A DNA stretch of 64,000 nucleotides from NCBI RefSeq assembly GCF_000621865.1, contig NZ_JHXE01000008.1:1-64000 (forward strand), read 5' to 3'. The translations under genes and the position numbers were made by a program. The stretch is from Pseudobutyrivibrio sp. MD2005. Lineage in GTDB: Bacteria > Bacillota > Clostridia > Lachnospirales > Lachnospiraceae. Below, piece by piece: positions 1 to 64,000 of the stretch. The notes below the pieces were generated by a model. That model was not told the origin of the DNA. It saw only the letters and a program-made list of their open reading frames with translations, and ran no database searches. Position 1 is the stretch's first letter, and each line of letters begins with the position of its first letter.

Positions 1-350
1 AGCACCGCCTCGTTTCCTTGTACGGTGGTTACTCCTTTCGGAGCGTTTCACACAGACCTCCCTAGGTACCACACGTTTCTTCCTCTCCATCTATCTGCCT
101 CATTTATCATGCATGATTCCGTGTAGTTATTGGGCTTCGACTTGTGATGCAGCCTTACCCTCATGCATAACCTCGTATGAGATTTCTGTACGTCAGACCG
201 GAGATTTGCCCGTGGGTTAGTATGTTCCCCACATCCAGCTTCCTTCAGATTCCACCTCGCGGCGGACACCCTTGCCTTCGGCTATATCCTTCCCACTACC
301 GGGTGGATTCGGGACTTGAACCCGTTAGAAACGTGCGCCGCTAGGCGCAC
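1..350 (-). mobile_element. Group II intron (IIC-like), 5' ribozyme part only
   Basis: On the minus strand the element begins at 350 with GTGCGCC, the expected 5' end of a bacterial group II intron. Within it are blocks I recognise from IIC ribozymes: AAGGGTGTCC (264-273), GGAATCTGAAGGAAGCT (237-253), and further in a GCAGATAGATGGAGAG block (84-99) and GGGAGGTCTG (55-64). Only about 350 nt of the ribozyme (domain I onward) lies in the window; the reverse transcriptase/maturase ORF and 3' end, if present, are beyond base 1. The intron sits 7 nt past a terminator stem, the classic IIC homing position. The family call comes from remembered conserved blocks, not from a covariance search. Confidence 0.85.
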
Positions 351-356
351 ATCAAA

Positions 357-386
357 GAGCCATTAGCAAATACATGCCAATGGCTC
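357..386 (-). terminator. Terminator stem of the ABC operon, T-tract cut by the intron
   Basis: GAGCCATT (minus strand, 386-379) pairs perfectly with AATGGCTC (364-357) across a 14-nt loop, four bases after the ATPase stop. The tail is only TTTGAT before the intron 5' end at 350, so the element inserted within or just after the U-tract of a rho-independent terminator. Confidence 0.75.
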
Positions 387-390
387 CAAA

Positions 391-1188
391 CTACTTAGAC
401 AATATTTCTGTATCATTGGTAAATTCTGTACCAGATACCTCTTCAAATTTGTGTAGCAAATCCTCAATAGTAAGATTTTTCTTTTCTTCTCCGCTGATAT
501 TGAGGATTACTCTGCCTTCATTCATCATGATAAGGCGATTTCCATATGTGATAGCATCACGCATATTATGTGTGACCATCATCGCTGTAAGACCATGCTC
601 TCTAATAAGCATATCTGTTATTTCTAAAACCTTTGATGCAGTCTTAGGATCAAGAGCCGCTGTATGTTCATCTAGTAAAAGTACCTTCGGTTTTTGGATT
701 GTAGCCATCAATAGAGTGAGGGCCTGGCGCTGACCTCCTGAAAGAAGACCAACCTTGGCTGTCAATCTATCTTCTAGACCTAAATCCAATTCTTTGAGCA
801 TTTCATGGTATTTCTCTCGCTCATCTCTTGTAACGCCCCAGCCTAATCCTCTGAACTTGCCACGTCTTGCAGCTAATGCCATATTCTCATCAATCTGCAT
901 ATTTGCAGCGGTTCCTGTCATTGGATCCTGAAATACTCTACCTAAATATTTTGCTCTTTTGTGTTCTGGAAGACCTGTAACATCTACTCCATCAATTGAA
1001 ATAGTACCTGCATCTACTGGCCAAACACCTGCTACTGCATTGAGGAATGTGGATTTACCTGCACCGTTTCCACCGATTACAGTACAAAACTCTCCATCCT
1101 CCAAGTACAAAGAAGCACCGTTTAAAGCAACTTTTTCATTAATTGTACCTGGATTAAATGTTTTACGTAATTTATTTGCATTTAACAC
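391..1188 (-). CDS. ABC transporter ATP-binding protein (TrpZ-like)
   Basis: Cytoplasmic ATPase of a small-molecule ABC importer, 265 aa. Walker A GGNGAGKST is at residues 39-47, the signature LSGGQ at 149-153, and Walker B ends in LLDE at about 171-174. It is the last gene of a three-gene operon (binding protein, permease, ATPase); its start overlaps the permease stop by one base, so translation is probably coupled. The partner binding protein belongs to the ABC_sub_bind family, which in streptococci (TrpXYZ) handles tryptophan or tyrosine. The substrate here is not shown by the sequence. Confidence 0.9.
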   Translation of the reverse strand: MLNANKLRKTFNPGTINEKVALNGASLYLEDGEFCTVIGGNGAGKSTFLNAVAGVWPVDAGTISIDGVDVTGLPEHKRAKYLGRVFQDPMTGTAANMQIDENMALAARRGKFRGLGWGVTRDEREKYHEMLKELDLGLEDRLTAKVGLLSGGQRQALTLLMATIQKPKVLLLDEHTAALDPKTASKVLEITDMLIREHGLTAMMVTHNMRDAITYGNRLIMMNEGRVILNISGEEKKNLTIEDLLHKFEEVSGTEFTNDTEILSK

Positions 1189-2111
1189 TATCTTCTTCCT
1201 CCTCTTCTTGCAGCCTTTCTAAATGAGCTGTTCATTTGACCTTTCAAGTAAGGAACAGCGAGGAAGATTGCTACTATAATAGCTGTAAATAGCTTCATAT
1301 CGTTTGCTGGCATCTTGAGCCATAATACGATTGCGATAAATATGTAGTAAAGAATTCCACCTACAATTACAAATCCTAGCGAAAGCCAGAATGCACTCTT
1401 TTTTCTAAAGAATGTATTACACAAAACATCGCCAATAATAATTGATGCAAGACCGATTACAATGGCACCTCTACCCATATTTACATCTGCATATCCATTG
1501 AACTGAGCAAATAATGCTCCAGCAAATGCAACTAACGCATTAGAGATAACAAGTCCCAAGGCTTTCATAACATTTACATTAATACCTTGTGCCTTTGTCA
1601 TTGCAGGATTTGTTCCTGTAGCACGTAAAGCAGAACCCATCTCTGTTCCAAAGAACCAGTACATGATTGCGATGATAATTACTGCAATAACAAGTACTGT
1701 AATAAGTGCGTCTGTCTTGTATCTAAGAGAAATAGCCAAATTGTATTTATCAACTGGAATTGATGTATTTGGCTGATTTTTAGCTATTCTCAGATTTATT
1801 GAATATAACGCTAATTGGGTTAGTATTCCTGCAAGAATATCTGGTATACCAAGAACCGTATGCAAAAATCCAGTAATAAATCCAGCTAAAGCTCCTGAAA
1901 TAAAAGCTAATACAAGGGCTAAAACCCATGAGTGTCCAGATATTATCACCATAGCTGCAACAGCGCCGCCAGTAGCAAATGATCCGTCTACAGACAAATC
2001 TGCAAAGTTTAATAATTTAAATGTAATAAAGATGCCTAGTGCCATTATTCCGTATATTATACCCTGTGCCACTGTACCAGGCATTCCCGCTATTAATGTT
2101 TCGATTCCCAT
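1188..2111 (-). CDS. ABC transporter permease (TrpY-like, BPD_transp_2 family)
   Basis: Hydrophobic protein of 307 aa with about eight to nine predicted membrane segments, of the LivH/RbsC-like permease superfamily. It forms the membrane channel for the neighbouring ATPase and lipoprotein. The start at 2111 is chosen because TTGGAG lies 6 nt upstream; the longer TTG start at 2123 lies inside that ribosome binding site. The gene follows the binding protein gene after a 70-nt gap that holds a strong stem-loop. Confidence 0.88.
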   Translation of the reverse strand: MGIETLIAGMPGTVAQGIIYGIMALGIFITFKLLNFADLSVDGSFATGGAVAAMVIISGHSWVLALVLAFISGALAGFITGFLHTVLGIPDILAGILTQLALYSINLRIAKNQPNTSIPVDKYNLAISLRYKTDALITVLVIAVIIIAIMYWFFGTEMGSALRATGTNPAMTKAQGINVNVMKALGLVISNALVAFAGALFAQFNGYADVNMGRGAIVIGLASIIIGDVLCNTFFRKKSAFWLSLGFVIVGGILYYIFIAIVLWLKMPANDMKLFTAIIVAIFLAVPYLKGQMNSSFRKAARRGGRR

Positions 2112-2126
2112 TTTTAACTCCAAAGA

Positions 2127-2151
2127 GCAAGGTCAAAATATCTGACCTTGC
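2127..2151 (-). promoter_or_regulatory. Intercistronic stem-loop after the binding protein gene
   Basis: GCAAGGTCA (minus strand) pairs perfectly over 9 bp with TGACCTTGC across a 7-nt loop. It lies between the binding-protein stop and the permease ribosome binding site. Such hairpins commonly stabilise the upstream mRNA or attenuate the downstream genes, which fits the usual excess of binding protein; the function here is inferred. Confidence 0.6.
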
Positions 2152-2181
2152 CCCAAAATAATTTTATTTTGTTGCTAAATC

Positions 2182-3219
2182 TTATTCTTCAGCATTTTCT
2201 TCCATATCAATTGCTTTGTAATCATCTGGAAGTGTGATACCGAGCTCCTCAGCTATTACAGGATTGTATTCCTTAGTGAACTCTGGAGCATACTCGATTT
2301 CATATGTTGCAGGATCCTTGCCGTTTACAAGAATTTCGTATGCCATAAGACCTGCTGAATATCCGATGTCGTAGTATGAAATTGATAATGTTGCAAGACC
2401 ACAACCTTTACAGATTCCTTCCTCACCAGCGATGATTGGAACACCTGCTGTTAATGCAACATTGTTGATTGTCTCTGCACAGCTTGCTGCAACGTTATCT
2501 GTTGGTACATATAAAACATCGCTTGCTCCACATGCTGACTGTACTACAGTAGCTACATCTGCTGAATCTGAGAATGTGTAAGCTGTAACAGTGTATCCAT
2601 ATCCCTCAAGATATTCTGTAATCTGATTTGCCTGATATAATGAGTTATCCTCACCTGAGCAGTAGATGATACCTACCTCTTTTGCATCAGGGAAAAGCTC
2701 GTTGAGCATTTCTGCCTGGCCATCAAGTGGTGCTAAATCAGATGTACCTGTTACATTCATTCCTGTTGTTCCATCCCAGTCCTTGATTCCAAGTGCTGTG
2801 CCATAATCTGTAATAGATGTTGCAACGATTGGAATAGAATTTGTAGCTGTAGCACTTGCCTGCATAGCTGGTGTAGCATTTGCCATAATTAAATCTACAT
2901 TATCTGATACAAATGATGTAGCGATTGTTGCGCAAGTAGCTGTATCACCAGATGCATTCTGTACGTTGATTTCTACCTGATCACCAAGCTTATCCTTTAA
3001 TGCATCAGAAAAGCCTTCTGTTGCTGTATCAAGTGCTGGATGCTGTACCAGCTGAAGTACTCCTACATTATATGTCTGATTAGCATCTTTCTCTGTAGAT
3101 TCTGCTGTCTGAGCAGTTGAGGATTCTGCTTCTTTCTTAGCTGCTGCGTCTGTTCCACAACCTACCATACTAAGAGCCAATGCCGATGCCAAAACTGTTG
3201 CCAGAATTTTCTTCTTCAT
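2182..3219 (-). CDS. ABC transporter substrate-binding lipoprotein (TrpX-like)
   Basis: Extracytoplasmic binding protein of 345 aa in the ABC_sub_bind family. The N-terminus MKKKILATVL begins a lipoprotein signal with the acceptor Cys at residue 21 (SMVGC), followed by a Thr/Ser/Glu-rich linker and a two-lobed domain. The start at 3219 has AGGAGGGG 7 nt upstream; a longer TTG frame from 3282 begins inside the promoter and is rejected. First gene of the operon. Relatives carry aromatic amino acids or remain uncharacterised, so the ligand is unknown. Confidence 0.88.
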   Translation of the reverse strand: MKKKILATVLASALALSMVGCGTDAAAKKEAESSTAQTAESTEKDANQTYNVGVLQLVQHPALDTATEGFSDALKDKLGDQVEINVQNASGDTATCATIATSFVSDNVDLIMANATPAMQASATATNSIPIVATSITDYGTALGIKDWDGTTGMNVTGTSDLAPLDGQAEMLNELFPDAKEVGIIYCSGEDNSLYQANQITEYLEGYGYTVTAYTFSDSADVATVVQSACGASDVLYVPTDNVAASCAETINNVALTAGVPIIAGEEGICKGCGLATLSISYYDIGYSAGLMAYEILVNGKDPATYEIEYAPEFTKEYNPVIAEELGITLPDDYKAIDMEENAEE

Positions 3220-3253
3220 GTTTTTCCCCTCCTGATTTATATTCTTTTGTGAT

Positions 3254-3282
3254 ACTTTAGCACTTTTAATCGCTAAAGTCAA
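3254..3282 (-). promoter_or_regulatory. Promoter with overlapping inverted-repeat operator
   Basis: On the minus strand TTGACT (3282-3277), a 17-nt spacer and TAAAGT (3259-3254) form a plausible sigma-A promoter for the ABC operon. A perfect 8-bp inverted repeat, ACTTTAGC (3254-3261) and GCTAAAGT (3272-3279) with a 10-nt spacer, spans the -35 to -10 region, as expected for a repressor site. The regulator is unknown. Confidence 0.5.
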
Positions 3283-3385
3283 TATATCTTATTTTCTGAA
3301 CAAGAGCAAAAATTTTATTTTGATATAAGATTACTGGTTGCTGGATTTTATCAATAACAAGGCCTGGGATTATTAATCCACATTT

Positions 3386-3412
3386 TAAAAAATGGGCTAC
3401 TAGAGCCCATTT
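3386..3412 (-). terminator. Rho-independent terminator of the SDR gene
   Basis: AATGGGCT and AGCCCATT (3404-3411 and 3391-3398) form an 8-bp stem directly after the stop codon, followed on the minus strand by a run of six T. Confidence 0.85.
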
Positions 3413-3415
3413 AAT

Positions 3416-4195
3416 TTACATGCATGTATATCCACCATCTACTGGAAGAATTACACCATTTACATATGTACTTGCTGGAGACGCCAAGAAAATGGCTGCA
3501 GAATCCAATTCACCTTCCTTGCCATATCTATTAAGCGGAATCATTGTCTTAGCATATTGCTGGAAAAACTCACTGTCTAGTGTTTCCTTTGTAAGTGGAG
3601 TTTCAAAATAGCCCGGACAAATAGCATTTACCGTAATGCCTTTATTGCCCCATTCAGCCGCCAAGGCTCTTGTAAGATTAACTACACCCCCCTTTGCAGC
3701 GTGATAAGCTGCCGCTGGCGCAATATTATTTCCTACCAAGCCATACATTGAAGATATGTTTATAATTCGACCATATCCAGCCGGAATCATTGCCTTTTTA
3801 GCAATTGCTCTTGCCATCTTAAAGCTGCCGGTGAGATCTATAGCAACTTCGCCTTCAAACTGTGAATCTTGAACATCCTCTGCAGGTGTTGCACCAGAAC
3901 CAGTTCCTGCATTATTGATTAAGATATCAATTCTGCCAAATTCTTTTAACACTGTATCAACCGTTGCATTAACTCTATCAGTGTCAATGATATCACATGG
4001 TACACCTATAGCTTTTACACCAAATTCTTTTTCAATTTCAGAAGCAACTTCTTCAATAAGATTTTGGCGTCTTGCCACTGCAACAATGTTGCAGCCCTGC
4101 GATGCCAATGCTTTCGCCATCTGCACCCCGAGACCAGAAGAGCAGCCCGTTACAAGAGCGACTTGTCCTGTTAAATCAAAATACTTTCTTTCCAT
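3416..4195 (-). CDS. Short-chain dehydrogenase/reductase (SDR family)
   Basis: NAD(P)-dependent oxidoreductase of 259 aa, the standard classical-SDR length. The nucleotide-binding motif TGCSSGLG is at residues 16-23, NNAG at 94-97, and the catalytic Tyr164 and Lys168 in YHAAK. The C-terminal PVDGGYT segment is typical of gluconate 5-dehydrogenase and 3-oxoacyl-ACP reductase-like members. The gene is monocistronic, with its own terminator and an AGGAGG site upstream of the start. The substrate cannot be told from sequence; gluconate 5-dehydrogenase-like is the best guess. Confidence 0.85.
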   Translation of the reverse strand: MERKYFDLTGQVALVTGCSSGLGVQMAKALASQGCNIVAVARRQNLIEEVASEIEKEFGVKAIGVPCDIIDTDRVNATVDTVLKEFGRIDILINNAGTGSGATPAEDVQDSQFEGEVAIDLTGSFKMARAIAKKAMIPAGYGRIINISSMYGLVGNNIAPAAAYHAAKGGVVNLTRALAAEWGNKGITVNAICPGYFETPLTKETLDSEFFQQYAKTMIPLNRYGKEGELDSAAIFLASPASTYVNGVILPVDGGYTCM

Positions 4196-4321
4196 AATAC
4201 AACTTCCTCCTTTAATTTGAGGTTATTGTATCAGATTATGATTATTAATGTAAGCATTGTTGTTGCAATTTTATATTAATTTTACACTTTTCTGACAATT
4301 AGTTTGTTAATTATCAAACTT

Positions 4322-5686
4322 TTACAGATGATATATTTGTGCCCCGTTAAATTTATTATCAAGCTTCTTGCAACATGAATAAAATCCAGGTATTAAGAAG
4401 AAGACTGCAAATAGCCAAGCAACTGGACTTGCCCAAATTGCACCGGCATATCCAATCATAGGAACAAATGTAAACGCCACAAGAATTCTGGCGATCATTT
4501 CCATTACTCCCGAATATATTGCGAATGTCGAAAATCCCATACCTTGTATAGCGAACCTAAAAATATTTACTGCAGCAAGCAAAGTATAAGTCACTGCATT
4601 TGCCAACAGAAATTGCATAGCCTGGTCTATAACAATACTTGTGGAAGTGAATAAATGTAAAATATACCTGCCCGAGAAAAACAAAACCACTAATATCACT
4701 ACCGCATAAATTGTGCCTAATAACTGAGCAACCCAGGTACCTTTTATTACTCGAGGTATATTCTTAGCACCCACATTCTGGCCTGCATAAGTAGCCATGG
4801 TGCCTCCAAGAGCGTCAAATGGACAAACCACAAACATTGAAACCTTTGAGCCAGCAGTCATTGACGCGACGGCCACAGTTCCAAGCCCATTTACTGCTGT
4901 TTGTAGTATTACTGATCCTATAGCTGTTACAGAATACTGTAAACCAAAAGGAATGCCCATAGATATCAAGACCTGACTATGATGCTTGCCAAGCTTACAG
5001 TCTTCCTTTGTTAATTTGAGGATAGGGAATTTCTTTTTCATGTAAATCAAGCAGCTCATACCTGCTATTAACTGAGATAGCACTGTTGCTAAAGCTGGTC
5101 CGTTAACGCTCATTCCCAACACTATAATAAACACTATATCTAAAACTATATTTATGCCCGCTGCCATAATCAGGAAATATGTAGGCGTTTTACTATCGCC
5201 AAGAGAACGCATTATACCGGCTGTTAAATTGTATAAAAACGTTACTGGTATTCCTAAAAATATAATAGATATATAAGAGTAAGCCAAATCAATAATGTCT
5301 TCTGGTGTACGCATTATAGCCAATATCTGATAGCAAAATATACCGACTATAATAGTAAGCGCTACTGAAAATATTGCAGATAAAACTATTGAATTACCAA
5401 CAAATTTTCGCATTGAATCATATGATTCAGCACCAAAACGTTGAGCTACCGGAATTGCAAACCCAGAACATATTCCCATGCAGAATCCATTAATCAAAAA
5501 GTTAATAGATCCGGTTGAACCTACCGCTGCCAGTGCATTATCACCAAGTGTTTGCCCAACTATTATTGTATCCACCAAGTTATACATCTGTTGAAATAAT
5601 AATCCTGCTAGCATAGGAACTGAAAACCCTAATATTAATGTCAAAGGGTTGCCTTCTGTCATTTTTCTTGTTGAATCTGATGCCAT
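4322..5686 (-). CDS. MATE family multidrug/cation exporter
   Basis: Inner-membrane antiporter of 454 aa with about twelve membrane segments in two similar halves, the usual MATE length. The N-terminal motif MTEGNPLTLILGFSVPML and the QQMYNLVDTIIVGQ segment are typical of the DinF/NorM-like Firmicute branch. It probably exports cationic drugs or metabolites using a sodium or proton gradient. It stands alone between the SDR gene and the ribosomal operon. A second MATE gene lies at 23758-25128. Confidence 0.9.
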   Translation of the reverse strand: MASDSTRKMTEGNPLTLILGFSVPMLAGLLFQQMYNLVDTIIVGQTLGDNALAAVGSTGSINFLINGFCMGICSGFAIPVAQRFGAESYDSMRKFVGNSIVLSAIFSVALTIIVGIFCYQILAIMRTPEDIIDLAYSYISIIFLGIPVTFLYNLTAGIMRSLGDSKTPTYFLIMAAGINIVLDIVFIIVLGMSVNGPALATVLSQLIAGMSCLIYMKKKFPILKLTKEDCKLGKHHSQVLISMGIPFGLQYSVTAIGSVILQTAVNGLGTVAVASMTAGSKVSMFVVCPFDALGGTMATYAGQNVGAKNIPRVIKGTWVAQLLGTIYAVVILVVLFFSGRYILHLFTSTSIVIDQAMQFLLANAVTYTLLAAVNIFRFAIQGMGFSTFAIYSGVMEMIARILVAFTFVPMIGYAGAIWASPVAWLFAVFFLIPGFYSCCKKLDNKFNGAQIYHL

Positions 5687-5785
5687 TAGTTATCCTCTCA
5701 TAGTATTCTTATTTCTTTCTCTTATATTTGTATAATACACTTCTAAACTATTTTAGGAAACATTAAAATTAGTGTTTGTCATTTA

Positions 5786-5819
5786 AAACAAAATAATCCC
5801 AGGACATATGTCCTGGGAT
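5786..5819 (-). terminator. Terminator of the S10-spc-alpha operon
   Basis: A 24-base perfect palindrome at 5796-5819 (ATCCCAGGAC arms) lies 14 nt past the rplQ stop. On the minus strand it is followed by the T-rich stretch TATTTTGTTTT, a strong intrinsic terminator. Confidence 0.88.
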
Positions 5820-5833
5820 CTTGAAGGCATAAA

Positions 5834-6358
5834 TTATACTAACTCAAGAACTACTTCCATAGCAGCATCGCCCTTACGTGGTCCGATCTTAATGATACGT
5901 GTATAACCACCCTTGCGATCTACATACTTTGGAGCGATCTCATCGAATACGAAGTTTGCCATGTCAACCTTGTGTGTTTCGCTCTTCTTAGCACCCTTAA
6001 CTGTTGGTGTGTAAAGAACCTGCATCATCTGACGACGAGCGTGAAGTCTTGAAGGAGAATCCTTCTTGATCTTCTTATCTACTGTATCGTATACAGTAAC
6101 CTTCTTGCCATCAACAACTTCCTTAACTCTCTTACCATCTTTATCTTTACGAGCAACCTTAGCCTGTACTGTAACTTCTTCGAAGTTATCCTTTTCCTTG
6201 ATACCAAGTGTAATGATATGCTCAGCGATCTTCTTTACTTCCTTAGCCTTAGCCTCAGTTGTAACGATCTTACCATGGTGAAGAAGCTCTGTTACCTGAT
6301 TTCTTAAAAGAGCCTTTCTCTGAGATGATGTTCTGCTTAATTTTCTGTACTTTGCCAT
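5834..6358 (-). CDS. rplQ: 50S ribosomal protein L17 with internal insertion
   Basis: bL17 of the large subunit, near the peptide exit tunnel. The N-terminal half matches the family (KLSRTSSQRKALLRN, IVTTEAKAKE) and the second half resumes at RLHARRQ. Between them, about residues 53-103, lies a charged Lys/Asp-rich insertion that most L17 proteins lack, making it 174 aa instead of about 115-130. Last gene of the operon, separated from rpoA by a 135-nt spacer with a direct repeat. An AGGAGG site precedes the start. Confidence 0.96.
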   Translation of the reverse strand: MAKYRKLSRTSSQRKALLRNQVTELLHHGKIVTTEAKAKEVKKIAEHIITLGIKEKDNFEEVTVQAKVARKDKDGKRVKEVVDGKKVTVYDTVDKKIKKDSPSRLHARRQMMQVLYTPTVKGAKKSETHKVDMANFVFDEIAPKYVDRKGGYTRIIKIGPRKGDAAMEVVLELV

Positions 6359-6389
6359 TTTGCTTTCCTCCTAATAAACAAGCCATAGG

Positions 6390-6454
6390 TGCTCATCGGT
6401 CTTACCCTACAACCACGTGATGGAAAGTATACACGGAAATGCTCATCGGTCTTA
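6390..6454. repeat. Direct repeat of 15 bp between rpoA and rplQ
   Basis: TGCTCATCGGTCTTA occurs at 6390-6404 and again at 6440-6454, exactly 50 bp apart, in the only spacer longer than 100 nt between the last two operon genes. In the mRNA it reads TAAGACCGATGAGCA. The role is unknown. Confidence 0.7.
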
Positions 6455-6493
6455 TTTTCCCTGCATTATTTCCTGTTACTTTATAGCTAGGAA

Positions 6494-7453
6494 TTAGTCC
6501 TCAATCATTCTGAGTGAAAGACCAAGTTCCTGAAGCTTCTGCTCTACTTCTTCCATAGACTTGCGACCAAGGTTACGAACCTTCATCATGTCATCCGGTG
6601 ACTTGTCGCAAAGCTCTGCTACTGTGTTGATACCAGCTCTCTTTAAGCAGTTGTATGAACGAACTGAAAGCTCAAGCTCATCAATGCTCATTTCAAGAGT
6701 CTTTCCTGTTGTATCATCAGGCTTATCAGCGATAACGCTAAGATCCTGAGCAGCATCTGAAAGATTAACAAATAAATTCAAATGTTCGCTGAGTACCTTT
6801 GCAGCCATAGAAACAGCCTCATCTGGACCCATTGTACCATTTGTATATACATCAAGTGTAAGCTTGTCATAATCTGTAACCTGGCCTACACGTGTGTCTT
6901 CTACAGTCATATTTACACGCTCAACTGGTGTGTAGATAGAATCAACTGCAATCTTACCGATTGGAGTATCTGGAGTCTTATTCTTATCTGCTGAGATGTA
7001 ACCACGATTCTTTGTGATTGTAAGTTCCATATATAACTTGCAATCATTACCACCATTAAGGTGAGCAATAACAAGATCTGGATTAATAATCTCGATATCA
7101 GAATCAACCTGAATATCAGCAGCAGTAACTACTCCCTCGCCCTCGAACTCGATATAAGCAGTCTTTGGCTCATCAGAAGAACTATTATTTCTAATAGCAA
7201 GCTCCTTGATGTTCATAACGATTTCAGTAACATCTTCCTTTACTCCAGGAATAGCACTAAACTCATGAAGTACGCCTTCAATCTTTATCTGGCTAACTGC
7301 AGCACCTGGCAGAGACGAAAGCATAATTCTACGAAGAGAATTACCAAGTGTTATACCGTAACCTCTCTCAAGAGGTTCTACAACGAATCTGCCGTATTTT
7401 TTGTCCTCAGAAATCTCTACGATTTCAATATTTGGGTTTTCAAAATTTAACAC
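6494..7453 (-). CDS. rpoA: RNA polymerase alpha subunit
   Basis: Scaffold subunit that dimerises to assemble beta and beta-prime and contacts upstream promoter DNA. 319 aa, usual length. The N-terminal domain (about 1-230) has the conserved [20 protein letters not shown] block at about 28-47. After a linker, the C-terminal domain (about 250-319) carries the helix-hairpin-helix block [14 protein letters not shown] used for UP elements. Two hairpins stand between rpsD and this gene, so it may be expressed partly independently of the upstream ribosomal genes. Confidence 0.98.
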
Positions 7454-7485
7454 TACATTGCCTCCTTAATATAATGTAATAGACT

Positions 7486-7515
7486 CTAAAAAACAGAATA
7501 TTAAAAAATATTCTG
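7486..7515 (-). terminator. Intrinsic terminator/attenuator in front of rpoA
   Basis: CAGAATATT pairs perfectly with AATATTCTG (7515-7507 and 7502-7494) across a TTTT loop and is followed on the minus strand by six T (7493-7488). The stem is AU-rich, so termination is probably partial. Confidence 0.6.
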
Positions 7516-7554
7516 CAAATTGCTCATTGTCGCATAGTAAAATTGTAACAAATC

Positions 7555-7584
7555 GCACTTATACAAGCAAGCTTGTATAAGTGC
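7555..7584. promoter_or_regulatory. Perfect inverted repeat between rpsD and rpoA
   Basis: GCACTTATACAAGC (7555-7568) and GCTTGTATAAGTGC (7571-7584) are perfect 14-bp inverted copies separated by 2 nt. It lies 26 nt past the rpsD stop. The plus strand has TTTTT after the stem and the minus strand a weaker T-rich tail, so it may be a weak attenuator or an RNase processing/stabilising hairpin. Confidence 0.6.
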
Positions 7585-7610
7585 TTTTTGTAAACATTCA
7601 CTAAAATTTA

Positions 7611-8204
7611 TTATTTTGAATATAACTCGACGATAAGCATCTCGTCTACAGGAACATCAATCTGCTCTCTATTAGGAAGCTCCTTAACTGTACCCTTAAG
7701 GCTCTCAGCGTCAACCTCAACCCACTCAGGAGTTGTTCTACCAGCTGTAACCTCTGTAATATCCTTAAATCTCTGAAGGCTCTTTGACTTCTCACGAACC
7801 TCGATAACGTCTCCAGCCTTTACAAGGTATGAAGGAACGTTAACTGGCTTACCGTTTACAAGGAACATCTTGTGATCAACAACCTGACGTGCCTCTCTTC
7901 TTGTACGAGCAAATCCCATACGGAATACTACGTTATCAAGACGGCTCTCAAGCATTGTCATAAGGTTTTCACCTGTCATACCCTTCTGACGGTCTGCCTT
8001 CTCATAGTAATTACGGAAAGGCTTTTCAAGTACGCCATAGATGAACTTAGCCTTCTGCTTCTCCTGAAGCTGAAGAGCGTACTCAGACTTCTTTCCTCTT
8101 CCTCTATTTTTTTGTCTGTGTGACTTCTTATCATATCCTAAAAATGTAGGATCTAAATCAAGAGATCTACATCTTTTAAGAACTGGTGTCTTATTAACTG
8201 CCAT
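7611..8204 (-). CDS. rpsD: 30S ribosomal protein S4
   Basis: uS4, a primary 16S rRNA binder that nucleates 30S assembly; 197 aa. The S4 RNA-binding domain is at about residues 90-155 ([20 protein letters not shown]). The N-terminal region lacks the zinc-binding cysteine cluster of some S4 paralogues. The gene sits in the alpha operon between rpsK and rpoA, as usual in Clostridia. S4 often autoregulates its own operon; no leader was identified here. Confidence 0.98.
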
Positions 8205-8220
8205 TAGATTTCCCTCCTAA

Positions 8221-8613
8221 TTAGACTCTTCTACGCTTTGGTGGACGACATCCGTTATGTGGAACTGGAGTAACATCCTTGATTGTAAGAACCTGAACGC
8301 CGTTTGCATCGATTGCTCTGATTGCAGCTTCACGTCCTGAACCTGGTCCCTTAACGAATACATCTACACTCTTTAAACCGTGAACTAATGCAGCCTTAAC
8401 TGCTGTCTCTGCTGCCATCTGTGCAGCATAAGGAGTAGATTTCCTTGAACCTCTAAATCCTAGACCACCAGCACTTGCCCATGAAAGAGCATTGCCCTGA
8501 GCATCAGTAATAGTTACGATAGTGTTATTGAAAGATGCCTGAACATGTACCTGTCCGTGTTCAACGTTTTTCTTTACACGCTTTTTTGTTGTCTTCTTTG
8601 CAACTTTAGCCAT
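8221..8613 (-). CDS. rpsK: 30S ribosomal protein S11
   Basis: uS11 of the 30S platform, 130 aa. The central block [16 protein letters not shown] and the C-terminal [12 protein letters not shown] tail are diagnostic. Located between rpsM and rpsD with short gaps, so co-transcribed. Confidence 0.98.
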
Positions 8614-8647
8614 AATTAAACTAACCTACTTTCTTTCTATAAAATAA

Positions 8648-9016
8648 TTACTTCTTCTTATTTGCTACTGTACGCTTTGGACCCTTACGAGTACGAGCGT
8701 TTGTCTTAGTCTTCTGTCCACGAACAGGAAGACCCTTTCTATGACGGATTCCTCTATAGCATCCGATTTCCTGAAGTCTCTTAATATCAAGGGCAACTTC
8801 TCTTCTAAGATCACCTTCAACAGTTAATGTCTCATCGATAACTGTGCTGATCTTCTTAACTTCTTCATCAGTTAAATCCTTAACACGTGTGTTAGGATCT
8901 ACACCAGCTGCCTCAAGAACTTTGTTTGAGCTTACTCTACCAATTCCGTAAATGTAAGTTAAACCAATTTCAATTCTCTTGTCTCTTGGTAAATCTACAC
9001 CTGCAATACGAGCCAT
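8648..9016 (-). CDS. rpsM: 30S ribosomal protein S13
   Basis: uS13 of the 30S head, contacting the P-site tRNA through its basic tail; 122 aa. [26 protein letters not shown] at the N-terminus, and [24 protein letters not shown] followed by a lysine tail at the C-terminus, are textbook features. A spacer of about 200 nt separates it from rpmJ. Confidence 0.98.
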
Positions 9017-9220
9017 GTGTGTTTACACCTCCATAAATTTCTACTATTGATAAGCGATACAGAAAATACAGCTCCGATCACTCGGCCTGAAATGTGTGTA
9101 CTCCCATATCTTGTCCAATTTGGTCCCGGTATGATGGACCTATTTATTATGAACAGCCTAAATTAGATACTCTTTAGACTGCAGCCGCACATAATAAAAT
9201 GCTACATAAACAAATCAGAA

Positions 9221-9334
9221 TTAACCCTGACGCTGCTTATGCTTTGGGTTTTCGCAGATAATACGAATACTACCCTTTCTTTTGATGACCTTGCACTTCT
9301 CGCACATAGGCTTAACAGAAGATCTTACTTTCAC
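9221..9334 (-). CDS. rpmJ: 50S ribosomal protein L36
   Basis: bL36, 37 aa, read directly from the minus strand. Zinc ligands Cys11, Cys14, Cys27 and His32 identify the zinc-binding form. It starts with GTG at 9334, 6-7 nt after AAAGGAGG. It lies between infA and rpsM in the usual Clostridia order. The presence of all four ligands argues that the zinc-replete paralogue is encoded here. Confidence 0.95.
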
Positions 9335-9452
9335 GATTTTCCTCCTTTCCATGCCCCTTTTTTCAAGGGTTGTGGTCAATCTTTATTTGAACATTCTAAA
9401 AACGTCCGCTTAATAGTATAGCGACCGTTCTTAAGTATGTCAATAACTTTTT

Positions 9453-9671
9453 TTATTTATCTCTCCATATAATTCTTCCTTTTGAAAGATCATAAGGACT
9501 CATCTCAATTGTTACTTTATCACCTGGTAAGATTCTGATGTAATTCTGTCTTAACTTACCACTGATATGAGCAAGAATCTGATGACCATTTTCGAGCTCT
9601 ACCTTAAACATTGCATTTGGAAGCTTCTCAACTACAACTCCCTCAACTTCAATAACATCTGCCTTAGACAT
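9453..9671 (-). CDS. infA: Translation initiation factor IF-1
   Basis: Small OB-fold factor that binds the 30S A site during initiation; 72 aa. [20 protein letters not shown] and the C-terminal KGRIIWRDK are diagnostic. The ATG at 9671 is preferred to the one two codons upstream (9677) because it stands 7 nt after AGGAGG, while the other is 1 nt away. The start overlaps the end of the KOW gene, so the two are probably translationally coupled. Confidence 0.97.
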
Positions 9672-9930
9672 TTTCATTCCTCCTATTATAACTCTTAAGA
9701 ATTCTTTTGATTGCTACATCATCTAGTGAATTTCTATCTGCTATTTCATCCAAAATATCAGATGGAATATTTTTAATTAGCTGTAAATGAATTTTCTTTT
9801 TCTTTTTTGGCTTTTCCAAAGTCTTTGTAGTGCCATTCGCAAGATAATAATAATTATCGTCCTCGTTAATTATTACATATATATCTTTCTTATCATGGCC
9901 TGCCTTTGAAATTGCTAGCATTAAATCCAT
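9664..9930 (-). CDS. KOW domain RNA-binding protein (L14e/L6e/L27e-like)
   Basis: 88 aa; a KOW-type RNA-binding fold is suggested by the N-terminal [19 protein letters not shown] and the lysine run KPKKKKKIH in the middle. Clostridia commonly carry such a gene between map and infA, annotated as L14e/L6e/L27e-like. Its function is not established; a role in ribosome assembly or as a ribosome-associated RNA binder is inferred from position. The start has GGAGGG 6 nt upstream and overlaps the map stop; the 3' end overlaps infA. Confidence 0.8.
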
Positions 9931-10721
9931 TTGTTTCCCTCCGGATTTTTTAATTCAGATGGGGTTAGAGTCAGAATTTCTGGAGCTCCATCAGTAATTA
10001 CAATCGTGTTCTCATAATGGGCTGAAAGTGATTCATCCATAGTAACAACTGTCCATTCATCATCCATCCATGCAACATCGCAGCTACCAGCATTTATCAT
10101 TGGTTCGACAGCTAATGTCATTCCTTTAATGAGTTTAGGACCTTTTCTAAACTTACGTCTAAAATTGGGAATTTCTGGTGCTTCATGTAAACTAGTACCA
10201 ATTCCATGTCCAACTAAATCTCTAACAACACCGTAGCCAAAGCTTTCCGCATAATCTCCAATTGCACCAGAGATATCGTAGAGATGTTTTCCTGCAGTAG
10301 CATACTTCATACCTTGGAAAAATGATTGGCGTGTTCTCTCTATAAGAAGCTTAGCCTCTTTACTAATCTCTCCAATTCCTACAGTACGAGCAGCATCTGA
10401 ATGATAACCCTTATATAGTACTCCAGTGTCAAGACTGACAATATCGCCATTAACAAGAATTCTATCTTTTGATGGAATTCCATGAACGACTTCATCATTA
10501 ACAGAAACACATACACTTCCTGGATAACCATATAGTCCTTTAAAATTTGGCTCGCATCCAAAGCTTCGGATTACTTCCTCGCCAAGCTTATCCACTTCAT
10601 ATGTAGACATGCCTTCATGAATCTCATTAGCAAGAGTTTCATGAACCTGAGCCAAAATTTTTCCTGCCTCACGCATCAATTGAATTTCTTCTTCAGTTTT
10701 AATAGTGATTGTCTCTGACAT
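9921..10721 (-). CDS. map: Methionine aminopeptidase, type I
   Basis: Removes the initiator methionine from nascent proteins. 266 aa. The five metal ligands of the family are all present: Asp98, Asp109, His172, Glu206 and Glu237. It follows adk directly (the start is 1 nt past the adk stop) in the spc part of the ribosomal operon. A second map with an N-terminal SEC-C zinc motif is at 55358-56230, so this organism has two paralogues. Confidence 0.96.
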   Translation of the reverse strand: MSETITIKTEEEIQLMREAGKILAQVHETLANEIHEGMSTYEVDKLGEEVIRSFGCEPNFKGLYGYPGSVCVSVNDEVVHGIPSKDRILVNGDIVSLDTGVLYKGYHSDAARTVGIGEISKEAKLLIERTRQSFFQGMKYATAGKHLYDISGAIGDYAESFGYGVVRDLVGHGIGTSLHEAPEIPNFRRKFRKGPKLIKGMTLAVEPMINAGSCDVAWMDDEWTVVTMDESLSAHYENTIVITDGAPEILTLTPSELKNPEGNKWI

Positions 10722-10722
10722 C

Positions 10723-11367
10723 TTAAGCTCCTAAAATAGATGTGATATCATCAAACACCTTTTCCATTGGCTGTGTACCATCAACAGACTTAAGAATTCC
10801 TTTGCCCTTATAGAAATCAATAAGTGGCTGTGTCTGCTCATGATATACATCAAGTCTCTTCTTAACTGTTTCTGGCTTATCATCATCTCTAAGTACTAAT
10901 TCATTTCCACAAGAGTCACATACGCCCTCTTTCTTTGGTGGAATAGATACGATGTGATATGTAGCACCGCAATTTAAGCAAGCTCTACGTCCAGACATTC
11001 TATTGATGATATTCTCATCAGGAACATCTACATCAATCGCATAATCCATAGCCTCACCAATCTTAGTAAGTGCAACATCAAGTGCCTCGGCCTGTGGAAT
11101 AGTTCTTGGGAATCCATCTAAAACGAAACCGTTTTTAGCATCATCCTGAGCAATGCGGTCCATTACAAGATCACATGTAAGTTCATCTGGAACAAGCAAA
11201 CCTTGATCCATGTATTCCTTAGCCTTTTTGCCCAGTTCAGTACCGTTTTTTATGTTGGCACGGAATATATCACCTGTGGAAATGTGAGGAATTGAATACT
11301 TGGCAGCAATCTGCTTTGCCTGTGTACCTTTGCCTGCACCAGGTGCACCTAACATAATAATCTTCAT
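10723..11367 (-). CDS. adk: Adenylate kinase (zinc-lid type)
   Basis: Converts ATP and AMP to two ADP. 214 aa with the P-loop GAPGAGKGT at residues 7-15. The LID domain contains Cys130, Cys133, Cys150 and Cys153, the structural zinc site of Gram-positive adenylate kinases. Located between secY and map as in many Firmicutes; a hairpin occupies the 100-nt gap after secY. Confidence 0.97.
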
Positions 11368-11412
11368 AAACTAAACCCTCCTGCTTTCGGTTAAATAAAA
11401 AAACATCTAAAA

Positions 11413-11452
11413 ACACCTTAAGAGATACGTAAAAACGTATCTCCTATGGTGT
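11413..11452 (-). promoter_or_regulatory. Stem-loop between secY and adk
   Basis: GAGATACGT and ACGTATCTC (9 bp, four-base loop), enclosed by a second helix ACACC/GGTGT, then TTTTTAGATG followed by a run of T. It resembles a partial terminator that would separate secY from adk-map-infA. Confidence 0.55.
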
Positions 11453-11468
11453 AATAAATGATTAACGA

Positions 11469-12788
11469 TTAATCATTCAAAAATCCTTTATAATTACGAA
11501 CCATCATCTGTGATTCAACTTGCTTAAGTGTTTCTACAATTACACCAACAATAATGATAATTGATGTACCGCCGAATGAAACACTAGCACCAACTAAACC
11601 ATTAAAGACAATAGGAAGTAACGCTACTATTGAAAGACCAATTGCTCCGATAAAAATTACATGCTTTAAAATAGCTGTAAGATAATCAGATGTTGGCTTT
11701 CCTGGTCTAATACCAGGGATAAAACCGCCTGAGCGCTTAAGGTTCTCTGCAATCTCAAGAGGATTAAATGTAATCTCTGTATAGAAATATGCGAAACCAA
11801 TAATAAGTAGTACATATACTACAGCGCCAATTGTGTATATCCAATTTGCTGGATTAAACCAATTTGACTGATTCATACCATTTAACACTTTGCCCCAGAA
11901 TCCTTGAACACCATTCTTGTCAAATAACTGAACAAGCATGATTGGAGTCTGAAGTAAAGACTGAGCAAAGATAACTGGGATAACACCAGCTGTATTAACC
12001 TTCATAGGAATAACTGATGAATTACCACCAACCTGTCTTCTACCCTGAATCTTATTCGAATATTGAACAGGAATACGTCTCTCTGCACTTTGTAAAATAA
12101 CTACGAATACAACTAATGCAACAATGACTGCAGCAATAACTATTCCTGCTAAAGTAGCCTTTGGAATTGTTCTGCCCTTCATATATTGCTCATAAAGCTT
12201 TGTTAAATCAGAAGGGATACGGCTAACGATGTTAATAGTAAGAACTATTGAAATACCATTACCAATACCCTTTTCTGTGATTCTTTCACCGATCCACATT
12301 AATACTGCAGAACCAGCTGTAAGAGCGGCAACAACAAGTACATAATTAATAAATGGAACAGAATATGTAACAAGATATCCGCTTCTACCAAAGCCTATTG
12401 CCATGGCGATTGACTCACCTAATGCCAATGCTATAGTAAGATAACGAGTAATCTGCGTCATCTTTTTTCTTCCTTGCTCTCCATCACGCTGCATCTCTTC
12501 AAGCTTAGGAAATGCAATTGTAAGCAACTGCATAATGATTGAAGATGTAATGTATGGTGTGATATTTAATGCAAATACTGACATTGCAGAAAATGAACCA
12601 CCAGTGATTGAATCAAAGAAGTTTAATGCATTATCACTATTTTCAAAAAGACTTGCAAAGGCACTACCATTGATGCCAGGCACAGGAAGTAAACTTCCCA
12701 GTCTGACAACAATAAGCATTAAAAATGTAAAACCTATTCTTCTTCTTAAATCTTTAATTTTAAATGCATCGCGTAGTGTTTGAAGCAT
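11469..12788 (-). CDS. secY: Preprotein translocase subunit SecY
   Basis: Channel-forming membrane subunit of the Sec translocon; 439 aa with ten predicted transmembrane helices. RRIGFTFLMLIVVRLGSLLPVPG near the N-terminus and the PGIRPGKPT loop near residues 355-365 are family hallmarks. Its start overlaps the rplO stop by one base. SecY handles export for the many lipoproteins encoded in this window. Confidence 0.98.
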   Translation of the reverse strand: MLQTLRDAFKIKDLRRRIGFTFLMLIVVRLGSLLPVPGINGSAFASLFENSDNALNFFDSITGGSFSAMSVFALNITPYITSSIIMQLLTIAFPKLEEMQRDGEQGRKKMTQITRYLTIALALGESIAMAIGFGRSGYLVTYSVPFINYVLVVAALTAGSAVLMWIGERITEKGIGNGISIVLTINIVSRIPSDLTKLYEQYMKGRTIPKATLAGIVIAAVIVALVVFVVILQSAERRIPVQYSNKIQGRRQVGGNSSVIPMKVNTAGVIPVIFAQSLLQTPIMLVQLFDKNGVQGFWGKVLNGMNQSNWFNPANWIYTIGAVVYVLLIIGFAYFYTEITFNPLEIAENLKRSGGFIPGIRPGKPTSDYLTAILKHVIFIGAIGLSIVALLPIVFNGLVGASVSFGGTSIIIIVGVIVETLKQVESQMMVRNYKGFLND

Positions 12789-13231
12789 TAGATCACCTCT
12801 ACAGTTCCGCCTAAAGCTTCAATCTTTTCCTTTGCGCTAGCGCTAAATGCGTTTGCCTGAACGTTGAGCTTCTTTGTAAGCTCGCCGCCGCCAAGAATCT
12901 TAACGCCATCGCGAGGGTTCTTAATGATACCACTCTCGATAAGTGTATCAACAGTTACAGTAGCACCATTTTCAAATCTCTCTAAATAAGAAACATTGAT
13001 ACCAACGATTTCCTTTGTATTTCTATTCTTGAAACCACGCTTAGGAAGACGTCTGTATAAAGGCATCTGTCCACCTTCGAATCCAAGTCTAATGCTTCCG
13101 CCTGAACGAGCCTTCTGTCCCTTATGACCCTTACCAGCAGTCTTGCCATTACCTGAACCGTGACCACGGCCTCTTCTGAAATTATCGCTATGCTTTGAGC
13201 CTTCTGCTGGCTGTAAGTTAGATAAATCCAT
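12788..13231 (-). CDS. rplO: 50S ribosomal protein L15
   Basis: uL15, late-assembly 50S protein, 147 aa. The Gly/Arg/Lys-rich N-terminal half ([20 protein letters not shown]) and the C-terminal domain ending GGTVEVI match the family. Overlaps secY by one base and follows rpmD by 17 nt. Confidence 0.98.
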
Positions 13232-13248
13232 TATGGCACCTCCTTCTA

Positions 13249-13434
13249 TTAAATTTCTTCAACTTTTACTAAGTGATTGACCATTCTAAGCATTCCGCGA
13301 ACGCTGTCGTTGTCAGGAAGCTCAACAGTCTTGTTGACCTTTCTAAGGCCAAGTGCTTCTACAGTCTTCTTGTTCTTAGGAACAGCACCGATTGTAGACT
13401 TTACGAGTGTTACTCTTAACTTCTTCTCTGCCAT
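13249..13434 (-). CDS. rpmD: 50S ribosomal protein L30
   Basis: uL30, 61 aa, the normal bacterial short form. [28 protein letters not shown] is diagnostic. Sits between rpsE and rplO with gaps under 20 nt. Confidence 0.97.
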
Positions 13435-13448
13435 TTTAACTTTCCTCC

Positions 13449-13958
13449 TTAAGCAAGAATGTCTTCAACCTTCTTGCCACGAGCCTTAGCTACTTCTTCA
13501 GGTGACTTAAGAAGCTTAAGTCCTTCGATAGTAGCAAGAACAACGTTCTGCTTATTTGATGATCCAAGTGACTTTGTACGGATATTTCCGATACCTGCAA
13601 GCTCACATACGGCACGAGCTGGACCACCAGCGATGATACCAGTACCTTCTGGAGCCTTCTTAAGAAGTACAGAAGCGCCTGTGTGCTTACCCTGAATGTC
13701 ATGTGTAATACTGTGGTTGTCGTCAAGCTTAACTGTAATAAGCTTCTTCATTGCATCTTCCTTACCCTTGCGGATAGCTTCTGGAATTTCAGCTGCCTTG
13801 CCAAGTCCAGCGCCAACGTGTCCGTTCTTATCGCCTACTACAACAAGAGCTGTGAAACGCATGTTACGTCCACCCTTAACAACCTTTGTTACACGCTTAA
13901 TTTCTACAACCTGCTCAGTTAACTCTAACTGGCTAGCGTCAATGATTTCACGTTTCAT
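13449..13958 (-). CDS. rpsE: 30S ribosomal protein S5
   Basis: uS5, involved in decoding fidelity and mRNA unwinding; 169 aa. The double-stranded RNA-binding-like N-terminal domain contains [14 protein letters not shown], the loop region where spectinomycin resistance changes occur; this loop (about residues 22-30) looks wild type. The C-terminal half has [19 protein letters not shown]. Confidence 0.98.
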
Positions 13959-13969
13959 GTGTTCTCCTC

Positions 13970-14338
13970 CTAGAATTCTAATCCAGCTTCTCTAGCTGCG
14001 TCTGCAAGAGCTGCAACCTTGCCGGCATAAATGTAACCACCTCTGTCGAATACGACTTCCTTGATTCCCTTTTCCTGTGCCTTCTTTGCAATAACTGTAC
14101 CAAGCTTTGAAGCAGCTTCTACGTTATTTGTCTTTGCAAGATCTGCCTTAACGTCTGCGTCAAGAGTAGATGCTGAAACGAGTGTATTTCCACATGTATC
14201 ATCAATAACCTGAACATACATGTGATTATTGCTTCTGAACACTGCTAAACGAGGTCTTTCTGCAGTACCGGCTAGAGTGTTACGAAGTCTTCTATGCTTT
14301 GTCTGGCGAACTACTTGTCTAGATTTCTTACTTACCAT
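13970..14338 (-). CDS. rplR: 50S ribosomal protein L18
   Basis: uL18, a 5S rRNA-binding protein with L5 in the central protuberance; 122 aa. [18 protein letters not shown] and the C-terminal [15 protein letters not shown] are typical. Confidence 0.98.
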
Positions 14339-14356
14339 TTTACATTCACTCCTTTA

Positions 14357-14896
14357 CTATTTCTTACCGGTCTTACCGACTTTACGTCTAATAACTTCAT
14401 CAGCGTACTTAATACCCTTACCCTTATATGGCTCAGGTCTTCTCTTATCTCTGATGTTGGCAGCGTACTGACCAACTTTTTCCTTGTCGATACCCTTGAT
14501 GATAATTTTATTTCCGTCAACAGTTGACTCGATACCCTCTGGATCTTCCATCTCTACTGGATGAGAGTAACCAAGGTTAAGAGTAAGCTTCTTACCAGCC
14601 TTAGATGCTCTATAACCTACACCGTTAACCTCAAGAGTCTTCTCATAGCCTGCTGTAACACCAACAACCATGTTGTTGATAAGTGTTCTTGTAAGACCAT
14701 GTAAAGACTTCATTTTCTTTAAATCATTAGGTCTTGTAACAACAACTTCTTCACCCTCAAGCTTGATATCCATCTCTGATGGAAGTGTTCTCTCAAGAGT
14801 GCCCTTAGGACCTTTTACAGTCACATGATTATTTTCTGCAATCTCAACTGTAACACCAGCTGGAACTGCGATTGGCATTCTTCCTATACGTGACAT
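14357..14896 (-). CDS. rplF: 50S ribosomal protein L6
   Basis: uL6, near the sarcin-ricin loop and factor-binding site; 179 aa in two similar domains. [15 protein letters not shown] at the start and the [22 protein letters not shown] block near the C-terminus identify it. An 88-nt spacer precedes it after rpsH. Confidence 0.98.
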
Positions 14897-14984
14897 GCCC
14901 GTACCTCCTTAAATATACTGTATGTCCGGCTTCTGTAACCGGGTTATACTTTTAGGTAATTAGTTACTAAATTGTTTGGATATA

Positions 14985-15386
14985 TTACCAAACGTATGCA
15001 AGAACTTCGCCACCAACCTGAAGCTTACGAGCTTCCTTATCTGTGATGATGCCCTTGTTTGTTGAAAGGATAGCGATACCAAGTCCACCTAAAACGTATG
15101 GGATATCGTCCTTACCAGCGTAAATACGAAGACCTGGCTTAGAAATTCTCTTAATACCAGAAATAATCTTCTCGTTCTTGTTTGCACCGTACTTTAATGT
15201 AACACGGATATCCTTGAAGTTACCATTATCAACGATGTCATACTTTGTGATAAATCCTTCATCTACAAGAATGTCTGCAATTGCAACCTTCATCTTAGAT
15301 GCAGGAACATCTACTGTATCATGTTTTGCAGTATTTGCATTACGGATTCTTGTAAGCATATCTGCTATTGGATCACTCATTGTCAT
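14985..15386 (-). CDS. rpsH: 30S ribosomal protein S8
   Basis: uS8, a central-domain 16S rRNA binder, 133 aa. [18 protein letters not shown] and the C-terminal GGEVLAYVW are diagnostic. The first ATG (15386) is chosen over the second (two codons on) because it is 10 nt from AGGAGG; the second is 16 nt away. S8 often autoregulates the spc operon by binding near rplE; no obvious mimic was worked out here. Confidence 0.98.
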
Positions 15387-15426
15387 GATGCAATTTCCTC
15401 CTAATTTTCAATCTGTGCTCGCTTAA

Positions 15427-15612
15427 TTACCATGAAGCTTTCTTAACGCCAGGAATCTGTCCCTTGTAAGCTAACTCACGGAAACATACTCTACAAATAC
15501 CATACTTTCTAAGGTATGCATGTGGACGACCGCAGATTTTGCAGCGGCTGTACTCTTGTGTAGAGAACTTAGCTGTGCGCTGCTGCTTAACTTTCATTGA
15601 CTTCTTTGCCAT
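15427..15612 (-). CDS. rpsZ: 30S ribosomal protein S14, zinc type
   Basis: uS14, 61 aa, the short zinc-binding form with Cys24, Cys27, Cys40 and Cys43. The start at 15612 is chosen because [16 protein letters not shown] matches the family and an AGGAGGAAAG site precedes it; a 23-residue upstream extension in frame overlaps the rplE end and is not credible. Often named rpsN in annotations. Confidence 0.96.
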
Positions 15613-15622
15613 AACTTTCCTC

Positions 15623-16168
15623 CTATGCTTCCTTAGCGAAAGGCATATTGAATAAACGAAGTAATTCTCTAGCCTCTTCATCTGTCTTAGCTGTAGTTAC
15701 GAAGATGATATCCATACCACGAGTCTTGTCGATCTTATCGTACTCGATCTCTGGGAAGATAATCTGCTCCTTAATACCAAGTGCATAGTTACCTCTTCCA
15801 TCGAATGAATTAGGATTTACACCTCTAAAGTCACGTACACGTGGAAGTGCAAGGTTGATGAGACGATCTGCGAACTCATACATCTTTTCTCCACGAAGTG
15901 TAGTCTTGCAACCAATTGCCATACCTTCACGAATCTTGAAGTTAGCAACTGAGTTCTTAGCCTTTGTTGTAACTGCTTTCTGGCCTGTAATCTTTTCCAT
16001 ATCATTAACTGCAGACTCAAGAAGCTTTGCATTGTCCTTTGCTTCGCCAACACCCATGTTGACAACGATCTTTTCGATCTTAGGAACTTCCATAATATTC
16101 TTGTATCCAAACTTCTCTACCATTGCTGGTACGATTTCATTAAGATACTGATCTTTTAATCTACTCAA
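15623..16168 (-). CDS. rplE: 50S ribosomal protein L5
   Basis: uL5, central protuberance protein contacting 5S rRNA and P-site tRNA; 181 aa. [30 protein letters not shown] and [17 protein letters not shown] are diagnostic. Stops 10 nt before the rpsZ start. Confidence 0.98.
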
Positions 16169-16190
16169 CGAACTGTTCTCCTTTCTTCAA

Positions 16191-16502
16191 TTAGTCAATC
16201 ACTTCGCCAGTCTTCTTAGCGAAACGGACTTTCTTATCTCCGTCCATCTTGAAGCCAACGCGTGTAGGCTGACCATTATGAAGTAACATAACGTTTGAAG
16301 CATCGATAGGAGCTTCCTGCTCGATGATACCGCCTGCCTGGTTAGCCATGCTAGGCTTAACATGACGCTTAACCATGTTAACACCTTCAACTGTAACGGT
16401 GTTATTCTTCTTATCTACTGCGATAACCTTACCTTCGTTGTTAACATCGCCACCAGCGATGACACGAACAGTATCGCCCTTTTTAATTTTCATAGTTGCC
16501 AT
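16191..16502 (-). CDS. rplX: 50S ribosomal protein L24
   Basis: uL24, an early 50S assembly initiator with a KOW motif (KKGDTVRVIAGGD, residues about 6-18); 103 aa. The start at 16502 (MATMKIKKGD) is 9 nt from AGGAGG; 14 more residues in frame overlap the rplN end and are rejected. Confidence 0.97.
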   Translation of the reverse strand: MATMKIKKGDTVRVIAGGDVNNEGKVIAVDKKNNTVTVEGVNMVKRHVKPSMANQAGGIIEQEAPIDASNVMLLHNGQPTRVGFKMDGDKKVRFAKKTGEVID

Positions 16503-16515
16503 TCTACTCTTCCTC

Positions 16516-16884
16516 CTACAATACTTCTGGAGCGAGAGAAACAATCTTCATGAACTGCTTCTCACGAAGCTCTCTAGCTACAGGTCCAAAAATACGAGTT
16601 CCTCTTGGAGTCTTGTCATCTTTGATGATGACTGCAGCATTTTCATCAAACTTGATATATGAACCATCTTTACGACGGGCACCCTTTACTGAACGAACAA
16701 CTACTGCCTTAACAACGTCACCCTTCTTTACAACGCCACCTGGTGTTGCATCTTTAACGGTAGCAGTAATTACGTCGCCAATGTTGGCATATCTTCTTGT
16801 AGATCCACCCATAACACGGATAACAAGGATTTCCTTTGCTCCTGTATTATCGGCTACCTTTAATCTACTTTCCTGTTGTACCAT
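16516..16884 (-). CDS. rplN: 50S ribosomal protein L14
   Basis: uL14, at the subunit interface (bridge B8); 122 aa. [18 protein letters not shown] and the C-terminal [11 protein letters not shown] match the family closely. Confidence 0.98.
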
Positions 16885-16902
16885 TATAGTAGCCTCCTTT
16901 AA

Positions 16903-17157
16903 TTATTTTGCTCTCTCGATTACTTCAACAAGTCTCCATCTCTTATCCTTAGAGAGTGGTCTAGTCTCCATAACCTTTACTGTATCTCCGATGTGAGCAT
17001 CGCCGTTCTCATCGTGAGCCTTAAGCTTATATGTCTTCTTAACGATCTTGTTGTAAAGTGGATGCTTTACGTTATCACGGATTGCAACAACGATTGTCTT
17101 ATCCATCTTGTCACTTACAACAACACCTGTACGTGTTTTTCTTAAGTTTCTTTCCAC
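16903..17157 (-). CDS. rpsQ: 30S ribosomal protein S17
   Basis: uS17, an early 16S rRNA binder with an OB fold; 84 aa. [19 protein letters not shown] near the N-terminus is diagnostic. Followed by rplN after 18 nt. Confidence 0.98.
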
Positions 17158-17198
17158 GTTTTTGATCTCCTTTCAAATAATTAAGATTCGTAAGTTAA

Positions 17199-17405
17199 TT
17201 ATGCATTCTTCTCAGCTTCTGTGATAACAGTCTGAATACGAGCGATGTTACGACGAACTTCACGAATTCTTGCTGTGTTATCTAACTGGTTAGTAGCATT
17301 CTGGAATCTTAAGTTGAAAAGTTCTTTCTTAGCTTCTACGAGCTGAGCATTAAGCTCTGCTACTGAAGTATTCTTTAAATCCTCTACGTACTTTGTATTC
17401 TTCAT
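17199..17405 (-). CDS. rpmC: 50S ribosomal protein L29
   Basis: uL29, at the tunnel exit beside L23, 68 aa of mostly alpha-helix. [20 protein letters not shown] is diagnostic. Its start codon overlaps the rplP stop (TAATG), indicating coupled translation. Confidence 0.97.
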
Positions 17406-17833
17406 TATGCTTCACCGCCTTCTAAATCCTCACGGGAAACTATCTTGCACTTGCAAGGAAGTTTATGTGTAGCGAGACGAAGTGCTTCTCTAGCAACTTC
17501 CTCAGATACTCCTGAGATCTCGAATAATACACGGCCCGGCTTAACAACAGCTACCCAATATTCAAGTGTACCCTTTCCTGAACCCATTCGAGTTTCAGCA
17601 GGTTTTGCAGTAACTGGCTTGTCTGGGAAAATCTTGATCCAAACTTTACCACCACGCTTAATGTAACGTGTCATAGCGATACGAGCAGCCTCGATCTGGT
17701 TTGACTTAATCCAAGCTGGCTCCATTGCAACGATACCATACTCACCGTATGAAATCTTATTTCCTCTTGAAGCTTTACCAGCCATGTTTCCACGGAACTG
17801 TTTTCTATGCTTCGCTCTCTTTGGCATTAACAT
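17405..17833 (-). CDS. rplP: 50S ribosomal protein L16
   Basis: uL16, an A-site and 5S-proximal protein, 142 aa. [17 protein letters not shown] and [18 protein letters not shown] are diagnostic. The start at 17833 follows the rpsC stop by one base, with AAGGAGG 11 nt upstream inside rpsC. A 16-residue upstream extension would overlap rpsC and is rejected. Confidence 0.97.
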
Positions 17834-17834
17834 A

Positions 17835-18494
17835 TTACTCGGCTCCTCCTTCCACATTCTTCTTCTTTGGAAGTACTTCACCCTTATAGATCCATACCTT
17901 TACGCCAACCTTACCATAAGTAGTGTCAGCCTCAGCGAATCCATAATCAATATCAGCACGAAGTGTCTGAAGTGGAATAGTACCTTCGTTGTAAGACTCG
18001 CTACGTGCCATATCAGCACCACCAAGACGTCCTGAACAGCTTGTCTTGATACCCTTGATGCCAGTCTTCATTGCTCTTGACATGCAAGACTTCATTGCTC
18101 TACGGAAAGATACACGGTTCTCAAGCTGACCTGCAATGTTCTCAGCAACAAGCTGTGCATCACGATCTGGTCTCTTGATTTCCTTGATATCTACAACAAG
18201 CTTATCGCTTGTCTGCTTCTGGAGCTCTGTCTTAATCTTGTCGATTTCAGCGCCACCCTTACCGATAACTACGCCAGGCTTTGCTGTGTAAACTGTAACC
18301 TTTACTCTACCAGCAGCGCGCTCGATTTCAATCTTAGAAACGCCTGCAGCGTAAAGCTTCTTCTTAAGAAATTTTCTGATATTATAGTCTTCAACTAAGT
18401 AGTCTGAGAAGTTCTCGCCCTCAGCATACCACTTAGAATCCCAGTCCTTAATAACACCGACTCTTAAGCCATGAGGATTAACTTTCTGTCCCAT
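17835..18494 (-). CDS. rpsC: 30S ribosomal protein S3
   Basis: uS3, mRNA-entry protein of the 30S head; 219 aa. A KH domain in the N-terminal half carries [14 protein letters not shown], and the C-terminal domain has [26 protein letters not shown] marks the start. Confidence 0.98.
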
Positions 18495-18505
18495 GTTTTG
18501 CCTCC

Positions 18506-18895
18506 TTAATTTTTCTGATCAAGCACGATAGTGATGTGGCTCATTCTCTTTTCGATTCTGTAAGCTCTACCCTGTGCTCTTGGTCTGATTCTCTTCATTG
18601 TAGGTCCCTTGTTTGCATAGCACTCTGCTACAACAAGATCCTTACTATCTAAGCCGTTATTGTTCTCAGCGTTTGCAATAGCAGACTTAAGTAATTTCTC
18701 TATAACACTTGAAGCGTATCTTGGATTGTACATTACGATAGCAAGAGCTGTGTTAACATCCTTACCACGAATGGCATCAAGTACGAAACAAGCCTTCTGA
18801 ACTGACATTCTAGCATAAGATAACTTTGCTGAAGGTCTTGTATCCTTTACATCGTTTCTCTCACGTTTAATTTGAGATCTATGTCCCTTAGCCAT
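18506..18895 (-). CDS. rplV: 50S ribosomal protein L22
   Basis: uL22, whose long beta-hairpin lines the exit tunnel; 129 aa. The hairpin block [20 protein letters not shown] near the C-terminus shows no deletion of the macrolide-resistance type. Confidence 0.97.
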
Positions 18896-18917
18896 GATTA
18901 AAACTCCTTTCTGTTAA

Positions 18918-19199
18918 TTAGCGTACCTTTGACTTCTTTTCGTCCTTACCGTGACCTCTGTAGGTTCTAGTAGCAACGAACTCTCCAAGCTTGTGTCCAA
19001 CCATATCTTCTGTAACATATACTGGAACATGCTTTCTTCCGTCATGTACTGCAATTGTATGTCCAACCATCTGTGGGAAGATTGTAGAACGGCGTGACCA
19101 TGTCTTGATAACTGACTTGTCTCCGCTAGCGTTCATAGCATCAACCTTCTTTAATAAGCTTGCATCAGCAAATGGTCCTTTTTTTAATGAACGTGCCAT
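18918..19199 (-). CDS. rpsS: 30S ribosomal protein S19
   Basis: uS19 of the 30S head, 93 aa. [19 protein letters not shown] and [18 protein letters not shown] are diagnostic. Starts 11 nt past the rplB stop. Confidence 0.98.
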
Positions 19200-19210
19200 G
19201 TGTATCCTCC

Positions 19211-20053
19211 TTATTTGATAGCTCTACCATCGCGTCTTCTTACGATGAGCTTGTTAGACTGCTTGTGCTTCTTTCTTGTCTTGAGACCAAGAGCTGGCTT
19301 GCCCCAAGGTGTACATGGACCTGGACGTCCGATAGGAGCGCGGCCCTCACCACCACCGTGTGGATGGTCATTAGGGTTCATAACAGAACCACGAACTGTA
19401 GGTCTGATACCCATGTGTCTCTTACGACCAGCTTTACCAATCTTAACAAGGTTGTGATCACCGTTACCGATAACACCGATAGATGCACGGCAGTTGATAG
19501 GTACCATTCTCATTTCGCCTGAAGGAAGACGGAGTGTTGCATACTTTCCTTCTTTAGCCATGAGCTGAGCTGAGTTACCAGCTGAACGAACAAGCTGTCC
19601 GCCGCGGCCTGGATAAAGCTCGATATTGTGAATAAGTGTACCAACTGGAATCTTCTCAAGTGGTAAGCAGTTACCAACTCTAACTTCAGCGTCAGCACCG
19701 TTCATAACTGTCATGCCGTCTGTAAGACCAGCTGGAGCAAGGATGTAAGCCTTCTCACCATCTGCGTAGCAGATAAGAGCGATGTTAGCTGTTCTGTTTG
19801 GATCGTACTCGATACCGATTACCTTTGCAGGAATTCCATCCTTATTTCTCTTAAAATCAATAAGTCTATATTTTTGTCTGTTACCGCCACCGTGATGTCT
19901 AACGGTAATCTTACCCTGATTGTTACGACCAGCGTGCTTCTTTAAAGAAACAAGAAGTGACTTCTCTGGAGATGACTTTGTGATCTCAGCAAAATCTGAA
20001 CCAGTCATATTTCTTCTAGAAGGTGTATATGGGTTATATGTCTTAATTCCCAT
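19211..20053 (-). CDS. rplB: 50S ribosomal protein L2
   Basis: uL2, required for subunit joining and peptidyl transfer; 280 aa. The nearly invariant [18 protein letters not shown] block, including the histidine close to the peptidyl transferase centre, is intact near residues 225-242. [17 protein letters not shown] marks the start. Confidence 0.98.
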
Positions 20054-20125
20054 TTTAGTTCTCCTTTCGTTACTCGTTTATTATCGCGCTCGACTGCGCA
20101 TAAAATTAATTAACTCTTGCCTATT

Positions 20126-20425
20126 TTATAGACCTGAGAAAATCTCGATGTCTTTGCTATCAGCTGTAAGCTGTACGATAGCCTTTTTTGTCTTTGCTGT
20201 CTTACCGAATGTCATTCCACGTCTCTTTGTCTTGCCATCAGCGTTCATTGTGTTAACTGATGCAACCTTTACTCCGTCGAACATCTTCTCAACAGCTTCC
20301 TTAATCATTGTCTTGTTAGCTTCTGGATGAACTAAGAATGTGTACTTCTTTTCAGCCATAGCGTTCATTGACTTCTCTGTGATTACAGGCTTTAGGATTA
20401 CGTCATAATATTGTACATTTGCCAT
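20126..20425 (-). CDS. rplW: 50S ribosomal protein L23
   Basis: uL23, the tunnel-exit docking site for trigger factor and SRP; 99 aa. [16 protein letters not shown] and the [19 protein letters not shown] loop are diagnostic. Its start overlaps the rplD stop by one base. Confidence 0.98.
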
Positions 20426-21045
20426 TATGCATATACCTCCTGAATCTGATCTACAGCAGCCTTTGTAACAACTACTGTGTTGTACTTAAGGATGTCATAA
20501 ACGTTGATTGTGTTTGTAAGAGCTGTCTTAACTGTAGGAATGTTCTTTGCAGACATTACTACGTTCTGATCATTTGTATCAAGAACAACAAGTGCCTTCT
20601 CAACGTTAAGGTTTGTAAGAACCTTTGCAAAATCCTTTGTCTTAATCTCGTTTAACTTAAGCTCATCAACAACGATAAACTTGTTCTCATTAACTGCAGA
20701 AGTGAGTACAGACTTAAGAGCTGCTCTCTTCTCCTTCTTATTGAGCTTAAATGTATAATCTCTTGGTGTTGGAGCGAATACAACGCCACCACCTGTCCAC
20801 TGTGGAGATCTTGTAGAACCCTGTCTTGCATGACCTGTTCCCTTCTGTCTCCAAGGTTTTCTACCACCACCAGAAACCTCAGAACGTGTCTTAGCCTTCT
20901 GTGTTCCCTGACGGTTATTTGCAAGCTGTTGAACAACTGCCATGTGAACTAAATGCTCATTAATCTCAACTGCGAAGATGCTGTCGTTAAGATCCATGGT
21001 GCCAACTTCTTTGCCTTCCATATTGTATACGGATACTTTAGCCAT
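20425..21045 (-). CDS. rplD: 50S ribosomal protein L4
   Basis: uL4, 206 aa. The extended tunnel loop is visible as [20 protein letters not shown] followed by GGVVFAP, about residues 60-90. In gammaproteobacteria L4 represses its own S10 operon by binding the leader; whether the structured leader upstream of rpsJ here has a protein ligand is unknown. Confidence 0.98.
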
Positions 21046-21074
21046 CGCTAAGCTCCTCCTTTCCTATCGTAAGA

Positions 21075-21758
21075 TTACTTTCCTGCTTTAACTGACTCTT
21101 TGATTGTTACAAGAGACTTCTTTGGTCCTGGAACAGCACCCTTTACTAAAAGCAGATTGTTTTCAGCATCAACACGTACAATCTCAAGATTCTGGATTGT
21201 AACTCTGTTTCCACCCATCTGACCAGGCATACCCTTGCCCTTGAATACACGGCTAGGTGATGAACAAGCACCATTTGAACCCTGGTGTCTGTGGAACTTA
21301 GAACCGTGAGCCATAGGACCTCTGTGCTGGCCTAATCTCTTGATAGCGCCCTGGAATCCTTTACCCTTTGATGTAGCTGTTGCATCAACCTTGTCACCAG
21401 CCTCAAAGATATCAGCCTTGATTTCCTGAGCAAGTGCATAATCTGCACAATTATCAAATCTGAACTCTCTAACAAATCTCTTTGGCTCAACTCCAGCCTT
21501 ATCGAAGTGACCCTTCTCTGGCTTGTTTACGCCATTACGATGAATGATTTCTTTGCGTCCGTTAGCATCTTTGTTAACAAGCTTAACCTTCTTGTCAATA
21601 AAGCCTACCTGAACTGCATCGTAACCGTCATTCTCTACTGTCTTGATCTGTGTAACAACACAAGGACCAGCAGAAAGAACAGTTACAGGAATAAGCTCGC
21701 CGCCTTCTGAGAAGACCTGAGTCATTCCGACCTTTGTAGCTAAAATAGCTTTCTTCAT
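21075..21758 (-). CDS. rplC: 50S ribosomal protein L3
   Basis: uL3, an early assembly protein reaching toward the peptidyl transferase centre; 227 aa. [16 protein letters not shown] at the N-terminus and the [20 protein letters not shown] block (about 145-165) are diagnostic. The start at 21758 is 8 nt from GGAGG; the five extra in-frame residues upstream lie over this site. A 256-nt structured spacer separates it from rpsJ. Confidence 0.97.
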
Positions 21759-21773
21759 GTTTCTTACCTCCAT

Positions 21774-22014
21774 TTTCTACAGCGGAACGCTTCGTGCCCT
21801 ATTAATAATATAGAGTGGGTAGCGGAACCGTTCATCCTAGAACAGTGTCATATAAGTGGAACTAGATAAGAAATCTAAGTTGCTTCTATATAAAACCATC
21901 TTGGATGTTAACTTGATTAAATGAACTCACAATGTGACTCGCCATCATAATTCGCTTCGCGAATGGGCTCGTCGCTGTTCACGATTTTCCGCGTTACACT
22001 AGAAAATCCTGAAA
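21774..22014 (-). other. Structured spacer between rpsJ and rplC
   Basis: No gene is seen. The minus-strand RNA can form GATTTTC/GAAAATC (7 bp, loop of 12) just after the rpsJ stop and ATTCGC-gaa-GCGAAT next. Near the rplC end two similar blocks occur (ACGGTTCCGCTAC and AGCGTTCCGCTGTAG in the mRNA sense). It is unusually long for the interior of an S10 operon. Confidence 0.45.
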
Positions 22015-22326
22015 TTACTTGTTCTTGATGCTGATTTCAACACCTGCTGGCATTTCTAACTTAGAAAGTGCTTCAACAGTCTTCTGTGTTGGATCAATGA
22101 CATCAATCAATCTCTTATGAGTTCTCTGCTCGAACTGCTCACGAGAGTCTTTGTACTTATGTACGGCTCTAAGAATTGTAACAACTTCCTTCTTTGTTGG
22201 AAGAGGTACTGGACCACTAACCTGTGCTCCGTTCTTCTTAACAGTCTCGATGATTTTCTTGGCAGATGAATCTACTAACTCATGATCATAAGCCTTGAGT
22301 GTGATTCTCATAACTTGATTTGCCAT
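22015..22326 (-). CDS. rpsJ: 30S ribosomal protein S10 (NusE)
   Basis: uS10, 103 aa; 30S head protein that also acts as NusE with NusB in antitermination. [20 protein letters not shown] and [16 protein letters not shown] are diagnostic. The start at 22326 (MANQVMRI) follows AGGAGG by 11 nt; the 28-residue upstream frame is leader sequence. First gene of the S10-spc-alpha operon, preceded by a long structured leader. Confidence 0.97.
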
Positions 22327-22346
22327 AAAAAAAGTCTCCTCCTTTT

Positions 22347-22583
22347 TCGTTTTTCTAGACTTCTGAAAAATCGAACAAGTGGCGACTGTACACTTACCCG
22401 TGTGTTTCATGTATCAACTTTTAAAAAGTGATTCAAGCTCTCACACGTCGTTTCCGCAAAGCGGACGGTTTTCTGTTGTACAGTGACTTGTCGTCAGTTT
22501 CCTAACTTGACATTCGCTCCACGGAAAACCAACCTGAGTAACTAGGTTGCAACCTCACGCTTCATAGCTATCATGTCACAGCA
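22347..22583 (-). ncRNA. Structured rpsJ leader RNA (candidate ribosomal-protein leader)
   Basis: On the minus strand, from the predicted transcription start near 22583 to just before the rpsJ Shine-Dalgarno, several helices nest. A basal stem pairs ACAAGT and CTGTACA at 22375-22392 with TGTACAG and ACTTGT at 22477-22491. Inside it are CGTGTG/CACACG (22399-22404 with 22442-22447), a small ACTTT/AAAGT hairpin, and TCCGC-aaa-GCGGA (22453-22465). A further hairpin (22347-22374, CGTTTTTC with GAAAAATCG) abuts the basal stem and ends right before AAAAAGGAGG. Upstream AACCT/AGGTT (22531-22548) forms another. The pairing was found by eye; no covariation was tested. Confidence 0.6.
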
Positions 22584-22589
22584 AGTAAT

Positions 22590-22618
22590 AATATACACGC
22601 TAAAGGGGATACATGCAA
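22590..22618 (-). promoter_or_regulatory. Promoter of the S10-spc-alpha operon
   Basis: On the minus strand TTGCAT (22618-22613), a 17-nt spacer and TATATT (22595-22590), about 265 nt upstream of rpsJ. No other strong promoter was seen between here and the gene. Confidence 0.6.
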
Positions 22619-22709
22619 GAAAAAGATAAAAATAATTGTATTTTATTTAGTACAATCTTAAAAACCTCTAAATATTGTGGTTGAAATGATTTTTTTAGAC
22701 TAGAAGTCA

Positions 22710-22737
22710 TTGAAGATTAATATTCTTTCAGTATAAT
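22710..22737 (+). promoter_or_regulatory. Promoter of the methyltransferase-MATE pair
   Basis: TTGAAG (22710-22715), a 16-nt spacer and TATAAT (22732-22737), divergent from the ribosomal operon. The leader that follows contains ACACCT (22761-22766), complementary to the Shine-Dalgarno AGGTGT (22826-22831), enclosing a GC-rich segment. Confidence 0.6.
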
Positions 22738-22836
22738 AGTCGGAGTGACAATAAAAATCAACACCTCATTCGACCTTCGGGCGCCTTCTCCTCTTGGTGA
22801 GGGCTGGGGAATATAATAGAAAGCAAGGTGTATTAT

Positions 22837-23724
22837 ATGCAAGTAGCAAATAATTGGAAAGATTACGAAATAATAGATTGTAGTTCAGGCGAGAAACTTG
22901 AGCGCTGGGGAGAATACATTCTCCTTCGTCCTGATCCTCAGGTAATTTGGAATACAAAAAAATCATCTCCTTATTATAAGAAGCTAAACGGACATTACCA
23001 TCGTTCAAACAGAGGTGGCGGTGAATGGGAATTTTTTGATTTGCCAGAGCAGTGGACAATCAGCTATCCTATTTGCCAGCACGAGCTTACATTCAATATT
23101 AAGCCTTTTGCTTTTAAGCACACAGGTATCTTCCCTGAGCAGGCAGTTAACTGGGATTGGTTTTCTTCTATTATAAATAAGGAAATAACAGAAAAGAACC
23201 GTCCTGTAAAAGTACTTAACTTATTTGCCTATACTGGCGGAGCAACACTTGCTGCTGCAGCTGCAGGAGCTCAGGTAACACATGTTGATGCGTCAAAAGG
23301 TATGGTTGGTTGGGCAAAAGAAAATGCCATCTCCTCAGGATTAGGTGATGCACCAATCAGATGGCTCGTTGACGATTGCCGCAAGTTTGTTGAACGTGAA
23401 ATTCGTCGTGGCAACAAATATGACGGTATCATCATGGATCCACCTTCATATGGAAGAGGTTTAAAGAACGAAATATGGAAAATCGAAGATGATATTTTCC
23501 CATTCATTGAACTTTGCGAGCAGATACTATCTGAAGATGCTTTATTCTTCCTTGTTAATTCATACACTACAGGCCTTCAGCCAGCAGTTTTAAACTATAT
23601 GATTAGCACTGCTCTATTAAAGAAACATCCTGGTAAGGTCACTGCTGATGAAATCGGCTTACCTGTATCAGAATCAGGGCTTGTTCTCCCTTGCGGTGCA
23701 AGCGGCAGATGGACTAGAGAATAA
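22837..23724 (+). CDS. Class I SAM-dependent methyltransferase (RlmI-like, probable rRNA)
   Basis: 295 aa. The C-terminal Rossmann domain shows SAM motif I LNLFAYTGGATLAAAAAGA and motif IV MDPPSYGRG, the pattern of the RlmI/RlmK group that methylates 23S rRNA. The N-terminal PUA domain of RlmI is not evident; instead there is a region of about 100 aa rich in Trp and Tyr. The ATG at 22837 is chosen because AAGGTG is 7 nt upstream; the GTG nine bases earlier is inside that site. It is followed by a MATE gene after 33 nt, suggesting co-transcription. The target base is unknown. Confidence 0.8.
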   Translation: MQVANNWKDYEIIDCSSGEKLERWGEYILLRPDPQVIWNTKKSSPYYKKLNGHYHRSNRGGGEWEFFDLPEQWTISYPICQHELTFNIKPFAFKHTGIFPEQAVNWDWFSSIINKEITEKNRPVKVLNLFAYTGGATLAAAAAGAQVTHVDASKGMVGWAKENAISSGLGDAPIRWLVDDCRKFVEREIRRGNKYDGIIMDPPSYGRGLKNEIWKIEDDIFPFIELCEQILSEDALFFLVNSYTTGLQPAVLNYMISTALLKKHPGKVTADEIGLPVSESGLVLPCGASGRWTRE

Positions 23725-23757
23725 ATCACACTATATTATAGAAGGAACACTAAAAAT

Positions 23758-25128
23758 ATGACAAAGAGAACTATGGCAAATCCACTGGGTACAGAGCCAG
23801 TAGGAGTGCTTCTCAAAAGATTTGCAATACCAAGTATTATAGCAATGCTCGTTGGTTCACTTTACAATATGGTGGATCAGCTGTTTATCGGAAACTTTGT
23901 AGGACCTTTAGGAAATGGTGCAACCAACATCCAGTTCCCACTTTCCATACTAAATGTTTCCATAGCTTTGTTATGTGGAATCGGATCAGCCTCTACATTT
24001 AACCTTGCTATGGGGCGTGGCGAGACAAAAAAAGCTGGTTATTATATAGGAAACGCCGTTACTGTAATGATTCTTGGCGGGCTATTGCTTACAGCCATTA
24101 CAGAATTATTCCTTGAGCCTATCCTTATTGGTTGTGGCGCAACAGAAAACATTCTTCCATATGCGGCTGAATACTCTAAAATCTGCGCACTTGGATATCC
24201 ATTATTTATCTTATCCGCTGGTGGTGCTCATATTGTTAGAGCGGATGGTAGTCCAAACATGACCATGGCAATCAATATGACCGGTGCCATCATTAACACA
24301 ATACTTGATTTCTTGTTTGTAGCAGTATTTGGTTGGGGCATGACTGGTGCCGCTGTTGCCACCATAATCGGTCAATATGTTGCAGGTTTTATGGTTCTTT
24401 TCTATCTTACAAAGTTTAAAACCGTTAAATTAGAAAAGAAACATTTTGTACCTAGTCTTCATAATATAGCCGCTATCACATCACTTGGTGCAGCACCATT
24501 TATAAATCAAATTGCTATGATGCTAGTACAAATCGTAATGAATCACGTTATGGGCCACTATGGTGCACAATCAATATATGGTTCTGATATTCCTATCACA
24601 TGCGCAGGTATCATATCAAAGGTAAATGGAATCTGTTTCTCATTTGTAATCGGTATATCACAGGGATTGCAGCCTATTATCAGTTTTAATTATGGTGCTA
24701 GACAGTTTCAACGCGTAAAAGACGCATATCATCTTGCCATCAAGCTTGCATTTTGCATCACAATGGTAAGTTGGGCTTGTTTCCAATTATTCCCACGCCA
24801 GATTGTGTCAATATTTGGATCCGGAGATGAGTTATATTTTTCATTCTGTGAAAAATACTTTAGAATATTCCTCTTTGGAATATGGACAGCTTTCCTACAG
24901 CCTTTATCATCCAATTTCTTTACATCAATTGGAAAGCCATACAAAGGTATATTTATGTCTCTTACAAGACAGGTATTATTCCTTACACCGCTCATCATAT
25001 TCTTACCTATGATTTTTGGATTCAATGGAGTACTTTATGCCGGCCCTATCGCCGATGCACTTTCATTTATAATATGTTTTATCCTTGTACGCATCGAGTT
25101 CAACCGTCCTGAATTTAAACAGATTTAA
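23758..25128 (+). CDS. MATE family efflux transporter (MepA-like)
   Basis: 456 aa, about twelve membrane segments in two halves. LGTEPVGVLLKRFAIPSIIAM and LYNMVDQLFIGNFVGPLGN are typical of the MepA branch of MATE exporters. It probably extrudes drugs or metabolic by-products with a cation gradient. It belongs to a different branch from the MATE protein at 4322-5686. It shares a promoter with the upstream methyltransferase and ends at a strong bidirectional terminator. Confidence 0.9.
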   Translation: MTKRTMANPLGTEPVGVLLKRFAIPSIIAMLVGSLYNMVDQLFIGNFVGPLGNGATNIQFPLSILNVSIALLCGIGSASTFNLAMGRGETKKAGYYIGNAVTVMILGGLLLTAITELFLEPILIGCGATENILPYAAEYSKICALGYPLFILSAGGAHIVRADGSPNMTMAINMTGAIINTILDFLFVAVFGWGMTGAAVATIIGQYVAGFMVLFYLTKFKTVKLEKKHFVPSLHNIAAITSLGAAPFINQIAMMLVQIVMNHVMGHYGAQSIYGSDIPITCAGIISKVNGICFSFVIGISQGLQPIISFNYGARQFQRVKDAYHLAIKLAFCITMVSWACFQLFPRQIVSIFGSGDELYFSFCEKYFRIFLFGIWTAFLQPLSSNFFTSIGKPYKGIFMSLTRQVLFLTPLIIFLPMIFGFNGVLYAGPIADALSFIICFILVRIEFNRPEFKQI

Positions 25129-25133
25129 AATAA

Positions 25134-25167
25134 GCCGCCTAGCAACATTTGCTAGACGGCATTTTTA
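25134..25167. terminator. Bidirectional terminator between MATE and GGDEF genes
   Basis: GCCGCCTAGCAA pairs with TTGCTAGACGGC (one mismatch, 3-nt loop). It is followed by ATTTTTATT on the plus strand and by TTATTTT on the minus strand, so it can end both convergent transcripts. Confidence 0.85.
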
Positions 25168-25184
25168 TTATCTTCACATATCAA

Positions 25185-26474
25185 TTATTTACATATAATC
25201 TGATTTCTGCCAGACTCCTTTGCTGCATATAGATTTGTATCAGCGCGATTAAGAGATTCATCGGTAGACTCTCCTGGCACAAGTGCAGTTATACCAAAAC
25301 TCATTGTAACCTGCTTATCAGTCTTTGGTATATAAATCGTCCGAACATCATCCAGAATCATCGATAGTTCTCGATTGGCAATATCCAATTCTCGGTTTTC
25401 AAAGATTAACAAGAACTCTTCGCCGCCCCAACGAGCCACAAAGCCTTTTCCTGTCATTCCCTTTTTGAGCTTATCCGCCACGGATTTTAGTATAACATCA
25501 CCCATTTCATGTCCATAAGTATCGTTTACTTTTTTAAAAAAATCGATATCGCCAATGCACACGCAATATTTCATTCCCATTTCTACTGCCTTAATTCGGA
25601 TTTCTTCAAGTTTCTTATCGGCAGAGCGTCTGTTATTTAGCTCAGTTAGAGCATCAAACTCTACAAGCATCTTCAAGGCTTTCGCCATCTTTTTACCATC
25701 AGTAGCAAGACTCTTTATTTCATCATCGGTGGCCATTAATTCTCTTGGCATTTCTGAATCAAATTCACCATTAGCAAGCTTATTCATGTATCGATCCATA
25801 TTATGGATTTTTTCAGCCAGCTTACCATTGAATTTAACCATAATAAAACCAAAGAATAACGCTACAACTATGCATACTCCCACAACGGGTAAAACATAAT
25901 GGAATACCTGCTGTTGAACATCTGCTCCAGAACGACAAACAGCAATCATTCCTATGACTTTATTGTTTTCATCAAAGAAAGGTTTGTAGTATGCAAAGCT
26001 CTTGGTATCGTGAACTATTACGTTGTCATAGAAAGCTGGTTGACCTCCTTCTATGACATCTTTCTTTACAACTGTAGCAGCTTTTGTACCCACCGCATTA
26101 TTACCATTTTCATCTACCAAAGTAGTGAGCAATCGTGTATCGTTGTAGAATATCGAGACGTCAATATTTTGAATACGTGAAAGCTTAGACATAAGAGTAT
26201 CTTTGCCATTTAAAAGCTGCTCGCCTTTGTAGATCTCGTAATCATTTTCGCCTTCACCTTCTTCAATATGAAACTCACCTTCATAAAACTCATCAAAAAT
26301 AAACCCAACCAGTTCTGCATCATGTATCAGTTCAGCTTTAATCTGATCAGTGATAGACTTTTGCACTATGCTTGCACTGATTGCCACAATAGCAATTGTC
26401 ATGAGCGTCAGAGGCACTAGAGTTATTTTTAGCATTTGCTTTTTTAAACTGTTTTTCATATCTGCATTAGCCAT
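25185..26474 (-). CDS. Membrane-bound diguanylate cyclase (Cache-HAMP-GGDEF)
   Basis: 429 aa. A first membrane helix (about 17-38) and a second (about 191-211) bracket an extracytoplasmic sensor of about 150 residues that looks like a single Cache domain. A HAMP-like linker and a GGDEF domain follow (about 270-429). The active loop reads RWGGEEF, so it should make cyclic di-GMP from GTP. The product-inhibition RxxD site normally five residues before the loop is absent. AAGGAG lies 6 nt before the ATG. It is a lone gene; the signal it senses is unknown. Confidence 0.9.
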   Translation of the reverse strand: MANADMKNSLKKQMLKITLVPLTLMTIAIVAISASIVQKSITDQIKAELIHDAELVGFIFDEFYEGEFHIEEGEGENDYEIYKGEQLLNGKDTLMSKLSRIQNIDVSIFYNDTRLLTTLVDENGNNAVGTKAATVVKKDVIEGGQPAFYDNVIVHDTKSFAYYKPFFDENNKVIGMIAVCRSGADVQQQVFHYVLPVVGVCIVVALFFGFIMVKFNGKLAEKIHNMDRYMNKLANGEFDSEMPRELMATDDEIKSLATDGKKMAKALKMLVEFDALTELNNRRSADKKLEEIRIKAVEMGMKYCVCIGDIDFFKKVNDTYGHEMGDVILKSVADKLKKGMTGKGFVARWGGEEFLLIFENRELDIANRELSMILDDVRTIYIPKTDKQVTMSFGITALVPGESTDESLNRADTNLYAAKESGRNQIICK

Positions 26475-26573
26475 ACGAATCTCCTTATTATCAAATGCAC
26501 CTATGTATATAATACTTCAACTCCAAGGAGAAATGTAAGAATTTACAGTGAACAACTAAGCTTACTGAATCAA

Positions 26574-28076
26574 TCATTCTAATATTAAATTTCTAAAATC
26601 TGAATATCCTCCTATTTCTCGCGTAGGGTAAGAAAAAATACCTAAACGATATCCAACAAAAACATCTAATGTAAATTCCATATCAAGGCTTTCATCCATA
26701 GCAATAAATTCTTTTCCATCACAAGAATAGTAAAAATAAGCCTTATCATTATTTTCAAAATCAAATACTATTCTTAGCCAAAAACTTTTGCAATTAAAGC
26801 CCTTAATCTTAAAACAATCAAATCTCCTTTCAGTCCCATCAAACAGCTTAAATAATATATAATGCCTTCCATCATCCTTTGTAATACCAATCATTCCATA
26901 ATGGCCCATAAATGCACTAATTCCCGCAACATCTCCATCCTTTAGATTAGAAAAATCTCCTTCTATCGTATATACGGATCTAGGCAAAACTGTTCTTTGA
27001 GTCAAAGTATTTCTAGCCGTCAATAAGGAATCTGCAATTACGGTATTTACTAATCTTAGATATCCCCTTCTTTCAGTAAAAGACCAGGCACTATTAATAG
27101 GATTATGATTCCATTGAAATTGAACAGGTAATTCATTCTTAGCGTAATCAAAGGAATCACTTACGGCAATAGGTGCCACTTGATATTCAGGAGTAGCTAT
27201 TTCAAATGTCTTTGGAGCCTTACCATCTATACCAATTATAGGCCAATCATTTTCCCACTTCATTGGAATGAGATAAGGAATCCTACCTATTCCACCGTGA
27301 TCCTGAAATAACATACTGTACCATTTATTATCATAACCTTCTATAAGCACACCTTGAGCAATACCGCGGTTATTATCTTCCATATCATCATCGAAAATAA
27401 TTCGTCTTTCAAATGGTCCTTCTAAGGATTTTGACCTATAACATATTTCTCTTCGTCTTTCATTGCCATGCCCCTCCTTTGGCCATTCAATAAAACAAAG
27501 ATAAATATAATCATTTCTAACATAAGCTCTACATCCCTCGCATCGAAGCATAATTCCATCTTCTGCGCCAGGAGTAGAAAACAATAGCTTATTTAACCCA
27601 TCCTTTTTTATACCTGTTAGCTGTTCATTTAGTTCAGTTATATATATGTCGCCATTACCATATACTAAAAATGATCGATTTTCCCAAAACAGAAAACTCA
27701 TATCATGATATATTCCATCAAGCACATGCTGGTTCCAAAATGATTTTTCTATATCATCTGACGAATAGATAAAAGTCTTTTTCAAATCATTGCATACAAA
27801 TGCCCCATAAAACCTGCCATCATTGTAAGCCAATGATGTAGCCCACTGGCCTGCTCCATAAGCATTTTTACCATTCTTTAGACTATAAATATCATTATCA
27901 GCAATTGTATCAAAAATATACGAAACTATTTCCCAGTTCTTTAAATCCTTAGACCTAAGTATTGGCCCCCCAGGCATAAAAAACATAGTGGTGCTGACCA
28001 TATAGTAATAACCATTAGCCTTAATCACGTCCATATCTGGCATATCCATTTTTAATAAAGGGTTTGATATTTTCAT
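26574..28076 (-). CDS. Glycoside hydrolase family 43 (xylosidase/arabinofuranosidase-like)
   Basis: 500 aa, no signal peptide, so probably cytoplasmic and acting on imported oligosaccharides. The GH43 catalytic triad can be read as Asp14 (in MPDMDVI), Asp125 (HDMSF) and Glu180 (CEGCR). The five-bladed propeller occupies about residues 1-300 and a C-terminal beta-sandwich domain follows. The start at 28076 is 7 nt from GGAG; the five upstream in-frame residues cover that site. It lies beyond the sugar importer, consistent with arabinose- or xylose-containing substrates, but the exact activity is inferred. Confidence 0.85.
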   Translation of the reverse strand: MKISNPLLKMDMPDMDVIKANGYYYMVSTTMFFMPGGPILRSKDLKNWEIVSYIFDTIADNDIYSLKNGKNAYGAGQWATSLAYNDGRFYGAFVCNDLKKTFIYSSDDIEKSFWNQHVLDGIYHDMSFLFWENRSFLVYGNGDIYITELNEQLTGIKKDGLNKLLFSTPGAEDGIMLRCEGCRAYVRNDYIYLCFIEWPKEGHGNERRREICYRSKSLEGPFERRIIFDDDMEDNNRGIAQGVLIEGYDNKWYSMLFQDHGGIGRIPYLIPMKWENDWPIIGIDGKAPKTFEIATPEYQVAPIAVSDSFDYAKNELPVQFQWNHNPINSAWSFTERRGYLRLVNTVIADSLLTARNTLTQRTVLPRSVYTIEGDFSNLKDGDVAGISAFMGHYGMIGITKDDGRHYILFKLFDGTERRFDCFKIKGFNCKSFWLRIVFDFENNDKAYFYYSCDGKEFIAMDESLDMEFTLDVFVGYRLGIFSYPTREIGGYSDFRNLILE

Positions 28077-28173
28077 AAATAATCTCCACACTTTCGCATA
28101 TATTAATCAACATTAGTTATAAAACTAACACTATAATAGTATCATTCATAAAAACTCCAATAACACCCGTAAA

Positions 28174-28503
28174 CTATGAAATACAACCAGAATATTTAAA
28201 TGGATTCTCGTTAGACTGTTGAAATTCATCAAACGGCATCTTCACATTATCCGGCATCAATTCTTCATCTTCAACATTGGTAGCCATCTCATTCGTATTA
28301 ACAGCCGACTTTTGAACTGCAGTCCCATCATCTCCAACTGCTTGCCTTTTGATGATACAACTTCTGTATTCATCAGATACTCTAGTATAGCCATAATCAT
28401 TATTCCCTAAAAATATATTTTTGCAACAAGCAGTGCTGCTGTACGAACTCTTACTATAAGAATTATAAATAATGGCTTTTCTCCATAGAATTCTTACCTC
28501 AAT
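28174..28503 (-). pseudogene. Open frame without start codon, possible gene remnant
   Basis: Between GH43 and the importer operon the minus strand stays open for 109 codons ending in TAG at 28174-28176, but has no ATG, GTG or TTG in the first two thirds. The translation looks protein-like (for example NNDYGYTRVSDEYRSC and MPDNVKMPFDEFQ) but I do not recognise it. Its open end coincides with the start of the palindromic repeats at 28503-28596, suggesting the 5' end was lost or replaced. It may also be chance. Confidence 0.3.
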
Positions 28504-28613
28504 TTACCACTGCATTTACTACTATCTGCTTTTACAGTGGTAACGGATGGCTGATTTTACCACTGCATTTACCCATGCCTGGTTTTGCAGTGGTAATTGG
28601 TGTCTGTTTTTAC
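28503..28613. repeat. Tandem palindromic repeats (TTACCACTG type)
   Basis: Two hairpins in tandem: TTACCACTG/CAGTGGTAA (28504-28512 and 28535-28543) and TTACCACTGC/GCAGTGGTAA (28557-28566 and 28587-28596). The two units share CATTTAC after the left arm and repeat at about 53 nt; a partial third arm TTACCA is at 28610. They lie downstream of the importer operon in a 630-bp gap that holds no clear intact gene. Confidence 0.75.
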
Positions 28614-28704
28614 CAAGACAAGTTTTTACATTATGGCATAACAAAAGAGCAAGCGATTTACGCCTGCCCTTTTGCTTTGAAGGATTAAGTTAAGAAAAAG
28701 AAAG

Positions 28705-29736
28705 TTACTTGTTGCGGCGTGCCTTTACAAGAGCAAACACCGACTGAAGTATAATGAATACGCAAAGGAGAGCTGCTGTTGCAATATTAGCCCAGCTTGA
28801 TAAAAGCTTTCCGTTTGTGTTTACAAGCACTGTAATAGTACCGTTGATAAGTACACCAAATAGTGAACCAATAACATTACCTACACCACCAGTTAGGAGA
28901 GTTCCACCAATGACAGCAGATGCAATTGCATCCATCTCAAGGCCCTTGGCCTGGTTAACTGAGCCTGACATTGTGTTTAAGCAGTATAGAATGCCACCGA
29001 TTGAACATAATAAAGATGAAAGGATGTGTGAAAGCATCTTTGTCTTCTTTACATTAAGTCCCATCATAGTTGCTGATGTCTGATTACCACCTACAGCATA
29101 TAGGTTTCTACCGAACTTTGTGTACTTAAGCATTAAGAATATAAGGATTAATACCACTAATGCTATAACTACTGTTGGTCTCATGTAAGGTACAACAACC
29201 TTACCATGCTTATTTACCTTACCTAAAAACTCAGGAAGATTGATTTTTGCATTAGCCCATGAATAGAATACTGGGTTATCTGCCTCTGTAATTGAGATCT
29301 GGCCAGAACAGATAACTGCTGTCATACCTCTTGCAAAGAACATTCCTGCCATTGTTACAATGAATGGCTGAATCTCTAAATAACCTACTAAGAATCCTTG
29401 TACTGCACCAAACACTAAACCAATAAAGAGTACAAGTAATACCATTGGAACCGCACTCATATGCCATGTTGTCATGCCAAATACTAAGAGCATACAATCC
29501 ATAGCGATAACTGAGCCAACCGAGATATCAATTCCACCAGTCAGCATAACGCATGTCATTCCACAGGTTACACAAACTAATCCGGCATTGTTAATAAGTA
29601 TGTTTAAAAATGTCTGTAAATTTCCAAAGCCCTTATCCTGATAAATGACACATCCAACGATGTACATGAATATGAAAAGTGCAATTGTAATGAAAATTAA
29701 GACTGTGTTTGAATCTAGTTTTCTCTTTGTCTTCAT
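28705..29736 (-). CDS. Sugar ABC transporter permease (YjfF-like)
   Basis: 343 aa, RbsC-type membrane permease with about eight to ten helices; GGIDISVGSV and the EAA-like region GGTLLTGGVGNVIGS are typical. It is the second permease of an operon with the order binding protein, ATPase, permease, permease, matching E. coli ytfQ-ytfR-ytfT-yjfF for galactofuranose. Its start overlaps the previous permease stop by one base. The two permeases probably form a heterodimer. Confidence 0.88.
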   Translation of the reverse strand: MKTKRKLDSNTVLIFITIALFIFMYIVGCVIYQDKGFGNLQTFLNILINNAGLVCVTCGMTCVMLTGGIDISVGSVIAMDCMLLVFGMTTWHMSAVPMVLLVLFIGLVFGAVQGFLVGYLEIQPFIVTMAGMFFARGMTAVICSGQISITEADNPVFYSWANAKINLPEFLGKVNKHGKVVVPYMRPTVVIALVVLILIFLMLKYTKFGRNLYAVGGNQTSATMMGLNVKKTKMLSHILSSLLCSIGGILYCLNTMSGSVNQAKGLEMDAIASAVIGGTLLTGGVGNVIGSLFGVLINGTITVLVNTNGKLLSSWANIATAALLCVFIILQSVFALVKARRNK

Positions 29737-30782
29737 TATGCTGCCTCCTTTATCTGAGCCTTCTGGGCCTTTCTTGCTGCCATGTAAGCCTTGAATGCAG
29801 GAGCCTGCACTACTACGATTATGATAACGATGATTGCCTTAAACACTGGTGCTTTATCTGTTGATACACCCATAGCAAGAAGAGTTGTTGTGATTGCCTG
29901 GATTGTGTATGCACCGATGATTGAACCAGCAAGATTAAACTTACCACCACCAAGTGAGTTACCACCAAGAGCAACTGCAAGGATCGCATCAAGCTCGTAG
30001 TTAAGACCAATATTATTTGAATCCGCTGAATAGATTCTTGAAGAAGCAACGATACCTGCAATACCTGCACATACACCGCAAAGTAAGTAGCAGATAAAGC
30101 AAATTACATCTGAATTAATACCAGAAATTCTAGCTGCTCTACTGTTAATACCAACTGACTGAATATACAAGCCAAGAGCTGTCTTTCTAAGAAGTATAGC
30201 TACAACAGCGATTACGATTGCCGCTACAAATAATGGGGTTGGTATAGGACACTTAGGGAAGAAGTTTCCTAAATACTTGTATGGCTCATATCGTATATAC
30301 GTAATCTGATTGTTGCAAAGTAATAATCCAATTGCTCGTGCTGCTGTGAACAGAATCAAAGTAGCAACCATTGGCTGAATTTTTAGTTTTGATACCAGGG
30401 CTCCGTTAAATGCTCCGCATACACCACCCATAAATATACCAAATAACATTCCAACTCCCATTGGAACCATGAGTGTTGTAACTGAGTTGTTGCCATAGCC
30501 TGCAAGTAACATACAGCAGCTACATGCTGATAATGACATTACTGAACCAACTGAAATATCTGTTCCGGCAGATACAGCAACTACAAGTGTCTGTCCTACT
30601 GCAAGGATAGCGATTTCTGAACCACGGTTCAAAATATCAATTATACGTCCAAACAATACACCATCCTGAATCTTAATAGAAAAGAATGCAGGGCTCTTAA
30701 CCAAGTTAATTAAAAGCACCAGAATCATACAAAAGATTGGTAGGAATAGTGGTTGTTTTGTTAGTTTCTTAAAGTTTTCCAT
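29736..30782 (-). CDS. Sugar ABC transporter permease (YtfT-like)
   Basis: 348 aa, RbsC-type permease. SAGTDISVGSVMSLSACSC and ALGGNSLGGGKFNLAGSIIG are the conserved membrane-loop blocks. It sits between the ATPase and second permease genes with one-base overlaps on both sides. Its partner is the downstream YjfF-like permease. Confidence 0.88.
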   Translation of the reverse strand: MENFKKLTKQPLFLPIFCMILVLLINLVKSPAFFSIKIQDGVLFGRIIDILNRGSEIAILAVGQTLVVAVSAGTDISVGSVMSLSACSCCMLLAGYGNNSVTTLMVPMGVGMLFGIFMGGVCGAFNGALVSKLKIQPMVATLILFTAARAIGLLLCNNQITYIRYEPYKYLGNFFPKCPIPTPLFVAAIVIAVVAILLRKTALGLYIQSVGINSRAARISGINSDVICFICYLLCGVCAGIAGIVASSRIYSADSNNIGLNYELDAILAVALGGNSLGGGKFNLAGSIIGAYTIQAITTTLLAMGVSTDKAPVFKAIIVIIIVVVQAPAFKAYMAARKAQKAQIKEAA

Positions 30783-32296
30783 TATTCTGCACCTCCTGCG
30801 ATGGCTGCCATTACTGATTCCTGAGTCATCTCGCCTGAGATTTCACCTACCTGTGCACCATCACGCATTACGTACATTCTTGTGCATGTACGAAGCATCT
30901 CCTCAATTTCTGATGAAATGAATACGATACTCATTCCCTCTTCCTCAGCAAACTTTAATGCAAGCTTCTGGAATTCTGTCTTAGTACCGATATCAATACC
31001 ACGAGTTGGCTCATCCAGAATCAAGAAATCAGGATGTGTACATAGCCATCTAGCAAGAATTACCTTCTGCTGATTTCCACCTGAAAGCTGATTAATTGGT
31101 GTTTCACGAGATGCTGTTTTAATTTGAAGCATATCGATAAACTTGTCAGCTATTTCATTTTGTTTTGATACAGGAATCTTTTTGAACATTCCATTTCTAG
31201 CCTGCAGGGCAAGAATAATATTCTCCCTAACTGATAGATCTCCGATACATCCATCGGCCTTTCTATCATCTGGCAAATATCCCATACCAGCCTTGATAGC
31301 ATCAAGAGGTTCTTTAATATTAATCTCTTTGCCATTTACCTTTAGAGTTCCTGTCTGAGCCTTGTCAGCACCGTAGATACAGCGCACCATTTCTGAACGA
31401 CCAGAACCCAAAAGACCAGTAACACCGACAACCTCGCCTTTTTTGATTTGGAAATCAAATGGCTTGATTGTTCCCTTGTGGCTAAGTCCGCTAGCCTCTA
31501 CCACAACTTCTTGAGATGTGTTTGCCACACCTTCTTTTTTGATAGATGCCAAATCATCAAAATCCTTACCAAGCATTGCCGCTACAAGCTTGACACGAGG
31601 CATTTCCTCTACAGTGTACTCTCCTGCAAATTCACCATTTCGAAGTACAGTGATGGTGTCGCACACTTCATATACCTGTTCAAGGAAATGTGTTACAAAT
31701 ATAATTCCAACTCCCTTTGATTTAAGATCTCTCATTACTCTAAAGAGCTTTTCAACTTCGTTATCATCAAGTGAAGATGTTGGCTCATCTAAAATAAGTA
31801 CCTTACAATCCATATCTACAGCTCTTGCTATTGCAATCATCTGCTGGATAGCAAGAGAATAATTTTCAAGAGCAATTGTTACATCAATATTAATATCAAG
31901 ACCATCCATTATTTCTTTTGCACGCTTGTTCATTGCACGCCAATCGATGGTTCCAATTTTTGTCTTTGGTTCTCTTCCTATAAATAAATTTTCAGCAACA
32001 GTAAGATTAGGACATAGGTTTACTTCCTGGTAAACTGTTGCAATTCCCTTTTCTTGAGCTTCTAAAGTTGAGTGGTTAACAACAGGGCCTTCCACTCCTG
32101 CTACATGAATTTCGCCCGCGTCTAAAGAATACACGCCTGTCAAAACCTTAATTAGTGTAGATTTGCCGGCACCATTTTCTCCCATAAGTGCGTGAATTTC
32201 GCCCTTGCGAAGAGTAAATTGTGCATGATTAAGTGCTTTTACACCAGGAAAGGATTTGGATATCTCTCTCATAGTAATTAACAAATTTTCATCCAT
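30782..32296 (-). CDS. Sugar ABC transporter ATP-binding protein (YtfR/MglA-like)
   Basis: 504 aa with two fused ABC domains, as in carbohydrate-uptake (CUT2) ATPases. The N-terminal half has Walker A GENGAGKST (about 39-47) and a degenerate signature (NYSLAIQQ). The C-terminal half has a degenerate Walker A GLLGSGRSE and an intact signature LSGGNQQK. This asymmetry is normal for the family. Preceded by a 215-nt spacer with several stem-loops after the binding protein gene. Confidence 0.92.
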   Translation of the reverse strand: MDENLLITMREISKSFPGVKALNHAQFTLRKGEIHALMGENGAGKSTLIKVLTGVYSLDAGEIHVAGVEGPVVNHSTLEAQEKGIATVYQEVNLCPNLTVAENLFIGREPKTKIGTIDWRAMNKRAKEIMDGLDINIDVTIALENYSLAIQQMIAIARAVDMDCKVLILDEPTSSLDDNEVEKLFRVMRDLKSKGVGIIFVTHFLEQVYEVCDTITVLRNGEFAGEYTVEEMPRVKLVAAMLGKDFDDLASIKKEGVANTSQEVVVEASGLSHKGTIKPFDFQIKKGEVVGVTGLLGSGRSEMVRCIYGADKAQTGTLKVNGKEINIKEPLDAIKAGMGYLPDDRKADGCIGDLSVRENIILALQARNGMFKKIPVSKQNEIADKFIDMLQIKTASRETPINQLSGGNQQKVILARWLCTHPDFLILDEPTRGIDIGTKTEFQKLALKFAEEEGMSIVFISSEIEEMLRTCTRMYVMRDGAQVGEISGEMTQESVMAAIAGGAE

Positions 32297-32324
32297 ATTC
32301 TTTCTCCACTTTTCTAAATATTAC

Positions 32325-32480
32325 GCCAGTTACGGCCACAAGCCTAATATTTCCCCGCTCGACCAGAACGTCTCGCTATGGAAATATTAGAGCTTGATGC
32401 CTACTGGCTCACTCTATGAGAAGATAATTATTTCTTCTCACCCTTTCTTAATATTAAAGGGAAGGAATATTCCTTCCCTT
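32325..32480 (-). promoter_or_regulatory. Three stem-loops between binding-protein and ATPase genes
   Basis: CTAATATTTCC pairs with GGAAATATTAG (32344-32354 and 32380-32390) inside an outer GCCAGT/ACTGGC helix (32325-32330 and 32403-32408). A second hairpin GAGAAG/CTTCTC spans 32418-32439. A third is a perfect 24-base palindrome AAGGGAAGGAAT plus its complement at 32457-32480. They probably protect the binding-protein mRNA or attenuate downstream genes; the role is inferred. Confidence 0.65.
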
Positions 32481-32512
32481 ATTACTAATCGTTACGAACG
32501 ATTTAATACCTT

Positions 32513-33613
32513 TTAGTATGAAGCCTGTGAAGCTGCATCTGTTACTACAACAAGTTCCTCTGTTACTTCTTCGCCTGCATTATTTGTGTATGTAATGCTA
32601 TCAAGAACATCTTCTGCAACATACCATGGCTCTGTCATGAATGTCTGCTTTGCAACTGTCTCGCCCTTCTCTAACTGCTGAACGATTGCTGCACAATACT
32701 CACCCTGAAGTGGGTAGCACATGAAGTCTGCATTGATATCGCCTGACTGTACATACTCAAGACCAGCCTTGCAAGCATCGAATGAGATAAGGATTACGTC
32801 CTTGTCAACACCATAAGAAACACCAGCTGCCTTCATAGCATCCATAGCACCAAATGCTTCGTTATCATTCTGGCAAACAACTACGTTGAACTTACCTTCA
32901 TAAGACTTGCAGTATGATTCCATAACCTGCTGTCCACCATCCTGTGTGAAGTCACCGTCCTGAGAATCAATAATCTTCCAACCTTCTGCATCAGCGATCT
33001 TCTTAAATCCATCTGTACGTCCGATCTGAGCTGAAGAACCATTTGATCCCTCGATTACAAGAATGTTAAGATCCTCGATACCCTTAGCTGCTGCATAATC
33101 CTTTAACCATGTACCAGCTGCAAGACCTTCGTTCATGAATTCTGAACCAACCCATGAAACATATTTGTCACTATCATCAATTGTTCTATCGATTACGATT
33201 ACAGGAATACCTGCATCCTCGCACTCTGTAAGAACTGTATCCCAACCTGTTGAAACGATTGGATCGATTACGATGTAATCAACATCATCCTGGATAAACT
33301 GTCTAACTGCTTCAATCTGCTTAGCTGAATCGTTATCGCAGTCAACAAATTCAAGGTCATAACCATTCTCCTCTGAGAAAGCTGCCTGAACTGAATTTGT
33401 AGAAGCTGTACGCCAATCAGATTCATGTCCAACCTGTGCAAATCCTACTGTGATTGCATCCCCACTTGCTGCAGTGTCACCGCTTGCCTCTGTAGTTGTT
33501 CCGTCCCCTGCGTCTGCTGCATCACCAGAATTTGAATCTGCTGCACCACCACAAGCAACTAACGATGTAGCCATAAGGCTCACGAGCAATCCTGCTACTA
33601 ATCTTTTTTTCAT
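32513..33613 (-). CDS. Sugar-binding lipoprotein (YtfQ-like)
   Basis: 366 aa. Lipoprotein signal with acceptor Cys21 (SLVAC), an Asp/Ser/Gly/Thr-rich linker, then a periplasmic-binding-protein type 1 fold. VGFAQVGHESDWRTA, IVIDPIVSTGWDTVL and GWKIIDSQDGDFTQDGG closely parallel E. coli YtfQ, which binds galactofuranose. First gene of the importer operon, with AAGGAG before the start. The ligand may be a furanose sugar such as galactofuranose or arabinofuranose; this is inferred from family only. Confidence 0.9.
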   Translation of the reverse strand: MKKRLVAGLLVSLMATSLVACGGAADSNSGDAADAGDGTTTEASGDTAASGDAITVGFAQVGHESDWRTASTNSVQAAFSEENGYDLEFVDCDNDSAKQIEAVRQFIQDDVDYIVIDPIVSTGWDTVLTECEDAGIPVIVIDRTIDDSDKYVSWVGSEFMNEGLAAGTWLKDYAAAKGIEDLNILVIEGSNGSSAQIGRTDGFKKIADAEGWKIIDSQDGDFTQDGGQQVMESYCKSYEGKFNVVVCQNDNEAFGAMDAMKAAGVSYGVDKDVILISFDACKAGLEYVQSGDINADFMCYPLQGEYCAAIVQQLEKGETVAKQTFMTEPWYVAEDVLDSITYTNNAGEEVTEELVVVTDAASQASY

Positions 33614-33670
33614 AAGGTTTCTCCTTCCTTCTCCTCTCCCAGTTCTGCTGGGCTTTTGTTTTCTGTAATT

Positions 33671-33699
33671 AATGTATCATTCAAAAAGATTAGCAACAA
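33671..33699 (-). promoter_or_regulatory. Probable promoter of the sugar importer operon
   Basis: On the minus strand TTGTTG (33699-33694), a 17-nt spacer and TACATT (33676-33671), about 60 nt before the binding-protein ATG. Both boxes deviate from consensus, as expected for an activator-dependent promoter. Confidence 0.45.
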
Positions 33700-33740
33700 T
33701 GAAATCGAAAGAAATAAATACCTTTCTAAAATCACGATAA

Positions 33741-33886
33741 TACCAATTTTTGTAGTTTCTAATTTTTGCATACCAATTTTATTTTTTTATTGAAACATCG
33801 TTTCAAAAGGTGAAAATTTTTAGTCTCAATTGTGAAATTCTTATGATTGGTATGTTTTCACTTTTTCCAAAAAACATACCAATTTT
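33741..33886. promoter_or_regulatory. Operator cluster: AAAATTGGTA copies and two inverted repeats
   Basis: AAAATTGGTA (minus sense) occurs at 33741-33750, 33771-33780 and 33877-33886; the first two are exactly 30 bp apart, about three helical turns. ATTGGTATGTTTT (33846-33858) and AAAACATACCAAT (33871-33883) form a perfect 13-bp inverted repeat spaced by 12 nt. Between them lies TTGAAAC-atc-GTTTCAA (33790-33806). The cluster fills the gap between the importer promoter and the divergent GntR/LacI-type gene. Confidence 0.6.
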
Positions 33887-33951
33887 CGCAGAAATGTGCT
33901 ACCATTTTGTGTATAGAAGGTGAAACTATTATAAAAAAGGGGAATAATTTT

Positions 33952-34917
33952 ATGATTCCAAAGTATATTAGAGTAAAGGATAGTATTAATTTAGATATTA
34001 CAAATAATAAATATCCTATCGGTTCAAATCTGCCTACCGAAATTGAGCTTGCGAAAATATATGATGTGAGTCGCTCTACTATCAGGCAGGCATTAGAGCT
34101 TCTCTGCGAGCAGGGTATCATTTCTAAACATTGGGGCAGTGGAAATGTTGTCAGGGCTAAAAAAGAAAATACCAAAGACAAAACTGTCATGATTCTGCTA
34201 CCTGATACCAAATCAAGCGAATCACAGCGCTTTATTTCTGATATCACATCAACACTTGCCAAAAATGGCTATCAGCTTGAGGTCCACGAAACAGGTAACA
34301 GCTTTCAAAGGGAGCGTCAGCTTCTACTGTCACTTTTAAATGATGTTTATGGAGGGCTTATTATTTCTATTGCCCACTCCAATACTCCATCGCCAAATGC
34401 TGATTTATTACAGCTGCTACTCAAAAGATTGTTACCAATTATATTTGTAAAAAATGCTCCTACTAATATATACAATCCTTGTATCGTTAGATACGATTCC
34501 TATGACAAGGGATATCAGATGGCACGTTCATTAATAAACGCAGGCAACAAAAAGCTGGGTGGCATTTTTATAAATGATGATGCCAGTTCTCTACTTTCTT
34601 TTTCAGGCTTTATTGATGCAATCCGTGATGCTAATCTAGAGATAGTGGACAACTGCTTTTTATTCTGCAACTCTTCTGATCCGGTGGGAATCAACAGTCG
34701 TTCCACAACTACTATCAACCGCTTTTTGAAGAAAGCCTACGATAGTGTTTCTGCTGTCTACATAGACGATGACAGATTATCAAGCGAAGGAATGTATCCT
34801 CTCTATAATTGCGCCCTTACCCCTTCAAAGTCCATTGGTAAAGAATGCGCAAACGCAATACTTGCAATAAAAAAGAATGGTAATTTCAAACCAATTACCA
34901 TTCCTTATAAAAACTAA
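33952..34917 (+). CDS. GntR/LacI-type transcriptional regulator (AraR-like)
   Basis: 321 aa. An N-terminal GntR winged helix (about 1-70; IGSNLPTEIELAKIYDVSRSTIRQ) is joined to a LacI-like sugar-binding domain, the AraR architecture. The effector domain seems short: the usual C-terminal block (VP-x-D, GFDD) is missing and the protein goes straight to SIGKECANAILAI. The start at 33952 has AAAGGGG 9 nt upstream; the 35-residue in-frame extension runs through operator DNA. Divergent from the importer operon and convergent with the sensor gene, their stop codons overlapping. Probably controls the importer. Confidence 0.85.
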   Translation: MIPKYIRVKDSINLDITNNKYPIGSNLPTEIELAKIYDVSRSTIRQALELLCEQGIISKHWGSGNVVRAKKENTKDKTVMILLPDTKSSESQRFISDITSTLAKNGYQLEVHETGNSFQRERQLLLSLLNDVYGGLIISIAHSNTPSPNADLLQLLLKRLLPIIFVKNAPTNIYNPCIVRYDSYDKGYQMARSLINAGNKKLGGIFINDDASSLLSFSGFIDAIRDANLEIVDNCFLFCNSSDPVGINSRSTTTINRFLKKAYDSVSAVYIDDDRLSSEGMYPLYNCALTPSKSIGKECANAILAIKKNGNFKPITIPYKN

Positions 34918-35933
34918 TATTTTCTACTCTTTATAAAATCTTCACTGAGGTTATCTTTGGTGTAGCAATTTTCTTCAATGTATGTAATCTTTGGGACCAT
35001 TTTTCCGGCATTTAACATTTCTACTATATTTAGCAAATATGGTCCCTGAAGAGGATTGCACTCTACAATACAGCTTATCTGCCCATTCAAGCACATTTCA
35101 AGGGCAGAATTTGTTGCATCAAAAGATACGACTGTAATCTGATTACCATCACCATAATGGATTCCTATCTCATTTAATGCAGCTATGGCACCCATGGCCT
35201 CTTCATCATTTTCACAATAGATTACATCTATAGTTTTTGGATCAACCTCCTCAAGAGTTTTTTTCATTATTTCTCTGGCCTTCGCCTTTGTAAAATCACC
35301 GCACTCCTGAACGATTATATTCCAATTGTCATGCTCTTCCACCGCTTTTTCCAATGCCTCTGTTCGGCCTAGCTGCGCAGAGGAATCTAAGGTTCCCTGA
35401 ATATGAACAATATTTAAATCCTTGTATGTTCCCTCTTCCTCTAAATAATACTTATCCTCGATATAGGAAATTGCTTTTTCTCCCTCTGCCTGGAAGTCAG
35501 AACCTACAAAAGCGGTATACAAAGATTCATTTGATACAACTACATTTCTATCACATATAATCACAGGAATCCCAGCCTGTTTTGCCTCTGATAAAACCGT
35601 ATCCCAGCCTGTCTCAACAATAGGGCAGATTATAATATAATCTACTCCCTGTTGGATAAATGTACGAATATCACGAATCTGCTTATCCTGCTTTGACTGT
35701 CCATCCTTGTATATAAGCTTATAGCCTCTGGCTTCTGTGAACACCTCTTTCACTGAATCTGTAAGGGCTACTCGCCATGCTGATTCTGCGCCAGGCTGAG
35801 AAAAGCCTATTACAATCTGGTCTGAGTTTTCCTCAATTTCACTTGTTGCGCTATTACTTTTTCCACAACAAACACAACTTATCGCCAGTATGATTGCAAG
35901 AATACTTCCAAGTACTTTTCTATATCTAAACAT
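34914..35933 (-). CDS. Sugar-binding sensor lipoprotein (YtfQ-like paralogue)
   Basis: 339 aa. Signal sequence with SCVCC around residues 19-23, then a periplasmic-binding-protein domain (VIGFSQPGAESAWRVA, ICPIVETGWDTVL, VQECGDFTKAKA) clearly similar to the importer's own binding protein at 32513-33613. It sits in one operon with a YesM-type kinase (one-base overlap with its stop) and a YesN-type regulator, not with transport genes. This suggests it presents sugar to the kinase, as in three-component sensors of clostridia. Inferred role: detect the same sugar the importer carries. Confidence 0.85.
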   Translation of the reverse strand: MFRYRKVLGSILAIILAISCVCCGKSNSATSEIEENSDQIVIGFSQPGAESAWRVALTDSVKEVFTEARGYKLIYKDGQSKQDKQIRDIRTFIQQGVDYIIICPIVETGWDTVLSEAKQAGIPVIICDRNVVVSNESLYTAFVGSDFQAEGEKAISYIEDKYYLEEEGTYKDLNIVHIQGTLDSSAQLGRTEALEKAVEEHDNWNIIVQECGDFTKAKAREIMKKTLEEVDPKTIDVIYCENDEEAMGAIAALNEIGIHYGDGNQITVVSFDATNSALEMCLNGQISCIVECNPLQGPYLLNIVEMLNAGKMVPKITYIEENCYTKDNLSEDFIKSRKY

Positions 35934-37375
35934 TAAATAATCACCTTCTCATTTTGCTTTTGCTTTGGTATTACAGCTGTAATTGTGGTTCCCACACCTT
36001 CTGTACTTGAGATAGTCAAACCGTACTCTTCTCCAAATAGGAGCTGCATTCTTTCATGAACTGTCCTTAGACCAAAGCCGATTTTTTCTCCAGTCTCAAT
36101 GGCGTGGTTCATCTCCTTCAATCTTTCTTCTGTCATGCCCGCACCATTATCCCTGACAATAAGCTCTATTTTGTCATCCATGTCAACAGCTTCCACAACA
36201 ATCTTACCTTTTTCGCGCTGTAATTTAATTCCATGATAAATGCTGTTTTCTACTAAAGGCTGCAATGTAAGCTTCGGTATTGAATATGGATAAAGGCTCT
36301 CAGGAATCTTCACCTCATAATCCATTCGATCCTGATAGCGAATCTTTTGAATGGCAAGGTAGCTTAATACGTGCTTCTCCTCTTCCTGCAAAGATATAAT
36401 ATCCTTTCCTCTGCTGAGACAGAATCTAAAGAAATCAGATAATGCGCTTACCATGTTTATGCTTTCCTGCTTCTTATCAGCCTCAATGAGCCATATAATT
36501 GTATCCAGCGTGTTGTAAAGAAAGTGAGGATTTATCTGAGCTTGTAGCAGTTCCAGTTCCGCATGGCGTTTTCTTCGCTCAGCTCTCTTGTTTTCATCAA
36601 TAAGGGAGCTTAGCTTTCCTGCCATATCCTCAAATCCATCTGAAAGCTTTTGTATTTCTATTTCAGCCGCTTCTACAGGCTCCTTGGCATTGAAATCTCC
36701 TCTGGTGATATCTTCCACTCGGCCTGTAAGCTTGGTCAAAGGAGATGTGATGGTATCAGTCATCTTTGCAACATAGGTGATGATAGATATGGTTACAAAT
36801 ATGATAAGTACGATTACCGAAAATACGATATATTCTACCTGCTTTGCTATTTCCGTTTGAAACTCACTTAGATGAACAGCTTCATAATACAGATAGTCAT
36901 ACATATATGTCTGAATCAAATCGGTAAGAATATAAATATTATTCTCCAATTGAATCATTCTTTCATCGTAGCTGGAGACGTTATCAATTTCCTCCATTCG
37001 CTTTTCAAGTGTAATACACAGGTCGCGCACGGATTCTATTGAATCAATACTGTCTTTTTCGGTGGTATGCTCCAATAATTGTTCCGCCAGCTTTCTAGCA
37101 TTTTCTACCTCTTCAATTGGCATTCCATCAGCATAGGCACTATCGCTAACGTAATAAAACATCTTTAAATCTATGTCATCTTTAAAGTTCTGGTTGAAAG
37201 CAGATGCCGATGTGACATTTGAAAGTATCGTTCTATATTGAAAAGAATACCAACATAAGATACCTATGAGTATCGCAATTACGATACTCATAGGTACTAG
37301 AATTACTGCTATAAGTCTATGAAGCATGCTGCTCATAGTATATTTTTGTTTTTTCCCAATCTCTTTATTTCTCAT
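35933..37375 (-). CDS. Sensor histidine kinase (YesM-like)
   Basis: 480 aa. A membrane helix at about 20-43, an extracytoplasmic region, a second helix at about 183-203, a HAMP linker (about 204-262), then a His_kinase domain with the phospho-acceptor His284 in NPHFLYN. The ATP-binding part has VENSIYHGIK (N box) and DNGAGMTE. It overlaps the response regulator gene by 11 nt and the sensor lipoprotein gene by one base, so the three are coupled. It should autophosphorylate in response to the lipoprotein and phosphorylate the AraC-type regulator. Confidence 0.9.
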   Translation of the reverse strand: MRNKEIGKKQKYTMSSMLHRLIAVILVPMSIVIAILIGILCWYSFQYRTILSNVTSASAFNQNFKDDIDLKMFYYVSDSAYADGMPIEEVENARKLAEQLLEHTTEKDSIDSIESVRDLCITLEKRMEEIDNVSSYDERMIQLENNIYILTDLIQTYMYDYLYYEAVHLSEFQTEIAKQVEYIVFSVIVLIIFVTISIITYVAKMTDTITSPLTKLTGRVEDITRGDFNAKEPVEAAEIEIQKLSDGFEDMAGKLSSLIDENKRAERRKRHAELELLQAQINPHFLYNTLDTIIWLIEADKKQESINMVSALSDFFRFCLSRGKDIISLQEEEKHVLSYLAIQKIRYQDRMDYEVKIPESLYPYSIPKLTLQPLVENSIYHGIKLQREKGKIVVEAVDMDDKIELIVRDNGAGMTEERLKEMNHAIETGEKIGFGLRTVHERMQLLFGEEYGLTISSTEGVGTTITAVIPKQKQNEKVII

Positions 37376-38975
37376 TAGTCTGTTCCTTCATGCGATATTC
37401 CTTTGGACTCATTCCAAAGGTCTTTTTAAATATATAGCTAAAGTAATGAGGGTCCTTATAGCCCACCTGCTCTGCTATGGATTGGGATTTATCTTTTGTG
37501 CTTACAAGCAAATGCTTTGCCTGTTCCATTCTTTTTGATGTCATGTATTCTACAAATGTTGTCTTGGTTTCTCTAGAGAACATTGCAGACAAATAGCTAG
37601 GTGAAATATTCACAGCCTTTGCCACCTCATTAAGACTGAGGGATGAATCGGCATAGTGTTCGTTAACATATATCATTGCCTCAGACAGCTGTGACTTTGA
37701 CTGATTTCCAAGCTTATTCTTTCTTGTGGAAATGGTTAATCGATACATTTCAGTCACAAGTGGAATGACACTTTCAGCAGTAGCTGCCTCAAGTTCTAGT
37801 CTTATCCTTGCTGGAAGGATTTTATCAGGATCCATATCAAGCCTCTTGAGATAATCGCAAACACACATGAACATTGTCATGGCAAAATATCTGCAAAACA
37901 GGCTTGAGTTTAACGCATTCTTTGTCTGAGCACTTACAAGATTATCTAAAAATCCTTCTATCTCAGATTCTTCTGCATTTTCCAAAAACAGCTTTACCAA
38001 ATGCTGATCTACTGTGGCATTATTTTCTTCACCCTTGGATTGGATAGCCTGAATATTATCGTCTGTAAAAATATGAGTGTCAGGCTCCATATATCTGCAG
38101 CTGAGCCTCTTGCTGGCACGTCTATATGCTGCAGCAAACTCAGAAAGTCTTGTAATAATATCACTTTCTGCAAGATACCAGCGAATCTCATCATCGTACA
38201 CCATACAGCGACGTTCGATATTCTCTATTAAATTCTGTGTGTGCGAAATGATAGTGGTCTCGTCACCCTTTACAATTATTGCATAGGTATCTGTGCTTGT
38301 ATGAAAAACATCATATTCCGGACAGCACTTCAGATACTGCATCAGCTGATCTGAAAGCCTTGCCATATGTTTAGAATACACAGGCGCAGTAGTAACCTCT
38401 GTCATTGGTGTAAAATCCAATAACACTAAATTGTAATGTGTTGCATTTAAAGCTAAACCAAGCTCTGCTGATTTTTCGTAGACCTCTGAAACAGACATTG
38501 CGCCGCTTACCATTTGATTAAAGAATTTAACTCTGGCAAACTGCTCGTACTCCTGACTTTCAGCTTTGAACTGTTCTAGATATTTATCTCTTTCATTTTC
38601 CTTATCCAGCTTATTTCTTGCTTCAGACATTACATCACCAAGCTTATCCTTAGTGATAGGCTTTAGAATGTAATTATCAACTCCTATATTGATAGCTTCC
38701 TGCGCATAAGAAAAATCATCAAAACCGCTAATGATAATAACCCTGGTGTTAGGCAGCTCCTTCTTTATCATTCTGGACAAAGATATCCCGTCCATAAATG
38801 GCATCCTAATATCAGTTATTAAAACATCCGGTTTTGTCTGTCGAATGAGTGGCAATGCCACCTCCCCGTCAGCAGCATCACCTACGTATGCAAAGCCATA
38901 CTCTTCCCATGGAAAGCTGGCCTTCAAACCGTCTCGGATAACAATTTCATCCTCAACTAAAAAAACACTATACAT
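37365..38975 (-). CDS. Response regulator, AraC family (YesN-like)
   Basis: 536 aa. The receiver domain has the acidic pair near residue 9, the phospho-acceptor Asp55 (LITDIRMP) and the lysine in LKPI at about 103. A long linker of unknown fold follows. The C-terminal AraC/XylS domain (about 430-536) has two helix-turn-helix motifs (SLNEVAKAVNISPSYLSAMF and SIAEQVGYKDPHYFSYIFKK). Such regulators bind direct repeats; the AAAATTGGTA pair upstream of the importer promoter is a candidate. 22 nt after the cytidylate-kinase-like gene. Confidence 0.92.
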   Translation of the reverse strand: MYSVFLVEDEIVIRDGLKASFPWEEYGFAYVGDAADGEVALPLIRQTKPDVLITDIRMPFMDGISLSRMIKKELPNTRVIIISGFDDFSYAQEAINIGVDNYILKPITKDKLGDVMSEARNKLDKENERDKYLEQFKAESQEYEQFARVKFFNQMVSGAMSVSEVYEKSAELGLALNATHYNLVLLDFTPMTEVTTAPVYSKHMARLSDQLMQYLKCCPEYDVFHTSTDTYAIIVKGDETTIISHTQNLIENIERRCMVYDDEIRWYLAESDIITRLSEFAAAYRRASKRLSCRYMEPDTHIFTDDNIQAIQSKGEENNATVDQHLVKLFLENAEESEIEGFLDNLVSAQTKNALNSSLFCRYFAMTMFMCVCDYLKRLDMDPDKILPARIRLELEAATAESVIPLVTEMYRLTISTRKNKLGNQSKSQLSEAMIYVNEHYADSSLSLNEVAKAVNISPSYLSAMFSRETKTTFVEYMTSKRMEQAKHLLVSTKDKSQSIAEQVGYKDPHYFSYIFKKTFGMSPKEYRMKEQTNEK

Positions 38976-38997
38976 TATTCCCCTCTACCTCAATTAC

Positions 38998-39600
38998 TTA
39001 TATTACATTATTACTTTTTAAATACTCAGATATCATGTTGTACAAAGCATCCGCTGTTGCTTCAACACCCATAAGTGAGCTATTTACACAGAAGTCATAC
39101 CCCCTGCTGTCTCCCCATTTCATTTTTGAATAGTAATTATGATAAGCTTTTCTCTTTTTATCGTGGCGATACATCTTTGCCTTCGCCTCTAATTTGTTTA
39201 GCTTATAAAGCCTGCAGATTCTTTCTGTTTTGGCGTCTTCCTCGCCTCTAATAAAAATAGAAATCAATGCAGGATGTTCTCTAAGGACATTCTCCGCACA
39301 TCGTCCAACAACCACAAAGCTTTCCCCGCTGTCAGCCCTCTGCCTGATGAAATCGAACTGAAGCTGTGCTATTGTATCCTGAACACTAGAGGAATAACCT
39401 CTAACTGTTCTTGTTAGACCACGGCGTTTCATTTCCTCATGCTTATAAAGATCTTCTGCATCTATACCGTTTTTCTCCGCCATGTGATCAAGCATATTGC
39501 GATCATAAAGTGGTACATTAAAAGCATCTGCTAATCGAGTGGCAATTTCGTGTCCTCCACTACCATACTCTCTACCTACTGAAATAATAAACTGCCCCAT
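38998..39600 (-). CDS. Cytidylate-kinase-like protein (PF13189 type)
   Basis: 200 aa. The N-terminus has a modified P-loop SVGREYGSGGHEIA in place of the GPAGAGKST of true CMP kinase, then VVVGRCAENVL near residue 97. Proteins of this family are common in Clostridia and poorly characterised; nucleotide-dependent phosphotransfer is assumed. It lies between the antiporter gene and the YesN regulator, same strand, short gaps. A paralogue is at 49123-49749. Confidence 0.8.
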   Translation of the reverse strand: MGQFIISVGREYGSGGHEIATRLADAFNVPLYDRNMLDHMAEKNGIDAEDLYKHEEMKRRGLTRTVRGYSSSVQDTIAQLQFDFIRQRADSGESFVVVGRCAENVLREHPALISIFIRGEEDAKTERICRLYKLNKLEAKAKMYRHDKKRKAYHNYYSKMKWGDSRGYDFCVNSSLMGVEATADALYNMISEYLKSNNVI

Positions 39601-39665
39601 AAATTATCCCCTTTCAGTAATCTCTTTAATTATATTCTATCTGATTAATAATAATAAGTCGAGGC

Positions 39666-41015
39666 TTACAAATATCTGACAAATATGTTAATCATTGAAA
39701 CTACCAACACAATAATAGTGCCTGGCACAAGCTCCTTGCAATATGTTCCCCAGCTAATTGGATAACCTTCTTTACCAGCTGTAGAAATGCCAACAACATT
39801 GGCACTGGCACCGATAGGTGTCATACTTCCGCCGATATCAGTTCCAATTGCAAGTGTCCATGCCATAGTTGAAAGGTCCACTCCAGTTGTTGCGGCAAGT
39901 GTCCTGATTACCGGAATCATTGTTGCAGAAAACGGAATATTATCAATAAATGCTGATGCAATTGCACTTACCCAAAGAATAATCGCAATCATCAAATATG
40001 GATTTCCACCTGAGATTTTAGCAATAAACTCAGCAATAACTACAAGTACACCTGTAGATTCCAAACCGCCTACTACCACAAACAAGCCTATAAAGAAAAA
40101 CAAAGTTTCATAATCGACTCTTCTTAAGAGCTTAAATGCTTTTCTTCCTGATGTAGACAGTGTGATAGCAGCAATAAATGTGCCAATAAATGCAACTGTA
40201 AGTCCTGTCATTGCATGAGTAATAAGAAGAGCTATAGCAATAAAAAAGATTATTGTACTTCTCAAAAACTCTCTCATATTGTTAATTCTGACATCTACTT
40301 CTATGGTACTTGGGTCCACTTTATCAGATGGATCCTGCAATCTATTTCTCATAGTCAAATAGAAATAGATAATAATAATCACAAGGGATACTGCCCCTAT
40401 TGCCCCAGTATTTAAAACAAAATCTGAAAATGAATAACCTAAAGAAGTTCCAATGATGATATTTGGTGGATCTCCACACATAGTCGCACTTCCACCTAAA
40501 TTTGCGCAGAAAATCTCTGCCATAATCACTGGCACAGGATTGAACCTAAGTGTACGCCCCAGTCTGATTGTCACTGCAGCCAAGAATAGTATTACAGTGA
40601 TTGAATCAATAAACATGGCCAGTACCGAAGATAGTACCATGAAAGCCACAAATATTCTGACTGGCTCATAATGAGCAAGCTTTGCAATCTTCAAGCAAAG
40701 CCAATCGAAAAAGCCAGCCTCTGCCATCCCCTCAACCATAACCATCATTCCCCATAAGAAGATGATTGTAGCCCAGTTGATACCTGATGTCTGCTCTGCA
40801 GACTCACCAACAGAATACCAAAAGCTGGTCTTAAAAATCCCTTTAACAGCAATAGTCTGTAAAAACGCCTCTTTGCTGCGCATGCCTATACCAAATACAA
40901 ACACACTGGTAAGCAATCCGCACCCCAGAGTCACATAATGCTTTGGATACCTATCCAAAACAATAAGTGCAAACATTGCCACAAAAATAACCACCGCCAT
41001 AATTTCCGCAAACAT
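39666..41015 (-). CDS. NhaD/ArsB-type ion transporter
   Basis: 449 aa, about eleven to twelve membrane segments, of the ion-transporter superfamily. GGSATMCGDPPNIIIG and the symmetric SAFIDNIPFSATMIPVI are the paired re-entrant loops of NhaD sodium/proton antiporters and ArsB. Without an arsR or arsC neighbour, sodium/proton exchange or organic anion transport is more likely. The start at 41015 has GGAGGG 7 nt upstream; a 35-residue upstream extension is rejected. It follows the GH3 gene after 91 nt. Confidence 0.85.
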   Translation of the reverse strand: MFAEIMAVVIFVAMFALIVLDRYPKHYVTLGCGLLTSVFVFGIGMRSKEAFLQTIAVKGIFKTSFWYSVGESAEQTSGINWATIIFLWGMMVMVEGMAEAGFFDWLCLKIAKLAHYEPVRIFVAFMVLSSVLAMFIDSITVILFLAAVTIRLGRTLRFNPVPVIMAEIFCANLGGSATMCGDPPNIIIGTSLGYSFSDFVLNTGAIGAVSLVIIIIYFYLTMRNRLQDPSDKVDPSTIEVDVRINNMREFLRSTIIFFIAIALLITHAMTGLTVAFIGTFIAAITLSTSGRKAFKLLRRVDYETLFFFIGLFVVVGGLESTGVLVVIAEFIAKISGGNPYLMIAIILWVSAIASAFIDNIPFSATMIPVIRTLAATTGVDLSTMAWTLAIGTDIGGSMTPIGASANVVGISTAGKEGYPISWGTYCKELVPGTIIVLVVSMINIFVRYL

Positions 41016-41106
41016 AAAAGTACCCTCCCTACGCAAGCCTAAGTTACATTGTATACGAGGGTGGCCACTTTTAAAAGAAATTTTTGCAAAAATATGTGAA
41101 TGGTAA

Positions 41107-43839
41107 CTATAGCTTTGCATTTTCCATGAGTTTTTTCATGGATGCAGAATCCTTTATTTCGGATAAAATGTGGATTACTGCCTGCTGCAAATCACCTAGT
41201 GAGAGGTATGCGCCTCTGTTGATTCCTTTGTATGTGATGAGCTTGCTTCCATCTGCATTTTGTATGACGCTGCAGTATCCTTTTTCTTGGAGTTTTAGTA
41301 CCTTTTCGTTGATTTCTATGCCAGGCTTTACCATTGTTTGTACCTGGTCGTGGCCATTTTTATCTAGAAGGAATGAACCCCAATTCTCGTATCTAATCAT
41401 TGGTTCATCGAATACAAATTCTTTTTCCACTACATTAACGTAGCCATCCTCTTCAAAGATTGGCATTGCCGCCATCATTGCTTCGAGAATTTTGTCTGGA
41501 TCAAATCCCGGCATTATCAAATCGCAGCCGGCATGTAAATCGTAGGCTTTTTCAGAAAGTGAGCCCCAATCAGATAATATGAATCCTCTGAAGCCCCAAT
41601 CACTGCGCACGATGTCCGTATTAAGTCCTCTACATGATGATGAATAATATCCATTTAACTTATTGCCAGAGTTGATTAGTCCTGCAGGCCTTACTATGAA
41701 TTGGCATACAGAAAATGGTCTTAAATATATCTCACCGAAAGCTCGCCTAGAAATATTGATGTCCACATCAGCAGAGTTACTCTCCTGATTATAGGTTGCA
41801 AGATTTTTTAGTATTACATTTCGGCCTTCATAGCGCTTAATGCCCATCACAAATCCTGCTCCCATGATTCCCGCCAATCCCGGATCTTCAGAGTAAAATT
41901 CATAGGCTCTGCTTCTCATTGGATTTCGGTGGATATTTAACGCTGGTGCCAGACAGTAATCAATATCATAGTATTCCATCTCACGGCCATAAGCTCTTCC
42001 CATTCTAATCATTGCACTCATGTCCCAGGTTTGAGCCATATTATTAGGTGATGGGAACATTGTGCATGGCTGGCCTTCGATTCTCAAGCCTGATGGCCCG
42101 TCTGCTATGCTGACGCTTGGTATGCCAAGGGTAGATGCAAACTGATCTGTTGTCCTGCTTGAGATATTGTATTTCTTTCTTTCCACATTGAAGTCGATTT
42201 TGAATCTGCTTTCATTTTCAAATACAGACTCATTTGCCACACCTGCAACCAACCTTGCCATTATTTCAGGAGAAAGCGATGATACAAATTCTTCTATAGT
42301 TATATTTTCTCTAATTACATCAAAAAATGTTGATGAACCACAAGGCTTAACATAATGCACTGTCTCATGTGTCTTGACAGGCATGGCGTAGGAATTTTCA
42401 TTTATATAAGAAATGTAATTGCTTCCTTCTGGTATATAAGTCTCAACCTCGGTACATAGTTCTACAATCTTATTTTCTGAGTTGTAGTCATCAGAAGATA
42501 ACGATGCCACTAAAATGTATCCAGCTTCCTCCTCTGGACGTTCTGGCGGCGTAAGGAAATTAAGCTCCTTGTTTGGCTCCATAACCTTAGCAACTCTTTT
42601 TATGATTGTGTGCTTATCTAATACAACTTTGCCGCTCAAAGTTGTGTCTCTTGAATTGTTTCCAATTCTAAGTAGATAATCACCCTTTTCCATCACCCAT
42701 GCTGTAGTCTCTTCGTCAAATGAACAGAATGACATAATCGGAATCTTGACTGTAACTTCTTCTGATTCCCCAGGCTTTAGCTTGCCTGTCTTGGCAAAGC
42801 CCACTAGAATCTGATAAGGCTTTTCTATACTTCCTTTCGCCTGCGAGCAATATATCTGAACTACCTGACGGCCTGCATGCTGCCCCGTATTTGTAACCTT
42901 GATTCGCATCACAATGGCAATCCAGCTTGCCTCCAAATATTCCAACTTCATATCGAAAGTTGTATAGCTTAGCCCATATCCAAATGGATATAAAGGCGCA
43001 ACATCGAAGGAATCAAAATATCTGTATCCCACATAGATTCCCTCTTTGTATTCTATTTCATTGTTCTTTGCATTTTTATTTATAATAGCTGGACTATAGC
43101 AGGTTGAATAATCCTTGTATTTCTTCGCCCAAGTACATGTCAAACGACCATTAGGATTGACAGCTCCTGTAATCACATCTGCCAGTGAATTTCCAGCTTC
43201 CATGCCAGGGATCCCCATTAGAATAATAGCCTTCACATTTTTCATGCGAGCATACTGTCCAAGCTCCAGCATACTTGAGTTTAATACAAGAATTACATTT
43301 GCAAATTTTTCTGTAACTAGTTTAAGATTTTCCTGCTCTACTTCATTTAACTGATATGAGTGTTCTTCGTTATTTTTCTCTGCACCAATTCCGTGTCTAA
43401 TGACATATACACATGTATCTGTTCCAAGAACGGATTCTGCCAAATCTGCCTTAGAAATTGGCACCTCCTTAGTGTCACAGCGATGGCCTTCAAATATGAC
43501 CTTTTTATCAGCCTTTCGCTGGCTCTTTTCATTCTTAATAGCCTTTTCCATTTTGGCAAGCCAGTTTTCAGTAGAAAACGTAAATCCGTTATTTTCTAAT
43601 CCTTCACGCACATTTACGGTATAATCCGTAAATACGTAGTTAAAGTATATTCCACAAAATACCGTATCAACAGCACCCGCTCCAAACAAAGCAATCTTCC
43701 CTTTTTTCAAAGGAAGAATATCATTGTTTTTAAGCAAAACCATGCTGTCAGCTCCTAAGACCCTAACTACATCTCTATGTTCAGGAAACTGCATATTTTT
43801 TGTTCGCGTAATTAATTTTTTTAAATCCTTCAGCCTCAT
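41107..43839 (-). CDS. Glycoside hydrolase family 3, domain-swapped order
   Basis: 910 aa, no signal peptide. The domain normally C-terminal in GH3 comes first (about 20-260), then a fibronectin-III-like segment (about 290-400), and the TIM-barrel domain last (about 560-830), the rearranged order known for Butyrivibrio and Ruminococcus beta-glucosidases. The nucleophile Asp lies in FILSDWGS. The substrate-binding KHF motif reads KNL (VILKNLATYNQES), so a conserved His is replaced by Asn. The start at 43839 is 11 nt from AGGAG; the GTG at 43851 is unlikely. Probable intracellular oligosaccharide hydrolase; activity uncertain because of the KHF change. Confidence 0.85.
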   Translation of the reverse strand: MRLKDLKKLITRTKNMQFPEHRDVVRVLGADSMVLLKNNDILPLKKGKIALFGAGAVDTVFCGIYFNYVFTDYTVNVREGLENNGFTFSTENWLAKMEKAIKNEKSQRKADKKVIFEGHRCDTKEVPISKADLAESVLGTDTCVYVIRHGIGAEKNNEEHSYQLNEVEQENLKLVTEKFANVILVLNSSMLELGQYARMKNVKAIILMGIPGMEAGNSLADVITGAVNPNGRLTCTWAKKYKDYSTCYSPAIINKNAKNNEIEYKEGIYVGYRYFDSFDVAPLYPFGYGLSYTTFDMKLEYLEASWIAIVMRIKVTNTGQHAGRQVVQIYCSQAKGSIEKPYQILVGFAKTGKLKPGESEEVTVKIPIMSFCSFDEETTAWVMEKGDYLLRIGNNSRDTTLSGKVVLDKHTIIKRVAKVMEPNKELNFLTPPERPEEEAGYILVASLSSDDYNSENKIVELCTEVETYIPEGSNYISYINENSYAMPVKTHETVHYVKPCGSSTFFDVIRENITIEEFVSSLSPEIMARLVAGVANESVFENESRFKIDFNVERKKYNISSRTTDQFASTLGIPSVSIADGPSGLRIEGQPCTMFPSPNNMAQTWDMSAMIRMGRAYGREMEYYDIDYCLAPALNIHRNPMRSRAYEFYSEDPGLAGIMGAGFVMGIKRYEGRNVILKNLATYNQESNSADVDINISRRAFGEIYLRPFSVCQFIVRPAGLINSGNKLNGYYSSSCRGLNTDIVRSDWGFRGFILSDWGSLSEKAYDLHAGCDLIMPGFDPDKILEAMMAAMPIFEEDGYVNVVEKEFVFDEPMIRYENWGSFLLDKNGHDQVQTMVKPGIEINEKVLKLQEKGYCSVIQNADGSKLITYKGINRGAYLSLGDLQQAVIHILSEIKDSASMKKLMENAKL

Positions 43840-43980
43840 ATTTATTAGCACTCCTAAAATTCTGCAATATCTACTGAAAACGCCATAAAGCCTTTATTTT
43901 AACTATGGAATATGATACTATTTTTTTATTTATAAACTGTGATAAAATTGTTAAAGTTGAATAATTATTAGGAGAATTCT

Positions 43981-44835
43981 ATGTTAAAAGATATGTTCGA
44001 CCGCAATTCATCTCTCTCTTTCGAGGTTTTCCCTCCAAAAAAGGATGATGAATTTGAAAACTGCTACAAAGTACTTGATTCACTATCAACCTTGAACCCT
44101 GATTTTATCAGTGTTACTTACGGAGCTGGCGGTAGTCGTTCAAAGAAGACCGTCGAAATCGCATCTTACATTCAAAACAATCTAAAGATTGATGCGATGG
44201 CACACATGACATGTGTGGGTTCTACAGAGGATGATATACTTGAAGTTACAAACGACTTAGCTAATGTTGGGGTTAATCATGTTTTAGCTCTTAGAGGTGA
44301 CAAGCCTCGCGATATGTCTGATGAACAGTTTGAGAAACGAATCTTTCCTCATGCAACAGACTTAATTCGTTTCCTTAACACCCATACCAATTTAGATGTA
44401 TCTGCATCTTGCTATCCTGAAAAACATCCAGAGGCAATTTCAATGGATTCGGACTTAGCCTTCATGAAGATGAAACAGGATATGGGAGCAAAGATGTTTA
44501 TTTCTCAGCTATTTTTTGATAATGCTGATTTCTACAGATTTATAGAAAGAGCTGATAAATCCGGCATCACAGTTCCTGTTGTTGCAGGTATTATGCCTAT
44601 CACTTCTGCAAAGCAGATTGGTTCAACAGTTACACTTGCAGGCTCATCCGTTCCAAAATCACTTGCAGATATTTGTGCTAAGTATGGTGATTCACCAGAG
44701 GATATGCGCAAAGCTGGTATTGAATTTGCAGTTAATCAGATTAAGGATCTTCGTAAATGCGGTATGGCACATATACATATCTACTGTATGAATAAGCCTA
44801 AAATGACTAAAGAAATTTGCACTGCTATTATTTAG
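43981..44835 (+). CDS. metF: Methylenetetrahydrofolate reductase
   Basis: Reduces 5,10-methylene-THF to 5-methyl-THF for methionine synthesis; 284 aa TIM-barrel flavoprotein. SLSFEVFPPKKDDEF at the start (Glu in FEVFPPK), FISVTYGAGGS, and the folate-site VLALRGDKP are family hallmarks. AGGAG precedes the ATG. It is followed after 14 nt by serine acetyltransferase, linking one-carbon and sulfur amino acid synthesis in one transcript. Confidence 0.95.
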   Translation: MLKDMFDRNSSLSFEVFPPKKDDEFENCYKVLDSLSTLNPDFISVTYGAGGSRSKKTVEIASYIQNNLKIDAMAHMTCVGSTEDDILEVTNDLANVGVNHVLALRGDKPRDMSDEQFEKRIFPHATDLIRFLNTHTNLDVSASCYPEKHPEAISMDSDLAFMKMKQDMGAKMFISQLFFDNADFYRFIERADKSGITVPVVAGIMPITSAKQIGSTVTLAGSSVPKSLADICAKYGDSPEDMRKAGIEFAVNQIKDLRKCGMAHIHIYCMNKPKMTKEICTAII

Positions 44836-44849
44836 GAGGATATTTCATA

Positions 44850-45731
44850 ATGGATGGAAAAAAGATTGAGCAGGAAATGCTCGAAATCACAAAAGAACTC
44901 ATGAAAGACTACAAGTCTGACAGAGCCATCGACAAGCTTGACACTTATCACCAGCCTAACAAAGATAGCATCATAGATATTACCATGAAGCTTATCAGAA
45001 TCGTTTACCCTGGTTATTATCGTGATCATGTTTACAAAGTTTACAATGTTGAGACCAACATTAACACTCTCATGGAGGATGTTGTTTACAATCTCAACAA
45101 ACAGATTTCTCTCGTGCTCTGCTACAACAGCGTTTTCGATGGATGTGGCGACGAAATCTGCACTACAAAAGCCGAAGAGCTTTCGCTTGCATTTTTAAAG
45201 CGTATCCCTCATGTTCGTGCACTTTTGGATACCGATTTACAAGCAGCTTATGATGGTGATCCTGCTGCAACAAGCATAGATGAAATTATTTTTGCATACC
45301 CTGGAATCATGGCAATCACAGTTTATCGTCTTGCTCACGAGTTATATTTACTCGGGGTGCCAATCATTCCTAGAATTATGACTGAGTATGCTCACTCTAA
45401 CACAGGTATTGATATTCATCCTGGTGCCACTATCGGTGAATTCTTCTTCATCGACCACGGCACAGGTATTGTTATCGGAGAGACCACTCACATTGGTAAC
45501 AACGTAAAAGTATATCAGGGTGTTACTCTCGGTGCACTTTCTACAAGAGGCGGCCAGAACTTACGTGGTGTACGACGTCATCCAACCATCGAAGACAACG
45601 TTACAATCTATTCAAACGCATCTATCCTTGGTGGTGACACAGTAATCGGACACGATTCAATCATCGGAGGTTCAACCTTCATAACTGAATCTGTTCCACC
45701 TGAATCTAGAATATATTATGATGTGAAATAA
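44850..45731 (+). CDS. Serine O-acetyltransferase (EpsC/CysE type)
   Basis: Makes O-acetylserine for cysteine synthesis; 293 aa. A helical N-terminal region (about 1-185) precedes a left-handed beta-helix of hexapeptide repeats (about 190-285). HPGATIGEFFFIDHGTGIVIGE contains the catalytic Asp-His pair. The length and N-terminal domain fit the EpsC-like branch of anaerobes rather than E. coli CysE. The start at 44850 has AGGAGG 10 nt upstream; eleven more in-frame residues overlap the metF end. A strong terminator follows. Confidence 0.92.
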   Translation: MDGKKIEQEMLEITKELMKDYKSDRAIDKLDTYHQPNKDSIIDITMKLIRIVYPGYYRDHVYKVYNVETNINTLMEDVVYNLNKQISLVLCYNSVFDGCGDEICTTKAEELSLAFLKRIPHVRALLDTDLQAAYDGDPAATSIDEIIFAYPGIMAITVYRLAHELYLLGVPIIPRIMTEYAHSNTGIDIHPGATIGEFFFIDHGTGIVIGETTHIGNNVKVYQGVTLGALSTRGGQNLRGVRRHPTIEDNVTIYSNASILGGDTVIGHDSIIGGSTFITESVPPESRIYYDVK

Positions 45732-45738
45732 AGAGAAG

Positions 45739-45772
45739 GGAGTGAAATCTGAAGATTTCACTCCATTTTTTT
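45739..45772 (+). terminator. Terminator of metF-cysE operon
   Basis: GGAGTGAAATC pairs perfectly with GATTTCACTCC (11 bp, 4-nt loop) followed by ATTTTTTTGG. Confidence 0.92.
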
Positions 45773-45812
45773 GGTTGTAGCACTAATCATCTATCATGAA
45801 ATATCTCATTTT

Positions 45813-46278
45813 TATCACATGAAAACGAAAGCATAAGGCCTCCCAGAGTTCTTGCGATACAAATTTAGTAAAATCTGCTCGTTTTTATCGCAAGCCAATG
45901 AAAGCATAAGACTTTCCCGGCTTCTTGCGATACATTTCCAGCAAAATAAGCTCTTTTCGTATCGCAAGAAAATGAAAGTATAAGGTTTTTCCCGACTTAT
46001 TGCGATACATTTACAGCAAATCAGCTCTTTTCGTATCGCAAGAAAATGAAAGTATAAGGTTTTCCCAACTTATTGCGATACATTTACAGCAAATCAGCTC
46101 TTTTTGTATCGCAAGAAAATGAAAGTATAAGGTTTTTCCCGACTTATTGCGATACATTTACAGCAAATCAGCTCTTTTCGTATCGCAAGAAAATGAAAGT
46201 ATAAGAGTTTTCCAGACTTCTTGCGATACATTTCCAGCAAAATAAACTCTTTTCGTATCGCAAGAAAATGAAAGTATA
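45813..46278. repeat. Tandem array of palindromic ~74-nt repeats
   Basis: Units start at TATCG positions 45886, 45960, 46034, 46107, 46181 and 46256, giving periods of 74, 74, 73, 74 and 75; a degenerate unit starts at 45813. Each full unit has GTATCGCAA and TTGCGATAC as 9-bp arms around a loop of about 32 nt containing AAAATGAAAGTATAAGG, then a 24-nt linker with CAGCAAAATAAGCTC-like sequence. The inner units are nearly identical and the outer ones diverge. The array lies between convergent genes (serine acetyltransferase and mutS2). The period is not a multiple of three and no conserved frame exists. Confidence 0.92.
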
Positions 46279-46397
46279 GATTCTTGAAAAACATCAGTTT
46301 TTCAAGAATCGTAAATACCATAAAAATAGATTTATCTATTTTCATGTCCTGCAAAGCAGGATTCTTGCTGACAATTTCATTGTTCTGTCAGCAAGAA
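46279..46397. repeat. Block of four perfect hairpins interrupting the last repeat unit
   Basis: Consecutive perfect stems: GATTCTTGAAAAA/TTTTTCAAGAATC (46279-46310, 13 bp), AAAATAGA/TCTATTTT (46323-46342, 8 bp), TCCTGC/GCAGGA (46347-46361, 6 bp) and TTCTTGCTGACA/TGTCAGCAAGAA (46362-46397, 12 bp). The seventh unit reads AAAGTATA before the block and CATAAGGTTTTCC after it (from 46400), so about 120 nt appear inserted in a repeat loop. Confidence 0.75.
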
Positions 46398-46452
46398 GTC
46401 ATAAGGTTTTCCAGGCGCCTTGTGATAAAAACATATTTCCCAATGTAATAAT

Positions 46453-46502
46453 CAAAAAAAGAAAGATGCTGCAAATGATTTATTGCAACATCTTTTTTTG
46501 AA
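46453..46502. terminator. Terminator after mutS2 (bidirectional)
   Basis: AAAGATGCTGCAA pairs with TTGCAACATCTTT (46462-46474 and 46483-46495, one mismatch), with seven A before and seven T after, so it can terminate transcripts of either direction. Confidence 0.85.
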
Positions 46503-46513
46503 AACAAACATAT

Positions 46514-48988
46514 TTATTTAAAAGTTACTATTGTGACACCAGCATCACCTTCGCCAAATTCTGCAAGGTGGAAATCGGCTACGTTTTTACATTTACGTAA
46601 GTATTGCTGCACGCCTTTTCGAAGTGCACCAGTACCTTTACCATGTACCACTCTAACAGAGGTCAGATGGCTTATATAAGCGTCATCAAGGTACTTCTCA
46701 AGCTTTGCTATACCTTCATCTACTGTACAGCCTAAAAGGTTGATTTCAGGCGAAATTGAGGCTGCCTTGTTGAAGCCTCCGTAGGTCATATTCTTGACTC
46801 TAGTTCCCTTCTTTGGTACAAACTTGTCTTCCTCTTCAATGAGAACTAAATCCTTGATATTTACATTGGATTTCATGATACCCATCTGTACCATTACATC
46901 ACCTTTGGCGTTTGGCTTAGAGCATACATTTCCAATAAGATTCATAGAAAGGACCTTAACCTTATCACCCACGTGCAAATCAGTAGGAACATTGGTGTTC
47001 TCCTGAACTTCAACTTTTTCCTTAGCCTTGCTCTTGGCTTTGTTAACTCCCTTACCAAGGGCTGCACGCTTTGCCTCCATGGCAGAAATATTTCCGCCGC
47101 CCTTGCCAAATTTATTAAAGTCACGAATTGTTTCGTCAGCAATATCCTTTGCTTCCTGAAGAATTGCCGCTGCATCCTCATGAGCCTGACGAATAAGCTC
47201 TTCTCGCTGTGACTTAATCTTTTCTTCTTTTGCTGTTGCGTTTGCAAGCTTTGTTTCAGCCTCTTTAAGAGCTGCCGCAGCTTCAGCCGCATCACTTTCT
47301 ACCTGATGGCGTTTCTGCTCCAAATCCACCATTAAATCCTCGAAGGATTTATCATTTTCAGATAGACGTCCCTGGGCATCTTCTATCAAATCAGCAGGTA
47401 TACCAAGCTTTGATGATATCGCAAATGCGTTAGACTTTCCTGGCACACCTATAATCAAATGATATGTTGGACTGAGTGTCTCAAGTGAAAACTCGCAGGA
47501 TGCATTCTCAACTCCGTCAGTTGAAAGTGCGTATACTTTAAGCTCACTATAGTGAGTTGTAGCCATTGTGCGCACATCTAAGGTGTGCAACCTATCCAGT
47601 ATGGATTGTGCCAACGCAGCACCCTCTTTAGGATCAGTACCAGCACAAAGCTCGTCGATTAATATCAAGAATTGAGGCACCTTATTTGGCTCATTAGTGC
47701 CATGTAATACCTTAGAATGCACAAAGTCCTTTGACCTTTTTTCCACAAGCTCTTCTGTATCATGGCTATAGTTTCCACTATTGATTGCCTCTAATATGTG
47801 GACAATGTTTACCATATGAGATGAGAATGTGGATAGTGACTGCTCGATAGACTGCTCATCACCAATATCTGCATACACATCATCAAATACTGCAATCTGG
47901 CTGCGATCCTTTGCTGGAATATGAAGGCCTGCCTGGGCCATAAGTGTGAGCAAACCACAGGTCTTAAGTGATACAGTTTTACCGCCAGTATTTGGACCTG
48001 TAACAAGTAACAGATTATAGTCCTCTCCCAGCTTAATATCTGTTGCAACCACCTTCTTTGGATCAAGAAGTGGATGACGAGCGCCGCGAAGATTAATAAT
48101 ACCGTCCTCGTTAAACTCTGGGTTGCTTGCATTTAACTCAATTGCATATCGACCCTTAGCCAAGATAAAATCAATCTCTGTAAGCAATTCGTAATTACGA
48201 ATTATTCCCTCTGAAGATTCTGCAATCCTGTTAGAAATATTGGCAAGGATTCTGTTTATCTCATCCTGCTCTCTAACCTGAAGCTCTCTTAATTCGTTAT
48301 TTAAATCAACAGCCTGCATTGGCTCGATAAAAAATGTGCTACCTGTAGAAGATTGGTCGTGTACCATACCTGGCACTCTAGATTTATAATCCGCACGTAC
48401 TGGTAAACAGAATCGGCCACCCCTGACTGTAACAACAGGCTCCTGCAAATATCCACGTGTTGTAGAATTGTTAAGCATTGAATTCATGACACTTTTAATC
48501 TTGTCATTTGTGCGCTTCATGCCCATACGAATATCGTAAAGAGCGGTGCTTGCATCATCTGCAATAGTCTCTTCATCAATGATACAGCGTCTGATTTCGT
48601 TCAAGATAGCCACTTCTGGAGAAAGGCCATTAAAGTAAAATGTAAGAGCGTCTTCCTCTTCCATTTGCTTGCCATATGCAGCTACTCGTTTTGTAACTTC
48701 AAGCACAGATGCTACTGCAAGAATCTCTTCGATTGTGAGGGTAGAGCCCAAATCAAGTCTTGCTAATGATGGACGTAAGTCTGTTGTGCCACTAGCACTA
48801 ACATCCCCTACCTTTACCAATCGATTAAAAGCGCATTCTGTCTCCTTTTGCATGACCTTTATTTCTTCAATGTCATTAATTGGAAGCAGCTCTTGGCAAC
48901 GTTTCTTACCTGCATCGCAAGTAGCCAGCTCCGCCAATCTATTTATAATTTTGTCATATTCAAGTGTTTTTAATACTTTAAGATTCAT
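46514..48988 (-). CDS. mutS2: Endonuclease MutS2
   Basis: 824 aa. The MutS-like ATPase core has Walker A GPNTGGKT at residues 331-338 and DELCAGTDPKEGAALA as Walker B/signature. A coiled-coil region (about 510-640) leads to a C-terminal Smr nuclease domain (about 750-824) with HGKGTG. The LDLRG motif of many Smr domains reads INLLGC here. MutS2 binds branched DNA and, in Bacillus, collided ribosomes; it suppresses recombination in other bacteria. Monocistronic with its own promoter and terminator. Confidence 0.95.
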   Translation of the reverse strand: MNLKVLKTLEYDKIINRLAELATCDAGKKRCQELLPINDIEEIKVMQKETECAFNRLVKVGDVSASGTTDLRPSLARLDLGSTLTIEEILAVASVLEVTKRVAAYGKQMEEEDALTFYFNGLSPEVAILNEIRRCIIDEETIADDASTALYDIRMGMKRTNDKIKSVMNSMLNNSTTRGYLQEPVVTVRGGRFCLPVRADYKSRVPGMVHDQSSTGSTFFIEPMQAVDLNNELRELQVREQDEINRILANISNRIAESSEGIIRNYELLTEIDFILAKGRYAIELNASNPEFNEDGIINLRGARHPLLDPKKVVATDIKLGEDYNLLLVTGPNTGGKTVSLKTCGLLTLMAQAGLHIPAKDRSQIAVFDDVYADIGDEQSIEQSLSTFSSHMVNIVHILEAINSGNYSHDTEELVEKRSKDFVHSKVLHGTNEPNKVPQFLILIDELCAGTDPKEGAALAQSILDRLHTLDVRTMATTHYSELKVYALSTDGVENASCEFSLETLSPTYHLIIGVPGKSNAFAISSKLGIPADLIEDAQGRLSENDKSFEDLMVDLEQKRHQVESDAAEAAAALKEAETKLANATAKEEKIKSQREELIRQAHEDAAAILQEAKDIADETIRDFNKFGKGGGNISAMEAKRAALGKGVNKAKSKAKEKVEVQENTNVPTDLHVGDKVKVLSMNLIGNVCSKPNAKGDVMVQMGIMKSNVNIKDLVLIEEEDKFVPKKGTRVKNMTYGGFNKAASISPEINLLGCTVDEGIAKLEKYLDDAYISHLTSVRVVHGKGTGALRKGVQQYLRKCKNVADFHLAEFGEGDAGVTIVTFK

Positions 48989-49028
48989 TTATTCTTAATC
49001 CTTCTATATATCCCTACTTTGCAGGACA

Positions 49029-49057
49029 ATTATAAAAAATATATTTACATATTTCAA
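49029..49057 (-). promoter_or_regulatory. Promoter of mutS2
   Basis: On the minus strand TTGAAA (49057-49052), a 17-nt spacer and TATAAT (49034-49029), about 40 nt upstream of the ATG. Confidence 0.7.
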
Positions 49058-49081
49058 TCACAAGCACTATGTTTTCACAAA

Positions 49082-49116
49082 TTTAAAAACCTCTATCCCA
49101 TTTTAGGATAGAGGTT
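49082..49116 (-). terminator. Terminator of the liv/cytidylate-kinase-like transcript
   Basis: AACCTCTATCC pairs perfectly with GGATAGAGGTT (11 bp, 7-nt loop; 49088-49116) and is followed on the minus strand by TTTAAAT. Confidence 0.8.
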
Positions 49117-49122
49117 AACATT

Positions 49123-49749
49123 TTACATATCTCTATTTTTTATTTCGATATAGGATTTTACAACTTCGATTAATTTGTCGTAATCCATCACGCCTGTATC
49201 CAGGCAGAAGTCGTAGTTTCTAGCATCATTCCAGTCCTTGCCAGTGTAATAGCGATAATAATCTGAACGATGCTTATCAATTTCATGCATACGCTTAAGC
49301 AGCTCTTCGTCGGTTCCAAATACCTGCTTACGTAATCTTTCCAGGCAATCTGCTTCCGACGCATAGAAATAAAGTGAAAGAACATAAGGGCGATCTTTTA
49401 AAATATAATCTGCACATCGACCAACAAAAATGCAGCTTTCTGTATTTGCAATCTTCTTTATAACATCAGCTTGAATCTCAAAGAGATTGTCGTTGGATGT
49501 GAATGCGCTGTTCTCTGGTGTGAGTGGAATGCCCTTGTATTTGCCCTTGCTGGACATGAAGATTTTTTTAACGCACTCGTCTACCTCTCCAAATAATTCT
49601 TCACTAATTCCACTCTGATCCGAAGCTCTTCTAAGAATCTCCCTATCATAGACAGGTAAACCCAATTCTATTCCAAGCTTTTTCGCAAGGGTCAATCCTC
49701 CTGAGCCATAACTTCTAGCAATAGTAATAACCAACTTCTTGTCTTCCAT
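49123..49749 (-). CDS. Cytidylate-kinase-like protein (PF13189 type), paralogue 2
   Basis: 208 aa. ITIARSYGSGGLTLAKKLG is the modified P-loop and CIFVGRCADYIL a second conserved block; NDARNYDFCLDTG near the C-terminus mirrors GDSRGYDFCVNSS in the paralogue at 38998-39600. The start at 49749 has GGGGGA 7-8 nt upstream; a TTG five codons upstream is rejected. It follows livF by 53 nt on the same strand and may be the last gene of that operon. The substrate is unknown. Confidence 0.8.
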   Translation of the reverse strand: MEDKKLVITIARSYGSGGLTLAKKLGIELGLPVYDREILRRASDQSGISEELFGEVDECVKKIFMSSKGKYKGIPLTPENSAFTSNDNLFEIQADVIKKIANTESCIFVGRCADYILKDRPYVLSLYFYASEADCLERLRKQVFGTDEELLKRMHEIDKHRSDYYRYYTGKDWNDARNYDFCLDTGVMDYDKLIEVVKSYIEIKNRDM

Positions 49750-49802
49750 ACAAGTGTCCCCCAATCCGCATCTCTGCCCCAGGATATCTGTCAGATATGC
49801 AA

Positions 49803-50507
49803 TTATTCTCCTAAGTATGCCTTCTTAATAGAGTCATCATTCATAAGATCACTAGCATTGCCAGAAAGAACGATATTTCCAGTTTCAAGAACATATGCCC
49901 TATCTGCTATAGCAAGAGCCTTCTTTGCATTCTGCTCTACTAGAAGTACTGTAGTTCCTGCATCAGAAATTGACTGAATGATTTTAAAAATCTCATCTAC
50001 ATAGATTGGTGAAAGTCCCATAGAAGGCTCATCCATCAGTACAATACGTGGCTGACTCATAAGTGCACGTCCCATAGCAAGCATCTGCTGCTCACCACCT
50101 GAAAGAGTACCAGCCAACTGATTCTGACGCTCCTTTAGTCTTGGGAAACTCTCGTAAACCCTCTCAAATGCATCTGCAATCTCTGACTTGTTACTTCTAG
50201 TATAAGCTCCCATTTTCAAGTTTTCAAGCACTGTTAATCCCGCAAAAACTCTACGTCCTTCAGGAACATGCGCCATTCCCATTGAAACAATCTTATGGCC
50301 TGGAATCTTTGTGATATCAACGCCCTCTAAAAGGACTTTTCCTGATGTAGGAGAAAGCATGCCTGATATAGTCTGAAGAGTAGTTGTCTTGCCGGCACCA
50401 TTGGCACCAATAAGCGCGATTACTTCCCCTTCATTTACTTCGAAGCTGATTCCTTTAAGAGCCTGAATCATTCCATAATTTACAATTAAATCTTCTACTT
50501 TTAACAT
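49803..50507 (-). CDS. livF: Branched-chain amino acid ABC transporter ATPase LivF
   Basis: 234 aa ABC ATPase. Walker A GANGAGKTT is at about 33-41, the signature LSGGEQQ at about 134-140, and the family-specific MDEPSMGLSP follows. The last liv gene in the order livJ-H-M-G-F, 1 nt after livG. Together they import leucine, isoleucine and valine or related amino acids. Confidence 0.94.
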   Translation of the reverse strand: MLKVEDLIVNYGMIQALKGISFEVNEGEVIALIGANGAGKTTTLQTISGMLSPTSGKVLLEGVDITKIPGHKIVSMGMAHVPEGRRVFAGLTVLENLKMGAYTRSNKSEIADAFERVYESFPRLKERQNQLAGTLSGGEQQMLAMGRALMSQPRIVLMDEPSMGLSPIYVDEIFKIIQSISDAGTTVLLVEQNAKKALAIADRAYVLETGNIVLSGNASDLMNDDSIKKAYLGE

Positions 50508-50508
50508 G

Positions 50509-51267
50509 TTATTCTCCTAAATATGCTTTGATTACCCTTGGATTGTTAAGTACCTCAGAAGTCTTTCCCTGAGCAAGTACCTGTCCAAAGTTGAGCACTG
50601 TAAGCTTCTCACAGATTCCTGATACAAGCTTCATATCATGCTCAATAAGAAGAATTGTTACTCCAAATTCTTTACGAATAAGTGCAATTGTATTCATCAA
50701 ATCACGTGTTTCATTTGGATTCATTCCAGCAGCTGGCTCATCCAATAGAAGCAGCTTTGGATTTGTAGCAAGAGCTCTTGCTATTTCAAGCTGACGCTGC
50801 TTACCGTATGGTAGATTTGATGCCAGTACATTCGCCTCTTTATCAAGTCCAAAAACAGAAAGGATTTCTAGTGCCTTCTTGTCCATCTCTTTTTCTGTTG
50901 CAAAAAACTTTGGCAATCTAAACACACCTGCAAATGTGCTATATTCATATGAATTATGAAGACCAATTTTTACGTTATCAAGCACTGACTGATCTCCAAA
51001 AAGTCTGATATTCTGGAAGGTACGAGCCACTCCAGCCTTATTAATATCTGCAGTATGCTTACCTGTAATATCATTTCCTGCTAAGCGAATCTTACCATCT
51101 GTAGGCTTATAGATTCCTGTTAACATATTGAAAACTGTTGTCTTACCTGCACCGTTTGGTCCGATAAGTCCATACAATTCGCCTTCTTCGATTGTGAGGT
51201 CAAATTCGTTTACAGCTCTAAGTCCGCCAAAGGAAATGCCTAAGTTTGTAACTTCAAGTAATGCCAT
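50509..51267 (-). CDS. livG: Branched-chain amino acid ABC transporter ATPase LivG
   Basis: 252 aa ABC ATPase with Walker A GPNGAGKTT (about 36-44). LSGGQ is replaced by LPYGKQRQLEIARAL, as is usual in LivG, and LLLDEPAAGMNPNET follows. Overlaps livM by one base. Works with LivF as the second nucleotide-binding subunit. Confidence 0.94.
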   Translation of the reverse strand: MALLEVTNLGISFGGLRAVNEFDLTIEEGELYGLIGPNGAGKTTVFNMLTGIYKPTDGKIRLAGNDITGKHTADINKAGVARTFQNIRLFGDQSVLDNVKIGLHNSYEYSTFAGVFRLPKFFATEKEMDKKALEILSVFGLDKEANVLASNLPYGKQRQLEIARALATNPKLLLLDEPAAGMNPNETRDLMNTIALIRKEFGVTILLIEHDMKLVSGICEKLTVLNFGQVLAQGKTSEVLNNPRVIKAYLGE

Positions 51268-52340
51268 TATTGCACCTCCTTATGCTTCTTAAATCTATCA
51301 AGTATTCCCTTGGAAGTAATTCCATGCTCTTCTCTGAATTTAAGGATTCCTGGTGCCCAGTTAAATAACATGAGTACGATAAGTACGATTGAGTAAATAA
51401 GCATTCTGTAATTTGATAATCCTCTTAACATCTCAGGAAGCATTGTTAATACAACTGCTGCAATTACTGAACCAGAGAAATTACCGATACCACCAAGAAC
51501 TACATATACAAGAATCATGATAGACATGTTGTATCCAAAGTTGTTGGTTGTAGCTGTAAGCGAATTGATGTTGTGAGCATAAATAACGCCACCAACACCT
51601 GCTATAGCTGCTGAAATTGTGAAAGCAATAAGCTTATATTTTGTAATTGGAAGACCTACAGTCTCAGCTGCAATCTGATTATCTCTGATAGCCTTAACAG
51701 CTCTACCTGTTCTAGAGTTAACAAAGTTGTGAGCTACAACAAGAGCTAAGATTAATAAGATTACTGCTATTGTAAATGTGGACTGACGAGGTGTACCTGT
51801 GATTCCCTGTGGTCCATTTACAAGAATCTTTCCGCCTGGTTCCATGCCAAGTGACATCATATCCTTCATTGAAAAATGTAATCCACTGCTATCCTTACCA
51901 ATGTACAATACATTGATTACGTTCTTGATGATTTCACCAAAAGCAAGAGTAACGATAGCTAAATAATCGCCGCTAAGTCTAAGAACTGGGATTGCAATTA
52001 AAAATCCGAAGAGAGCTGCAGCGCATGTTCCAATAACAAGCGCAAGTATAAATCTTGGTACGTCAGGAATTGACTCCTGAAATGCCTTTGAAAAGAATGC
52101 AGATGTGAATGCACCTACACACATAAATCCAGCATGTCCAAGTGATAATTCTCCCAAATATCCAACGCAAAGGTTAAGGCCTACTGCAACTAAAGAATAG
52201 GCACATACAGGAACCAACAATCCACTCATAAGAGAGCTAAGATTTCCTGTGCTTTGCATTGTCTGCATGATTGCATATAATACTGCAATTACTGCGATAG
52301 TAGTTATTAATTTTTGTGTAGTTTTATTTAGATTCTTCAT
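51267..52340 (-). CDS. livM: Branched-chain amino acid ABC transporter permease LivM
   Basis: 357 aa with about ten hydrophobic segments. LCVGYLGELSLGHAGFMCVGAF and RLSGDYLAIVTLAFGEIIKN are diagnostic for LivM. Seven bases after livH. Confidence 0.94.
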   Translation of the reverse strand: MKNLNKTTQKLITTIAVIAVLYAIMQTMQSTGNLSSLMSGLLVPVCAYSLVAVGLNLCVGYLGELSLGHAGFMCVGAFTSAFFSKAFQESIPDVPRFILALVIGTCAAALFGFLIAIPVLRLSGDYLAIVTLAFGEIIKNVINVLYIGKDSSGLHFSMKDMMSLGMEPGGKILVNGPQGITGTPRQSTFTIAVILLILALVVAHNFVNSRTGRAVKAIRDNQIAAETVGLPITKYKLIAFTISAAIAGVGGVIYAHNINSLTATTNNFGYNMSIMILVYVVLGGIGNFSGSVIAAVVLTMLPEMLRGLSNYRMLIYSIVLIVLMLFNWAPGILKFREEHGITSKGILDRFKKHKEVQ

Positions 52341-52347
52341 GCCATAC

Positions 52348-53229
52348 CTACACTTTCTCTTTTATTTGTTTGCCTAAAATACCAGTAGGCTTTACAAGTA
52401 ATACAATAATCAATACCGCAAATACGATAGCATCTGCCAACTGGCTTGAGATGTATGCCTTTGCTAAAATCTCGATGATTCCAAGAAGTAATCCACCAAT
52501 CAAAGCTCCAGGGATTGAACCGATTCCACCAAATACAGCAGCTGTAAATGCCTTGATACCTGGCATTGAGCCTGTGTATGGAGTAAGAGATGGATATGAG
52601 CTACAAAGCAATGCACCGGCAATTGCTGCAAGTCCTGAACCAATTGCAAATGTAAGGGAAATTGTTGCATTAACATTTATTCCCATAAGTACAGCTGCAT
52701 CTTTATCTTCTGATACTGCTCTCATTGCCTGTCCTGGCTTTGTGTTCTTAACAAACCACATAAGGCCTACCATGATAATTAAGCAGGTGATGATTGTGAT
52801 AATAGCAGTACCTGTAATCTTAAGCTGACCGCCAGCTAAAGAAATTCCCTGCCATGTGATAACTGATGTAAACGAAACAGGATTTGAACCAAATATTAAT
52901 AGCGCCATATTCTGCAAGAAGTAGCTGACGCCGATAGCTGTAATCAAAACAGCAAGATTTGTTGCTCTTCTAAGTGGCTTATATGCTATTTTTTCTATAA
53001 GCATTCCAAGGGCTGTACAGCAGACTATAGAAATGACTATAGAAACTACAGCAGGTGCTCCTGTATTTGACATACACATAAAGACCAAATAAGCCCCGAC
53101 CATAATTACATCGCCGTGGGCAAAATTTAGCATCTTTGCAATTCCGTATACCATTGTATAACCAAGGGCTATAATGGCATATACGCTTCCTAGGCTTAAT
53201 CCATTAATTAAATAGGTTAAAAATCCCAT
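52348..53229 (-). CDS. livH: Branched-chain amino acid ABC transporter permease LivH
   Basis: 293 aa with about eight membrane segments. GLSLGSVYAIIALGYTMVYG and MLNFAHGDVIMVGAY are diagnostic. The ATG at 53229 is preferred; the in-frame TTG at 53247 would overlap the purine-rich ribosome binding region. Preceded by a stem-loop after the binding protein gene. Confidence 0.93.
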   Translation of the reverse strand: MGFLTYLINGLSLGSVYAIIALGYTMVYGIAKMLNFAHGDVIMVGAYLVFMCMSNTGAPAVVSIVISIVCCTALGMLIEKIAYKPLRRATNLAVLITAIGVSYFLQNMALLIFGSNPVSFTSVITWQGISLAGGQLKITGTAIITIITCLIIMVGLMWFVKNTKPGQAMRAVSEDKDAAVLMGINVNATISLTFAIGSGLAAIAGALLCSSYPSLTPYTGSMPGIKAFTAAVFGGIGSIPGALIGGLLLGIIEILAKAYISSQLADAIVFAVLIIVLLVKPTGILGKQIKEKV

Positions 53230-53259
53230 ATTAATTCTCACTTTCAAATAAATTTAAAT

Positions 53260-53288
53260 GCAAGGCGACCTATATAAGACCGCCTTGC
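53260..53288 (-). promoter_or_regulatory. Stem-loop between livJ and livH
   Basis: GCAAGGCG pairs perfectly with CGCCTTGC (8 bp, 13-nt loop), then ATTTAAATTTATTT on the minus strand. It resembles a leaky terminator that would lower expression of the membrane components relative to the binding protein. Confidence 0.65.
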
Positions 53289-53356
53289 ACCACATTGTGC
53301 CATGACCAAAAAGTTTGATTATATTAGAAATCCGCTTTTGTGGTCCAGTATTTTAA

Positions 53357-54541
53357 TTACTGTACTGATACGTATCCGCCATCCTGGATAATAACAGCCT
53401 TAGGTGACTTAGATACCTCACCTAATTCATTCCATGTCATGCCCTCACCTGTAAGTCCGTTGTAGTTAACTTCCTGGATTGCTGAAATAAGTGCATCGCA
53501 GATTTCTTCGTTTGATGCCTCTGGTGTAAGGTTGGCAGCCTCAAGAGCTTCCTTGATGATGTAAACTCCGTCGTATGCATCTGCTGCAAACTGGTTAGGT
53601 GTTCCACCAAACTGCTCTTCGTACTTTGATACAAAGTTCTGTGTTGCCTCATCTTCTGCATCTGCTGCGAATGGTGTAAGAAGATATACACCCTCTGCAA
53701 GTTTTACGTCGAAGTTTTCAACACCAAGAAGACCATCAAATCCATCTACACCGAACATTGTTGGTGCGTATCCCATCTGATTAGCTTGTGTAAGAACGAT
53801 TGATCCTTCTGTATAGTAGAATGGAAGGAATAATAAATCTGCCTTTGCATCCTTACATTTCTGAAGCTGTGTAGAGAAGTCTGTCTTGTTATCAGCTGTG
53901 AAAGCTTCTGTTGCAACGATTTCAAGTCCTACATTAGCTGCCTCTGTTGCGAAGTTCTGATAAACACCTGATGAATATGGATCAGAGCTATCATAAATAA
54001 TACCAATCTTTGTTCCAAGACCATTCTCAGCAATATAATCAGCTGAAACTGTACCCTGGTTAGGATCTGAGAAACAAATCTGGAATGTGTTATCGTGTCC
54101 TTCTGTTACGCTTGTAGAAGAAGCTGATGGTGTAATCTGGAAGATTCTGTCGTTGTATGTCTCAGCTGATACGGCTGCACATGCACCAGATGTAACTGTT
54201 CCTTCAAGAATCTGCATTCCCCAATCCTTAAGTGTGTTGTAAGCATTTACAGATTTCTGAGCATCGGCCTCATCATCCTGGAAGTTAAATGAAATCTGAT
54301 ATCCGTTAATTCCGCCTGCCTCGTTGATTTCATCTACTGCAATCTGAATTGCATTCATAACGCCCTGTCCGTACTGAGCAGCACCACCAGTAGTAGGTCC
54401 AATACCTCCAAGTCTCCATGTAAGCTCGCCAGAAGTTTCAACATTGTCTCCACCTCCGTTAGAACCGTTGCTTCCACAACCAACAAACAATGAAGCTGTC
54501 ATAGCTGCGCATAATCCAAGGCTAAGTAATCTTTTCTTCAT
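53357..54541 (-). CDS. livJ: Branched-chain amino acid-binding lipoprotein
   Basis: 394 aa. Lipoprotein signal with acceptor Cys22 (FVGCGS), a Gly/Ser/Asn linker and a type 1 periplasmic-binding fold (LGGIGPTTGGAAQYGQG, AVDEINEAGGINGYQI, YDSSDPYSSGVYQNF). First gene of the liv operon, with GGAGGG upstream. Ligand specificity within branched-chain or related amino acids is inferred from the operon. Confidence 0.93.
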   Translation of the reverse strand: MKKRLLSLGLCAAMTASLFVGCGSNGSNGGGDNVETSGELTWRLGGIGPTTGGAAQYGQGVMNAIQIAVDEINEAGGINGYQISFNFQDDEADAQKSVNAYNTLKDWGMQILEGTVTSGACAAVSAETYNDRIFQITPSASSTSVTEGHDNTFQICFSDPNQGTVSADYIAENGLGTKIGIIYDSSDPYSSGVYQNFATEAANVGLEIVATEAFTADNKTDFSTQLQKCKDAKADLLFLPFYYTEGSIVLTQANQMGYAPTMFGVDGFDGLLGVENFDVKLAEGVYLLTPFAADAEDEATQNFVSKYEEQFGGTPNQFAADAYDGVYIIKEALEAANLTPEASNEEICDALISAIQEVNYNGLTGEGMTWNELGEVSKSPKAVIIQDGGYVSVQ

Positions 54542-54659
54542 CTTTTTTCCCTCCTAATATCCATGAAACTGCCTCCCCATAGAGCAAATTTCACTTTCAT
54601 TCTTTAACACTTTAAAGACTAAAACCCCTTTGTTGCCAACTATAATAAAACTTATTAAT

Positions 54660-55358
54660 TCAAGAGTCAATACTTTCACGCTTTAATTCACTAAAATATC
54701 CTAAAGGAAGTTTTTCCTCATCTAATTTTAGTGGGCCAAAAGCCGTTCTTTTAAGCTCAATTACCTCTCTTCCAACGGCAAAAAACATTCTTTTTACCTG
54801 ATGAAACTTTCCTTCGTGAATAGTAATGTAGCAGGTATTGCCTCCTTCATACTCTACTTTTGCTGGTGCTGTTAAGTCTCCTTCGCCTATATGCACCCCG
54901 TTTTCTAACTGGGTGATATCATCTGATGAAAGCTCACCATCTAATGTAACAAAATATGTTTTGTCCACATGTTTTTTAGGAGAGAGTAAATCGTGGGCAA
55001 GCTTTCCATCATTGGTGATTAACAACAGTCCAGTAGTGTCCTTATCTAAACGTCCAACAGGACTAAGCCCCTTTGGTGCATCCTTACACTGTGCATAGAA
55101 TAAATCCATTACCGTTTTTTCTTTGGCATCCTCTGTTGCTGTAATTACCCCTTTTGGCTTATTCATTATGTAATAAGAGAACTTTTTGTATGTGTAATCT
55201 TTGCCTTGGTAAGTGATTACTACACTACTCTCATCTACCTTTTCCTCTGGGCGTGTAGCCTTATTTCCATCAACTAAAATAAGGCCCTTCTTAAGAAGAG
55301 CCTTTACTTCAGATCGTGTTCCTATTCCTTGTTCAACCAATAGTTTATCTAAACGCAT
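54660..55358 (-). CDS. rsuA: 16S rRNA pseudouridine synthase (RsuA family)
   Basis: 232 aa. An N-terminal S4 domain (MRLDKLLVEQGIGTRSEVK) is followed by a pseudouridine synthase domain with the catalytic Asp in GRLDKDTTGLLL. RsuA makes pseudouridine 516 in E. coli 16S rRNA. The start at 55358 overlaps the stop of the upstream map gene (TGATG); a longer frame upstream runs inside map and is rejected. Last gene of the NlpC-map operon. Confidence 0.9.
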   Translation of the reverse strand: MRLDKLLVEQGIGTRSEVKALLKKGLILVDGNKATRPEEKVDESSVVITYQGKDYTYKKFSYYIMNKPKGVITATEDAKEKTVMDLFYAQCKDAPKGLSPVGRLDKDTTGLLLITNDGKLAHDLLSPKKHVDKTYFVTLDGELSSDDITQLENGVHIGEGDLTAPAKVEYEGGNTCYITIHEGKFHQVKRMFFAVGREVIELKRTAFGPLKLDEEKLPLGYFSELKRESIDS

Positions 55359-56230
55359 CAATATGAAATTACCTCGTATCCTGTTTCGGTTACTAATACC
55401 TGGTACTCCCACTGAGCTGATGGCTTGCCATCTAATGTAGACACTTCCCATCCATTGTTAGGGTCGGTCTTTATTTTCTGAGTACCCATATTTATCATCG
55501 GTTCGATTGTAAACATAAAGCCTGGCACAAGCAGAAGCTCTGTACCTGGAAGTGTGTTGTATCCAACCCATGGTTCCTCATGGAATTCGATTCCTACACC
55601 GTGTCCACCGATTTCACGTACAACCTGGTAGCCATTTTCGTGAGCATGCTTGCAAATTGCAGCTCCAACATCTCCTAAAAAGCCCCATGGCTTAACCTGC
55701 TCTAATCCAAGGTCACAACATTCCTTTGTGACTTCAACAAGCTTTTTAGTCTCTGGATCAACATCACCTATCATAAACATTCTAGATGAATCTGAATAAT
55801 AGCCGTCTAAAATTGTAGAACAGTCTACATTGACTATATCGCCACTCTTAAGGATAACATCCTTTGATGGGTATCCATGACATACCTGATCGTTAACCGA
55901 GGTACATACACTGTATGGAAATCCTTCGTAATTAAGTGGTGCTGGGATACCTCCCATTTTTGTGGTTGTATCATAAACAATTTTATCGATTTCTGCAGTA
56001 TTCATGCCCTCATGAATAGCCTCTGCTACAGCATCAAGACATGCCATATTAATAACTGCAGACTGCTTAATCTTTTCAACCTGTTCTGGTGTCTTAATCA
56101 TGTTGTGCTTTGGCACCTTATGCCCCTTTACAGCAAAGCTCTCTATCTTTCTATCGAAAGCCTCATGGCACTGCTTATACTTACGACCACTTCCACACCA
56201 GCAAGGGTCGTTTCTGTTTAACTTAATCAT
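55358..56230 (-). CDS. map: Methionine aminopeptidase with N-terminal SEC-C zinc motif
   Basis: 290 aa. A SEC-C motif (Cys10, Cys12, Cys21, His22 in NDPCWCGSGRKYKQCH) precedes a type I aminopeptidase domain with metal ligands Asp136, Asp147, His210, Glu243 and Glu275, all conserved. The SEC-C motif is thought to help binding at the ribosome. It is the second map in the window (the other is in the ribosomal operon). The start at 56230 is favoured by the position of the SEC-C motif; the upstream in-frame extension covers the preceding gene end. It overlaps rsuA. Confidence 0.93.
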   Translation of the reverse strand: MIKLNRNDPCWCGSGRKYKQCHEAFDRKIESFAVKGHKVPKHNMIKTPEQVEKIKQSAVINMACLDAVAEAIHEGMNTAEIDKIVYDTTTKMGGIPAPLNYEGFPYSVCTSVNDQVCHGYPSKDVILKSGDIVNVDCSTILDGYYSDSSRMFMIGDVDPETKKLVEVTKECCDLGLEQVKPWGFLGDVGAAICKHAHENGYQVVREIGGHGVGIEFHEEPWVGYNTLPGTELLLVPGFMFTIEPMINMGTQKIKTDPNNGWEVSTLDGKPSAQWEYQVLVTETGYEVISY

Positions 56231-56243
56231 TTGTATTGCCTTT

Positions 56244-56960
56244 CTATTTTTTGCTCTTTTTCTTGTCCTCATCAGTCAAACCATTAATATAATTAATCTT
56301 ACTATGCTTGATTGTGATATCGCCTAAGACAAGCTTATCCCAAAGCTTTTTGTTAGTCTCCACATTGTGTTTTTCTAAAATCTGACTGTAATAATAGCCG
56401 TCATATTTATAGGCAGCTGCGCTTGGGCCATGTTCTTTGGCCAGATAGTTGCCATATTTTTCAGCAACTGCTGCGATGCGAATCTGGTTATTTATGGTAG
56501 CTTCATCGCATGGCAAATAATTCCACTGGATATCTAACATATCCTCCCAAAAATCTGTAATGGAACCTTCAAGCTCGATTTCCTCTGCCGGTGTGAGCTC
56601 ATCCAATCCTTCCTCAACTGCAAGCTGATAGAATAAATGGTCATGAATGGCCATTCCCATCACCACGCTCTTTGCCTCAGACTGAATAAAGGTATCGTTG
56701 GTGTGAAGATTCCAATAATCCTTGGTGTAGTCCTTATTATAGATTTTAGCTTGCTCCTCAACCTTTCTTTCTTCAAATAGAATGTAGAAAGCTAGATCTT
56801 CAAACGTCACTTCTTCAGTATCAATGCTAACTGCCGTATCATCCAGGTGATCAAAATAATCTATAGGACCTCGTCCTCCCTGCATTGTAAAAAGGGCATA
56901 GGCCACCACTGAAATACATAACGCAAGTAATATAGGTTTGAGCAGCTTTTTAATAATCAT
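56244..56960 (-). CDS. Membrane-anchored protein resembling a SurA/PrsA N-terminal domain
   Basis: 238 aa, not firmly recognised. An N-terminal hydrophobic anchor (about 7-25) is followed by an acidic, helical extracytoplasmic region (IDTEEVTFEDLAFYILFEERKVEEQAK) whose pattern recalls the chaperone domain of SurA/PrsA-type foldases. No parvulin domain is present. Its ATG overlaps the stop of the upstream NlpC/P60 gene (ATGA), with GAAGGG 4 nt before it, so it is tightly coupled to that cell-wall hydrolase. A helper for folding or export of the hydrolase is a guess. Confidence 0.6.
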   Translation of the reverse strand: MIIKKLLKPILLALCISVVAYALFTMQGGRGPIDYFDHLDDTAVSIDTEEVTFEDLAFYILFEERKVEEQAKIYNKDYTKDYWNLHTNDTFIQSEAKSVVMGMAIHDHLFYQLAVEEGLDELTPAEEIELEGSITDFWEDMLDIQWNYLPCDEATINNQIRIAAVAEKYGNYLAKEHGPSAAAYKYDGYYYSQILEKHNVETNKKLWDKLVLGDITIKHSKINYINGLTDEDKKKSKK

Positions 56961-58060
56961 AATACCCTTCGTATAGTAATAATTGAATGGCAATTGACTG
57001 ATCGGTAATTAGTAATACCAGTAGCTGTACTCTGTGCTTCCACAATAATACCTCCACCAGCATATATTGCTACGTGTCCAGGGTAGCAAACTATATCACC
57101 GGGTTGCATGTAATTGTAGCTTACTTCTTGTCCTACACCTCTGAATGAACCAGATGTCATTCTAGAGCCGTATGTTATTCCAAAATTTGCCAGTACTCCT
57201 TGTACGAATCCTGAACAGTCGCATCCATTTGTAAGAGATGTACCACCCCATACATATGGATTTCCAACAAATGATTGTGCATAAGATACTACGCTTGAAC
57301 CACTTGTACCAGTTCTATAACCAGGATTCAAATCTCCATTTACATTGTAACTTGAGCTTGCTGCAGTCTTAGCTCCTCCGGCACTATTTCCGTTGGCTGC
57401 TGCCGCTGCTGCTGCACGGGCTGCTGCAAGAGCTGCCTCCCTAGCTGCAATTTCTTTAGCTTCCTTTAGCTCTGCATCCAAGTCATCCATCTCACCACGT
57501 TTTTCATCAACCATGGCTTCAAGTGCAGATTCCTGAGATGCCAATTCCTTCTTGGAAGCTTCAAGACTTGTCTTTTCCTCTTGAAGTGAAGCTGCAAGCT
57601 CTTCTATTTCAGCCTGTGTAGCTTCAAATTGCTCAAGCTTTTCTCTGTCGTATTCATATACGCTATTGGCATATTCCAACCTATTTAAGAACTGGCTGAT
57701 AGAGCCAGACTCAATCAACATTTCAAATACGCTAGGATCTTCAGTTTCGTACATATATTTGATACGAAGCTTCATGGCTTCATACTGAGAATCCCTAGCT
57801 GCTTTTGCTTCCTCTAAGGCAGCTTCTGTTTCTTCTATTTCTGCTTCTGTATCAGAAATCGCTGTCTCGATTTCTGTAATCTGACTAACTAAACTATATA
57901 AATCTGCATCCAATGCATCGATTTCATCCTGCAATGAATCCTGCTCAGCTTCAATCTCTGATATAGAACGAACTGCGTTCGAAACTGTGGAATCAGACGC
58001 AAGCAAACATACTGTAACCGCAATACATGCCAATGGTTTAAACAACTTCTTATATTTCAT
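56957..58060 (-). CDS. PcsB-like coiled-coil NlpC/P60 peptidoglycan hydrolase
   Basis: 367 aa. Signal peptide (about 1-29), a long coiled coil (about 30-205, rich in Glu/Ala/Leu), an Ala-rich linker, and a C-terminal NlpC/P60 domain with catalytic Cys282 (DCSGF) and His329 (PGHVAIY). The architecture matches PcsB/CwlO-type endopeptidases that are held inactive by FtsEX; no ftsEX is in the window. It probably cuts peptide cross-bridges during growth or division. The start at 58060 has GGAG 9 nt upstream. First gene of a four-gene operon. Confidence 0.9.
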   Translation of the reverse strand: MKYKKLFKPLACIAVTVCLLASDSTVSNAVRSISEIEAEQDSLQDEIDALDADLYSLVSQITEIETAISDTEAEIEETEAALEEAKAARDSQYEAMKLRIKYMYETEDPSVFEMLIESGSISQFLNRLEYANSVYEYDREKLEQFEATQAEIEELAASLQEEKTSLEASKKELASQESALEAMVDEKRGEMDDLDAELKEAKEIAAREAALAAARAAAAAAANGNSAGGAKTAASSSYNVNGDLNPGYRTGTSGSSVVSYAQSFVGNPYVWGGTSLTNGCDCSGFVQGVLANFGITYGSRMTSGSFRGVGQEVSYNYMQPGDIVCYPGHVAIYAGGGIIVEAQSTATGITNYRSVNCHSIITIRRVL

Positions 58061-58176
58061 AAACACTATCTCCAAAACAATTAACGCAATATCTAGTGCA
58101 AAATTCTCATACTCTCTCTACATTATGATACCTTTTATATCCCCCGTTTTCAATAATTAAACTCAGTATTCCCATT

Positions 58177-58795
58177 AATTGTTACCATTCACCGCTGCCA
58201 TATAGTGACTGGCCCGCCCTCCCATACTCTGCGGCCCGCCCTTCACACTGGTGTGATTTTGCGAATATTGCTGTTTTTATTATGGGCCAAACTTATGCAT
58301 CACACATGTGTCTTGTTGCGGAATGAACCATTTTGAAAAATGTTTTTTGAGTGGCGGACACTATAGTTTTTTATGTACTTCTCAGGCTAAGGGGACTTGG
58401 TTTCATATTGCGCTTGCTAAGTAACATGACAAAGCAGGTTTTGCATATATAATCACCGTGGCACATTCAACATCGTGTTTCAAGTGACCACTTGCGCTGC
58501 CATCCGTGGCAGCGCATGCTTATATATGCAAAACCTGCTTTTATGTTACTAAGCTCGCTCCAAAATCAACCAAGTTCCCCTCAGTCTAAGAAGTACACTT
58601 TACACTAGGTTTTGTGTCCGCCAATCAAAAACCTTTTTCAAAATTGTACAGGCCTGCAAAAGACACATGTAAATAAAGATGCATAAGTGGCCCATTAGAA
58701 AAACGCAATATTCATGCAATGCACCAGTGTGAAGGGCGGGCCGCAGCATAGGGGAGGGCGGGCCTCTAAAAAACTAAGGTGAATGGTAACAATTA
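58177..58795. repeat. Large imperfect inverted repeat (fold-back element), 619 bp
   Basis: Two arms of about 275 nt (58177-58451 and 58521-58795) are inverted copies with scattered mismatches and small indels, roughly 75-80 percent identical by eye. Ends are TAATTGTTACC and GGTAACAATTA. Matching blocks run the whole length: GGCCCGCCCTCCC, GCGGCCCGCCCTTCACACTGGTG, CATGTGTCTT, TGGCGGACAC and GCAGGTTTTGCATATATA-like sequence at the inner end. The 69-nt centre holds a perfect GCGCTGCC/GGCAGCGC hairpin (58494-58515). No ORF of note. It is richer in GC than its surroundings. It lies between the NlpC gene and the veg terminator. Confidence 0.92.
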
Positions 58796-58802
58796 TATTA
58801 AC

Positions 58803-58832
58803 AAAAGAACCATCGGCTAAGCCGATGGTTCT
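58803..58832 (-). terminator. Terminator of veg
   Basis: AGAACCATCGGC pairs perfectly with GCCGATGGTTCT (12 bp, 3-nt loop), followed on the minus strand by TTTGTTAAT. Confidence 0.85.
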
Positions 58833-58881
58833 ACATTTTGCAATATTCAATTTTAGGTCATAACTAATCTAGCCTGCAAGT

Positions 58882-59121
58882 TTAGCAAAGCTTCATGCGT
58901 ATTTCCTTAGTGATGATATCAGTGTAACTGAATGAAAGTAACTGTGATGGGCTTGTCTCTGTGTCGTCAACTAAGATAGTGAAAACACTTGGGTAAGCTT
59001 CCTGGATAACACCCTGCTGAATGTCAACCTTGTTACGTCCTCTGTCTAACTGAATAACTACTCTACTACCGCACTGCGATCTCACTGAATCGCGTACTTT
59101 GTCAAAATCCTCGCGCTCCAT
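58882..59121 (-). CDS. veg: Veg family protein
   Basis: 79 aa, the typical Veg length. RSQCGSRVVIQLDRGRNKVDIQQGVI and FSYTDIITKEIRM fit the family. In Bacillus subtilis Veg is a very highly expressed small cytoplasmic protein that affects biofilm gene control; the mechanism is not settled. A near-perfect sigma-A promoter lies about 60 nt upstream, consistent with high expression, and a strong terminator follows. Confidence 0.92.
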   Translation of the reverse strand: MEREDFDKVRDSVRSQCGSRVVIQLDRGRNKVDIQQGVIQEAYPSVFTILVDDTETSPSQLLSFSYTDIITKEIRMKLC

Positions 59122-59181
59122 GATGTCTCCCCCTTTTCTAGCATTTGAATACCTTAATGATATTCTTATGTCGTTGGTGGA

Positions 59182-59210
59182 ATTATATCACTTTTTGTTG
59201 ATTTTGTCAA
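59182..59210 (-). promoter_or_regulatory. Consensus sigma-A promoter of veg
   Basis: On the minus strand TTGACA (59210-59205), a 17-nt spacer and TATAAT (59187-59182): both boxes are perfect consensus. It lies in the 318-bp divergent gap between veg and plsC; the rest of that gap is AT-rich and shows no gene. Confidence 0.9.
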
Positions 59211-59439
59211 AATTTAACTTCCATTTTTTGAATAAATATTATAAAATAAGTAGGTTTTGTTGATATTATATGGTTTGATTATTCAAATTAAATTTACATA
59301 TAATCACTCGTTTTATCTATCCGCTATGTTAACGAATAATTCACATGTGCCGTAATTGCTAAATATAGCACTGTATTTTATAATTATTATATTCAGAAGA
59401 AATATCTGATTAATTACAACTATTTTATTTGGAGGAAAT

Positions 59440-60171
59440 ATGTTTAGAACAATATTCGCTGTAACATTTGTTGTCATCTTCCTGATTCTGAGTATTCCAC
59501 TTTGGTTAATTCTCTTTATAATCGGGCTTTTTAATAAAAGGGCAAAGGATGTCATTGGATACAAGGCCGTTGCCTGGGCTTTCGGAGTCGTTGCCTTTAT
59601 CTCAGGTATCAAATATGAGGTTCACGGAAAGGAAAATCTTCCAAAGGACAAATCAGTGCTTTTCATCGGTAATCACCAGAGCTATTTCGATATCATTCTA
59701 GGTTACCACGTTTGTCCACCTGTCACTGGCTTTTTATCAAAGAAGACCTTCGAAAAGGTACCTTTACTTAATGTTTGGATGAAGATGAACTACTGTCTTT
59801 TCCTTACTCGTACAGATCCACGTCAGGATTTAAAGCTTATCTTAAAAGCTCAGGATTATATTAAAGCCGGCATTAACATGTTCATCTTCCCGGAAGGAAC
59901 TCGTTCCAAGACTGGTCAGATGGCAGATTTCCATGAAGCATCTTTCAAGATTGCTACCAAGACAGGATGTCCAATAGTGCCGATCGCTTTCACTAATACA
60001 CGTGAAGTACTTGAAGCTCATTTTCCTAAAATAAAAAAGACCCACGTCATCATCACCTTCTGTCCTCCAGTAGATCCTACTGCACTAGAAGGCGACAATA
60101 AAAAGCGCGTGGGTGCATACGTAAAGCAAATCATCGAAACTCAGTTAGAAAGCGATGCCAAATTGCTTTAA
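59440..60171 (+). CDS. plsC: 1-acyl-sn-glycerol-3-phosphate acyltransferase
   Basis: Makes phosphatidic acid in phospholipid synthesis; 243 aa. Membrane-anchoring N-terminal helices (about 4-32 and 44-56) and the acyltransferase motifs His79-x4-Asp84 (GNHQSYFDI) and FPEGTRS at 150-156. GGAGGAAAT precedes the ATG. Its stop is only 5 bp from the convergent murF stop with no clear terminator between. Confidence 0.92.
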   Translation: MFRTIFAVTFVVIFLILSIPLWLILFIIGLFNKRAKDVIGYKAVAWAFGVVAFISGIKYEVHGKENLPKDKSVLFIGNHQSYFDIILGYHVCPPVTGFLSKKTFEKVPLLNVWMKMNYCLFLTRTDPRQDLKLILKAQDYIKAGINMFIFPEGTRSKTGQMADFHEASFKIATKTGCPIVPIAFTNTREVLEAHFPKIKKTHVIITFCPPVDPTALEGDNKKRVGAYVKQIIETQLESDAKLL

Positions 60172-60176
60172 TTATT

Positions 60177-61556
60177 CTATTTAAGATGATTCTCAATAGC
60201 CTCCACTACATGACTAAAGTTCATGAAGTGTGAGGCTTTTATTAATATAGTATCGTTTGTTCTGATGATAGGTAACAAATCAGCAAGCATATCATCTACA
60301 GTTGAATAGTGATAAGCAAGACATGAGCTGTTGCTATTTGATAAAGACTTATTAATCTCTTCAGAAAGCTCACCTACAGTAAATACATATCCGATATGAT
60401 TAGCCTCTAAAGCTTCACCGATTTCATAGTGCAGCTTGCGCTCATCAGCGCCCAGCTCTCCCATATCACCTAAAATGGCAATTGTACGTCCGGCAGCTTT
60501 GCCAAGAACTTCTATAGATGCCTTCATAGATACAGGGTTAGCATTATAACAATCGTCTATGATGGTGGTTCCTCTAACTGTAATGATATTGTTTCTGCCA
60601 GCAATTGTGCCTGCAGTGTTAAGACCTCTTTGGATTTCCTCGTTAGTGAGACCAAGCTCATGTCCAACAGCGGCTGCTGCAAGACCGTTCATTACATTAT
60701 GTGTACCTGGAAGTGGAATCACCACATCAAAGCTTTTTCCATCTACTGTGATAGTAGCTGCTGTTTCTGTGAGACCTCGTGGCTCCACATTCTTGGCATT
60801 AACCTGCTGATCATTAAGGCCATAGAACACCTTTCTTAGGCCAAGTGTATCAGCGTTTATAAGCTTATCATCATCACCATTTAGTATTACAAGGCCGTCC
60901 TTAGGCATATGCTCGAATACTTCTGTCTTTGCCTTTAGGATACCATCTCTAGACTTCAAAAACTCCAAGTGACACTGTCCAATGTTTGTCATTACAACGA
61001 TATTAGGCTTTGCAATGTCCCCAAGGCGATGCATCTCTCCAAAATCAGATATTCCCATCTCTACAACTGCCACCTGGTGCTCATCACGAATGCGGCAGAT
61101 AGTAAGTGGCAAGCCTATTTCGTTATTAAAGTTTCCTTCAGTCTTAAGAACTGAATACTTTGTCTCAAGCACAGATGTAATCATCTCTTTTGTGCTTGTC
61201 TTACCTACACTTCCAATAACGCCTACAACGGGAATATCAAGCTCCTGTCTATAGGCTGTGGCTATTTGCTTCAGTGCGATTTTAGTGTCCTCAACTAAAA
61301 TGTATGGTCCCTTAGGACTTTCCAATGTTTTTTCAGATAGTGTAGCAAGAGCGCCCTTAGAAAAGACATCATCAATAAAATCATGCCCATCAACCTTTGC
61401 TCCTACCATTGGAATGAAAAGAAAATCTTTCTCTATCTTACGATTGTCATTAACAGCTCCAGCAATCTCTTTATCGCTATATGCCTCAAATCCCTCTGGA
61501 AGAATCAGCTTTCCATTAGTTGCTTCAGCTATTTTATTAAGTGTCATGTTCTTCAT
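60177..61556 (-). CDS. murF: UDP-MurNAc-tripeptide:D-Ala-D-Ala ligase
   Basis: Adds D-Ala-D-Ala to the UDP-MurNAc-tripeptide, the last cytoplasmic step of peptidoglycan precursor assembly; 459 aa. The ATP loop GSVGKTS is at 115-121, FNNEIGLPLTICR follows, and the C-terminal ligase domain has DDCYNANPVSMKAS. It lies 31 nt downstream of ddl, which supplies its substrate. Confidence 0.95.
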   Translation of the reverse strand: MKNMTLNKIAEATNGKLILPEGFEAYSDKEIAGAVNDNRKIEKDFLFIPMVGAKVDGHDFIDDVFSKGALATLSEKTLESPKGPYILVEDTKIALKQIATAYRQELDIPVVGVIGSVGKTSTKEMITSVLETKYSVLKTEGNFNNEIGLPLTICRIRDEHQVAVVEMGISDFGEMHRLGDIAKPNIVVMTNIGQCHLEFLKSRDGILKAKTEVFEHMPKDGLVILNGDDDKLINADTLGLRKVFYGLNDQQVNAKNVEPRGLTETAATITVDGKSFDVVIPLPGTHNVMNGLAAAAVGHELGLTNEEIQRGLNTAGTIAGRNNIITVRGTTIIDDCYNANPVSMKASIEVLGKAAGRTIAILGDMGELGADERKLHYEIGEALEANHIGYVFTVGELSEEINKSLSNSNSSCLAYHYSTVDDMLADLLPIIRTNDTILIKASHFMNFSHVVEAIENHLK

Positions 61557-61587
61557 ATATTTCTCTCTTACTCTATCTTCTAAAACT

Positions 61588-62631
61588 CTAGTTGTATTTC
61601 TTTAATGAGACCTGTATTAAATACTCGCACAAATCTTCAAAATTGATTCCAGTAACAGCTGCTTCCTGTGGAAGTAAGCTTGTTGGAGTCATACCTGGCA
61701 ATGTGTTGGCCTCAAGACAGTAGATATTTTCATCTGCATCCATCATGAAATCCATTCTTGCATAAGTTGTCAGGCCAAGTGCCTTGAATGCTTTTTCAGC
61801 ATAATCCTGCATTGCCTGTGTAGCCTTTTCGCTGATTTCAGCCGGGCATGTTTCTACTGCAGAGCCTGCAGCATATTTATTCTTATAATCATAGAAGCCT
61901 TGCTTTGGAGCAATTTCAATGACTGGTAAAGCTTTACCTTCAATTACACCATCAGAAAACTCTCGTCCCTTAATAAACTGCTCAACTACAACTTCATCTT
62001 CCCATTCAAATGCTGCGTCTAACGCTGCATCTAATTCTGCTGCAGATTCAACGATTGTTACACCGATTGATGAGCCGCCACAGTTTGGCTTTACAATGCA
62101 TGGGAAGCTTTCAAATACGAAATCTTTTCTATCTGCTTTCTTAAGAGATTTTCCTTCTGGAACTGGTACACCAGCTCTCTTGAAAAACTCCTTAGTCATA
62201 TTTTTATCCATGGCTATTGCACTTGAAACATAGTCATTTCCCGTGTATTTAACACCATATAAATCTAAAGCAGCCTGAACCTTACCGCTTTCTCCATCAC
62301 CGCCGTGAAGTGCCATAAATACAATATCAGCCTTTTGGCAAATCTTTATAACATTTGGTCCAAAGAAGCTTGGGCTTTGATCTGGACGGCTAGCGATAAT
62401 CGCCTTAATATCTGGTGCTTCTGAAGGAATTGTTTCTATCTTTACAGAATTTTCCTCGCTATGCTCGAATATATCTGTAATATCACATTCCTTATCTGAG
62501 TATCCCATAAATACATCTAAAACAAGTGCGCGGTGGCCCTTTGCTCTTAAAGCCTTTGCAACCATCTCTCCTGATTTAAATGATACATCTCTTTCAGAAC
62601 TAAGTCCGCCTGCTAAAACTACAATATCCAT
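61588..62631 (-). CDS. ddl: D-alanine-D-alanine ligase
   Basis: Joins two D-Ala using ATP; 347 aa, ATP-grasp fold. VLAGGLSSERDVSFKSG at the N-terminus, ALHGGDGESGKVQ and CLEANTLPGMTPTSLLPQ near the C-terminus are diagnostic. No obvious change toward D-Lac ligases was noted. Co-transcribed with murF. Confidence 0.95.
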   Translation of the reverse strand: MDIVVLAGGLSSERDVSFKSGEMVAKALRAKGHRALVLDVFMGYSDKECDITDIFEHSEENSVKIETIPSEAPDIKAIIASRPDQSPSFFGPNVIKICQKADIVFMALHGGDGESGKVQAALDLYGVKYTGNDYVSSAIAMDKNMTKEFFKRAGVPVPEGKSLKKADRKDFVFESFPCIVKPNCGGSSIGVTIVESAAELDAALDAAFEWEDEVVVEQFIKGREFSDGVIEGKALPVIEIAPKQGFYDYKNKYAAGSAVETCPAEISEKATQAMQDYAEKAFKALGLTTYARMDFMMDADENIYCLEANTLPGMTPTSLLPQEAAVTGINFEDLCEYLIQVSLKKYN

Positions 62632-62691
62632 GATTATTCCTCTTCAAAAAAATTTTACTTTCTGCGTTAATATAGTCTTTTTTTGAAGAAA

Positions 62692-63573
62692 TTACAAGTC
62701 GCAAGCCTTAACAGCTTTATGTTGCATGTAGTTTACAAGTCTTTCTGCAACCTCAATAAAATCCTTTATCAGCTTTGCGCCTTCCACATCCCCACGCGCC
62801 ACAAACAATTTTTCCTGTAAAATCAGGCTTTGAAAGAAAAGTCTGGTATCTGTATTCTCAGCTATCCTCTCCATCACATAATTGATGCACTTTTCCGCTT
62901 CAACAAACTGATTATTTCTGATTAGCATCTGGGCATAGCTTGTGGCAACATCCTTAGTCCTATTTTTCAGATATTCAGTATCACCCCCAAAACCACATAT
63001 TATAAGTTCTTTTATATACTCCATTGCCTGTTTATCATTCCCTACAGACATATGCGCTAACCCCATTTTATATATCATCATATATTCAATTCGCGAAAGC
63101 TTCAGTTCCGAAATTTCATGAAGCTTTGGTAATTTCCTTCTAATCTCGAACAGAGCAGTTATTCGATCCAAAAACTCTTCTATGGTCATTCCATTTTTTC
63201 TCATATATACAAGATAGCCCAGTACGTAATACTGTTTATGCTCCAGGTCTTCCTCATCCATCAGTTCCTTGAATCGCATCAGCTTTCTATCCAATTCCTC
63301 TGCCCTACCATTTTGAATTGCTATAAGCAGTTCTTCCTTCGCTCTTTGAAATTCAAAGATTTCCTCCATTGATAGTTCCTCATAAGTGATACCAAAACCC
63401 TCAAAAACCTTATTAAATTTTTCAAACAACTGCAGCTTAGGGATTTCCAAACCACTTTCAAGTCTGGAAATAGTCGATAGGGAGCAATTAACCCTTTCCG
63501 CCAATTGCATCTGCGTCATTCCATTCTTTTTACGAAAATAAGCCAGGTGAGAACCAAATCGTTTTTTATCCAT
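62692..63573 (-). CDS. XRE-family regulator with helical repeat domain (RRNPP-like)
   Basis: 293 aa. An N-terminal XRE helix-turn-helix (about 6-60; MTQMQLAERVNCSLSTISRLESGLEIP) is followed by about 220 helical residues that look like tetratricopeptide-type repeats, as in Rgg/PlcR-type peptide-responsive regulators. No small peptide gene was seen next to it. Its GGAGG ribosome binding site is fully buried in the hairpin at 63578-63627, which also acts as the hpf terminator. The ATG directly follows six T. Confidence 0.75.
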   Translation of the reverse strand: MDKKRFGSHLAYFRKKNGMTQMQLAERVNCSLSTISRLESGLEIPKLQLFEKFNKVFEGFGITYEELSMEEIFEFQRAKEELLIAIQNGRAEELDRKLMRFKELMDEEDLEHKQYYVLGYLVYMRKNGMTIEEFLDRITALFEIRRKLPKLHEISELKLSRIEYMMIYKMGLAHMSVGNDKQAMEYIKELIICGFGGDTEYLKNRTKDVATSYAQMLIRNNQFVEAEKCINYVMERIAENTDTRLFFQSLILQEKLFVARGDVEGAKLIKDFIEVAERLVNYMQHKAVKACDL

Positions 63574-63627
63574 AAAAAACCTCCTGCAAATAATCGCCCT
63601 TTAAGGTGATTATATCAGCAGGAGGTT
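63574..63627 (-). promoter_or_regulatory. hpf terminator hairpin that also traps the XRE gene's Shine-Dalgarno
   Basis: AACCTCCTGC (63627-63618 on the minus strand) pairs perfectly over 10 bp with GCAGGAGGTT (63587-63578); inside, ATAATC pairs with GATTAT. A run of T (63579-63574) follows at once and then the ATG of the XRE gene. TATAAT within the 5' arm could be a -10 box giving transcripts that lack the left arm; no good -35 was found. Confidence 0.75.
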
Positions 63628-63664
63628 AAAAATCCTTGATGATTCCTTGTATTAAATTAAAGAT

Positions 63665-64000
63665 TTAGAACTCAGGCTCAATTAAACCATATGCTCCATT
63701 CTTTCTCTTGTATACAACATTGATTTCGTCTGTGTCTGCATTTCTAAACATGAAGAAGTCATGTCCTAACATTTCCATTTCAAGGCATGCATCCTCAGCA
63801 TACATTGGCTTCATATCAAAAGTCTTTTTACGGATGATTTGGATTTTTTCCTCTTCATCTACCTTTTCCTCAATGAAATCCTGTGCAAAAATTGTTCTTG
63901 AATCAGACTGCTTTTTGTCGATAATCTTGTTTCTGTGTTTCTTTAACTGTGCCTCTAATGTATTAGTAACAGCTTCGATTGAAGCGTACATATCGCTTGT
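63665..64000 (-). CDS. hpf: Ribosome hibernation promoting factor, long form (3' part)
   Basis: The C-terminal 111 residues are in the window; the reading frame stays open through base 64000, so the N-terminal S30AE domain and start lie beyond it. MYASIEAVTNTLEAQLKKHRNKI is the end of the N-terminal domain. The C-terminal part (EDACLEMEMLGHDFFMFRNADTDEINVVYKRKNGAYGLIEP) is the dimerisation domain that pairs ribosomes into 100S particles. Followed by a terminator-like hairpin. Confidence 0.93.
   Translation of the reverse strand, partial: TSDMYASIEAVTNTLEAQLKKHRNKIIDKKQSDSRTIFAQDFIEEKVDEEEKIQIIRKKTFDMKPMYAEDACLEMEMLGHDFFMFRNADTDEINVVYKRKNGAYGLIEPEF

Follow-up and report, generated by a model that had tools for sequence, protein, structure and literature searches.

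The described systems that come closest to the locus treated here are the short MITEs mobilised by IS66-family transposases, the TwoAYGGAY structure that Rfam lists as RF01731, and hairpins whose two arms are proposed to be rewritten as DNA. Insertion of IS66-family elements typically leaves an 8-bp target duplication, and the ends of the family begin with GTAA. For stems in general, selection at the RNA level tolerates G-U pairs far more than A-C mismatches. In the literature searched, at the level of titles and abstract openings, no description of TwoAYGGAY as a part of a mobile element was found. The structure is listed in the 2010 discovery table, the part of that source used here, as a probable RNA that is probably not cis-regulatory (PMC2864571), and CsrA binding has been suggested for it in the consulted part of a further paper (PMC4333381). 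As far as the consulted parts of the respective sources go, DNA-level rewriting has been proposed both for RNA stems (PMC8794818) and for mitochondrial palindromes (PMC6649704).

Here we describe a long inverted repeat in a stretch of 64,000 nucleotides, which is referred to as the window throughout and which probably belongs to the genus Pseudobutyrivibrio (Lachnospiraceae). We regard it as probable that this repeat is an IS66-type MITE, the hairpin of which is maintained by DNA-level exchange between its arms.

Structure and position of the fold-back

The earlier note on this DNA had described almost the whole gap between an NlpC/P60 gene and veg as one inverted repeat, and the repeat is confirmed within that gap, with a left edge that lies one base further out (58176-58795, 620 nt). 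When the element is aligned with its own reverse complement, the alignment spans all 620 nt at 73% identity, and the individual pieces of the arms are 73-96% complementary along the fold-back. The folding energy of the minus strand is -352.3 kcal/mol, against a mean of -169.5 (sd 4.85) in 20 shuffles (z -37.7), and that of the plus strand is -344.2 kcal/mol, against a mean of -167.2 (sd 6.7), again in 20 shuffles. No ORF of at least 60 aa lies inside the element, which bears out the earlier remark that it encodes no evident protein, and the GC-rich blocks pointed out at the same time are real (they are the outer arms of Table 1). Other details have to be revised. Specifically, the centre is asymmetric, its minus strand being a full-length match to RF01731, and the TA on either side is not supported as the target duplication for which it had been taken, since the recurrent termini start at GTTACC (58181 and 58790). 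The TAATT/AATTA at the edges of the fold-back is a short extension of the palindrome outward.

Table 1. Features of the fold-back element and its neighbours, in positions of the window
Feature	Position	Strand	Remarks
NlpC/P60 gene	56957-58075	minus	frame from ORF list; name from the earlier note
Whole mobile element, 610 bp	58181..58790	- (TwoAYGGAY strand orientation)	ends recur among the copies of the own genome
Left terminal inverted repeat, GTTACCATTCACCGC	58181..58195	+	2 mismatches to GTTACCATTCACAGT
Unpaired internal loop by left terminal repeat	58196..58210	.	sequence type is a marker of core orientation
Left GC-rich outer arm	58211..58253	.	nearly private to the window copy; 93% complementary to 58722-58764
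Left inner arm	58254..58404	.	conserved between copies; pairing imperfect
Tip, TwoAYGGAY structure (RF01731)	58405..58565	-	78.7 bits (gathering score 43); covers model positions 1-168 of 168
Tip hairpin 1	58493..58516	-	loop ACGGAT at 58502-58507
Right inner arm	58566..58721	.	partner of left inner arm
Right GC-rich outer arm	58722..58764	.	partner of 58211-58253
Unpaired internal loop by right terminal repeat	58765..58775	.	
Right terminal inverted repeat, GTTACCATTCACCTT	58776..58790	-	2 mismatches
Terminator-like hairpin of veg	58806..58832	-	adjoins the insertion, outside the element
veg	58882-59121	minus	79 aa; frame from ORF list; name from the earlier note

Relatives without the element have hairpins at the same place as the terminator-like hairpin of veg, as judged by eye. 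Promoter-like sites in and around the element number 4, against 2.4 (sd 1.5) in shuffles, and they include an 11-of-12 match at 58426-58453 of the plus strand. Positions 70-266 (minus strand), close to where the window begins on the left, match the Rfam family group-II-D1D4-3 (RF02001) at 137.5 bits, i.e. a part of a group II intron.

Copies, insertion sites and a candidate helper

The genome to which the window belongs (G000, 3.09 Mb in 26 contigs; hereafter the own genome) contains the element many times over. As a DNA query the element gives at least 87 alignments in at least 40 places, the RF01731 model gives at least 38 matches, and the two kinds of match combined yield at least 46 loci, which were compared together. 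A truncated, one-ended copy (L096, G000:C1 at about 234.3 kb) stands outside these 46. Across the sample, RF01731 was found under strict filters in 29 of 61 genomes, namely in 27 of the 29 that belong to the same genus and in 2 of the 32 others; one member of the genus (G010) is without a match to the model, yet has matches to the DNA of the element. With the element as DNA query, the plasmid and phage collections gave no match.

The two genomes outside the genus are G032, with 20 matches to RF01731, and G036, with 7, of which 16 and 6, respectively, were fetched. Of the 16 elements looked at in G032, 15 have ends that are recognisable but of a different type, 230-235 bp apart; their arms are matched, and among these 15 no target duplication of useful length was found. 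In G036, each of the six tips stands between matched GC-rich arms, which differ from copy to copy. In this sample the association of TwoAYGGAY with repeated hairpins thus extends to three genera, and the IS66 route is shown in the genus of the window only. G036 also has two loci (L328, L329) at which two TwoAYGGAY structures, separated by about 400-460 bp, are oppositely oriented.

The ends of the element are GTTACCATTCAC-like, and many copies terminate in GTTACCATTCACAGT and its reverse complement. Both ends were recognised in 24 of the 46 copies (at most 4 mismatches of 12), including one copy at a contig end (L059) whose ends are misplaced and which was scored as a miss. The 8-bp flanks match at 7-8 of 8 positions in 6 of these 24 copies, compared with 3 of 552 control pairings, in which the left flank of one copy was paired with the right flank of a different one. 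Direct repeats that are exact and exceed 4 bases occur at a length of 8 only (4 copies). No intact duplication is found in 18 of the 24 two-ended copies, and the flanks of the window copy, which match at 5 of 8 positions, do not form one either.

Further copies and empty sites, for both of which the earlier note had proposed a search, were found, the latter in relatives. In L128, L129, L131, L133 and L135, five relatives with closely aligned flanks, the site holds 9-30 bp, against about 630-650 in the own genome, and the element is absent too where less of the flank is aligned (L137, L141 and L148). Seven further relatives carry other DNA at this site, and RF01731 is present in two of the seven loci. 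Members of the same family, with tips opposite to the orientation of the window copy, are found in L155 and L134; L150 and L152 hold elements of 192 bp that share the ends but lack the core; L136 resembles, by eye, a remnant of another subfamily; and L142 and L146 contain unrelated DNA. The 192-bp element, which is without the TwoAYGGAY core, ends in GTTACTATTCACAGT, and this exact end occurs in 20 of the 29 genomes of the genus, frequently in inverted pairs with a spacing of about 177 bp. At the shared sites L072/L244 and L075/L265 the arms are unrelated; judging from their sequences these may be independent insertions, and they were not used as orthologues. At L083 the DNA beyond the terminal repeats forms a further inverted repeat (AATAATTGCCCTCT / AGAGGGGCAATTATT), and it looks as if the hairpin had been extended outward into the flank.

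IS66 transposases were searched for in the genus and their flanks checked for the ends of the element, with one clear case as the result. This is an IS of 2.96 kb in Pseudobutyrivibrio sp. ACV-2 (L204, G028), which has the ends (A/G)TTACTATTCACAGT, the 8-bp duplication CGCATAAA on both sides, a DDE transposase of the IS66 family with 581 aa (PF03050 at 8.3e-18, 65.2 bits, cut-off 23.1) and a 120-aa ORF. At 790-1323 of L204 there is also an ORF of 177 aa on the opposite strand, with no Pfam match. The exact 15-base end of L204 is found at one or both ends of fold-backs in relatives (L165, L179, L182), and the consensus of the ends in the own genome differs from the ends of L204 by one base. L204 is likely, going by these ends, to represent the type of helper that serves the element, as distinct from a demonstrated helper. 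A transposase of the L204 type is intact in one of the 29 genomes of the genus and present as a fragment in another, and was not found in the own genome. The IS66 transposase locus of the own genome (L196) was rejected as a helper, since its 3.9 kb contain no ends that match. The ends of L204 begin with ATTAC/GTTAC and not with the GTAA of the family, and the fold-back is therefore called IS66-type here, with no named IS66 group.

Dispersed copies with recurrent terminal inverted repeats, 8-bp target duplications, no transposase gene of their own, relatives without the element at the same site, and a related autonomous element in a congener with ends that are the same but for one base, all support an option that the earlier note had raised, a large MITE-like element. 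More specifically, the copies very likely form an unusually built family of IS66-type MITEs.

Private arms, flipped cores and pair changes

The core of the element (about 470 bp) is similar across copies, while the GC-rich stem around it is dissimilar. Arm identities were compared in 32 of the 46 loci (7 were incomplete, 6 belonged to another subfamily, and the orientation of L066 was unclear). In these complete copies the outer GC arm has an identity of 0.83 to its partner within the copy, as against 0.58 (5′ arms) and 0.57 (3′ arms) between copies and 0.535 for shuffled sequences, and in 25 of the 32 it is nearer to its own partner than to the arm of any other copy. For the three inner segments the identities are 0.74-0.77 within a copy and 0.77-0.90 between copies, and none of the 32 shows such a preference for its own partner there. 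The copies of one subfamily still have a recognisable arm sequence in common, and they differ by changes that both arms show (e.g. L080 and L082). In copies without a recognisable terminal repeat the outer arms are still paired.

The loop that separates the GC stem from the terminal repeat exists in two sequence types and, according to a simple score, the type found 5′ of the tip points one way in 7 copies and the other way in 9, with 8 unclear. Since the type of loop varies by side, the core sits in both orientations inside its ends. There are also single cases of interest. G006 and G019 share an insertion whose private arms are the same but whose orientation to the flanking genes is opposite (L028, L027), and at a site shared by G003 (L035) and G022 (L042) the outer arms are alike and the inner core and tip come from different subfamilies, as judged by eye; the genomes are drafts, in which mis-assembly is possible for single cases of flipping or core exchange such as these. 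Flipped and exchanged products of this kind would be expected if arms, and also copies, recombined with each other or served as templates in template switching.

Whether the mismatches of the arms are G-U or compensatory had been put forward in the earlier note as a point to check, and in the genus of the window the pairs of the tip switch between Watson-Crick types with no preference for G-U. For the tip, 115 distinct sequences from 22 genomes (126 loci) were used, restricted to pairs with at least two Watson-Crick types in a MAFFT/RNAalifold consensus. They give 2820 Watson-Crick cells, 23 G-U, 24 A-C and 114 other, whereas RNase P RNA, taken through the same steps in 29 genomes (29 of 30 loci used; 56 of the 61 genomes have one above cut-off), gives 1223 Watson-Crick, 70 G-U, 12 A-C and 20 other. 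On the opposite strand RNase P RNA has 37 G-U and 47 A-C, i.e. its preference is gone, as expected, and the tip, with 18 and 14, is still even. Because the copies are related, the counts of pair changes are not independent; with each type of pair counted once per position, the tip has 17 G-U and 15 A-C, compared with 27 and 2 for RNase P RNA of the genus only (13 sequences; Fisher p 0.0005) and 47 and 12 for all RNase P RNA (p 0.015). Over all pairs of the tip there are 46 G-U and 26 A-C, 21 of the G-U being at one loop-closing pair. In the arms, all mismatches taken together comprise 259 G-U and 273 A-C (39 of the 46 loci), and isolated mismatches lean slightly towards G-U, with 18 G-U and 13 A-C outside and 25 and 14 inside (38 of the 46 loci).

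Some of the RNase P RNA genes contain hairpins of their own: those of G003 and G002 (L333, L334) are longer than that of the own genome by a 98-nt near-perfect hairpin, and those of G025 and G006 (L335, L336) by a 77-79-nt hairpin pair at the same place.

Equal numbers of G-U and A-C could equally follow from selection on the transcripts of both strands. In the genus of the window the simplest reading of the counts is that pairs would be rewritten at the DNA level, and DNA-level maintenance of the hairpin is likely. According to the reading favoured here, the element (about 610 bp) is a non-autonomous DNA transposon that inserted between the veg terminator and the NlpC/P60 gene, its probable mover being an IS66-family transposase that acts in trans on GTTACYATTCACAGT-type ends and generates 8-bp target duplications. 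It forms a single long hairpin which, from the outside in, comprises the terminal repeats, an unpaired loop, the near-private GC-rich stem, the imperfect inner arms and the TwoAYGGAY tip. The arms probably interact as DNA, with replication or repair copying one arm from the other, either by template switching or by inter-arm recombination. Such copying would rewrite both arms jointly and would sometimes flip the core in place, and through it the GC-rich stem could be free to drift and yet stay paired. Since the inner arms remain mismatched, inter-arm copying would have to be rarer, or counter-selected, in that part of the element. A host function is not required by this explanation. As a tentative extension, it is possible that TwoAYGGAY is a DNA hairpin rather than an RNA family, with the covariation that earned it the RNA label written by inter-arm copying, and the hairpin perhaps being read as a folded strand.

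Competing explanations and known systems

The alternative that survives best is that the element is the vehicle of a functional TwoAYGGAY RNA (e.g. a sponge for CsrA that presents GGA in its loops), and that selection on this RNA keeps the arms paired. This would suit the full-length match of the tip to RF01731, which is above the threshold (Table 1), and the GGA loop, which 99 of 126 copies carry on top of a paired stem. CsrA is encoded in 28 of the 29 genomes with RF01731, but also in 22 of the 32 genomes without it, and because nearly all RF01731 positives belong to one genus the co-occurrence is uninformative. Two AYGGAY words, moreover, are found in only 2 of the 46 own-genome copies (40 have one, as does the tip of the window copy, and 4 have none); in G025 they are found in 7 of 10 copies. 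The direction of the tip relative to neighbouring genes is random, with 13 own-genome loci with the genes, 15 against, 9 convergent, 5 divergent and 4 unclassified, and the window copy, both neighbours of which are on the strand of the tip, was scored as divergent because veg, at 79 aa, is under the 80-aa floor. Changes of the tip pairs show no G-U preference in the genus of the window, although the six tips of G036, a small set, lean that way (19 G-U to 7 A-C over all pairs); the 16 tips of G032, a small set as well, have 8 G-U and 5 A-C over all pairs. Weighing these points, we consider this explanation unlikely. A rod-like non-coding RNA, one of the options of the earlier note, may likewise be considered: the match of the tip to RF01731 speaks for it, and the pair changes in the genus of the window and the random direction relative to genes speak against it.

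Still less probable, in our view, is that the element serves as a bidirectional stop. In this case the first arm met from either side, being C-rich and G-poor, could load Rho, and copies by stop codons would be kept as terminators. Indeed, 38 of 39 copies have more C than G in the 5′ arm, and 37 have more G than C in the 3′ arm (39 of the 46 loci), and since the element is a palindrome its C-rich first arm holds for both strands. Rho is present, and an arm end lies at most 15 nt from an inward-facing stop codon in 21 of 41 copies (41 of the 46 loci), as a raw count. However, gene avoidance predicts similar positions near stop codons, the window copy sits beyond an existing terminator, and the arms of G036 are without such a composition (5′ C 0.29, G 0.21; 3′ C 0.27, G 0.17; n=2).

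A conserved core could also have landed in the loops of palindromes that the host already had, the private arms then being host sequence, which would account for arms that vary by copy around a core common to all. This is disfavoured, and we see very little chance of it: in the own genome no recognised end pair was found at the short spacing expected for a core-less palindrome, the 8-bp duplications stand outside the arms, and within one subfamily the arms have a common sequence with changes present in both of them. Finally, a lone inverted duplication of old date that has decayed and has no function might explain the lack of an ORF and the imperfect arms, but the earlier note had itself reserved this option for a single-copy element, and the number of copies, next to the recurrent ends, the target duplications and the relatives without the element, excludes it, leaving it a negligible probability.

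Through this element an orphan Rfam family gains a genomic identity in this genus, as the tip of a mobile hairpin. The dozens of copies can act as replicate hairpins for an old question, i.e. how the pairing of a stem is kept while both of its sides change. Covariation that is read without a check on G-U may, in such cases, mislabel a DNA structure as RNA.

Like the MITEs mobilised by IS66 elements, the fold-back is short and non-coding, has terminal inverted repeats and 8-bp duplications, and has in its genus an IS of the IS66 type with almost identical ends; unlike them, it is inverted over its full length, has private GC-rich arms and a structured tip, and its candidate helper is absent from its own genome. 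Its tip matches the whole RF01731 model of Rfam above the gathering score. However, that family is typed as Cis-reg, whereas here it forms the tip of movable repeated hairpins that lie in either direction relative to genes and that, in the own genome, usually have one AYGGAY word and not two. The attC sites of integrons resemble the TwoAYGGAY hairpin, as an analogy only, in that structure is kept while sequence varies, with the possibility that both are read as folded DNA. As far as the consulted parts of the two sources describe them, template-switching hairpins (PMC8794818) and the coding palindromes of Nematomorpha mitochondria (PMC6649704) are like the element in having arms that co-vary and stay complementary; what sets the element apart from both is that it exists as dozens of dispersed mobile copies, in which the outer stem has been almost wholly replaced while the core has stayed alike.
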